Origin: an uncultured Halorubrum sp.
GTDB taxonomy: Archaea > Halobacteriota > Halobacteria > Halobacteriales > Haloferacaceae
Assembly (NCBI RefSeq): GCF_937146585.1
Contig: NZ_CAKZRO010000025.1
Coordinates: 1-36,232 of the forward strand
DNA: 36,232 nt
Direction: 5' to 3'
The first letter of the stretch is position 1. Every line of letters starts with the position of its first letter. This document shows, piece after piece, positions 1 through 36,232 of this stretch. Below the pieces are notes generated by a model. That model did no database searches and was not told the DNA's origin. It saw only the letters and a program-made list of their open reading frames with translations. The position numbers and the translations under genes are program-made.

Positions 1-1053
1 GAACATCCCCATGAACAGCATGTGCTTCGCCGCGGGCGCCCACTGGACGTAGTCGGTGCTGGCGTACCCCGTCGTCGTCACGATGGAGGCGACGTTGAAG
101 ACGGCGTGCCGGAGCGTCGCCTCGGGACCGTAGGCGATGCTCGGGTCGAGGAACAACCCGAGCGCGACGACCGACGCGAGCGTCCCCATCGCGCCGAGGT
201 AGAAGTGGAACTCCTCGTTTCGCAGCAGGCGCATCGGCTCGCCGTTGATGGCGAAGTAGATGAGCACGAAGCTGGTCGAGCCGATCACCATGAACGGGAC
301 GACCGCCCACTGGATGAGCGGGTGGAACGCGCCGACCGAGAGCGGCTCCGGCGAGAACCCGGCGGTCGCGACCGACGTGAACGCGTGGGCGACCGCGTTG
401 TACAGGTCCATCTGCGGGTCGACGGCGAGCCCGAGCAGGAAGTAGACCGCGATCGCCAGCCCCGTGAGCCCGAAGTAGATCCCCCAGATCAGCTGCGCGG
501 TCCGCGATATCTTCGGCGTGAGCTTGTTGACGTCCTGCGTCTGCGACTCCGACTCCATCAGCTGCGCGCCACCCACCCCGATCTCGGAGAGGACCGCGGT
601 CGCGAGGATCAGGATCCCGAGGCCGCCGAGCCACTGGATCACCTGCCGCCACATCATGACGGACCGGGAGTGGTGCGAGAAGTCGCGAAGCACGGTCGCG
701 CCCGTCGTCGTGAGCCCGCTCATCGCCTCGAACATCGCGTTCACCGGGTGCGCGACCGTGCCGACGCCCGCGACGACGAAGGGGATCGCGCCGACCGCGG
801 CGACGAGGAACCAGATCAGCGCCACCGCGAGGAACGCCTCCCGCGGGCCGAGGTCCTCCTCGGGGTCCTGTACCGACCGGAACGCCGCGCCGAGCGCGAG
901 CGAGACGGCGATCGCCGCGACGAAGGGCAGCGGCGATTCCCCGTAGTAGAGCGCGATGAGGAGGGGGAAGGACAGGGGAACGGAGAGCGCGGCGAGGACG
1001 TCGCCGGTGAGCCCCACGCTCGCCCGCCACCCGACTCGGATCTTGGTGTTCAC
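1..1053 (-). CDS. trkH: TrkH-type potassium transporter, membrane subunit (3' part cut by window edge)
   Basis: This is the integral membrane subunit of a Trk/Ktr-type K+ uptake system. About 351 residues are visible and the frame runs off the left edge without a stop, so the C-terminal part is missing. The reading shows repeated membrane segments and selectivity-filter-like pore motifs (MSGLTTTGAT, TSVATAGFSPE and NVASIVTTTGYAS), as expected for the repeated pore-loop units of TrkH. I place the start at a GTG 7 nt after the stop of trkA, giving VNTKIRVGWR. The frame stays open further upstream inside trkA, so this start is not certain. It lies directly downstream of the RCK subunit trkA on the same strand, which is the usual pairing of pore and regulatory ring. 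K+ import of this kind supports the salt-in osmotic strategy of haloarchaea. Confidence 0.93.
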   Translation of the reverse strand, partial: MNTKIRVGWRASVGLTGDVLAALSVPLSFPLLIALYYGESPLPFVAAIAVSLALGAAFRSVQDPEEDLGPREAFLAVALIWFLVAAVGAIPFVVAGVGTVAHPVNAMFEAMSGLTTTGATVLRDFSHHSRSVMMWRQVIQWLGGLGILILATAVLSEIGVGGAQLMESESQTQDVNKLTPKISRTAQLIWGIYFGLTGLAIAVYFLLGLAVDPQMDLYNAVAHAFTSVATAGFSPEPLSVGAFHPLIQWAVVPFMVIGSTSFVLIYFAINGEPMRLLRNEEFHFYLGAMGTLASVVALGLFLDPSIAYGPEATLRHAVFNVASIVTTTGYASTDYVQWAPAAKHMLFMGMF

Positions 1054-1060
1054 GAGTTTC

Positions 1061-2398
1061 TCAGGCCATCGACGCGATCTCGCTCACCGACTCCGACTCC
1101 ACGAGGAGGATCACGTGGTCGCCCGCCTGGAGCACGGTGTCACCGCGCGGGGTGACCAGCTGGTGGTCGCGCGTGATCGCGCCGATGACGAACCGCGCGT
1201 CGCTGTCCGCGACGATCTCCGAGATCGGTCGCCCGGTGAGTCCGCAGCCCTCGGTGAGTTCGAGCTCGAGGACTTCCGCCTGATCGTTCTCCAGCACCGC
1301 GATGTTCTCCGCGACGCTCTCGTAGGTGAACCGGGTGATCTCCTCGGCGGTGACCGTGCGGGGGTTGATCGCGATGTCGATGCCGATCTCCTCGAAGACG
1401 GTGACGTAGTCGGGGCTGTCGACGACGGCGATGACGCGGTCGACGCCGAGCCGCTTGGCGAGCACGGAGATGAGGAGGTTCTTCTCGTCGGAGCCGAGCG
1501 CGGTGACGACGATGTCGGCCTCGTCGACGTGCTCGCGGGAGAGGAACTCGGTGTCGGTCGGGTCGTGTTCCATCACGACGCTGTTCGGGAGGTTCTCGGC
1601 CAGCCACCGCGCGCGGTCTGCGTCGCGCTCGATCAGCCGCGGCGTGAAGTCTCGCTCCTCCAGCAGGCGGGCGGTCTGGTAGCCGATCTCGCTGCCGCCG
1701 ACCACGACGATCTCGTCGGCGCGGTCCGGGGTCGTCGCGGGCGCGACGTCGGTCGCGAACGACTGGACGCTCTCGGGACTGCCGATCACCACCGCGCGGT
1801 CGCCGACGACGATGTCGGTGTCGCCCCGGGGGATCGTCATCTCGCCGTCGCGGAACAGCCCGACGAACGTGAGCGACTCGAACCGGTCGGCCTCCGAGAC
1901 CGTCTGGCCCGCGACGGGGCTCCCCTCGCCGATCTCGAACTCCGCCATCTGGACGAGCCCGCCGGCGAACGGGTCGACGTCGATCGCCGCCGGGAGCCCG
2001 ATGACGCGGACGATGTTCTCGGCGGTCAGCAGGTCCGTACACACCATGAAGTCGACGCCGAACGCCCCCTCGCTGCCCTGCCAGGTGCGGAGGAACTCGG
2101 TGCTCTTCACGCGGGCGATCGTGAAGGGTTCGCCGAGCGTCTTCGCGGCCCCGCACGCGACGAGGTTCGTCTGGTCGTCGTCGGTACACGCGATGAGCAT
2201 GTCCGCGCGGCCGACCTCCGCGGCGGACTGGATGTCGGAGGAGGTCCCGTCGCCGGCGATGGTGAGCACGTCGAGTTCGTACTTGAGCTGTTCCGCCCGG
2301 TCCGGGTCGACGTCGACGACGACGACCTCGTGGTCCGACGCGAGACTCGCGGCGATGCTCGTCCCGACCTCGCCGGCCCCGATGACGACCACGTACAT
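1061..2398 (-). CDS. trkA: Trk potassium uptake regulatory subunit TrkA (two RCK modules)
   Basis: This is the cytoplasmic nucleotide-binding ring subunit that gates TrkH. The 445-residue protein has two Rossmann/RCK_N modules. The first starts at residue 1 with the dinucleotide-binding loop GAGEVG (about 7-12). The second starts near residue 228 with VVVGGSEIG. Each is followed by a TrkA_C-like ligand domain (about 140-220 and 360-445). The length matches the usual tandem-RCK TrkA of about 450 residues. ATG at 2398 begins exactly at the first Rossmann strand (MYVVVIGAG). A weak AT-poor TATA-like stretch (AACTTCAA) sits roughly 28 bp upstream. The next gene is trkH, 7 nt downstream of its stop, so the two probably form one operon. 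Confidence 0.95.
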   Translation of the reverse strand: MYVVVIGAGEVGTSIAASLASDHEVVVVDVDPDRAEQLKYELDVLTIAGDGTSSDIQSAAEVGRADMLIACTDDDQTNLVACGAAKTLGEPFTIARVKSTEFLRTWQGSEGAFGVDFMVCTDLLTAENIVRVIGLPAAIDVDPFAGGLVQMAEFEIGEGSPVAGQTVSEADRFESLTFVGLFRDGEMTIPRGDTDIVVGDRAVVIGSPESVQSFATDVAPATTPDRADEIVVVGGSEIGYQTARLLEERDFTPRLIERDADRARWLAENLPNSVVMEHDPTDTEFLSREHVDEADIVVTALGSDEKNLLISVLAKRLGVDRVIAVVDSPDYVTVFEEIGIDIAINPRTVTAEEITRFTYESVAENIAVLENDQAEVLELELTEGCGLTGRPISEIVADSDARFVIGAITRDHQLVTPRGDTVLQAGDHVILLVESESVSEIASMA

Positions 2399-2508
2399 GG
2401 ACCAACCCAGAGACCCGACCTTGAAGTTCGTTACTATCGGTGGTCACGGGCTTCGACGCGCCGGCGACGGGAGAAACGCCCCGAACGGGAAAGGAGTCGA
2501 CGGGCGAG

Positions 2509-3417
2509 TTACGGCTCGCCGCCGTCCGGCCCCCCGCCGAACGGCGCCGGCTCGGACCACGCGTCCCGCCCCGAGACGGTGCGCTGCGGGAAGGGGATCG
2601 AGATGCCCTCCTCGTCGAACCGCTGTTTGACGGCCTTCACGTAGTCGGCGCGCGCCTTCACGAAGTCCGCCCGCGACGGGTCGTCGATCCAGATCCGCGA
2701 CTGGAGCCCGACGTAGGAGTCGGCCAGCTCGGTCAGCCGGACCGACGGCGCGGGGTCGTCGAGGATCGCGTCGCTCTTCTCGGCCTCCTCGACGATGATG
2801 TCGGTCGCCTTGTCGACGTCGTCGTCGTAGTCGATCCCGAAGACGAACTTCAGTCGCAGCGTCTTCTTCGCGACCGGGTTCTTCACCACGTCGCTCGTCA
2901 GGGTGTGGTTCGGCACCGTGAGCAGTTCGTTGTCGAACGTGCGCACGCGGGTGACCCGGAAGGAGATGTCCTCGACGACCCCCGAGTTCCCCTGCCACTC
3001 GATCCAGTCGCCGATGCGGAACGGCTTGTCCGTGTAGATGAACACGCCCGCGACGAAGTTCTTGATCACGTCCTGGAGCGCGAAGCCGACCGCCAGCGTC
3101 GCCGCGGCGGCGATCGTCGCCAGCGAACGCAGGAACCCCTGATAGCCCGCCGCGCCGAACGCGACCGTGACGCCGGCGAACAGCACGAGGAACGCCACGA
3201 TCTTCTGGAGCGGCCGCCGGGCGTGCTCGTCGAGCCCCTGCCGGTCGAACAGCCGCCTGACGATCGGCTTGACCGCCGCCTTGTACAGGACGTACGTCGC
3301 GGTGACGACGGCGAGGAATATCGCGGCGTCGACGACGATCCCCGTCAGCGGGCCGAGGAACGGCTCCAGCGTCCCCGCGACCGCGACGACGCCGGGCGCA
3401 CCGGCGAGGGCGCTCAT
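2509..3417 (-). CDS. MscS-family mechanosensitive ion channel
   Basis: This 302-residue protein is a small-conductance mechanosensitive channel that would release solutes when membrane tension rises. Three hydrophobic segments (about residues 28-50, 65-85 and 95-120) are followed by the MscS beta domain. The pore helix and start of the beta domain read AVGFALQDVIKNFVAG, then PFRIGDWIEW and the conserved VPNHTL motif. The C-terminus is short and acidic. The frame extends upstream to 3687, but the start MSALAGAPG at 3417 is preferred. There the ATG overlaps the TGA of the upstream RNA-binding gene (TGATG), which implies translational coupling. The extra upstream residues would be out-of-frame translation of that gene. 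Its position beside trkHA puts K+ uptake and osmotic release together. Confidence 0.93.
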   Translation of the reverse strand: MSALAGAPGVVAVAGTLEPFLGPLTGIVVDAAIFLAVVTATYVLYKAAVKPIVRRLFDRQGLDEHARRPLQKIVAFLVLFAGVTVAFGAAGYQGFLRSLATIAAAATLAVGFALQDVIKNFVAGVFIYTDKPFRIGDWIEWQGNSGVVEDISFRVTRVRTFDNELLTVPNHTLTSDVVKNPVAKKTLRLKFVFGIDYDDDVDKATDIIVEEAEKSDAILDDPAPSVRLTELADSYVGLQSRIWIDDPSRADFVKARADYVKAVKQRFDEEGISIPFPQRTVSGRDAWSEPAPFGGGPDGGEP

Positions 3418-3662
3418 CAGTGGAGTACCGCCGTGTTCCCGCGGGTCTCGACCAGGTCCGCGCCGACCGCCTCGGCAAGCTCGTCGGCGAGTTCCTCGGT
3501 CGAGGTCCCGCCGCGGGCCGCGCGGAGGAACTTCACTTTCACCAGTTTCCGGTCGTCGAGCTGGTCGGCCAGCTCGTCGACGACCGCGTCGACGCCGCTC
3601 TTGCCGACCCAGACGGTGACGTCGAGGTCGTGCGCCTCCTTCCGCAGTTCGTGATCGCTCAT
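3417..3662 (-). CDS. YhbY/CRM-domain RNA-binding protein
   Basis: This 81-residue protein consists of a single CRM (YhbY) domain, an RNA-binding fold tied to ribosome assembly in bacteria and archaea. The typical GxxG RNA-binding loop is present as VWVGKSG (residues 18-23), followed by a helix (VDAVVDELADQLDDRKLVKVKFL) whose length and spacing fit the family. The C-terminal strand ends GADLVETRGNTAVLH, also typical. Length is close to the usual stand-alone YhbY of 80-100 residues. It is the first gene of a two-gene unit and overlaps the MscS channel start by one base. The pairing with a channel is probably operon convenience. In other archaea this gene often sits near RNase P or ribosomal genes, none of which is seen here. 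Confidence 0.9.
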   Translation of the reverse strand: MSDHELRKEAHDLDVTVWVGKSGVDAVVDELADQLDDRKLVKVKFLRAARGGTSTEELADELAEAVGADLVETRGNTAVLH

Positions 3663-3741
3663 ACGCGGTCGAGTCGGCCGCGCGCATTGAAGCTTGAGGT
3701 TCGGCCGCGCCGACGCGTTCGGCGCGCGGCGACGGCCCGCG

Positions 3742-4206
3742 TCACCGTTCGCGCTCGACGTCCGGGTTCCGGTCCGCCTCGCGCCCGGACCGCGCCTCCC
3801 GGTTCCGTTCGGTCCACTCGGCGGCGTCCTCGGGCGTCTCGGTCTCCAGCAGGCGGTCGACCTTCCGCTCGAACTGCTCGTCGGTGAGGTCGCCGTTCGC
3901 GTATCGGGTCCGGAGCCGTTCCAAGGCGTCCGCGGTGTCGTCGGTCGCCGCGTCGCGCTCCGTCGAGTCCCCGTGCCCGACCCGGACGGACCCGGTCTCG
4001 GACTCGACGACGACCGACTTCTCCTCGTCCTCGTCGAAGAGCATCGAGAACAGGGGGACGATCACGATGTACCCGAACAGCATGACGCCGAGCCACCAGT
4101 CGAACCCGAGCACGAGCGCCGCCAGCCACGTGCCAGTCACCGCCGTGGCGGCGATGCCGCTCGCGTTGCGTCGGAACCGCTCGCGGAGGGTCTCGTTCTC
4201 GGCCAT
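3742..4206 (-). CDS. SHOCT-domain membrane protein
   Basis: This 154-residue protein has two closely spaced hydrophobic segments near its N-terminus (about residues 15-33 and 36-54). They are followed by an acidic linker and a SHOCT-like short C-terminal helix pair (about residues 92-120, LERLRTRYANGDLTDEQFERKVDRLLE in part). The closing tail is highly charged. The SHOCT module is a small oligomerisation motif widespread in haloarchaeal membrane proteins. Its specific role is unknown. ATG at 4206 is supported by an AT-rich stretch (ATTTTGT) about 26 bp upstream. It stands alone between the YhbY unit and the gat cluster on the same strand. Confidence 0.82.
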   Translation of the reverse strand: MAENETLRERFRRNASGIAATAVTGTWLAALVLGFDWWLGVMLFGYIVIVPLFSMLFDEDEEKSVVVESETGSVRVGHGDSTERDAATDDTADALERLRTRYANGDLTDEQFERKVDRLLETETPEDAAEWTERNREARSGREADRNPDVERER

Positions 4207-4267
4207 TGACAGGACCGATTCGGTGCCGCTACAAAATCGTATCGACGCTCGCTCGCCCGGCGGTCGG

Positions 4268-4774
4268 CTACTCTTCGACCTCGACCGTCACCTCGTCGCG
4301 CGCGACCGCCAGCCGGAACGTCGGGACGGTCCGGTAGACGACCTCGACGACGTTCTTGCGCTCCAGGCTCCGGAGCGCCCGCCGCACCGCGTCGACCTCG
4401 GGGTCGGCGTCGAACGCGTCGCGGAGCGCGTTGAGGACGCTGACGACCGACTGCGAGCGCTCCTCCGGGCCGGCGAGCACGTCGACGACCCGCGACTCCA
4501 GCTCGGAGACGCGGATCGTCTCCGGGACCGCGCCGCGCGCGACCGCGTCGGGCTCGACGCCGGGCTCGACGTCGACGAGGTCGTTCGCCTCCGCCGTCGC
4601 CCGGATCAGGCTGTCGTCGTCGCGGTAGTAGTACTCCTTCAGGTGATTCTCGAGGTAGCCGTGGACCTCGCTGCCGCTCTCCATCTCCCAGGCGTCCTGG
4701 AGCTCCCCGTTCTTCGTGGGTTGGAGGCGGACCACGTCCGCCAGCCGCCCGCGTTCCTCGTCGCTGAGGCTCAT
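4268..4774 (-). CDS. DUF5797-like protein, probable winged-helix fold, overlapping gatA
   Basis: This 168-residue protein is conserved, as I recall, next to gatA in haloarchaea. The family name DUF5797 is from memory and was not checked. The N-terminal part (LADVVRLQPTKNGELQDAWEM) looks like a helix-turn-helix. It is followed by the charged motif KEYYYRDDDSLIRAT and a C-terminal wing-like segment (RSLERKNVVEVVYRTVPTFRLAV). The ATG at 4774 overlaps the gatA stop (ATGA), so translation is very likely coupled to gatA. The frame runs open far upstream through gatA, but the reading there is low-complexity arginine-rich and is a shadow. A DNA- or RNA-binding role is inference from the helix-turn-helix-like shape. 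Confidence 0.8.
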   Translation of the reverse strand: MSLSDEERGRLADVVRLQPTKNGELQDAWEMESGSEVHGYLENHLKEYYYRDDDSLIRATAEANDLVDVEPGVEPDAVARGAVPETIRVSELESRVVDVLAGPEERSQSVVSVLNALRDAFDADPEVDAVRRALRSLERKNVVEVVYRTVPTFRLAVARDEVTVEVEE

Positions 4775-6075
4775 CGGTCTTCGACCGCGCTCGCGGCGCG
4801 GACGATGGTCTCCTCGCCGAACTTCGGCCCGACGAGCTGGAGCCCGACCGGGAGCCCGTCCGCCTCGCCCGCGGGCACCGAGATCGCCGGGAGGTTCGCG
4901 AGGTTGGCCGGCGTCGTGTTCGCGTCGGCGAGGTACATCCGCAGCGGGTCGTCGAGGCTCTCGCCCAGTTCGAAGGGGAGGACCGGCATCGTCGGCGAGG
5001 CGATCACGTCGACGTCGTCGAACGCCGCCTCGAAGTCCTGCCGGACCCACGCGCGGGCGTCCTGCGCCTTGTCGTAGTACTTGTCGTGGTAGCCCGCCGA
5101 GAGCGCGTACGTCCCGAGGAGGATCCGCCGCTTGACCTCCGCGCCGAAGCCCTCCTCGCGCGTCTCCGCGAACGACTCGTTCCAGTTGCCGTCGGAGTCG
5201 CTCCGGTGGCCGTACCTGACCCCGTCGAAGCGCGCGAGGTTCGAGGAGGCCTCCGCCATCGCGATCACGTAGTACGCCTGGACCGCGTGCTCGACCGACG
5301 GCAAAGATATCTCGGTCGTCTCCGCGCCCCGCGCCTCGAGGTCCGCGATCGCGGCCTCGACCGTCTCGACGACGCGCTCGTCGGCGCCGTCGAACAGCTC
5401 GGTCGGAATCCCGATCGTCATCCCGTCGACGTCGCCGTCGGCGGCCGCGGCGTAGCCGGCCTCGGGGGCCGCGCCCTCCACCTCGCCTAGGTCGCGGGTC
5501 GTCCCGTCGTGGGGGTCGTCGCCGGCGATGACGTCGAGCGCGGCGGCGGCCTCCTCGACGGTGCCGGCGATCGGCCCGATCTGTTCGAGGGAGTTCGCGT
5601 ACGCGATCAGTCCGTAGCGGGAGACGAGCCCGTAGGTGGGCTTGATCCCGACGACGCCGCAGAACGCGGCCGGACACCGCACCGAGCCGCCCGTGTCGGA
5701 GCCGAGCGCGACGTCGGCCTCGCCCGCCGCGACCGCGGCCGCGGATCCCCCGGAGGAGCCGCCCGGGACGCGGTCGGTGTCGACCGGGTTGCGCGTGGGG
5801 CCGAACGCCGAGGTCTCGGTCGTCGTCCCCATCCCGAACTCGTCCATGTTCGTCTTGCCGACGATCGTCGCGCCCGCGTCGGTCAGCCGGTCGACCGCGG
5901 TCGCGGAGTACGGCGGGACGTAGTCGGCGAGCATCTCCGAGCCGCAGGTCGTCCGGATCCCCTCGGTGGAGATGTTGTCCTTCACCGCGACGGTCGCGTC
6001 CGCGAGCGGCCCCTCGGCGTCGGGGTCGCCCTCGATCTGTTCCTCCGTCACGAAGGCGTTGATGTCGGCCGCCAT
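4771..6075 (-). CDS. gatA: Asp-tRNA(Asn)/Glu-tRNA(Gln) amidotransferase subunit A
   Basis: This is the glutaminase subunit of the GatCAB transamidosome. It releases ammonia from glutamine to amidate misacylated Asp-tRNA(Asn) or Glu-tRNA(Gln). The 434-residue protein carries the amidase signature. The catalytic Lys is K32 (VKDNIS), the cis-Ser is S107 in GGSSGGS, and the nucleophile is S131 in SDTGGSVR. The spacings K-75-S and S-24-S equal those known for the family. Length is somewhat shorter than the bacterial enzyme (about 485) because the N-terminus is compact. The start at 6075 abuts the gatC stop with no gap, and the end overlaps the DUF5797-like gene. No gatB is visible here, so subunit B must be elsewhere. 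Confidence 0.96.
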   Translation of the reverse strand: MAADINAFVTEEQIEGDPDAEGPLADATVAVKDNISTEGIRTTCGSEMLADYVPPYSATAVDRLTDAGATIVGKTNMDEFGMGTTTETSAFGPTRNPVDTDRVPGGSSGGSAAAVAAGEADVALGSDTGGSVRCPAAFCGVVGIKPTYGLVSRYGLIAYANSLEQIGPIAGTVEEAAAALDVIAGDDPHDGTTRDLGEVEGAAPEAGYAAAADGDVDGMTIGIPTELFDGADERVVETVEAAIADLEARGAETTEISLPSVEHAVQAYYVIAMAEASSNLARFDGVRYGHRSDSDGNWNESFAETREEGFGAEVKRRILLGTYALSAGYHDKYYDKAQDARAWVRQDFEAAFDDVDVIASPTMPVLPFELGESLDDPLRMYLADANTTPANLANLPAISVPAGEADGLPVGLQLVGPKFGEETIVRAASAVEDR

Positions 6076-6411
6076 CTACGACACCTTCGGCCCGACGAAG
6101 AAGCCGTCTTCCGTCTCCTCGGCGTTCGCGAGCGCCTCTTGCTGCGAGAGGCCCTCGCGGACCTCGTCGGGACGCATCACGTTGACGAGCTCCTCCTCGC
6201 GCTCGGTCTCGGGGACCTCGTCGAGCGCATCGAAGTACTCTAAGATGTCGCCGAACTGCGCCGCGAACTCGTCGACCTCGTCGTCGGCGAGGCGGACGCG
6301 AGCCAGGTCGGCGACGTGACGGACCTCCTCGGCGTCGACGGCGGCCGCGGCGTCGTCGGCCCCGTCGGAGGCCGCCCCCGCGTCATCCGTCGACTCGGAC
6401 GTATCGCTCAT
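6076..6411 (-). CDS. gatC: Asp-tRNA(Asn)/Glu-tRNA(Gln) amidotransferase subunit C
   Basis: This is the small subunit that wraps around GatA and GatB and stabilises the amidotransferase. The 111-residue protein has the GatC core from about residue 28: EEVRHVADLARVRLADDEV, then QFGDILEYFDALDEV, the VMRPDEVREGL segment and the C-terminal FFVGPKVS motif. The first 27 residues are an Asp/Ser/Ala-rich acidic extension beyond the usual start of the family and may be a haloarchaeal addition. ATG at 6411 is 26 bp from a weak TATA-like stretch (CTTACTC). The gene is immediately followed by gatA without an intergenic base. Confidence 0.93.
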   Translation of the reverse strand: MSDTSESTDDAGAASDGADDAAAAVDAEEVRHVADLARVRLADDEVDEFAAQFGDILEYFDALDEVPETEREEELVNVMRPDEVREGLSQQEALANAEETEDGFFVGPKVS

Positions 6412-6483
6412 ACGAGCAGGTGTCCCGGACCGGGAGTAAGGGTTTCGGAACGTCGCATCGGGCCCTCCCGCGGACGCCCGCGC

Positions 6484-6927
6484 TCACCGGACGTCGTCGA
6501 CGAAGGCGAGCCAGCGCTCGTGGCCGTCCAGGGTCGCGGAGCGGTGCTCGTCGGCGAAGTCGGGGTGGCGGATCGTCTCCAAGGCGTTGAGCGCCCGGTC
6601 GATACCGACGACCTCGTCGGCGAGTCGTTCGGCGGTCTCCCGGTCGAGGGGTTCGTCGGCGGGAGCGTCGCTCGCGTCGGTGTCACCGCGCTCGCCGCGC
6701 AGCCGGGCCATCCGGCGCTCGCGCTCGGTGCGGAGCGTCGACTTCACCGACGACACCTTGCGCTCGACGTCGGGCGGGACCGCCTCGACGGCGCGCGTCT
6801 CCACGATGAACTCGGAGAGGTCGACCGCGTTCCCGTCGATGGTGACCGTGTCCGGGACCGACGCGCCGACCGTCGCGCTCTGGCCGGTGACCCGGTCGAG
6901 GATCGCTTCGCGCTCAGACTCGTCCAT
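6484..6927 (-). CDS. DUF5788-like conserved haloarchaeal protein
   Basis: This is a 147-residue soluble, very charged protein of unknown function. It resembles, from memory, the haloarchaeal DUF5788 family: an N-terminal REAILDRVTGQSATVGASVP segment, a short beta-rich part (VTIDGNAVDLSEFIVETRAV), a long helical middle with an RERRMARLRGER stretch, and a C-terminal block (VVGIDRALNALETIRHPDF) followed by WLAFVDDVR. No catalytic motif, signal peptide or membrane segment is visible. It is on the same strand as gatCA, 72 bp upstream of gatC. It might be co-transcribed with them, but nothing in the sequence proves it. Confidence 0.75.
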   Translation of the reverse strand: MDESEREAILDRVTGQSATVGASVPDTVTIDGNAVDLSEFIVETRAVEAVPPDVERKVSSVKSTLRTERERRMARLRGERGDTDASDAPADEPLDRETAERLADEVVGIDRALNALETIRHPDFADEHRSATLDGHERWLAFVDDVR

Positions 6928-6980
6928 GCGCTCTCGTCACGGGGCCGCCACGAAAATGAGCTACGGTGACGGGCCGCCCG

Positions 6981-7496
6981 TCACTCGCCGTCCGAGTCGT
7001 CCGCACGGACCGTCACGACGGGCGCGTCCGCCAGCCGAACGACCTTCTCCGTGACGCTCCCCAGCAGGTAGCGCTCGACGCCGGTGCGGCCGTGGGTCCC
7101 CATCACCACGAGGTCGACGTCGTGGTCGTCGGCGTACTGGAGGATCGCCGAGTGGGGCGTCCCCATCTCGACGGCGGTCGTCATGCTGACCTCTTCGGCC
7201 GACCCCGCCGCGGCCTCGATCAGTTCCGTCGCGTGGGCAGTGAGTTCGGCCTCGATCTCGTCGGCGTCGACCTCCTCGTGCCGGCCGATGTAGCCCGTCT
7301 CCGGCGAGACCCCGCTCATCGCCTGGCTGTCCTCGTGCACGAACGCCCCGCTCATGCCGAGGCCGCCCTCGCGGGTGTCGACGACGTGTAAGACGTGTAC
7401 CGTCGCGTCGAACGCCGACGCGAGCGCGCCCACGTGCGCAGCCGCGGCTTCGGATCCGGCGCTTCCGTCCGTCGGGTAGAGTATGTCGTCGTACAT
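6981..7496 (-). CDS. UspA-family universal stress protein
   Basis: This is a single-domain universal stress protein of 171 residues, in the ATP-binding Usp fold. The first strand reads MYDDILYPTDGSAGSE, with the conserved Asp and the Gly-Ser pair. The ATP-binding loop near the C-terminus reads VVMGTHGRTGVERYLLGSVTEKV, the classical G-2x-G-9x-G-S pattern, followed by the last strand APVVTVRA. An insertion of roughly 35 residues (about 45-80) between strands two and three is longer than in the shortest family members. The frame extends 15 codons upstream, but MYDD at 7496 begins the domain. It is preceded by a GGTGGT Shine-Dalgarno-like stretch and a TTTTTA box about 37 bp upstream, so a short leader is likely. 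Confidence 0.92.
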   Translation of the reverse strand: MYDDILYPTDGSAGSEAAAAHVGALASAFDATVHVLHVVDTREGGLGMSGAFVHEDSQAMSGVSPETGYIGRHEEVDADEIEAELTAHATELIEAAAGSAEEVSMTTAVEMGTPHSAILQYADDHDVDLVVMGTHGRTGVERYLLGSVTEKVVRLADAPVVTVRADDSDGE

Positions 7497-7679
7497 CGTA
7501 CCACCAATTTGAAACTTCGCGGAGCAGGGGTAAAAACGCACCGCAGATCCCCGCTACCGGGGGATCCGGGGCACTCTCCGGCAAATCCGACGACCGCGCG
7601 GCCGCGAAACGCGAGGCGCGGCGTCGACCGGCAAAACCGTTCCGGGACGCGGCGGTGCGCCGACCGGGACCGTCCGCCG

Positions 7680-8834
7680 TTACAGGAGGTCGTTCGAGAC
7701 GAGGCGGTCGACCGCCTCGCGCAGTCGCTCCTCGCTCGCGGCGTAAGAGATGCGGGCGTAGCCAGGGGCGTTGAACGCGCTGCCGGGGACGCAGGCGACG
7801 GCCGCCTGCTCGATCGCCGCCTCGCACCACGCCTGGTCGTCGTCGTCGACGGGGATCATCATGTAGAACGCCCCGTCGCCGACGTCGACGTCGACGCCGT
7901 GCTCGTCGAACAGGTCGACGAGGAGGTCGCGGCGGTCGGCGAACGCGTCGCGCATCTCCTCGACCGACGCCTCGGTGTTCTCTAAGGCCTCGATCCCGGC
8001 GCGCTGGACGAAGTTCGTCGCGCAGGAGACGGAGTGGGAGTGGAGCTTGCCCGCCTCGCCGACGAACTCGTCGCTGGCGTGGAGGTAGCCGAGCCGCCAG
8101 CCCGTCATCGAGTACGCCTTCGAGAAGCCGTTGATCGTCACCGTGCGGTCGGCCATCCCGTCGAGGCTCGCGAGCGAGACGTGCTCGGCGTCGTAGACGA
8201 TGCGCTCGTAGATCTCGTCGGAGATGACCGCGACGTCGTGTTCGACGGCCAGGTCGCGGACCCCCTCCAGCGCGGCCTCGGAGAACACCGCGCCGGTGGG
8301 GTTCGAGGGGGAGTTGACGACGAGCAGCTCGGTGTCGTCGGAGACCGTCTCCGCGAGTTCGTCGAGCGCGGGCTCCAGCTGGAAGCCGTGCGGCGCGAGG
8401 TCCACGCGGGAGAGGTCGCCGCCCGCGAGCTTCGCCATCGCCTCGTAGGAGACCCACGCCGGGTCGAGGAGGACGACCTCGTCGCCCTCGTCGATCAGCG
8501 TCTGGAACGTCTCGTACAGCGCCTGCTTGCCGCCGGGGGTGACGATGACCTCGTCCGCGTCGGCGTCGATCCCGGTCCCGCGGAGCTTCGCCGCGATCGC
8601 CTCCTTCAGCGCGGGCACGCCGTTCGAGGAGGTGTACCCGGTGTGGCCCGCGTCGAGGGCCTCCTTACCGGCTTCGACCACGTTCTCCGGCGTGTCGAAG
8701 TCGGGCTCGCCGACCGAGAGGTCGACGATGTCGGCCCCCTCGGCCTCCTTCTCCGCCGCGAGGTTCGATATCGCCAGCGTGGCGCTGGGTTCTACGCGTC
8801 CGATCCGCTCCGAGAAGTCGTATGCGTCGCTCAT
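7680..8834 (-). CDS. PLP-dependent class I aminotransferase (aspartate aminotransferase-like)
   Basis: This 384-residue fold-type I aminotransferase moves amino groups between amino acids and 2-oxo acids using pyridoxal phosphate. K239 in NGFSKAYSMTGWRLGY is the Schiff-base lysine. N178 in NSPSNPTG and D206 and Y209 in SDEIY are the cofactor contacts. The Arg of the C-terminal VPGSAFN...YARISYA block binds the substrate carboxylate. The N-terminal SATLAISNLAAEKE segment and its length match the Thermus-type aspartate aminotransferase subgroup (I-gamma). The real substrate cannot be settled from sequence. Aspartate, aromatic or other acids are possible. The gene lies 27 bp downstream of ribH with no promoter of its own visible, so co-transcription with ribH is likely. 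Confidence 0.94.
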   Translation of the reverse strand: MSDAYDFSERIGRVEPSATLAISNLAAEKEAEGADIVDLSVGEPDFDTPENVVEAGKEALDAGHTGYTSSNGVPALKEAIAAKLRGTGIDADADEVIVTPGGKQALYETFQTLIDEGDEVVLLDPAWVSYEAMAKLAGGDLSRVDLAPHGFQLEPALDELAETVSDDTELLVVNSPSNPTGAVFSEAALEGVRDLAVEHDVAVISDEIYERIVYDAEHVSLASLDGMADRTVTINGFSKAYSMTGWRLGYLHASDEFVGEAGKLHSHSVSCATNFVQRAGIEALENTEASVEEMRDAFADRRDLLVDLFDEHGVDVDVGDGAFYMMIPVDDDDQAWCEAAIEQAAVACVPGSAFNAPGYARISYAASEERLREAVDRLVSNDLL

Positions 8835-8861
8835 GTGTCGTGTGTAGTCCGCTCGTGTCTG

Positions 8862-9266
8862 TCAGTCGAGTGCTTCCGCGAGGTCGACGGCGGCGCGCGC
8901 GGCGTCGGCGCCCTTGTCGATCCGCTCGCGCGCCTCCGCGCCGGACATCCCGGGGCCGCTCACGCCGAAGGTGACCGGGGTGTCCCGGTCGAGGCTCACG
9001 TCGGTGAGCTTCTCGGCGGTCGCGTTCGCGATGACGCGGTCGTGGTCGGTGTCGCCGGTGACGATCGCGCCGACGACCGCGACCGCGTCGACGTCGTCCC
9101 GGCGCGCCAGCCGGTCGGCGGCCAGCGGGCTGTCGTACGCGCCCGGCACGCTCACCTCGTCGACGACGACGGCGTCGCGGTCGGCGGCCGCCTCCCGGGC
9201 GGCCTCGGCCATCGGCTCCGTGACGGAGTCGTTGAACCGCGCCACCACCAGTCCCAGCGAGACCAT
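8862..9266 (-). CDS. ribH: 6,7-dimethyl-8-ribityllumazine synthase
   Basis: This is lumazine synthase, the next-to-last step of riboflavin synthesis. It condenses 5-amino-6-ribitylaminouracil with 3,4-dihydroxy-2-butanone 4-phosphate. The 134-residue length suits an archaeal member, which is shorter than the bacterial ~155. Typical segments are LGLVVARFNDSVTEPM at the start, SVPGAYDSP (the usual VPGxxExP region) and GAIVTGDTDHDRVIANA. The last contains H75 at the position of the catalytic histidine, although the usual RGxTxHF is changed to TGDTDHD. The C-terminal GADAARAAVDLAEALD helix also fits. It is the first gene of a two-gene unit with the aminotransferase and is divergent from msrA. Confidence 0.93.
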   Translation of the reverse strand: MVSLGLVVARFNDSVTEPMAEAAREAAADRDAVVVDEVSVPGAYDSPLAADRLARRDDVDAVAVVGAIVTGDTDHDRVIANATAEKLTDVSLDRDTPVTFGVSGPGMSGAEARERIDKGADAARAAVDLAEALD

Positions 9267-9401
9267 ACGCGAACTGGAGCGGGCGACGGCAAAGGTCTAC
9301 CGTTCGACCGCAGGGTTGCCGAGCGAACGCGTTCGGGGGGCGATACGTCGCGACGTCGTCCGACTGGGTAAATGCGACTCTGTGCTTCCGGCCACGGGCC
9401 A

Positions 9402-9407
9402 TTAATA
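9402..9407 (+). promoter_or_regulatory. TATA box of msrA
   Basis: The hexamer TTAATA is centred 27.5 bp before the msrA ATG at 9432. This is the archaeal TATA position for a leaderless transcript that starts at or next to the start codon. The surrounding sequence is GC-rich, so the box stands out. Confidence 0.7.
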
Positions 9408-9431
9408 CGTCTGCGACGCCAACGGAAGCCC

Positions 9432-9971
9432 ATGACAGACACCGAGACCGCGACGGTCGGCGGCGGCTGCTTCTGGTGCGTCGAGGCGGCGTTCAAGCAG
9501 CTCGACGGGATCGAGCGCGTCACCTCCGGCTACGCCGGCGGCCACGCCGACGACCCCACCTACCGCGAGGTCTGCTCCGGCACCACCGGCCACGCCGAGG
9601 TCGTCCAAGTCGAGTACGACTCCGACGCCCTCACGTACGAGGACATCCTCGAAGTGTTCTTCACCGTCCACGACCCGACGCAGCTGAACCGACAGGGCCC
9701 GGACGTCGGCAGCCAGTACCGGTCGATCGTGCTCTCCCACGACGACGAACAGCGGCAGGTCGCGGAGAACTACGTGGAGGCCCTCGACGAGGAGGGCGGC
9801 TACGACGACGACGTCGTCACCGAGGTCGAGCCGCTGGAGACGTTCTACCGCGCCGAGGAGAAACACCAGGACTACTTCGAGAAGAACCCGGCCGACGCCT
9901 ACTGTACGATGCACGCGCAGCCGAAGGTGGAGAAGGTCCGCGAGCGGTTCCGCGAGAAGGTGAAGGCGTAG
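9432..9971 (+). CDS. msrA: Peptide-methionine (S)-S-oxide reductase MsrA
   Basis: This enzyme reduces the S-epimer of methionine sulfoxide in oxidised proteins, with reducing power from thioredoxin-like partners. The 179-residue protein starts close to the catalytic motif GGGCFWC, with nucleophile C13 and a second Cys at 16. It continues with SGYAGG, the GHAEVVQVEYD core, FFTVHDPTQLNRQGPDVGSQYRS and KHQDYFEKNP. The frame extends 20 codons upstream, but ATG 9432 is chosen because the TATA box sits 27 bp before it. Only one further Cys (CTMHAQP region near the C-terminus) is available as a resolving residue. The gene is divergent from ribH. Confidence 0.96.
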   Translation: MTDTETATVGGGCFWCVEAAFKQLDGIERVTSGYAGGHADDPTYREVCSGTTGHAEVVQVEYDSDALTYEDILEVFFTVHDPTQLNRQGPDVGSQYRSIVLSHDDEQRQVAENYVEALDEEGGYDDDVVTEVEPLETFYRAEEKHQDYFEKNPADAYCTMHAQPKVEKVRERFREKVKA

Positions 9972-10020
9972 ATCGGCGCGAGGGGTCAAGTACAACAGGG
10001 CACTCGTCTGGTATCGAGAA

Positions 10021-10285
10021 CGAGATCACCGAAGCCCCGGCCGCGAGGGCTCGCGCGACTCGCTGCGCTCCTCGTCGCTCACTTCGTTCGCTCCTGCGGT
10101 GCTTACGTCGTCGGGCGTCGCCCTCGCGGCTGCCCCTTCGATTCCCACCCCGCACAGCACCTCACACCTCGTCGGCCTCCCTCCGCTTCGCTCCGGTCGG
10201 CCGACTCCCTCGCGCGTGCTCCTCGCGGCCTCCGCTTCGCTCCGGCCGCTCACAGGCACTCGCCACCGCGGTAACTCAGCCGTAT
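10021..10285. repeat. Probable dispersed haloarchaeal intergenic repeat
   Basis: The gene-free gap 9972-10388 is largely filled by a segment with repeated short words such as CTTCGCTCCGG (twice), GCTTCGCTCCG, CGCTCCTCGTCGCTCAC and TCGTTCGCTCC, and an internal CCCCGCACAGCACCTC. The reading frames here are Arg/Ser/Pro-rich and have no recognisable domain. From memory, very similar stretches recur between genes in Halorubrum genomes and are often mis-annotated as short hypothetical proteins. The exact boundaries are estimates. Remaining bases on either side show no other feature. Confidence 0.5.
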
Positions 10286-10388
10286 AACCCCTCCGAGTAG
10301 GGAGATACCCCAGAAACCGAGTCCGTACCCTCTCCCGGCACGCTTCGCGGCACAACCTATTCCCTCCCGCCGGCCGAATCACGTCCCG

Positions 10389-11069
10389 ATGAAGGTCGGC
10401 CTCATCTCGGACGTCCACGCGAACCTCCCGGCGCTGGAGACGGTCCTCGACGACATGCCCGCGGTCGACCGGATCTACTGCGCGGGCGACGTCGTCGGCT
10501 ACAACCCGTGGCCCGCCGAATGCGTCGAGCGCGTGCGCGACGTCGCGGCCGCGACGGTCCGCGGGAACCACGACCGCACCGTCGAGAGCCCCGAGCGTTA
10601 CCGCGCCAACCGGATGGCCGAGGCGGGGCTCGAACGCGCGAAGGCGTCGCTGTCGGCCGACCAGCGCGAGTGGGTCGGCGACCTCCCGCGCACCGAGACG
10701 TTCGCGGGCGACCGATACCTGCTCGTCCACTCGCACCCCGCGGCCGAGCGCGAGGACGCATACGTCTACCCGGACGAGTTCCCGACCCTGGGCCGGCACC
10801 TGGAGGAGTACGACGGGATCGTCCTCGGTCACACCCACGTCCAGGGGGTCCGCGACGTGGCCGGCGGGTTCGTCTGTAACCCGGGCAGCGTCGGGCAGCC
10901 GCGCGACGGCGACCCGCGGGCGGGCTACGCCGTGCTCGACACGAATGCCGACGGGACCGACGCGGTCGAGACGCACCGCGTCGAGTACGACGTCGACCGG
11001 GTCGCCGAGGCGGTCCGCGAGGCCGACCTGCCGGAACTGACCGCCGAGCGACTCTACGAGGGGGAGTGA
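10389..11069 (+). CDS. Calcineurin-like metallophosphoesterase (YfcE/MJ0936-like)
   Basis: This 226-residue two-metal phosphoesterase has the complete metal-binding set: D8 and H10 in SDVHAN, D34 in AGDVVGYNP, N60 and H61 in RGNHD, H114 in LVHSHP, and H148 and H150 in GHTHVQ. The YfcE/MJ0936 group cleaves phosphodiesters in vitro, but the natural substrate is generally unknown. The C-terminus (VCNPGSVGQPRDGDPRAGYAVLD) is also diagnostic of this group. ATG at 10389 begins exactly at the first strand MKVGLISDVH. The gene is convergent with the prolyl oligopeptidase gene, with a single base between the two stop codons. Confidence 0.93.
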   Translation: MKVGLISDVHANLPALETVLDDMPAVDRIYCAGDVVGYNPWPAECVERVRDVAAATVRGNHDRTVESPERYRANRMAEAGLERAKASLSADQREWVGDLPRTETFAGDRYLLVHSHPAAEREDAYVYPDEFPTLGRHLEEYDGIVLGHTHVQGVRDVAGGFVCNPGSVGQPRDGDPRAGYAVLDTNADGTDAVETHRVEYDVDRVAEAVREADLPELTAERLYEGE

Positions 11070-11070
11070 G

Positions 11071-13287
11071 TCAGTCGTCGGCGGCGGTGGCCTCGCCGTC
11101 GACGCCGTGGTCGTCGTCGCCGACCTCCGCGCCCAACTGCTCGTAGATGAACGCCCACGAGTCGGTCTGCTCGTCGACGATCATCGAGGCTGGCTTGCCG
11201 ACGCCGTGGCCGGTCTCGGACTTAGTCCGTAGGAGGAAGGGACCGCCCTCGGCCTCGTTCTGGAGCCGCGCAGTCATCTTCCGGGCGTGCGATGGGTGGA
11301 CGCGCGTGTCGCTCGCGGCCGTGGTGAAGTACACCGGCGGGTGCGTCGCGTCGGGGTCGACGTTGTGGTACGGCGAGTACGCGCGGAGGTACTCGAACGC
11401 CTCCGGGTCCTCCGGGTGGCCGTACTCCGTCGTCCACGACTCGCCGAGCAGGAAGCGGTGGAACCGCAGCATGTCGAGCAGGGGGACCGCGCACTGCGCG
11501 GCCGCCCACAGGTCCGGGCGCTGGGTGACGACCGCGCCGACCGAGAGCCCCCCGTTCGACCCGCCGGCGACGGCCAGGTGGTCCGAGTCTGTGACCCCCG
11601 ACTCGCAGAGCGCCTCGCCGGCCGCGACGAAGTCGTCGAAGGTGTGCTGCTTGTCTTCCAGCATGCCGGCCTCGTGCCACGGCTCGCCGTACTCGTACCC
11701 GCCGCGGGCGCACACCGCCGCGAACGCGCCGCCGTCCGCGAGGAACGGGAGTCGGAACCGGCCGAACGAGGGCGTGATGCTGTTGCGGAACCCGCCGTAG
11801 CCGTACAGCATGGTCGGACGGGGGCCGTCGACGGCGACGTCCTCGCGGTAGCAGACGAACACCGGTACCTCGGCGCCGTCCGTCGAGTCGACGAACCGCT
11901 GTTCGACGACCAGGTCGTCGGGGACGGAGAGGTCCACCGAGTCGATCTCCGTCGACGAGAGGTCGGGCGCGTCGCCGTCCTCGTCGACCCCGTCGCCGTC
12001 GCCCTCACCCGCCGATCCGTCGGCGAGGTCGAGTGCTCGAACCGCCGAGGGGCGGTCGAAGCCGGTCAGCCCGAAGAACGCCTCGGGCGCGTCGCGGTTC
12101 CCGGAGACCCACGTGACCGAGCAGTACGACGGCAGCGAGACGTCGCGCAGGTGCGTCCCGTCGCGGTCGTGGACCGAGAGCCGGGAGTGGGCGTCCCGCT
12201 GGCGGTGGACGAGGAGCCGCTCCGGCGTCGGCACGACCGACTGGAGGATCCCCTCGCCGCCGGGGATGACCTCGCGGCACTCCTCGAAGGAGAGGTCCCC
12301 TTCGCGGAAGCGGTCGACGGAGCAGGCGAGCAGCCGCCGTCGGGGCGCGCCGTGGTCGGTCGAGACGAACGCCGTCCCGTCGTGGAACCGGACGGACGTC
12401 TCGGCGTCGGTGTCGGTCAGGACCGGCCGGAGGTCGCCGTCGACGTGGACGTACCACTCGGTCCCGCCGACCATCTCCGAGAAGGCGACCGCGAGCAGCC
12501 CCGAGTCGGGGTCGACGGTCACCCGCGGCCAGACGTGCTGGTCGTCGTGTTCGAGCAGGACGGCCTCCTCGTCGGGACCGTCGGCGAGCCGGAAGCGGCG
12601 GATCTCCTTGTCCATCTGCGCGCCGTCGGCCGCACCGCCGGTGGCGACGTAGGCGAACCCGTCGCCGTCGGCCGTCCACGCGAGGCTCCCCGCGTTGACG
12701 CGGCCGCGCTCGGGGAGGACCGCGACCTCCTCGACGCCCGGGCCGTACCCCTCGGTCTCCGGTGACTCGAGTCCGGAGTCGCTCGGGTCGGGGACCGACA
12801 GCACCCGCACGTCGTAGTTCTCGTCGCCGCCCTCGGTGACGCCGATCGCGACGCGGTCGCCGTCGTGGGACGGGACGTACCACGCCATCGACCGGGGCGG
12901 GCGGTCGTCGTCGCGGTTCGCGGGCCAGGCGTTCGGGTCGACGAGGACGCGGTCCTCGCCGTCGGGCGCGTCGCGGACGACGAGGCGGGCGTGGTCCGCG
13001 CCGGGTTCGCGGACCGTCGCGAAGTATCGCCCCTCCCGGACCGTGATCGGCCCGTAGTCGGCCACCTCGACGAGGTCCGCGAAGCGCGGCCGGAGGCGGT
13101 CGCGGAGCTCGCCGTCGAGCGCGGCGTCGACGTGGGCGTTCTGCTCGGCGGTCCACTCGCGGACCGCGTCGTCGTCGGCTTCGAGCCATCGGTACGGATC
13201 GTCGACGTCGACCCCGTGGAGGGTTTCCGTCACGACCTCGCGTCGGGTCTCCGGCGGCGACGGGGCCGAAGCGGATTGGCGCGACAT
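11071..13287 (-). CDS. Prolyl oligopeptidase family serine peptidase (S9A)
   Basis: This is a 738-residue cytosolic serine peptidase that cleaves short peptides, classically after proline. An N-terminal segment typical of S9A (VDVDDPYRWLEADDDAVREWTAEQN in part) leads into a beta-propeller region (about residues 80-460). The C-terminal alpha/beta-hydrolase domain carries the triad S577 in GGSNGG, D660 in ASDTRVHP and H694 in TGHGVGK. The oxyanion-region YGYGGF is also present. Length is close to the family's roughly 700. An acidic Gly/Asp-rich insert (about 425-445) lies in the propeller. No signal peptide is visible. The start at 13287 has a weak GTTTTG stretch about 26 bp upstream. Specificity cannot be fixed from sequence alone. 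Confidence 0.94.
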   Translation of the reverse strand: MSRQSASAPSPPETRREVVTETLHGVDVDDPYRWLEADDDAVREWTAEQNAHVDAALDGELRDRLRPRFADLVEVADYGPITVREGRYFATVREPGADHARLVVRDAPDGEDRVLVDPNAWPANRDDDRPPRSMAWYVPSHDGDRVAIGVTEGGDENYDVRVLSVPDPSDSGLESPETEGYGPGVEEVAVLPERGRVNAGSLAWTADGDGFAYVATGGAADGAQMDKEIRRFRLADGPDEEAVLLEHDDQHVWPRVTVDPDSGLLAVAFSEMVGGTEWYVHVDGDLRPVLTDTDAETSVRFHDGTAFVSTDHGAPRRRLLACSVDRFREGDLSFEECREVIPGGEGILQSVVPTPERLLVHRQRDAHSRLSVHDRDGTHLRDVSLPSYCSVTWVSGNRDAPEAFFGLTGFDRPSAVRALDLADGSAGEGDGDGVDEDGDAPDLSSTEIDSVDLSVPDDLVVEQRFVDSTDGAEVPVFVCYREDVAVDGPRPTMLYGYGGFRNSITPSFGRFRLPFLADGGAFAAVCARGGYEYGEPWHEAGMLEDKQHTFDDFVAAGEALCESGVTDSDHLAVAGGSNGGLSVGAVVTQRPDLWAAAQCAVPLLDMLRFHRFLLGESWTTEYGHPEDPEAFEYLRAYSPYHNVDPDATHPPVYFTTAASDTRVHPSHARKMTARLQNEAEGGPFLLRTKSETGHGVGKPASMIVDEQTDSWAFIYEQLGAEVGDDDHGVDGEATAADD

Positions 13288-13395
13288 ACGTTCGACTGTG
13301 ACCGATGACGCAAAACGGCTGGGGTCGCGGCGGCCGCGGCCGCCGCTCGGCTCACCCCGCGTCGGAGGGATCGGCCGCTCCCGGCGACGCGAGCG

Positions 13396-13713
13396 TCACG
13401 GCCACAGGCCGGCGACGAACAGGAGGTTCCGCGCGGCGACCAAAAGCGAGAGGACGCCGACGCCGGCGCACATCAGCGTCGCGACGAACCGCCGCGTGCC
13501 GCCGGCGACCGCGACCGGGACCCCGATGACGGCCATGCCGACGACCTTCGTGAGGAGCATTCCGCCGAGGAGGCCGAACTGAGAGATGAACAGCCGGCCG
13601 ACGGGCGACCCCTCGACGTACTCGCTCCCGGAGAGCGCGACGTACGTCGTCCCCACGTCGGCGGCGATGCCGACGAGCAGGAGGCACCCGGCGACGGCGA
13701 GACGGGAAGGCAC
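13396..13713 (-). CDS. Small three-helix membrane protein, unknown function
   Basis: This is a 105-residue membrane protein with about three hydrophobic segments (LAVAGCLLLVGIAADVG, LLGGMLLTKVVGMAVIGVPVAVAGG and TLMCAGVGVLSLLVAARNLLFVAG). It resembles small haloarchaeal DUF5658-like membrane proteins in layout (VGTTYVAL, EGSPVGRL), but I do not assign a family. The frame is open to 13848. I chose GTG at 13713 because a TTTATG box is centred 28 bp before it, giving a leaderless message. The upstream part of the frame is Arg/Pro-rich and does not look coding. It is divergent from the flavoprotein gene at 13879. Confidence 0.7.
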   Translation of the reverse strand: MPSRLAVAGCLLLVGIAADVGTTYVALSGSEYVEGSPVGRLFISQFGLLGGMLLTKVVGMAVIGVPVAVAGGTRRFVATLMCAGVGVLSLLVAARNLLFVAGLWP

Positions 13714-13738
13714 TGACCGGGCGAACGCGGTACGGAAG

Positions 13739-13744
13739 CATAAA
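13739..13744 (-). promoter_or_regulatory. TATA-like box of the small membrane protein gene
   Basis: On the minus strand TTTATG is centred about 28 bp before the GTG at 13713. This supports that start and argues against the longer frame beginning at 13848, whose first 45 codons would lie upstream of the promoter. Confidence 0.55.
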
Positions 13745-13848
13745 TCACCGGGCGCGCGGTCGGGCCGCGGCGATACCGTGACTCCGCGACGGGCGACCGG
13801 GCGACCGACCGCGCTGGCTGGCCGGCGACCGCGCACAACACGCTTCAA

Positions 13849-13854
13849 TTTAAA
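13849..13854 (+). promoter_or_regulatory. TATA box of the flavoprotein gene
   Basis: TTTAAA is centred 27.5 bp before the ATG at 13879, the position expected for a leaderless haloarchaeal transcript. Confidence 0.7.
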
Positions 13855-13878
13855 CCGTCGGGTACCCTATTACTGGTA

Positions 13879-14958
13879 ATGAGTTCGTCCGAGGACGAGT
13901 ACGAGATCGCGGTGGTCGGCGGCGGGCCGGCGGGGCTGACGACCGCGCTGTACGGTGCCCGCTTGGGGCACGAGACGGTGCTGATCGACCGCGGCGGCGG
14001 CCGCGCCGCGATGATGGCCGACACGCACAACGTGATCGGCGTCACGGAGGAGGTGTCCGGCAACGAACTGCTCGCGACCGGGCGCGAACAGGTCCAGTCG
14101 TACGGCGGCACCTTCGAGCGCGGCTTCGTCACCGACGTCGAGCGCACCGACGACGACCGGTTCCGCCTGTCGACGAACGACAGCGAGATCCTCGCGGACC
14201 GCGTCGTCCTCGCCACCGGGTTCTCCGACGAGCGCCCGGAGCCACCGCTCCCGCGGAACGCGAAGGGGCTCCACTGGTGTCTCCACTGCGACGCCTACAT
14301 GTTCGTCGACGAGCCGGTGTACGTGATGGGTCACGGCGAGGCCGCCGCCCACGTCGCGATGATCATGCTGAACATGACCGACGACGTGGACCTCCTGACG
14401 CGCGGCGCGGAGCCGACGTGGAGCGAGGAGACCGCGGCGCAGCTGGAGGCGCACCCCGTCGACGTGGTCCACGAGGACGTGAGCGGGATCGAGAACGACC
14501 CCGACTCCGGCTGGCTCGAAGCGATGGAGTTCGAGGACGGCAGCCGCCGGGAGTACCGGGGCGGTTTCCCGATGTACGGCTCCGACTACAACACCGCACT
14601 CGCCGAGGCGCTCGGCTGCGACCTGACCGACGGCGGCGAGATCGACGTCGACGACCACGGCCGCACCAGCGAGGACGGCGTGTTCGCGGTGGGCGACATC
14701 ACGCCCGGCCACAATCAGGTGCCCGTCGCGATGGGGCAGGGGGCGAAGGCCGGCATCGCGGTCCACAAGGAGCTCCGCGAGTTCCCGCGGTCGACGGAGG
14801 ATATCGCGCAGGACGGTCCGGTCGACGAGGACGAGGTGCCCGCCATCCCGCCGCACCTCATGGCGACCGCCGTCGCCCACGAGGGGCACGCGGGCGGGCC
14901 GCGAGACGAGGCGACCGCCGAGGCCGGCGCGGAGCAGCCCGCGGCAGACGACGACTGA
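13879..14958 (+). CDS. Thioredoxin-reductase-like FAD-dependent oxidoreductase (CLHC type)
   Basis: This 359-residue pyridine-nucleotide disulfide oxidoreductase has the low-molecular-weight TrxB layout. It has an N-terminal FAD loop (VVGGGPAG, about residues 12-19), a redox pair C134-x-x-C137 in HWCLHCDAY, a second Rossmann loop VMGHGEAAAH near residue 150, and the FAD-closing GVFAVGDIT. The usual NADPH-binding HRRxxxR stretch is absent (LLTRGAEPT occupies its place), so the electron donor may not be NADPH. A C-terminal tail of about 50 residues, rich in Ala, Glu, Asp and His, extends beyond the normal end. Redox partner and substrate are unknown. It is a single gene behind its own TATA box. 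Confidence 0.85.
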   Translation: MSSSEDEYEIAVVGGGPAGLTTALYGARLGHETVLIDRGGGRAAMMADTHNVIGVTEEVSGNELLATGREQVQSYGGTFERGFVTDVERTDDDRFRLSTNDSEILADRVVLATGFSDERPEPPLPRNAKGLHWCLHCDAYMFVDEPVYVMGHGEAAAHVAMIMLNMTDDVDLLTRGAEPTWSEETAAQLEAHPVDVVHEDVSGIENDPDSGWLEAMEFEDGSRREYRGGFPMYGSDYNTALAEALGCDLTDGGEIDVDDHGRTSEDGVFAVGDITPGHNQVPVAMGQGAKAGIAVHKELREFPRSTEDIAQDGPVDEDEVPAIPPHLMATAVAHEGHAGGPRDEATAEAGAEQPAADDD

Positions 14959-15138
14959 GGCGCCGCGAGGTCGCGACTCCGTCCGCTCGACGCGACCCGT
15001 CTCGGACGACGGCGAGAACGAGCCCGCGTCGACACGGCGACCTCTCTGATTCCCGGCCCGGGCCCCGAGGCAGGGGCCGTCGACGGTGACGCGGCGCTAA
15101 CCCGTCTCTCGCCGGCGGCACCTCGACCGCGGACCGCG

Positions 15139-15651
15139 TCAGTCCCGTCGATCGAGGACGGCTCGCACGAACGCGCCCTTCTCGGCGGTGTACCGCTGTC
15201 GGTTCTCGGGATACCGTGCCGCGAGCCGTCGTTTCAACGAGGCGTACCGCTCGGCGAGTTCCGGATCGCTCCGAAGCGCGTCCCTGAACGCGATCTTCTC
15301 GTGGTGGAACGCGCTTCCGACTTCGGCGATCGACAGATAGCACGTACGATTCTCTGGCGGTCCCTTCGCGAGGAACACCCGCCCGTCCACCTCGTCGGGG
15401 CGCCGTTCGTAGCCGTGCGTTTCGAGCGCTGGGACGAGGTCGCTCGCGGTCGTCGATTCGTCGACTACGGCGAGCACGTCGAGTATCGGCTTGGCCGGCA
15501 TCCCCTCGACCGCGGTACTGCCGATGTGTTCGAACTGACGGACGCGATCACCGACCGCGCTCCGTAACCGAGCCACCTCCGCGTCGTACGCGTCGCTCCA
15601 CGACTCCTGATACGGCACGACTTCGACGGTCCCGCGTGCGAGTCCGACCAC
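15139..15651 (-). CDS. GrpB/UPF0157 nucleotidyltransferase-fold protein
   Basis: This 170-residue GrpB-family protein is a predicted member of the nucleotidyltransferase superfamily. The signature is HIGSTAVEGMPAKPILD (about residues 42-58), where GS and the Asp of the KPILD strand match the Pol-beta-like active site. FHHEKIAFRDAL and the YPENRQRYTAEKGAFVRAVL tail follow the family pattern. The biochemical role of the family is still uncertain. The start is a GTG at 15651, supported by TATAAA (plus-strand notation, 15673-15678) about 25 bp upstream. A 180-bp gap on the downstream side (14959-15138) shows nothing recognisable. Confidence 0.88.
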   Translation of the reverse strand: MVGLARGTVEVVPYQESWSDAYDAEVARLRSAVGDRVRQFEHIGSTAVEGMPAKPILDVLAVVDESTTASDLVPALETHGYERRPDEVDGRVFLAKGPPENRTCYLSIAEVGSAFHHEKIAFRDALRSDPELAERYASLKRRLAARYPENRQRYTAEKGAFVRAVLDRRD

Positions 15652-15672
15652 ACTCGGGCCTCGTCCTCGCGG

Positions 15673-15678
15673 TATAAA
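15673..15678 (-). promoter_or_regulatory. TATA box of the GrpB-like gene
   Basis: TTTATA on the minus strand is centred about 25 bp before the GTG at 15651. It supports a leaderless message starting near that codon. Confidence 0.65.
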
Positions 15679-15761
15679 TCCTTTACAGCGTTCTCTTACC
15701 TCGTTCGGGGGCTCGCTGAGCGGAACGAATCGACCGTTAAGCGACGACGTGATTCAGAAAA

Positions 15762-15808
15762 TGCGCCGGCCGGGACTCCCGCGAGCGAGCGGGGGTACGG
15801 CCGGCGCA
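15762..15808. repeat. Inverted repeat built from the tRNA-Gly acceptor-end sequence
   Basis: The word TGCGCCGGCCG at 15762-15772 and its exact reverse complement at 15798-15808 could form an 11-bp stem around a 25-nt loop. The left arm belongs to a 14-bp match (15762-15775) with the 3' end of the neighbouring tRNA-Gly gene. It is one of three tRNA-related copies in this gap. Confidence 0.7.
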
Positions 15809-15821
15809 CGACCGAAGGGAG

Positions 15822-15843
15822 TGCGCCGGCCGGGATTTGAACC
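15822..15843. repeat. 22-bp duplicate of the tRNA-Gly 3' end (candidate attachment-site scar)
   Basis: These 22 bases are identical to 15933-15954, the acceptor end and part of the T arm of tRNA-Gly, in the same orientation 111 bp away. The match stops at GGTTCAAA-side of the T stem, so the copy is not a tRNA gene. Duplicates of a tRNA 3' end are the usual mark left by tyrosine-integrase elements that recombine at tRNA genes. No integrase is visible within the window. Confidence 0.65.
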
Positions 15844-15908
15844 GAAATCAGACGTGCTCGCTCACTCCGTTCGCTGCGCGCGACTGATAGGGTTCAAACT
15901 CGGCGGCG

Positions 15909-15933
15909 ATTTCTCTCACTTCGTTCGAGAAAT
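15909..15933 (-). terminator. Hairpin at the 3' end of tRNA-Gly, possible terminator
   Basis: ATTTCTC (15909-15915) and GAGAAAT (15927-15933) are perfect 7-bp complementary arms around an 11-nt loop, placed just after the tRNA in its direction of transcription. The T-containing arm could help end transcription. It may instead be only part of the repeat cluster here. Confidence 0.4.
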
Positions 15934-16003
15934 GCGCCGGCCGGGATTTGAACCCGGGCCATGAGCTTGGAAGGCTCAGGTCCTACCACTAGACCACCGG
16001 CGC
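15933..16003 (-). tRNA. tRNA-Gly (anticodon UCC)
   Basis: Reading the minus strand gives a full cloverleaf of 71 nt. The acceptor stem is GCGCCGG pairing with CCGGCGC, with discriminator A. The D arm contains GTCTAGTGGTAGGAC. The anticodon stem is TGAGC/GCTCA with loop CTTCCAA, and the T arm is CCGGG TTCAAAT CCCGG. The anticodon TCC reads glycine GGA codons (GGG by wobble). CCA is not encoded. No intron is seen. The 3' end is duplicated downstream of the gene. Confidence 0.97.
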
Positions 16004-16023
16004 TCGCGTCGGTCGATGACGCA

Positions 16024-16053
16024 CCTACACGTAGGCACAACGGCTTTCATAAG
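16024..16053 (-). promoter_or_regulatory. Probable tRNA-Gly promoter with an internal palindrome
   Basis: On the minus strand CTTATGAAA (16045-16053) is the best TATA-like element. It predicts initiation near 16022, about 19 nt before the mature 5' end. Between box and start lies CCTACACGTAGG (16024-16035), a palindrome with 5-bp arms and a 2-nt centre, whose role is unknown. Confidence 0.45.
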
Positions 16054-16147
16054 CGTTCCGTGTTCGGGCAGGAGATCGGCGGGCACGAGCCGCCCGGTGA
16101 GCATATCTTAGTTAAAGGCCCACGATACTGCGGGCGTCTCCCAGCGC

Positions 16148-16175
16148 GTTAGAACGCTTTTCAGCCGGTTAGAAC
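16148..16175 (+). promoter_or_regulatory. Pair of GTTAGAAC direct repeats upstream of the DoxX operon
   Basis: The 8-mer GTTAGAAC occurs at 16148-16155 and 16168-16175. The copies are exactly 20 bp apart, two helical turns, and lie on the same face of the DNA 56-83 bp before the doxX-like start. The arrangement fits an activator or repressor site; which protein binds is unknown. Confidence 0.5.
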
Positions 16176-16230
16176 ACTGTTCGGTACATATGTGTCTACC
16201 CACCCAACCTACACCCGTGAGGTGAGACCG

Positions 16231-16755
16231 ATGTCATACCAAACAAGCAATCCGCTGGTCGGCGAGACCGAGTTCGCGCTGGAAGGCCCCTGGGCGACCT
16301 ACTGGATCGCGTTCCTGCGCGTCGTTACCGGGTGGTGGTTCTTCCACGCCGGGGTCACCAAGATCATCGAGAACGGGTTCGCGTTCACCTACGGGCCGTC
16401 GTACATGAAGGGCATGACCGGCACCGCGCTGGGCGGCATCCCCGTCTGGATGGGGAACAACCTCGCGTGGCTCATCGAGCCCGGCGTGCCGCTGTTCGAG
16501 ACGCTCATCGGCCTCGCGCTGATCGCGGGGGCGTTCACCCGGTTGGCCGCGTTCGGCGGGGTCATCTTCATGGTCCTGTTCTGGGTCGGGAACGCCGGCT
16601 TCGGTCACGGCGTCGTCAACAGCGACCTGATGGGCCTGTTCCTGTTCATGACCGTGATCGTGCTCGCGGCCGGTCGGTACTACGGGCTCGACGCGCTCCT
16701 CGAACAGACGGCGCTCGTCAAGCAGAACCCCAAGCTGCGGTACCTGCTCGGGTAA
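16231..16755 (+). CDS. DoxX/DoxD-like membrane protein
   Basis: This is a 174-residue integral membrane protein with about four hydrophobic segments. The first carries the DoxX-type motif FLRVVTGWWFFHAGVTKI. A loop near the second segment has GPSYMKGMTGTALGGIP, and the third and fourth are VPLFETLIGLALIAGAF and GVIFMVLFWVGNAGF. DoxX/DoxD proteins are linked to quinone-coupled oxidation, for example of thiosulfate, but members differ widely and the substrate here is not shown. The frame could begin 13 codons earlier with GTG at 16192. I chose ATG 16231 because GAGGTGA, complementary to the 16S rRNA tail, lies 5 nt before it. The next gene uses the same signal. Confidence 0.85.
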   Translation: MSYQTSNPLVGETEFALEGPWATYWIAFLRVVTGWWFFHAGVTKIIENGFAFTYGPSYMKGMTGTALGGIPVWMGNNLAWLIEPGVPLFETLIGLALIAGAFTRLAAFGGVIFMVLFWVGNAGFGHGVVNSDLMGLFLFMTVIVLAAGRYYGLDALLEQTALVKQNPKLRYLLG

Positions 16756-16768
16756 GAGGTGATTCACT

Positions 16769-17053
16769 ATGACAGACACCATTGACAAGGCGGCACGGGC
16801 GTTGAGCGCGGGACTGATGCTGTTCGGCATCGTGGTCCTCGGACTAGTCGAGACGTTCACCGGCAAACCGTTCGCCCCGGCCCCGATAACGAACGAGGCG
16901 GGCGAGGTGACCGCGATGCCGCTGATCAGCCCGGAGATCCGGACCGGCTTCGTGCTGGCCGGCCTCGTGGTGCTCGGGCTGTACGCGGCCTACCGGTTCG
17001 TGGCGCCGCTCCCCGAGGACCGGGGCGTCAGCCACGAGACGATGGCTGACTGA
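16769..17053 (+). CDS. Small two-helix membrane protein, partner of the DoxX-like gene
   Basis: This 94-residue protein has two hydrophobic segments (about residues 13-30 and 55-78). They are separated by a loop of about 25 residues rich in Pro, Glu and Thr (KPFAPAPITNEAGEVTAMP). It follows the DoxX-like stop by 13 nt, with GAGGTGAT just before the ATG, so both proteins should be made together. I recognise no family. The fixed position and matched translation signals suggest a small subunit of the DoxX-like membrane complex, which is inference. Confidence 0.75.
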   Translation: MTDTIDKAARALSAGLMLFGIVVLGLVETFTGKPFAPAPITNEAGEVTAMPLISPEIRTGFVLAGLVVLGLYAAYRFVAPLPEDRGVSHETMAD

Positions 17054-17154
17054 GGAGCGAGGCGCCCGGCCGCGACGTCACCGGTAGTGCTCGTCGCCGC
17101 GGGCGACGACGACCACCTTCCTTCGTTCTAACGTTCGCTGAGAGCCGTCTCCGG

Positions 17155-19602
17155 CTACGCCGAGTCGTCGGCGTGCGGCTCGCCTGACTCTCCAGTTCCG
17201 TGAGCGGTGCCGCCGTCGGTGCTGGCGGGGGCGGCGTCGGACGGCTCCTCGTCCGCGCCGAACGTGAACGCCGTCTCGCCCGTCTCGCCCGATCCGCCGG
17301 CGGCGGGTTCGCCGACCGAATCGCCGTCCGCGCCCCCGACAACGTCGTCCCCGGCCTCGGCGTCGGCGTCGACCTCGAACTCCTCGGTCGTCTCCCGCAG
17401 GTCGCGGGCGCGCTCGTGGAGGTCGTGCGCCTGGTCGGAGACCTCGTTGAGCGTGGCGGCCTGCTCCTCGGCGGCGGAGGCGACGGTGGTCGCCTCGGCG
17501 GTGGTCTGTTCGCTCACGCCGGCGAGGTCGTCGACCGCGCCGGTCACCTCGTTGACGGACTCCGCCTGTGCGTCCATCGCGCCGGAGATCTCCTGGACGC
17601 CGTCGTCGGCCTCGCTCACGCGGTCGGCGACGTCGGCGAGCGCGTCCTCGGCGTCCTCGACGACGTCGACGCCGTCGTCGACGCCCTCGCGGATCGCGGC
17701 CATCTCGTCGACGCTCTCGTCGGTGCGCTCGCGGAGGCTGCCGATCAGCGACTCCACCTCGGCGGCGGACTCCTGGGTCTCCTCGGCGAGCGACTTGACC
17801 TCCTCGGCCACGACCGCGAAGCCGGAGCCGGCCTCGCCGGCGCGGGCGGCCTCGATCGAGGCGTTGAGCGCGAGCAGGTTCGTCTGGTCGGCGATCTCCG
17901 ATATCGTCTCGACGATCTCGTCGACCTCCGCCATCTCGGCCTCGAGGCGCTCTATCGTCTCGGCGGCGGACTCGGAGCGCGCCTCGATGCCGTGGAGCTC
18001 CTCGACGGCGTCGGCGGCGGCCTCGCGGCCCTCCTCGGTGAGCGCGTCGGCCCGCCGGGAGGTAGTCGCCACCTCGTCCGCGGAGGCCGCGACCTCCTCG
18101 ACGGTCGCCGACATGTCCTCCATCTCGCCGGCCACGTCCGCGAGCTGGCGGCTCTGTCGCTCCGCGCCGGCCGAGATCTCGTCGACCGCGTCGCTCGTCT
18201 CCCGGCCGGCGGCCGCGGCCTCGTCGGTGCCGTCGGTGACCGCGTCGCTCCGCTCGGCCACCTCGACGGCGAAGGCGTCGACCTCCGCGATCGCGGCCTC
18301 CAGCTCGTCCATCGCGTCGTTGAACTCGTGGGCGATCGTGCGGAGCGCCTCGGGGTCTTCGGGGTCGGCGCGCAGCCGGGCGGTGAGGTCGCCGTCGGCG
18401 CAGGCGGCCATCGTCCGTCCGAAGTCGTCCGCGCGGGACTCCAGCCGGTCGGCGAACGCCTCGCTCTCCGCCTTCGCCTCCTCGGCGCGCTCGCGCTGGT
18501 CCTCCACCGTCCGTATCTGTTCGCGGAGCGAGTCGCGCATGGTGGCGAACGCGCCGGAGAGGTCGCCGAACTCGTCGCGCCGGTCCGTGTGGAAGTCGAC
18601 GTCGAGGTCGCCGTCGGCCAGCGCCGCGGCCCGCCCGCGGAGCTGGTTCAGCTCGACGACGGTCCCCCGGCCGAGCGTCACGCCGACGAGCCCGAGCCCG
18701 ACGACCGCGACCCCGACGATGAGGAGCAGGTTCCGCCCGATCATCCCCGAGAGGGCGTACGCCTCGGAGAGGGGGACGTGCGTGGCGACGTACCACTCCT
18801 CGGTCTCCAGCGGCGCGTACGCGACGAGGTACTCGCCGCCGTCGGCGAACGTGAACGTCGCGGACGGGAGGAAGCCGACGGCGCGCTCCTCGCCGAACAG
18901 CGTCGACCGGACGTCGGTGTCGTAGCGCACGCCGGCGACGTACTCGCCGTTGCTCGCGGCGATCCGCCCGTCGGGCTCGACGACGGTGGTGAACGCGCTC
19001 TCGGTCGGCTGCCGGAAGTCGGCGGCGGCCGGCGCGAGCGTGACCTCCATCACGAGGTAGTCGCGCAGCGGCGTCGAGGTGACGTACGCGAACCGCCGCT
19101 CGCCGTCGACGGTGTACGTCTTGCTGGTGTACACCTCGTCGGAGAACAGGAGGTCCTCACCGAACCAGGCCTGCGATGTCACCGTCTCGCCCCCGTCCTC
19201 GTCGCCGGTGGTGGCGACGACCGTTCCCTCGTCCCGGTCGACGAAGTGGAAGGCGGCGACGCCCTCCGGGGCCCGCGAGAGGTGCGACGCGAGGTAGCTC
19301 TCGACTTGGTCGGACTCCTGCGAGAACGCGTGGTTGTCGGCGACGTCGCTGACGAACGTGCGGCGCTCGCTCAGCCAGCCGTCGAGCTCCGTCGCGCTCA
19401 GCTCCGCGACGGCCGTGTAGTCGCCCTGCGCGTTCGATTCGAGCTGCTCCGTCGTCTCGGCGTAGGTGACCGCCCCGACGGCGCCGATCGCGATCACGAC
19501 GACGACGAGGGCGACGACGAACTTCGCGAGGTAGCTCCGCGCCACGGCGTCGGGCGTGACCCGCCGCAACACCCGTTCCAGAGAGGTATCGGCCATTATC
19601 AT
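17155..19602 (-). CDS. Cache-domain methyl-accepting chemotaxis transducer
   Basis: This 815-residue transducer signals to the flagellar (archaellum) motor through CheA/CheW. TM1 (about residues 26-47) is followed by an extracellular dCache-like sensor (about 50-285, with [16 protein letters not shown] and the [15 protein letters not shown] end typical of Cache). TM2 is about 287-310. Two HAMP-like units follow (about 311-360 and 393-445), then the signalling coiled coil with the tip motif [15 protein letters not shown] (about 575-589). The tail (about 750-815) is acidic, low in complexity and variable. The ligand is unknown. Start is ATG 19602 or 19596; a TTTAAT box is centred 23.5 and 29.5 bp upstream of them. 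No che gene is nearby. Confidence 0.92.
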
Positions 19603-19622
19603 CAGGCGGTCGACACTGACTC

Positions 19623-19628
19623 TTTAAT
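19623..19628 (-). promoter_or_regulatory. TATA-like box of the chemotaxis transducer gene
   Basis: ATTAAA on the minus strand lies in the 54-bp gap between the methyltransferase stop and the transducer start. It is centred 23.5 bp from ATG 19602 and 29.5 bp from ATG 19596, so the transducer likely has its own transcript despite sharing the strand with the upstream gene. Confidence 0.5.
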
Positions 19629-19656
19629 CCACCCCCGTCGATATCCCTCGTGATAA

Positions 19657-20307
19657 TCAGGCGGTCTCGGGCGCGACGACCGCGTAGCAGTTCCCGCTCG
19701 AAATCTCCGAGCGGCGGGTCGCGAGGGCGCTCGCGGAGAGGTCCGCCGCGAACTCCGCGGGCGAGTAGATGTGATAGTAGCGCGGGACGGTCTCGCCGCC
19801 CGGCAGCGTCCAGTCGACGGTCGTGTCGAACCCCTCGTCGCGGTCGAACCGGTCGTGGGCCGTGCTCCACGCGCTGACGAGCGCGACGCCGCCCGGCGCG
19901 AGGACGCGCGCCAGCTCGTTCAGGCTCTCGACGCGGGCCGCTCGGGGCGAGAGGTGGTGGAGCGTGGCGACGTACACCGCGAGGTCGACCGCGTCGTCGC
20001 GCACCGGTAGCGCGGCCGCGTCGCCGTGGACGAACGCGCTCGCGTCGGCGAACCCCCGCTCGCGGGCGCGCGCCGCCGCCTCGTCGAGCAGTCCGCTGCT
20101 GAGGTCGACGCCGACCGCGACCTCGGCGCGCGCCGCGAGCGCCTCCGTGTGCCGGCCGTTCCCGCAGCCGACGTCGAGCGCGACGGTCCCCGACCGGCCC
20201 TCTAGGAACGACTCGACCTCGGGCCACGCGTACTCCCGCGTCTTCGAGAAGTGCGCCGCGATGCGGTCGTACGTCGACTGCGGATCGCCGGTCGACTGCG
20301 GGTCCAT
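19657..20307 (-). CDS. Class I SAM-dependent methyltransferase, Trm9-like
   Basis: This 216-residue methyltransferase has SAM motif I ALDVGCGNGRH (about residues 43-53), motif II VGVDLS, and a motif reading YVATLHHLSPRAARVESLNELARVLAPGGVALVSAW. The N-terminus YDRIAAHFSKTREYAWPEVESFL and the HHLS...RVLAPGG pattern resemble the Trm9/ALKBH8 methyltransferase domain, which modifies wobble uridines of tRNA. That match is from memory. A general Methyltransf_11 enzyme is the alternative. The frame opens 15 codons earlier, but ATG 20307 is chosen since TATATG (20331-20336 plus-strand notation) is 26 bp upstream, giving a leaderless transcript. The start region overlaps no other gene. Confidence 0.82.
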   Translation of the reverse strand: MDPQSTGDPQSTYDRIAAHFSKTREYAWPEVESFLEGRSGTVALDVGCGNGRHTEALAARAEVAVGVDLSSGLLDEAAARARERGFADASAFVHGDAAALPVRDDAVDLAVYVATLHHLSPRAARVESLNELARVLAPGGVALVSAWSTAHDRFDRDEGFDTTVDWTLPGGETVPRYYHIYSPAEFAADLSASALATRRSEISSGNCYAVVAPETA

Positions 20308-20330
20308 ACCGGGGCCTCGGTCGCGACGGG

Positions 20331-20336
20331 TATATG
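20331..20336 (-). promoter_or_regulatory. TATA box of the Trm9-like methyltransferase gene
   Basis: CATATA on the minus strand is centred about 26 bp before ATG 20307 and fixes that start. The box lies in the 41-bp gap after the stop of pilC. Confidence 0.6.
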
Positions 20337-20348
20337 CCGACCGGACCG

Positions 20349-22541
20349 TCACACCACGCCGATCGCGACGAACGCGACGAGCGTGAGCGCGAGCAGCACC
20401 ACGACGTGTTTCACGCCGTCGCGCACCGACCCCTCGCCGAGCTGGCCGGCGACGAGCCCGGAGCAGACCGCCTGGATCGACGCGGCGTGGAAGAACAGCT
20501 GCTCGTAGGCGTCGACGTCGATGTCGCCGATCCCGTCCGTGATTCCCCCCGGGCCGCCGGGCACGCCGGCCCCCGCGTCCGGGAGGCTCTCGCCCGTCCC
20601 CGGGACGCCAGCCGCCTCGATGGCGGGGATGAACGACACCGACAGCGCCGCGATGATCCCGAGGAAGACGAGGAAGGAGATGTAGATGACGATAAGGTAG
20701 GTCAACATCACCTGCCGGCGCTCGCGCCGGAGCGACCAGGTCGCCCGGGACTCGTCCGCGGCGATCCGGAGGACTGGTCCGATATCACCGCTCGCCCGGA
20801 TCGCGTTGGTGACGAGGGCGACCGCGCGGGACATCATCGGCGACCGAACGCGCCGTTCGAGGCGGCGCAGCGCGGTGGAGACGTCCGCGCCCCAGTCGAC
20901 GTCGCGGCGGGTCCGGCGGAGGTCCTCGGTCAGCGCCTCCAGGTTCGAGTCGGCGACCCGGCGGACGCTGCCGACCACGGCGGTCCCCGCCTCGTTGACG
21001 CTGGCGAGCCGGTCGAGGAAGTCGGGCACCGCGGACTCGATGCGCCGGACCCGGCGCTTGCCGAACTCGTAGGCGACCGCGTACGCCGCGAGGACGAACG
21101 CCGTCGCGGCGACGATCGGCCCGTCGATCTGGCCGACCATCTCCACGGGGGTCCCGAGCGTGACCGGGAACGCGAAGACGAGCAGCCCGGCGACCGCGAC
21201 CGGGACCGCGACGAGGAGGACCGTCCGCGGCGAGGCCAGCACCGTCTCGGCCGGCGACGCGACCAGCCGCCGCACCCAGCGGAGGCGGTCGTAGACGCGG
21301 AGCCGCTCGCGGCTCTCCGTCCAGCGGTCCGTGCTGGCGGCGTTCGCGTCGACCCCGTCCGAGCCGCTCCTGGTCGCCGCTCCGCCGTCGAACCGCGGGG
21401 AGTCGCCCTGGTCCCCGGATCCATCCGTCGCGTTTCGAACCCCGGTGATCGACGGGGTGTTCGGATCGTCGAACGACGACGCCGCGACGGTCTCGGTGCC
21501 GCCGACGCCCTGCGTCACGCTGTCGACGTAGACGACGAAGCCGAAGGTGGCGAGCGGCACAGCGAGGTAGACCACGGCGCGGAGGAGCGGGAGCGTGTCC
21601 TGTAAGACGAGGCCGATAACGACGAGGATGGTGATGAAGAAGAGCGGGCCGGCGACCAGCGCCGTCACGTACGCCTCGGCGAACGTCGAGAGCAGCTCTA
21701 AGTACTGCTCCTGTTTCGCCTCCGCCTCCGCCTGATAGCGCTCGTACTGGTCGTTGAGGAACGTCGACACCGACTGCCCGGTGCCGAGGACGGAGGCGAG
21801 GTTCTCCGAGAAGTCCGCCAGGTCTTCGCTGGGCGTCCGCCGGGAGATTCGCTGGAGCGCCGTGAGCGCGTCGGTGCCGAAGGCGTTCATGTCGCGGACC
21901 GCGACCGAGAGCTCCGTGGCGGCCTCGCCGTACACCGCCTCGTTCTCCGCGAGCGTGTCCATCACTCGCGGGAACGCCATCCCCGAGCGCGAGAGCGCGT
22001 ACATGAACGCGACCGTCCGCGGCAGGGTGGCGTCGATCTCGGCCCCGCGGGCGTGAGCGCGCTGGTCGAGCAGCTGCCAGCGGGCGACGTACGCGCCGAG
22101 CGCGAGCCCGGAGCCGACGGTGGCGGAGACGACCGTAAGCAGGACGAAGAGCCGGCCGAGTCCGAGGTCGGCCAGCCGGGCGACGACCGCGACGAACTCG
22201 AACGCGCTCGGGACCGCCTCGCGGATCGTCGCCTCGCCGACGTCGAGCGCGGCGAGCAGGGCGCCAGCCGCGTACACGCCGATCACGCTGCCGGCGACGC
22301 CGAGGACGGCGGCGTACAGCAGGGTCCGCGAGGCGTACACGCGGTGGGTCGTCCCGGCGACGTGAGCCGCGCGCATCCGGTCGCGCTGGGCCCGCCGGCG
22401 CGCCTCGCTCTCGCTCACGTAGTCGCCGAACGCCGACAGCGCGACGCGAGTGACGAACAGGTCGGCCCGGTCGTCGACGAGCGGGACGGCGAGCGCGAGG
22501 CAGGCCGCGAGCGCGGCGGCGAGCGGGAGGTACTCGATCAT
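20349..22541 (-). CDS. pilC: Type IV pilus membrane assembly protein PilC (TadC/FlaJ-like)
   Basis: This 730-residue polytopic protein anchors the archaeal type IV pilus motor. It contains two T2SSF-type helical domains (roughly residues 165-300 and 495-625). The first has DATLPRTVAFMYALSRSGM and DALTALQRISRRTPSEDLADF. The second has VPDFLDRLASVNEAGT and MSRAVALVTNAIRASGDIGP. Clusters of transmembrane segments are near the N-terminus, after each domain and at the C-terminus. A variable Ser/Asp-rich loop (about 350-405) separates the halves. This doubled layout is typical of archaeal PilC homologues. ATG at 22541 overlaps the PilB stop (ATGA), so the two are translationally coupled. No prepilin gene is adjacent. 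Confidence 0.92.
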   Translation of the reverse strand: MIEYLPLAAALAACLALAVPLVDDRADLFVTRVALSAFGDYVSESEARRRAQRDRMRAAHVAGTTHRVYASRTLLYAAVLGVAGSVIGVYAAGALLAALDVGEATIREAVPSAFEFVAVVARLADLGLGRLFVLLTVVSATVGSGLALGAYVARWQLLDQRAHARGAEIDATLPRTVAFMYALSRSGMAFPRVMDTLAENEAVYGEAATELSVAVRDMNAFGTDALTALQRISRRTPSEDLADFSENLASVLGTGQSVSTFLNDQYERYQAEAEAKQEQYLELLSTFAEAYVTALVAGPLFFITILVVIGLVLQDTLPLLRAVVYLAVPLATFGFVVYVDSVTQGVGGTETVAASSFDDPNTPSITGVRNATDGSGDQGDSPRFDGGAATRSGSDGVDANAASTDRWTESRERLRVYDRLRWVRRLVASPAETVLASPRTVLLVAVPVAVAGLLVFAFPVTLGTPVEMVGQIDGPIVAATAFVLAAYAVAYEFGKRRVRRIESAVPDFLDRLASVNEAGTAVVGSVRRVADSNLEALTEDLRRTRRDVDWGADVSTALRRLERRVRSPMMSRAVALVTNAIRASGDIGPVLRIAADESRATWSLRRERRQVMLTYLIVIYISFLVFLGIIAALSVSFIPAIEAAGVPGTGESLPDAGAGVPGGPGGITDGIGDIDVDAYEQLFFHAASIQAVCSGLVAGQLGEGSVRDGVKHVVVLLALTLVAFVAIGVV

Positions 22542-24271
22542 CGGTCCGCGGCGTCTGGGTCGACGCCGTCGGCGGCCCCGGGACCGCGGTCGGCCCCGTC
22601 GCCCGCCGCGACCGCGTCGCCCTCGTCCGCGAGGTCGTCGGGGTCGACGCCGTCGGCCGCGCTCGCGCGCTCGTCGAGCTTGTTCATCACGCGTTCGGGG
22701 TCGGCGTAGTACTCGTTGACGAGGGCCGTGAAGGTGCGGTAGTCGTCGATCCCGAGCGCGGAGAGCAGTTCGATGAACCGCTCGCGGCGGCGGACTTCCC
22801 GGAGCAGCTCAGACCGGGACCAGCCGCGGTCGTCGGCTATCTCCTCTAACAGCGAGGAGTCGTTCCGCCGGAACGTGTCGGAGTCCGGCACCCACTCGAA
22901 CGCCGAGGAGTAGTCGAGCTCCCCGGTCCGCTGGTCGATGCCGCCGATCTCGCCTATCGTCTTCGCGCGGCGGACGCGCTCGTCGTCGGCGCGCGTGAGC
23001 GTCTGGACCGAGAGCATGTCGAGCGACTGGACCATCGCGCGCGGCACGTTGATCGGCTCGTTCTCCAGCCGGTTGATCACCGTCTCGATCGAGTCCGCGT
23101 GCATCGTCGAGAACGTGGTGTGGCCCGTGTTCATCGCCTGGAACAGGGTGATCGCCTCCTCGCCGCGGACCTCGCCGACGATGATGTACTCGGGGCGGTG
23201 GCGCAGCGCCGAGCGCAGCAGGTCGTACATGTCGATGTCCGTCCCCTCGTACCGGCGCTCGCGGGTGACCGCGGAGAGCCAGTTGTCGTGGTACAGGGAG
23301 AGCTCGCGGGTGTCCTCGATGGTGAGCACCTTCGCCCGCGGCGGGACGAACATCGACACGGCGTTCATCGAGGTGGTCTTCCCGGAGGCGGTGCCGCCCG
23401 CGAAGATGAGGCTCTTGTTGTGCTCGATACAGAGCCAGAAGTACGCCATCTGCTCGACGGAGAAGGTGCCGTACTCCACGAGGTCGACGGGCGTGAACGG
23501 GTCCTCCGCGTACTGGCGGATAGTGAACGCCGAGCCGCGGGGGGTCACCTCCTCGCCGAGCGCGAGCTCGGCGCGCGACCCGTCGGGGAGGGTCGTCTCG
23601 ACGATGGGGTCGCCGACCGAGACGTGCCGCCCGGACTGCTGGGCGAGCCGGATCACGTAGCTGTCGAGCGCCTCCTGCCCGAAGGAGACGTTCGTCTCGA
23701 TGTCGGTGTACTCGTCGTGGTAGACGAAGATCGGGAGGTCGTAGCCGTCACAGGAGACGTCCTCGATGTGCCGGTCGTTCAGGAGGGGGTCGACCTTCCC
23801 GTAGCCGCGGAAGTCGCGGTAGAGGTAGTACGCGAGCGCGTGGAACGTGTCCATTCCGACCTCGACGCCGTACCCCTCCAGCAGCGCCTCCAGCTCGGTC
23901 CGGAGCGTCTCCTCGTCGGTCTTCCCGGCGCCCTCGCGGTACAGGAGCGGGTCGCGGATGTCGTCGACGACCCGGGCGAGGAGCTCGCGCTCGAACGCGT
24001 CGAGCTCGGGCTCGACCGCGTAGTAGCGGTGCTCGCTCTCGGGCTCGTCGTAGGTGATCACGACGTACGCGTACGGCGCGTTCACCCAGTACCGGTCGAC
24101 CTCGCGCTCGTCCGCCGGCACGCTGAACGACGCGAGCGGGCCGTCCTCGCCCGGGCGGAACGGGCGGACGTCGAGCGTCGACCCCTGGAGCAGCTCCCAC
24201 GCGTCCGAGAGTCGCCGCTGGAGGGCCTCGATCCGGTCGCCGAGGTCGCTCCCGCCGGCGTCACTCGCCAT
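22538..24271 (-). CDS. pilB: Type IV pilus secretion ATPase PilB (GspE/TadA family)
   Basis: This 577-residue hexameric ATPase powers assembly of archaeal type IV pili. The Walker A loop is GGTASGKTT (residues 292-300). The Asp box is LTIEDTREL (about 316-324), Walker B is IIVGEVRGEE (363-372), and the His box is GHTTFSTMHAD (383-393). The N-terminal part (about 60-250) is the archaeal domain with FRGYGKVDPLLNDRHIEDVSCDG. The C-terminus ends in an acidic low-complexity tail. The frame extends to 24892, but ATG 24271 (MASDAGGS) is preferred. A GTTTAAC box lies about 31 bp upstream and the upstream residues look like shadow translation. It is followed at once by pilC. Confidence 0.94.
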   Translation of the reverse strand: MASDAGGSDLGDRIEALQRRLSDAWELLQGSTLDVRPFRPGEDGPLASFSVPADEREVDRYWVNAPYAYVVITYDEPESEHRYYAVEPELDAFERELLARVVDDIRDPLLYREGAGKTDEETLRTELEALLEGYGVEVGMDTFHALAYYLYRDFRGYGKVDPLLNDRHIEDVSCDGYDLPIFVYHDEYTDIETNVSFGQEALDSYVIRLAQQSGRHVSVGDPIVETTLPDGSRAELALGEEVTPRGSAFTIRQYAEDPFTPVDLVEYGTFSVEQMAYFWLCIEHNKSLIFAGGTASGKTTSMNAVSMFVPPRAKVLTIEDTRELSLYHDNWLSAVTRERRYEGTDIDMYDLLRSALRHRPEYIIVGEVRGEEAITLFQAMNTGHTTFSTMHADSIETVINRLENEPINVPRAMVQSLDMLSVQTLTRADDERVRRAKTIGEIGGIDQRTGELDYSSAFEWVPDSDTFRRNDSSLLEEIADDRGWSRSELLREVRRRERFIELLSALGIDDYRTFTALVNEYYADPERVMNKLDERASAADGVDPDDLADEGDAVAAGDGADRGPGAADGVDPDAADR

Positions 24272-24297
24272 GGATACCGACGTGTAGAGCCGGGGGG

Positions 24298-24306
24298 AAG
24301 TTAAAC
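24298..24306 (-). promoter_or_regulatory. TATA-like box of pilB
   Basis: GTTTAACTT on the minus strand is centred about 31 bp before ATG 24271. It predicts a leader of only a few bases for the pilB-pilC message. Confidence 0.5.
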
Positions 24307-24466
24307 TACCCCCGACGATTATCACGAGCGACATCGACGGCGTCGTCGACCGCGCGGCCGCGAGCCGCGTCCGCCAGCGAGCCGTGTGCGCCCACGAGTC
24401 GCGTCGCTGCGCCGCCGATCCGCCCGTTACGTTGATACGGCCGGGCCGCAAAGCAGTGAGTACGAA

Positions 24467-24946
24467 ATGCGGCGTGACTACTTCGATTTGGCCGTCGAGG
24501 GCGTCGGAGACGGTGCCGACACCCGGTCGCCCCCGCTCGTGCGGATCGACTTCCACGGGCCGGAAGAGCTCCTCCGCGAGCGACTCTCGAGAGGCGAGAG
24601 CGACGGCGTCGACGACGGCGACCTGCTCGGTGCCGACCAGATAGACGTCGCCTTCCGGCTCCGCGAGCCGCTCGGCGAGGCGGACGACCCGGAGGGCGTC
24701 GTCGGCGTCACCAACCGGTTCACCGGCGACTTCGTCCTCGAACTCAACGAGACCGCGACGGACGTTCTCCCCTTCATCCACGCCGCGCGCGACGCGACCG
24801 ACGACGGCGACGCGCAGTACCGCGTCGAGATCGACGTCGACGGCGAGCGCCTCGTCGACTACGACAAGGACACCTTCCTCGTGTACGACCACGAGGGGAA
24901 CCTGCTCCGCAGCGAGAGCCTGATCCCCTCCGGCGTCGAACTGTAG
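24467..24946 (+). CDS. DUF5793-like conserved haloarchaeal protein
   Basis: This is a 159-residue acidic, soluble protein, likely of all-beta or alpha/beta type. Recognisable segments are MRRDYFDLAVEGV, VRIDFHGPEELLRERL, LLGADQIDVAFRLREPL, VVGVTNRFTGDFVLELN, and DKDTFLVYDHEGNLLRSESLIPSGVEL in part at the C-terminus. From memory these belong to the haloarchaeal DUF5793 family, whose function is unknown. There is no signal peptide, membrane segment or catalytic motif. ATG 24467 gives the conserved MRRDYF start, and the frame before it is not credible. The gene is divergent from pilB across a 195-bp gap. Confidence 0.78.
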   Translation: MRRDYFDLAVEGVGDGADTRSPPLVRIDFHGPEELLRERLSRGESDGVDDGDLLGADQIDVAFRLREPLGEADDPEGVVGVTNRFTGDFVLELNETATDVLPFIHAARDATDDGDAQYRVEIDVDGERLVDYDKDTFLVYDHEGNLLRSESLIPSGVEL

Positions 24947-24981
24947 CGGCCGCCGCCGCGGCCGGGCCCTCCCCCCGACGC

Positions 24982-25845
24982 TCAGAGGCTGACGCTGTCG
25001 GGCACGAACCGCACCGCGTCGCCCGGCCGGAGGTCGAACGCGCCGTCGCCGCGGCCGTCGTTCACGTCACACTCCGCGTAGCCGTGGCTCCCGACGGTGA
25101 CGAGCCGCTCTCCGGGGTCGACCGCGCCGAACGTCTCCGCGACCGGCGTGAGGTCGCCGTTCACGCGGATCCAGTCGCGGTCGCGGACCAGGTCGCCGGG
25201 CACGTTGGTGATCACGTTCCCGAACCGGTCGATCGCGAGCACCTCGCCGTCGACGGCGATCACGTCGCCCTCGTCGCGCTCGATCGACGGCTCTGGGAAG
25301 CGGATGTCCGCGGGGTCGCTCGCGGGCGCGAGGTCGTCGAGCCCCGCGAGCGCCGCGGCGACCGCGTCGGCGTCGAGCGCCCCGTCTCCCGCGGCGTCGG
25401 CCGCTCCCCCTTCCGCCGATTCCGCGGCGTCGTCGAGCGCCGTCCGGACGCGGGCCGCGACCGGCGCGAACACGTCGCGGCCGTGGAACGTCTCGCTCGC
25501 GGGGTCGTCGACGGCGACGGTCCAGACCTCGACGTCCGACTCGTCGGTCGCCAGCGCCCGCGCCGGCGGCATGGCGAGGCCGTTGTCCGGGGCGACGACG
25601 ACGTGTTCGCCGGCGCGGACGACGAGGGCGTCGCGGTCGGTCCCGACGCCGGGGTCGACGACGGCGCAGTGGACCGCCGGGGGGAACTCCGGGAGGACGA
25701 ACCGGAGCCAGAAGGCGGCGGCCCGCGGGTCCCCGCGCGGGAGGTCGTGCGCGACGTCGATCAGTTCGGCGTCCGTGTGCCGGCGGATCACTCCCTTCAT
25801 CGCGGCCGGGTACGGCGAGCCGAAGTCCGAGGTGAGCGTGATCAT
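24982..25845 (-). CDS. SAM hydroxide adenosyltransferase (DUF62/fluorinase-fold family)
   Basis: This 287-residue enzyme of the DUF62 group splits S-adenosylmethionine into adenosine and methionine using hydroxide. The fold is shared with fluorinase and chlorinase, but hydroxide is the usual nucleophile. Diagnostic positions are SDFGSPYPAAMKGVI at the start, D64 and R71 in VDPGVGTDR, DNG at 87-89 and H121 in FHGRDVFAP. The D-R-H set keeps the family's 7-residue D-to-R spacing. The C-terminal domain contains VLAIDRFGNVITN. An acidic Ala/Gly/Asp insert occupies about 138-165. The start at 25845 is supported by a TTTTAA box 28 bp upstream. The physiological reason for splitting SAM is unknown. 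Confidence 0.93.
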   Translation of the reverse strand: MITLTSDFGSPYPAAMKGVIRRHTDAELIDVAHDLPRGDPRAAAFWLRFVLPEFPPAVHCAVVDPGVGTDRDALVVRAGEHVVVAPDNGLAMPPARALATDESDVEVWTVAVDDPASETFHGRDVFAPVAARVRTALDDAAESAEGGAADAAGDGALDADAVAAALAGLDDLAPASDPADIRFPEPSIERDEGDVIAVDGEVLAIDRFGNVITNVPGDLVRDRDWIRVNGDLTPVAETFGAVDPGERLVTVGSHGYAECDVNDGRGDGAFDLRPGDAVRFVPDSVSL

Positions 25846-25870
25846 GGCCGGAATGGGGGTCGGCGGGCGG

Positions 25871-25876
25871 TTAAAA
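25871..25876 (-). promoter_or_regulatory. TATA box of the SAM hydroxide adenosyltransferase gene
   Basis: TTTTAA on the minus strand is centred about 28 bp before ATG 25845. It sits in the 52-bp gap behind nadM. Confidence 0.6.
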
Positions 25877-25897
25877 CGACCGGGCGGCGACGGCGCG

Positions 25898-26428
25898 TTA
25901 CGCGTCGGAGGGCTCCTTCCCCAGCGTGTCGGTCTCGGCGATGCGGCGGATGCGGTCGACGCCGTCGACCTCCCGGATCACGTCGACGACGGCGTCGGGG
26001 ACGAGGCCCTCCCACTCGCGGCCGCGGATCATCCGCTCGCGGAGCTCTGTCCCCTCCAGCACGTCGCGGCGGAACATCGGGGACTGGCGCACCTCGACGC
26101 CGGCCTCCTCGAACAGGCGGACGACGAGCGGGTTGTTCGAGTAGGCGACGTCGAACCGCGGGGTCATGCTCCGGACGTGGCTCACCCACACCGAGTTCCG
26201 GTCGAGGTCCTCGATGGGGACCACGTAGGTGGTGACGTCGAGGTCCTCGACCGCCTTCGTCACCATCATGACGCGCTCGCCGGCGGTGAAGGGGTTCCGC
26301 GTGGTGTGCGAGTCGCCGGCGGAGCCGATGCCCAAGACGAGCTCGTCGACGTCCGCCGCGATTTCTTCCACCATGTGCTGGTGGCCGTCGTGGAACGGCT
26401 GATACCGGCCGATGTAGAACCCCCGCAT
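25898..26428 (-). CDS. nadM: Nicotinamide-nucleotide adenylyltransferase, archaeal NadM type
   Basis: This enzyme joins NMN and ATP to make NAD+. The 176-residue protein has the nucleotidyltransferase signature [10 protein letters not shown] (residues 7-16, with the HxGH motif at 13-16). It is followed by [20 protein letters not shown], the [16 protein letters not shown] segment typical of archaeal NadM, and the C-terminal [12 protein letters not shown] phosphate-binding region in place of bacterial ISSTxxR. ATG 26428 ([12 protein letters not shown]) is chosen over one 8 codons upstream because TTTATAAAT is centred 27 bp before it. It is divergent from lonB and followed after 52 bp by the SAM hydroxide adenosyltransferase gene. 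Confidence 0.95.
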
Positions 26429-26450
26429 GGATCCACGTACCGTCGCCGTC

Positions 26451-26459
26451 ATTTATAAA
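26451..26459 (-). promoter_or_regulatory. TATA box of nadM
   Basis: TTTATAAAT on the minus strand is centred 27 bp before ATG 26428, one of the best archaeal TATA boxes in the window. The transcript should be leaderless. Confidence 0.78.
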
Positions 26460-26552
26460 CCCCGTGGGAACGCCCGTGCGCCGAGATCAGCGGCTATACG
26501 CCTTCTCGACCGCTTTTACTGCCACCGGGGTGGTGTCGCTGGGGGGAGAAAG

Positions 26553-26558
26553 TATATC
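26553..26558 (+). promoter_or_regulatory. TATA-like box of lonB
   Basis: TATATC is 41-46 bp before the ATG at 26599. It predicts a start of transcription near 26582 and a leader of about 17 nt. An AT-leaning CGATAGCGAAACC stretch lies between. Confidence 0.5.
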
Positions 26559-26598
26559 AGTAGCCGACCCGTCCTTTTCGATAGCGAAACCCGATTCT

Positions 26599-28878
26599 AT
26601 GAGCAACGAGAAGGACACGAACGACCCCACGGCCGACGACCCCGACGAACCGTCTCACGGCGGCGTCGACGACTCGAGTCCGGCGGGGAACGGCGAGGAC
26701 GCCGCGCACGGCGACCCCGAGCCCGACGACGGTCCGTCGAACGAGCCCGGCGCCGACGAGGACCCGGCCGCGGACTCCGGCGGGGAGTCGGCCGCGGACC
26801 CCGACGACGACCCCTGGGACGACGGCGTCGTGGTGGACGACGACGGGTTCGACGAGACCGAGATCGTCGGTGACGGTCCCGACGAGGACCGGAACGGCGA
26901 CGGCGTCGGTCCGGTCGACGACGGCGGGATCGACGAGCTCGGGAGCACCGTCGAGGTCGAGGGAGCCGAGATAGAGGAAGACCCCGACGAGGACGACCTC
27001 CTCGGCGGGCTCAAGATCGACACGACGGCCGAACTGGAGATCCCGGACCGGCTCGTCGACCAGGTCATCGGGCAGGAGCACGCCCGCGACGTGATCATCA
27101 AGGCGGCGAAGCAGCGCCGCCACGTGATGATGATCGGCTCGCCCGGGACCGGGAAGTCGATGCTCGCGAAGGCGATGTCCGAACTCCTCCCGAAAGAGGA
27201 GCTGCAGGACGTCCTGGTGTATCACAACCCCGACGACGGCAACAAGCCGAAGGTGCGGACGGTGCCCGCCGGGAAGGGTGAACAGATCGTCGACGCCCAC
27301 AAAGAGGAGGCCCGCAAGCGCAACCAGATGCGGTCGCTTCTCATGTGGATCATCATCGCCGTGGTGTTGGGCTACGCGCTCATCATCGTCGGCCAGATCC
27401 TCGTGGGCATCATCGCGGCCGGCGTCGTCTACTTGGTCTTCCGCTACCTGAACCGCGGCTCCGACGCGATGATCCCGAACTTGTTGGTGAACAACGCGGA
27501 CACGAAGTCCGCCCCGTTCAACGACTCGACGGGTGCACACGCCGGCGCACTCCTCGGTGACGTCCGGCACGACCCGTTCCAGTCCGGCGGGATGGAGACG
27601 CCGAGCCACGACCGCGTCGAGGCCGGCGCTATCCACAAGGCCAACAAGGGCGTGTTGTTCATCGACGAGATCAACACCCTCGACATCCGGAGCCAACAGC
27701 ACCTCATGACGGCGATCCAGGAGGGCGAGTTCTCGATCACGGGCCAGTCCGAGCGCTCCTCGGGCGCGATGGTCCAGACCGAGCCCGTCCCGACGGACTT
27801 CGTCATGATCGCGGCCGGGAACCTCGACGCGATGGAGAACATGCACCCGGCGCTCCGGAGCCGTATCAAGGGGTACGGCTACGAGGTGTACATGGAGGAC
27901 ACCATCGAAGACACGCCGGAGATGCGCCGGAAGTACGTCCGGTTCATCGCCCAGGAGGTCGCGAAGGACGGCCGCCTGCCCGAGTTCTCGGCGGAGGCCG
28001 TCGAGGAGATCATCCTCGAGGCCAAGCGCCGCTCGGGCCGCAAGGGCCACCTCACCCTGAAGATGCGGAACCTCGGCGGGATGGTCCGCGTCGCGGGCGA
28101 CATCGCCCGCGGCGAGGACGCGGACATCACGACCCGCGAGCACGTCCTTCAGGCGAAGGGCCGCTCCCGGTCCATCGAGCAGCAGCTCGCCGACGACTAC
28201 ATCGAGCGCCGCAAGGACTACGAGCTCCAGGTCTCCGACGGCTACGTCGCCGGTCGGGTCAACGGCCTCGCCGTGATGGGCGAGGACTCCGGGATCATGC
28301 TCCCGGTGATGGCCGAGGTGACGCCGACGCAAGGCGGCGGCCAGGTGATCGCCACCGGCCAGCTCAAGGAGATGGCCGAGGAGTCGGTCCAGAACGTCTC
28401 GGCGATCATCAAGAAGTTCTCCGACGAGAACATCTCGGAGAAGGACATCCACATTCAGTTCATTCAGACGGGCCAGCAGGGCGTCGACGGCGACTCCGCG
28501 TCCATCACGGTCGCGACCGCCGTCATCTCCGCGCTGGAGAACGTCGGGGTCGACCAGAGCCTCGCGATGACGGGCTCGCTGTCGGTCCGCGGCGACGTGC
28601 TCCCCGTCGGCGGGGTCACTCACAAGATCGAGGCGGCCGCGAAGGCCGGCTGCGACCGGGTGATCATCCCCGCGGCCAACGAGCAGGACGTGATGATCGA
28701 AGACGAGTACGAGGAGATGATCGAGGTCATCCCGGTCTCGCACATCAGCGAGGTCCTCGACATCGCCCTCGAGGGCGAGGCCGAGAAGGACTCGCTCGTC
28801 TCCCGGCTGAAGTCGATCACGGGCTCCGCGCTGAAGGACGGAAACGTCTCGAGCCCGTCCAACCCGAGCCCGCAGTAG
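26599..28878 (+). CDS. lonB: Membrane-anchored ATP-dependent protease LonB
   Basis: This is the archaeal membrane-bound Lon protease. It degrades regulatory and damaged proteins at the cytoplasmic face. The 759-residue protein has an acidic, low-complexity N-terminus (about residues 1-140). Walker A is GSPGTGKS (180-187). A membrane segment pair inserted within the AAA+ domain (about 247-282) is the LonB hallmark. Walker B is LFIDE (353-357). The C-terminal protease domain uses S633 in DGDSASI and K676 in GGVTHKIEAA, with the 43-residue spacing of Lon Ser-Lys dyads. ATG 26599 (MSNEKDTND) is preferred to the frame opening at 26464, since the promoter lies between. The acidic extension is longer than I expect for a LonB. 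Confidence 0.95.
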   Translation: MSNEKDTNDPTADDPDEPSHGGVDDSSPAGNGEDAAHGDPEPDDGPSNEPGADEDPAADSGGESAADPDDDPWDDGVVVDDDGFDETEIVGDGPDEDRNGDGVGPVDDGGIDELGSTVEVEGAEIEEDPDEDDLLGGLKIDTTAELEIPDRLVDQVIGQEHARDVIIKAAKQRRHVMMIGSPGTGKSMLAKAMSELLPKEELQDVLVYHNPDDGNKPKVRTVPAGKGEQIVDAHKEEARKRNQMRSLLMWIIIAVVLGYALIIVGQILVGIIAAGVVYLVFRYLNRGSDAMIPNLLVNNADTKSAPFNDSTGAHAGALLGDVRHDPFQSGGMETPSHDRVEAGAIHKANKGVLFIDEINTLDIRSQQHLMTAIQEGEFSITGQSERSSGAMVQTEPVPTDFVMIAAGNLDAMENMHPALRSRIKGYGYEVYMEDTIEDTPEMRRKYVRFIAQEVAKDGRLPEFSAEAVEEIILEAKRRSGRKGHLTLKMRNLGGMVRVAGDIARGEDADITTREHVLQAKGRSRSIEQQLADDYIERRKDYELQVSDGYVAGRVNGLAVMGEDSGIMLPVMAEVTPTQGGGQVIATGQLKEMAEESVQNVSAIIKKFSDENISEKDIHIQFIQTGQQGVDGDSASITVATAVISALENVGVDQSLAMTGSLSVRGDVLPVGGVTHKIEAAAKAGCDRVIIPAANEQDVMIEDEYEEMIEVIPVSHISEVLDIALEGEAEKDSLVSRLKSITGSALKDGNVSSPSNPSPQ

Positions 28879-28903
28879 GCGGCTCAGCGCTCCGCCGCCC
28901 GGG

Positions 28904-28918
28904 TTCTTTCACTTTTCG
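28904..28918 (+). terminator. T-rich stretch after lonB, possible archaeal terminator
   Basis: TTCTTTCACTTTTCG begins 26 bp after the lonB stop. Archaeal transcription commonly ends at T-rich runs without a hairpin. This is the only such run before the next promoter region. Confidence 0.4.
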
Positions 28919-29018
28919 CTCCCCCGAGCTACCGCACCGCGAGCAGCCGGGGGGTTTCCGTCCGCCGATCGGCGGCTGACTCGGTCTCGGCCGTTCACCG
29001 TGTGAGCGCGAGGACCTT

Positions 29019-29041
29019 GTATTGCTTAAATGACGCAATAC
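29019..29041. promoter_or_regulatory. Inverted repeat GTATTGC-9-GCAATAC enclosing a TATA-like core
   Basis: Perfect 7-bp arms (29019-29025 and 29035-29041) enclose TTAAATGAC, in which TTAAAT could serve as a TATA box. It lies 190 bp before the flavoprotein start and shares the word CGCAATACAG (29034-29043) with the second palindrome at 29221-29230. It looks like a regulator site over a promoter, but no gene directly downstream is apparent. Confidence 0.5.
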
Positions 29042-29134
29042 AGTCTCGCCGGTCAGCCGCACCTTTTGGTGGACAGGGAGAGAGCCATCATAACGGCCAC
29101 CACTCGCCGTGCGCCCCACGTGTCGCAAATAAGG

Positions 29135-29143
29135 TTAAAATAT
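29135..29143 (+). promoter_or_regulatory. AT-rich promoter candidate TTAAAATAT
   Basis: This is the most AT-rich word in the 350-bp gap between lonB and the flavoprotein gene. If used on the plus strand it would start a message with a leader of about 65 nt. Closer alternatives are TACATAAG (29195-29202) and the TATA at 29207-29210. On the minus strand it faces no gene. Confidence 0.35.
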
Positions 29144-29214
29144 CTCCTCGGGTGGCGACTGGCCGTCGCTTCGGAAGAACTGAGAGGGTCGGAATACATA
29201 AGTCAGTATAGTGC

Positions 29215-29228
29215 GTATTTCGCAATAC
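29215..29228. promoter_or_regulatory. Palindrome GTATTTCGCAATAC just before the flavoprotein start
   Basis: Arms GTATT and AATAC are perfectly complementary around TCGC. The site covers about -16 to -3 relative to the ATG at 29231, where a bound protein would block transcription or translation. It shares CGCAATACAG with the palindrome at 29019-29041. Confidence 0.55.
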
Positions 29229-29230
29229 AG

Positions 29231-30151
29231 ATGTCAGGGATCGCGATCGTCGGCGGAGGACCGACCGGACTGAACGCCGCCATCTACACCGCCCGAGCGG
29301 ACAGGCGAACGCTCGTGTTCGACGACGGCGGCGGGACCACCCGCGACGTCGACACGATGGAGAACGTCTACGGGTTCCCGGACGGTGTCACGGGTCCGGA
29401 GCTCGTCGATCTGGGGCGAGAGCACGCGCGGAAGTACGGCGCCGACATCGTCGAGGAGGAGGTCGTTCGGCTCGAGCCAGAGGGCGACCGCTACCGCGTC
29501 GAGACGACCGTCGACGAGTACGCCGTCGACGGGGTGATCATCGCGACGGGCGCGGACTACGAGCGGCCGGCCATCGCGGACGTCGAGGCGTACGAGGGCC
29601 ACGGCGTCTCCTACTGCGTCGAGTGCGACGCGTACTTCTACCGCGACAGCCCCGTCGCGGTCGTCGGCGACGGCAACTACGCCGCGACCGAGGCGCTGAT
29701 GCTCCTCGATTACACCGACGACGTCCGGATCCTCACCAACGGGTCGCCGTTCGACCCCGACGAGGGGCTGCGGGAACGGGTCGACGAGGCGGGGATCCCG
29801 GTGATCACCGACGACCTCGACCGGCTCGCCGGCGATGAGGTCCTCGAAGCCGTCGTCACCCGAGAGGGCGACGAGATCCCGGTCGACGGGCTGTTCGTCG
29901 CGCTGGGCACGGCCGGCGGCACCGACCTCGCGGAGATGCTGGGCGTCCCCGTCGACGGGGGCGACGTCGTCACCGACGAGGCGCAGTCGACGCCGGTGGA
30001 CCGCGTGTACGCGGCGGGCGACGTCACCGGCGGCCACCAGCAGATCGCGACCTCCGTCGGAGAGGGGGCCCGCGCGGCCATCAACCTGCTCGAAGAGCTC
30101 CGCGGGGCGGACTACATCGACTACAAGAAGCTCGACTCGCAGCCGGCGTGA
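29231..30151 (+). CDS. Thioredoxin-reductase-like FAD-dependent oxidoreductase (CVEC type)
   Basis: This 306-residue protein has the TrxB layout: an N-terminal FAD loop IVGGGPTGLNAA, MENVYGFPDGVTGPEL, a redox pair Cys-Val-Glu-Cys in VSYCVECDAYFYR, a second Rossmann loop VVGDGNYAATEA, and VYAAGDVTGGHQQ at the FAD-closing motif. The HRRxxxR NADPH motif is missing (RILTNGSPFDP stands there), so NADH or another donor is possible. The ORF extends in frame back to 29030, but ATG 29231 is right: it begins with the first beta strand and follows a palindromic control site. It is 265 bp upstream of feoA on the same strand. The enzyme's partner is unknown, and an iron-linked role is inference from position. 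Confidence 0.85.
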   Translation: MSGIAIVGGGPTGLNAAIYTARADRRTLVFDDGGGTTRDVDTMENVYGFPDGVTGPELVDLGREHARKYGADIVEEEVVRLEPEGDRYRVETTVDEYAVDGVIIATGADYERPAIADVEAYEGHGVSYCVECDAYFYRDSPVAVVGDGNYAATEALMLLDYTDDVRILTNGSPFDPDEGLRERVDEAGIPVITDDLDRLAGDEVLEAVVTREGDEIPVDGLFVALGTAGGTDLAEMLGVPVDGGDVVTDEAQSTPVDRVYAAGDVTGGHQQIATSVGEGARAAINLLEELRGADYIDYKKLDSQPA

Positions 30152-30354
30152 CCGCCGGACTACCGGCCGCCGGCGGAGTCCCGGAGTGTCCAATCGAGAG
30201 ACGGTCCGGCGGTCGCGGGTCGGTGTCGCGCGCGGGCGGCCAGAGCGCCGCGAGCAGTTAGCGCGGACGGCGAGTAGGAAGCCCGCTCGCCGACGCGCAT
30301 ATGAAGCCTGAAATAGACCAGCGAACCGACCCGCGGCGTTCGCCCCGCCGAGGC

Positions 30355-30363
30355 TTATATAAG
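30355..30363 (+). promoter_or_regulatory. TATA box of the feo operon
   Basis: TTATATAAG is a strong TATA-like box. It predicts transcription near 30386 and a leader of about 31 nt ahead of ATG 30417. A weaker ATAATTT at 30369-30375 could give a shorter leader. The iron box lies downstream of both, where a repressor would hinder initiation or elongation. Confidence 0.6.
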
Positions 30364-30401
30364 ACCACATAATTTGCCGTGTCGCACAATACGCCCACTG
30401 T

Positions 30402-30417
30402 TTTAGGTAGACCTAAA
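30402..30417. promoter_or_regulatory. DtxR/IdeR-like iron box overlapping the feoA start
   Basis: TTTAGGTAGACCTAAA is a perfect palindrome with 7-bp arms and a 2-nt centre. The TTAGG...CCTAA core is the pattern bound by metal-dependent DtxR-family repressors (DtxR, IdeR, SirR/Idr). The last A is the first base of the feoA ATG. When Fe(II) is plentiful, a bound repressor would shut off Fe(II) uptake. The family link is known biology; binding here is inference. Confidence 0.75.
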
Positions 30418-30659
30418 TGGTGGTCGCGCTGTCCGAGGTCCCGTCGGACGAGCGGGTCGAACTGGTAGACGTGCCGGACGACGAGTGCCGCGCTCGGCTG
30501 CTGCGGCTCGGCCTCCTAGACGGCAGCGTCGAGTGTCGCCGACGGATCCGCAACGGCCCGGTCGTCGTCCGGCGTCGCGGGACGGAGGTGGCGCTCGGGC
30601 GCTCGCTCGCCCGGGAGATCACCGTCGAGCGAGCGCCCCGCGACGGCGCGCCGCAATGA
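30417..30659 (+). CDS. feoA: FeoA, SH3-like accessory protein of ferrous iron uptake
   Basis: This is an 80-residue FeoA domain protein, a small SH3-like cytosolic partner needed for FeoB activity. The core reads VELVDVPDDECRARLLRLGLLDGSVE (in part), RRIRNGPVVVRRRGTEVALGRSLAREITV, which follows the family pattern of GxxxxLxxLGLxxG and the closing strands. Length is typical. ATG 30417 starts on the last base of the iron box. The stop overlaps the feoB start (ATGA), so the two are translated together. Confidence 0.9.
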   Translation: MVVALSEVPSDERVELVDVPDDECRARLLRLGLLDGSVECRRRIRNGPVVVRRRGTEVALGRSLAREITVERAPRDGAPQ

Positions 30660-32557
30660 GGGCGACCGAGGGCGCGGACCGCGGGCTCGGGTCCGGCGAC
30701 GCCGAGACGTCGGTGGCGCTGGTCGGCGCGCCCAACGCGGGCAAGAGCGCGCTGTTCGGGAGGCTCACGGCGGAGTACGCCGACGTCTCGAACTACCCCG
30801 GCACCACGGTCGAGACGACCGCGGCGGCCCTCGGGTCGCTCCGCCTGAGCGACACCCCCGGTGTCCACGGGATCTCGTCGTTCTCCGAGGCAGAGCGGGT
30901 CACGAGGACGGCGGTCCTCGAAGCGGACGCGGTCGTGAACGTCGTCGACGCCACGCAGCTCGGCCGGGACCTGTTCGTGACGCTCCAACTGACGGACATG
31001 GGCGTCCCGACGGTCGTCGCGCTGAACATGATGGACGAGGCCGAGGCCGACGGCGTCGCGATCGACGTCGACGCGCTGGAGTCAGCCCTCGGCGTCCCCG
31101 TCGTGCCGACCGTCGCCGTCACCGGCGCGGGCGTCGACAAACTGCGCGACCGACTCCCGGAGGCGTCCGCCCCAGAGTCGACGCCGATCGACTCGTACTA
31201 CGACGCACTCCCCGACGGGGTCGACGCCACCCGAGCGGAGAAGACCCTCCTCGTCGAGGGCGACGAGCCGACGGCCCGCCGCGTCGGCGTCCCCGGCCTC
31301 GCGACCGACGGGGGCGACGCCCCGCTCGCCGCGGTCGGAGAGCGGGAGGCCGTGTACCGCGAGCGACGGACGCGCGTCCGGTCGATCGTCGACGATGTCG
31401 AACGAGTCGCCGCGTCCGAGCGCGCCCCCGAGGAGCGGCTCGGCGACCTGTTGCTGCGGCCGGCGACCGGGATCCCGATCGCGCTCGCGCTCCTCGCGGC
31501 GGTCTTCTACGTCATGGGGGTCGTCGTCGCGCAGCGGGTCGTCGGCTACGCGGAAGGGGTGCTCTTCGCCCGGTACTACACCCCCGCCGTCGAGGGGGTC
31601 GTCGCGGGCTTGCTGCCGGCGAGCGGGTGGGCCGCACCCGTCGAGTTCCTGCTCGTCAACGACAACCTGGGGCTGGCGACGGTCACCGTGCGGTACACGC
31701 TCGGCGTCCTGCTCCCGCTGGTGGTCGCGTTCTACCTCGTGATCGGGACGCTCGAGGACGCCGGCGTCCTCCCGCGACTCGCCGTGGTGACCGACAGGGG
31801 GCTCGGCCGGATCGGGCTCAGCGGCCGCGCGGTCGTCCCGCTGATCGTCGGGATGGGCTGCGTGACGATGGCGGTCGTCTCCACGCGTATGGTGGGCTCG
31901 CGCCGGGAGCGGCTCATCACGACGGCCCTGCTGGGGCTCGCGATCCCCTGTTCGGCGCAGATCGGCGTCATCTCGGGGTTGCTCGCCGAGCTCGGCGTCG
32001 TCTGGTGGGGCGGCTACCTGGCGGTGCTGCTCGGGGTCCTCGGGACCGCCGGCGTCGCTCTCGACCGGACGCTCCCCGGTCGACGGGACGCGCTGATCGA
32101 GCAGCTGCCGCGACTCCGCCTCCCGCGCCCGACGAACGTCGCCCGGAAGACGGCGAACCGGACCGCCGCGTTCCTCGGGGAGGCGGCCCCGCTGTTCGGG
32201 GCCACCGCCGCGGCGGTGTCGACGCTCGACTACGTCGGCGCGCTCGACGCGGTGGTCGGCGCGCTCCGGCCGCTGACCGCGGCGCTGGGCCTCCCGGCGT
32301 CGTTCGGCCGGGTGCTCGTGTTGGGGCTGATCCGCCGCGACTTCGCCGCCGCCGGGATGACGGACCTGGCGCTGTCGGCGTCACAGACCTTCGTCGGACT
32401 GGTCGTCGTCACGCTGTTCGTCCCGTGCATCCTCACGATGGCGATGGTCCTCAGAGAGCGCGGCGCGCGGAGCGCGCTCCTCGTGTGGGTCGGCTCCTGG
32501 GCCACGGCGTTCGCCGTCGGCGGCGGCGTCGCGGCCGTCTTGGAGGTGATCGCGTGA
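30656..32557 (+). CDS. feoB: Ferrous iron transporter FeoB
   Basis: This GTP-dependent membrane transporter imports Fe(II). The 633-residue protein has an N-terminal G domain: G1 GAPNAGKS (24-31), the YPGTT switch (47-51), G3 DTPG (66-69) and G4 NMMD (124-127, a change from NKxD that is common in FeoB). A helical linker follows, then the membrane core with GMGCVTMAVVSTRM and IPCSAQIG. These are the conserved gate motifs with Cys, and the residues shown lie in several hydrophobic spans from about 285 on. It is shorter than E. coli FeoB (773). ATG 30656 overlaps feoA; the frame continues upstream to 30485 without meaning. Its stop overlaps the start of a small Cys-rich protein. Confidence 0.95.
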   Translation: MRATEGADRGLGSGDAETSVALVGAPNAGKSALFGRLTAEYADVSNYPGTTVETTAAALGSLRLSDTPGVHGISSFSEAERVTRTAVLEADAVVNVVDATQLGRDLFVTLQLTDMGVPTVVALNMMDEAEADGVAIDVDALESALGVPVVPTVAVTGAGVDKLRDRLPEASAPESTPIDSYYDALPDGVDATRAEKTLLVEGDEPTARRVGVPGLATDGGDAPLAAVGEREAVYRERRTRVRSIVDDVERVAASERAPEERLGDLLLRPATGIPIALALLAAVFYVMGVVVAQRVVGYAEGVLFARYYTPAVEGVVAGLLPASGWAAPVEFLLVNDNLGLATVTVRYTLGVLLPLVVAFYLVIGTLEDAGVLPRLAVVTDRGLGRIGLSGRAVVPLIVGMGCVTMAVVSTRMVGSRRERLITTALLGLAIPCSAQIGVISGLLAELGVVWWGGYLAVLLGVLGTAGVALDRTLPGRRDALIEQLPRLRLPRPTNVARKTANRTAAFLGEAAPLFGATAAAVSTLDYVGALDAVVGALRPLTAALGLPASFGRVLVLGLIRRDFAAAGMTDLALSASQTFVGLVVVTLFVPCILTMAMVLRERGARSALLVWVGSWATAFAVGGGVAAVLEVIA

Positions 32558-32763
32558 TCTGCCCCCGGTGCGAGTACGAGTTCGACCCGGCGAACGGGCT
32601 CGCGTGTCCGCGCTGCGGCGCCCCGGTGTCCTGTTCGGGGCGCTCCTGTGCCGAGTGCGGGGCCTGTTCCTCGCCCGTCGAACGCCTCCGGCGGCGGCTC
32701 GCGGAGCGACTGGCCGGCGAGCGGGGATCGGACGACGACGGCGAAGCTTCCGACGAGTCCTGA
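32554..32763 (+). CDS. Small eight-cysteine zinc-ribbon-like protein coupled to feoB
   Basis: This 69-residue protein begins with GTG at 32554, overlapping the FeoB stop (GTGA). Eight cysteines at 3, 6, 18, 21, 27, 32, 35 and 38 form CPRC, CPRC, then Cys-4-Cys-2-Cys-2-Cys (CSGRSCAECGAC), all in the first 38 residues. The tail is a charged helix (ERLRRRLAERLAGERG) and an acidic end. The first two pairs look like a zinc ribbon. The last four could hold a second zinc or an iron-sulfur cluster. Its place after feoB matches the slot of FeoC in enterobacteria, although no winged-helix is visible. A FeoC-like regulator or Fe(II) chaperone role is inference. I recognise no named family. Confidence 0.72.
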   Translation: MICPRCEYEFDPANGLACPRCGAPVSCSGRSCAECGACSSPVERLRRRLAERLAGERGSDDDGEASDES

Positions 32764-32803
32764 CGGACGTCGACGCGAGGCGTCGCGGAGCGAGCCCGCC
32801 GCC

Positions 32804-32983
32804 TCACCCGACCGCCTCCCAGTTCCGGTACAGCCCCACGCCGAACGCGAGGACGACCCCGCCGACGCCGACCTGCCGACCGACCGTCCCGAAGTCGCCG
32901 TCGAGGCCGGCGACGACCGCTCTGCCGGCCATCACCAGCGTGACGAGCGCGACGAGCGCCAGCACGGCGTGCCGTGTCTCCAT
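32804..32983 (-). CDS. Small two-helix membrane protein, unknown function
   Basis: This 59-residue protein, METRHAVLALVALVTLVMAGR at its start, has two hydrophobic segments (about residues 6-23 and 36-52) joined by a short Gly-rich loop, and ends LYRNWEAVG. The frame opens 17 codons earlier, but ATG 32983 gives a typical short start. It lies on the opposite strand to the feo and cyd genes, between them. I see no clear TATA box. Such tiny proteins are easily missed or wrongly called, so confidence is moderate. Confidence 0.55.
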   Translation of the reverse strand: METRHAVLALVALVTLVMAGRAVVAGLDGDFGTVGRQVGVGGVVLAFGVGLYRNWEAVG

Positions 32984-33183
32984 GGGTGGACGGAGCCGCC
33001 GCGCCGCCCAAAGGGCTGGGTTGGCGCAGGCCAATCCGGCTCGACGCCGGGCGGCGGCGGACGCTCGCTCGTCGCTTGTCCTGTGCCAACTCCGGGGTTA
33101 TGCCGGAGCGGGCCGCAGCGTTACGCAGAGACCGCGACGGCGGCGCGCGGCGGAGCGACGCGCCGCTCCAATCCCACAACGAC

Positions 33184-34608
33184 ATGATCGACCCAGTACT
33201 CGCGAGCCGGTTCCAGTTCGCACTGACGACCATCGTCCACATCATCTTCCCGGTGATGAGCATGGGGCTCGCGCCCTTCCTCATCTACTTCACGTGGCGG
33301 GACGTGCGGGGCGGCGACCCGGTGTACGAGCAGCTGCGTCGCTTCTGGACGAAGGTCTTCGCCATCTCGTTCGTCGTCGGGACGGTCACCGGGATCGTCC
33401 TCGAGTTCGAGTTCGGGACGAACTTCGCGGCGTTCTCGACGACCGCCGGAGAGCTGTTCGGCGGTCCGCTCGCCGTCGAGGGGATGATGGCGTTCATGCT
33501 GGAGGCGACGTTCCTCGGCATCTTCGTGTTCGGTCGCGAGCGCGTCTCCGACCGCCTGTACTTAGTGTCGAGCCTCGCCGTCGGCGTCGGGACGTGGCTG
33601 TCGGCCGTCTGGATCCTGATCGCGAACTCGTGGATGCAGATGCCGCGGGGCTACGAGCTGGTGAGCGAGAACGGCGACGAGGTGGTCCACCTCGTCGATC
33701 CGCTCGCGGCGTACCTGACCCCGCGGTTCGGCTACATGTACGTCCACATGCAAAACGCCGCCGTCGAGTCAGTGGCGCTGTTCATGGCCGCCGTCTCCGC
33801 CTTCTACGTCTACCGACACCACGTCCGGGGCGAGGAGACGGAACACATCGCGTTCTGGCACAAGACGCTGAAGATCGCGTTAGTCGCGCTGCTGATCACG
33901 GCCCCGCTCCAAGTGCTCCAGGGCGACCTGTACGCGCGGCACGTCTACGAGACGCAGCCGCAGAAGTTCGCCGCCATGGAGGCGGTCTGGGACACCGAGG
34001 CGTACGTCCCGGAGTACATCTTCGCGATCCCGACCGACCTGAGCCAGTTCACCGACCCGCGCGCGAAGGAGCTGTTCGGCATCGGCATCCCCGGCGGGGC
34101 GTCGTGGCTCGCGAGCGGGGGCGACGCGACCGCGGAGATTCGGGGGCTGAACACGTTCGAGGCGGCGGCGCCCCCCGTCGCCGTCGTGTTCTGGTCGTTC
34201 CGCGCGATGGTCGGGATGGGGTTCTGGTTCATTCTGCTCGCGTTCTGGGGCGGTTACCGGTGGTACACCGGTGAGCTGTTCGAGGACGGACTGCTACATA
34301 AGGCGCTGATGGCGTCCGGTCTGCTCGGCTTCGTCGCGGTCGAACTCGGATGGGTCGTCACCGAGGTCGGCCGCCAACCCTGGGTGATCCAGGGCGTGTT
34401 GAAGACGAGCGAGGGGGTGTCGCCCGGCCTCACCGGCGCGGAGGCGCTGATCACGCTCGCGGGGTTCGTCGGCGTCTACGCCGGCATCCTCGCGCTGTAC
34501 GTGTACGTCGTCTCGCGAGTGATCCGGGACGGGCCCCCGAGCGTGCGGGAGCTGCGGTCCACCGCCGAGCGCGACGCCGCGCCGACGGAGGTGCCCGGCG
34601 ATGACTAG
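33184..34608 (+). CDS. cydA: Cytochrome bd-type quinol oxidase subunit I
   Basis: This is the haem-bearing subunit of a cytochrome bd oxidase, which reduces O2 with quinol electrons and without proton pumping. The 474-residue protein has many membrane spans. The b595-ligand His is H19 (TTIVHIIFP). E99 and E107 in VEGMMAFMLEATFLG match the haem/proton-channel glutamates of E. coli by number. H188 in YMYVHMQNAAVES corresponds to the b558 ligand region. The GRQPWVIQG motif belongs to the conserved quinol/haem region. The frame extends upstream to 32974, but MIDPVLASRFQFALTTIVH at 33184 is the family's normal start. The 200-bp upstream gap shows no clear TATA box. It overlaps cydB by 8 bp. Confidence 0.95.
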   Translation: MIDPVLASRFQFALTTIVHIIFPVMSMGLAPFLIYFTWRDVRGGDPVYEQLRRFWTKVFAISFVVGTVTGIVLEFEFGTNFAAFSTTAGELFGGPLAVEGMMAFMLEATFLGIFVFGRERVSDRLYLVSSLAVGVGTWLSAVWILIANSWMQMPRGYELVSENGDEVVHLVDPLAAYLTPRFGYMYVHMQNAAVESVALFMAAVSAFYVYRHHVRGEETEHIAFWHKTLKIALVALLITAPLQVLQGDLYARHVYETQPQKFAAMEAVWDTEAYVPEYIFAIPTDLSQFTDPRAKELFGIGIPGGASWLASGGDATAEIRGLNTFEAAAPPVAVVFWSFRAMVGMGFWFILLAFWGGYRWYTGELFEDGLLHKALMASGLLGFVAVELGWVVTEVGRQPWVIQGVLKTSEGVSPGLTGAEALITLAGFVGVYAGILALYVYVVSRVIRDGPPSVRELRSTAERDAAPTEVPGDD

Positions 34609-35605
34609 CGCCGTCGACGCGCTCGCGGCGGGACCGGTGCTCGGCCTGCCGCTCCCGGAGCTGTGGTTCGCGCTCGTGTTCGCCCTGCTCGGGACGTTCC
34701 TGTTCCTCGACGGCTTCGACTTCGGCGCGGGCGCCATCTTCGCGACGCTCTCCGACGACGAGGGGCGCGAGGCGGTGCTGTCGGCGATCGGGCCCTTCTG
34801 GGACGGCAACGAGGTGTGGCTCGTCGTCTTCGGCGGGGCGCTGTTCGCCGCGTTCCCGTCGGTGTACGCGGGGCTGTTCAGCCGCCACTACCTGCTGATG
34901 TTCGGCATCCTCGGCGCCCTCATCCTCCGGGGGCTGGCCCCGGAGATGTACGAGCAGCGGCACGACGCGCGGTGGCAGCGGTGGTGGGGTCGGTCGTTCG
35001 TCGCCGGCAGCGTCCTCGCCCCCTTCCTCCTCGGCGCGTTCGCGGGGAACTGGCTCGTCGGGAGCCCTCGGTCGCTCACCCTCGTCGGCGTCGTCACCGG
35101 GGTCGCCGTCACGGCGCTGACGGTCGTCTCGGGCGCCGCGTTCCTCCGACTGAAGGCCCGGGACGCGCTCCCGGAGACGGTGACGGAGATCGGCGTCGCG
35201 GCCGTCGCGGCGTACCTCCTCGCGGTCGTGGCGACCCTCGGCGTCCTCGCGACTCGCCTCCCGGCCGGCGTCGACGCGCTGCTGTCGCCGCCGGTGATCG
35301 CACTGGTCGCCGCCTCCGTCGGGCTCGGAGCCGGTTACGCCGTCGCGCTTCGACGCGGGGCGAGCCTCGTCGCGCTCGCGGCGGCCGGGGGGCTGACCTA
35401 CGGCCTGATCGCCGTGGTCGGGCTGCTCATGTACCCGCGTATCGACCCGGCGACGGGAGCGACGGTCGGGGAGGCCGTCGTCTCGACGCTGCCGCTGAAC
35501 CTCATGTCGATCGGCGCGGCCCTGCTGTTGCCGCTGGTCGTCGCGTACTTCGCCGTCCTGTACTCGGCGTTCAGCGGCCCGATCACGGCCGAGGAGGCGT
35601 ACTGA
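34601..35605 (+). CDS. cydB: Cytochrome bd-type quinol oxidase subunit II
   Basis: This is the membrane partner of CydA that holds the oxidase together. The 334-residue protein has the CydB start LPELWFALVFALLGTFLFLDGFDFGAGAI, then IGPFWDGNEVWLVVFGGALFAAFPSVY and ILGALILRGLAPEM. These motifs and the eight or nine hydrophobic segments are typical, as is the length. ATG 34601 overlaps the end of cydA by 8 bases, showing coupled translation. The next gene starts one base after its stop. Confidence 0.95.
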   Translation: MTSAVDALAAGPVLGLPLPELWFALVFALLGTFLFLDGFDFGAGAIFATLSDDEGREAVLSAIGPFWDGNEVWLVVFGGALFAAFPSVYAGLFSRHYLLMFGILGALILRGLAPEMYEQRHDARWQRWWGRSFVAGSVLAPFLLGAFAGNWLVGSPRSLTLVGVVTGVAVTALTVVSGAAFLRLKARDALPETVTEIGVAAVAAYLLAVVATLGVLATRLPAGVDALLSPPVIALVAASVGLGAGYAVALRRGASLVALAAAGGLTYGLIAVVGLLMYPRIDPATGATVGEAVVSTLPLNLMSIGAALLLPLVVAYFAVLYSAFSGPITAEEAY

Positions 35606-35606
35606 G

Positions 35607-35852
35607 ATGAGCGAGGGTTCCGAGGCGAGCGCGCCGGCTCGGCGGTCGGCGGTCGGGACGTCGCTGCTCTCGCGCGTGCTCGTCACGTGGGCGGAGCTCG
35701 TCGCCGTCGGGTTCGGCGGGGCGGTCGCGGGCGGGGCCGCGTCCGGGCCGCCGCAGCTCGTCGTCTACTTCGCGACGGTGCTCGCCGCGGTCGCCGTGTT
35801 CATGTTCAACGTCGACCGACTCGTCGCGACCCGCGTTCGGGAGGCGACGTGA
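35607..35852 (+). CDS. Small membrane protein of the cyd operon
   Basis: This 81-residue protein has an Arg/Ser-rich N-terminal 20 residues and two hydrophobic segments (about residues 24-45 and 50-68), ending NVDRLVATRVREAT. It starts one base after the cydB stop, so it is in the same operon. Bacterial bd oxidases carry tiny subunits (CydX, CydH), but those have a single membrane span and are shorter. This protein is not clearly one of them. An accessory-subunit role is inference from position. Confidence 0.7.
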   Translation: MSEGSEASAPARRSAVGTSLLSRVLVTWAELVAVGFGGAVAGGAASGPPQLVVYFATVLAAVAVFMFNVDRLVATRVREAT

Positions 35853-35874
35853 GCGGAGCGCGTCGCGCGGAGCG

Positions 35875-36114
35875 TCAGTCCGACCCCCGGCGCGACGATT
35901 CGAACGGACCGACGCCGCGGCGCTTGGCGGCGATGCCGAACAGCAGCGCGGCGCTCGGGAGGAACAGCAGCGCGCCGAGCGCGGTGACGGTGTCGTCGTT
36001 GGCGAGTCCGAAGGCGATCCCGCCGATCCCGGCGGCGAGCGCGACGGCCGCCGGGATCAGGAGCCGGTTTGGGAGCGCGGTAAACACCCCGCGCCCGGAA
36101 CGTGAGGTTCCCAT
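35875..36114 (-). CDS. Small two-helix membrane protein, unknown function
   Basis: This 79-residue protein has two hydrophobic segments (LLIPAAVALAAGIGGIAFGL and VTALGALLFLPSAALLFGIA) and a short charged C-terminus with RRGVGPFESSRRGSD. ATG 36114 is chosen over a TTG three codons upstream. It is convergent with the cyd operon, 22 bp away. It resembles unnamed small haloarchaeal membrane proteins, and no function can be assigned. The remaining 118 bp to the window end (36115-36232) show no feature I can support. Confidence 0.6.
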   Translation of the reverse strand: MGTSRSGRGVFTALPNRLLIPAAVALAAGIGGIAFGLANDDTVTALGALLFLPSAALLFGIAAKRRGVGPFESSRRGSD

Positions 36115-36232
36115 ACGAGACAACGTAAGTGCGTCGGGCCCGTATCAGACGCGTTGTCGAAGGACAAGGATCCGCCGCGCCGCGACCGGCCGCGACCGCT
36201 CGGCCGACCCCGGAGCCGCCGACCCCGCGACC

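Follow-up and report, generated by a model that had tools for sequence, protein, structure and literature searches.

An apparently undescribed cysteine-rich microprotein family encoded directly after feoB in one FeoB lineage of Archaea and Bacteria

The feo operon and its third gene

The window, a stretch of 36,232 nucleotides from an uncultured Halorubrum sp., carries a feo operon in which a very small gene follows feoB. Its features, with window coordinates and strand, are:

30403..30416, +, DtxR-type box TTAGGTAGACCTAA, abutting the feoA start codon; one match in the window against 0.03 expected
30417..30659, +, feoA (80 aa); Pfam FeoA, 1.3e-11
30656..32557, +, feoB (633 aa), Fe(II) transporter; TIGR00437, 337.7 bits, above cut-off; FeoB_N, 6e-48
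32542..32551, +, Shine-Dalgarno GGAGGTGATC (perfect), read from the sequence within the 3' end of feoB; the same in Halorubrum relatives
32554..32763, +, FeoB-coupled Cys-rich microprotein gene (69 aa, GTG start), from the ORF, its homologues and dN/dS
32560..32667, +, Cys module: C3, C6, C18, C21, C27, C32 and C35 invariant family-wide, C38 in haloarchaea only
32674..32721, +, predicted C-terminal helix, residues 41–56 (AF2 model, low to medium confidence)

The genes overlap by 4 nt at both the feoA/feoB and the feoB/microprotein junctions. At the second of these the GTG of the microprotein gene (32554–32556) overlaps the TGA stop codon of feoB (32555–32557), which places the 69-residue ORF exactly where the preliminary description had located it. 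The translation reads MICPRCEYEFDPANGLACPRCGAPVSCSGRSCAECGACSSPVERLRRRLAERLAGERGSDDDGEASDES. The eight Cys residues of that description are present, although they span 36 residues (C3 to C38) and not 38, a trivial difference. Downstream of the operon, two large membrane-protein ORFs on the same strand (33184–35605) are read as putative cydAB (cytochrome bd oxidase), with a small membrane-like ORF on the minus strand in between.

Small size and a GTG start could indicate a spurious ORF or an untranslated remnant at the 3' end of feoB, but the Cys pattern is invariant across two domains, and in bacteria the protein is kept even though its distance to feoB varies. Translation from the GTG is supported by the Shine-Dalgarno sequence, by a start position shared with relatives (GTG or ATG, at the same spacing from feoB in most haloarchaeal ones) and by the ATG starts found in many of them. 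Over codons 2–40, dN is lower than dS in all pairs of Halorubrum and Haloglomus copies, with a ratio of about 0.1–0.5; judged by these substitutions, the gene is under purifying selection. In back-translated form, the Cys pattern is found once in the window and in none of 100 shuffles. The ORF is almost certainly a real protein-coding gene, leaving a spurious origin vanishingly improbable.

Distribution in haloarchaea

Among 293 genomes of the haloarchaeal order, homologues at E < 1e-9 are found in 20, each directly 3' of a feoB. The set coincides with the genomes that have type-1 FeoB, defined as the upper group of the haloarchaeal TIGR00437 search, and includes one (G281) whose FeoB match is split. 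Conversely, no good homologue occurs in the 293 genomes without a type-1 feoB. The spread is patchy, with the microprotein in four of 19 genomes of the same genus. The preliminary description had held that absence of the Cys pattern after feoB in related genomes would count against it; the pattern is present in all 20 haloarchaeal genomes with type-1 FeoB. In G281, which belongs to the same genus, the two pieces of the feoB match differ in reading frame; a frameshift may lie upstream of a microprotein gene that is itself intact.

A degenerate DNA version of the Cys motif was scanned against the whole collection. Among the matches listed whose loci were read, all haloarchaeal ones adjoin feoB (Halorubrum, Haloquadratum, Halapricum, Halorhabdus and Haloglomus), and none outside haloarchaea lies beside a detected feoB. 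Unrelated Cys-rich matches, namely Prochlorococcus peptides and proteins of rumen Clostridia, were rejected, none being beside a detected feoB. The Prochlorococcus matches reveal a small C-terminal Cys-rich peptide, VCPGCGCxCPCxCTDCEECSxCKDH, that those genomes share and that is unrelated to feoB.

Relatives in methanogens and bacteria

The haloarchaeal profile finds weak matches in the methanogen family that includes Methanosarcina, eleven of which are short ORFs directly after feoB. Profile A2, built from the haloarchaeal and methanogen sequences together, matches in 62 of 247 genomes of one bacterial phylum sample (probably Desulfobacterota) and gives six strong matches in a Clostridia-centred sample. 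A feoB lies immediately upstream on the same strand in the best 30 matches of the former and in all six strong ones of the latter. All strong bacterial homologues found adjoin feoB. Weak HMM matches in other zinc-ribbon proteins were rejected for want of any link to feoB, and plasmid searches returned nothing relevant. No full-length match occurs in 166 genomes of the class to which a Methylobacter MAG belongs, presumably Gammaproteobacteria. FeoC is the prevailing accessory in Gammaproteobacteria (PMC8749426).

As a guard against circularity, FeoB was also sampled first, independently of the microprotein. Methanosarcinaceae FeoBs fall into three clades: clade III has the microprotein at −4 nt from feoB in 11 of 11 cases, clade I mostly has a winged-helix FeoC 400–500 nt downstream, and clade II has neither. 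Among the 30 closest bacterial FeoBs (probable Desulfobacterota), 23 of the 29 complete loci contain the microprotein. The six that do not indicate that it is dispensable for some members of the lineage; in five of them the next gene, read by eye, is a DtxR-like regulator. The first idea of a haloarchaeal FeoB partner in fixed order is thus corrected in two respects: the family reaches Bacteria, and it is not obligatory there.

A single clade with support 1.00 unites the haloarchaeal type-1, Methanosarcinaceae clade-III and bacterial microprotein-linked members in a tree built from 103 FeoBs, and by its place in the tree the window feoB is a member of this microprotein-coupled lineage. The bacterial tips were picked by their microprotein, so the tree alone is no proof of exclusivity. 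One further family (f44) has a relative beside a FeoB outside this clade, at two loci and, weakly, at a third. Two other observations concern FeoB itself. In a third haloarchaeal FeoB-like group, the match to the FeoB model is confined to the C-terminal membrane part, and profile scans detect neither FeoC nor the microprotein nearby. In one family of a methanogen class (f33), the N- and C-terminal parts of FeoB give separate matches, which suggests that the gene is split.

Iron control of the operon

The motif TTAGG-N4-CCTAA, which we take to be a DtxR-type box, precedes feoB in 10 of 16 haloarchaeal type-1 loci, in 7 of 10 type-2 loci and in 9 of 11 Methanosarcinaceae clade-III loci; tandem copies are frequent in this last group. 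It is absent upstream of feoB from eight clade-I, eight clade-II and 30 bacterial loci. Several methanogen loci carry a DtxR-family gene (Fe_dep_repr_C, 6.8e-24) downstream of the microprotein. Judged by these sites, the archaeal feo operons are likely to be under iron control.

This arrangement bears on the reading of the microprotein as a small zinc-finger transcription regulator that sits in the feo operon by chance. Halobacterium Brz provides a precedent, being a regulator among the haloarchaeal zinc-finger microproteins (PMC2253796). The regulatory role is, however, already fitted by the DtxR-type box and by the DtxR-like gene of methanogens and some bacteria, and the microprotein is linked to a FeoB lineage and to no conserved promoter element. 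Such a regulator is distinctly improbable.

Relation to FeoC

The preliminary description proposed a functional analogue of FeoC that has no winged helix. Of 113 FeoB or FeoB-like loci scanned with profiles, 48 carry the microprotein and 20 carry FeoC, while no locus carries both. FeoC goes with FeoB of haloarchaeal type 2 and of methanogen clade I. The accessory gene is confounded with FeoB phylogeny, so the non-overlap is an association, not proof of replacement. The analogy gains from it to that extent, while family membership fails. The FeoC profile (PF09012) matches neither the window protein nor anything else in the host genome, which is 92% complete, and the AF2 model (confidence low to medium) has a single long helix, 41–56, and no winged helix, bearing out that part of the description.

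The window protein has the CX4CX2C core of the E. coli FeoC motif with a different last spacing. When the family profile is compared with FeoC, only a 12-column CxxC motif aligns, weakly (probability 11%), and the columns fall in the C18–C27 loop alone. Homology to FeoC is not supported, and on these profiles the microprotein is not a member of the FeoC family.

Haloarchaea do have true FeoC-like proteins, which the preliminary description overlooked; they belong to another feo operon. Between feoB and feoC of the haloarchaeal type-2 and Methanosarcinaceae clade-I loci lies a gene for a small, apparently membrane, protein; the one tested matches no Pfam family.

The Cys module and its possible metal sites

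The 19 haloarchaeal sequences share 12 invariant columns, eight of them the eight Cys residues, in the pattern C-P-x-C-x11/12-C-P-R-C-G-x4-C-x4-C-x2-C-x2-C. Over 22 diverse members from both domains, seven Cys are invariant. The AF2 model of the window protein has a pLDDT of about 80 over residues 1–30 and is weak beyond residue 30. An acidic tail follows the predicted helix in the window protein; methanogen and bacterial members have a short cationic stretch of helical character after the Cys module (e.g. ESSLERLIKKWRSK and ETKLIKKLRGMFKWK).

Two pairings of the Cys residues come into question. The haloarchaeal sequences and the model suggest that C3/C6 pair with C18/C21. Alternatively, C3/C6 may pair with C32/C35, these two pairs being the CPxCGY-like knuckles of the methanogen and bacterial versions; this candidate pairing would leave C18-x2-C21-x5-C27 as a three-Cys loop, a segment that reads CxxCPM-x3-C in many bacterial members. 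The microprotein probably binds at least one Zn. The double metal site of the preliminary description is unproven: seven of the eight Cys are conserved family-wide, and haloarchaeal HVO_2753, which has four motifs, binds one zinc only (PMC11241148).

No Pfam or NCBIfam model reaches its cut-off for the window protein or the relatives scanned; PDB sequence and fold searches return generic zinc fingers only and no covering family; and the short Foldseek matches, of which none is significant, are to single zinc ribbons, many being NZF-type.

The microprotein could be a structural accessory only, a zinc-ribbon factor with a redox-inert Zn that serves the assembly or stability of this FeoB lineage and senses nothing. 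The CPxC and CPRCG motifs resemble structural zinc ribbons, with double-zinc-ribbon matches below threshold, and most of the haloarchaeal C(P)XCG proteins, which are related, are zinc binders (PMC11241148). In addition, according to work cited in PMC8749426, Salmonella FeoC shields FeoB from proteolysis. Seven invariant Cys, however, fall short of two complete four-Cys Zn sites, and the iron-regulated context together with the FeoC-like CxxCPM loop in bacteria hints at more, making a purely structural role the less likely choice, albeit one with an appreciable chance.

The soft ligands also allow an Fe(II) acceptor or metallochaperone that takes iron at the cytosolic mouth of FeoB and passes it on. 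Its many such ligands, its position adjoining FeoB and its co-translation would suit this task, but Cys-only sites with zinc-ribbon spacing favour tight binding, and there are no conserved acidic or His ligands. A metallochaperone is improbable.

A proposed role in control of FeoB

The microprotein is very probably a dedicated FeoB accessory. It accompanies one FeoB branch in Archaea and Bacteria and has never been found beside FeoC, which makes it probably that branch's own helper. The preliminary description had spoken of a dedicated partner with fixed order and translational coupling, which holds for 20 of 20 haloarchaeal type-1 FeoB genomes and extends to methanogens and bacteria.

The explanation that we favour, by a little over even chances as a whole, is an accessory whose metal- or redox-responsive Cys module controls FeoB; its metal binding, docking and control of FeoB are inferred. 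In this reading the microprotein, small and cytosolic, would assist one FeoB lineage. It would be translated together with FeoB, from a feoA-feoB operon that is probably under iron control, and so be made next to its partner. At least one structural Zn would sit in the Cys module, which would also have a further Cys-rich loop; this loop may take up Zn, Fe or an Fe-S cluster and react to iron or oxygen. Through its C-terminal helix, which is cationic in methanogens and bacteria, the microprotein would dock on FeoB or on the inner face of the membrane, and it would control FeoB assembly or pore opening, a FeoC-like job on an unrelated scaffold. It is as likely as not that the Cys loop acts as a metal or redox sensor and controls FeoB. 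More tentatively, the full proposal is of an unnamed accessory family that has no kinship with FeoC but stands in for it in one FeoB lineage of Archaea and Bacteria, and whose Cys loop may be an iron- or oxygen-responsive switch.

Research on Fe(II) transport has yet to settle what FeoC does and why it is missing from most FeoB systems. The microprotein is a second Cys-rich partner, of different structure, that goes with one FeoB clade in two domains and never shares a locus with FeoC in this sample. It offers a natural comparison, in which the features common to both partners are likely to reflect the essential function. A definition of the family also lets annotators name many 'hypothetical proteins' of 50–70 aa. 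No description was found in the literature searched, which mostly lay outside subscription journals and is no proof of novelty; within those sources, the family is apparently undescribed.

Comparison with known systems

The Cys-rich FeoB-associated proteins of Firmicutes and Bacteroidetes, which we take to be PF12669, have a transmembrane segment, whereas the microprotein family begins with its Cys module. Pfam scans with E limits of 1, 0.1 and 0.01 give no PF12669 match. The FeoB-associated Cys-rich proteins of these two groups (PMC8749426) share with the microprotein a small Cys-rich ORF directly after feoB.

The haloarchaeal C(P)XCG microproteins (Haloferax HVO_2753 and HVO_0758, Halobacterium Brz) are alike in being under 70 aa with CPxC(G) motifs. 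The window protein has CPRCG once and two partial motifs, CPRC-E and CAECG, to be compared with the four motifs of HVO_2753. It differs in being tied to feoB, in a second half of the form C-x4-C-x2-C-x2-C, and in having methanogen and bacterial relatives; the H. volcanii study of C(P)XCG microproteins does not mention feo.

Double zinc ribbons (PF12773, PF18912) likewise fit four Cys pairs or near-pairs into some 40 residues and are the best sub-threshold matches, scoring 17.1 and 17.8 bits against cut-offs of 27.3 and 27. The spacing of the microprotein's second half differs from theirs, and its eighth Cys is missing outside haloarchaea.

FeoC itself is likewise small and cytosolic, with its gene 3' of feoB. 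Its E. coli motif CX4CX2CX5C, in which the central Cys pair is needed for function (PMC8749426), can be set beside the CX4CX2CX2C of the microprotein and the CxxCPM-x3-C of bacterial members. The microprotein differs in lacking a winged helix and a profile match, in its extra N-terminal Cys pairs, and in residing on another FeoB lineage, never in a FeoC locus among the 113. Small Cys-rich FeoB accessories are a known kind, and the microprotein family is best read as one more of them, built on a different scaffold.
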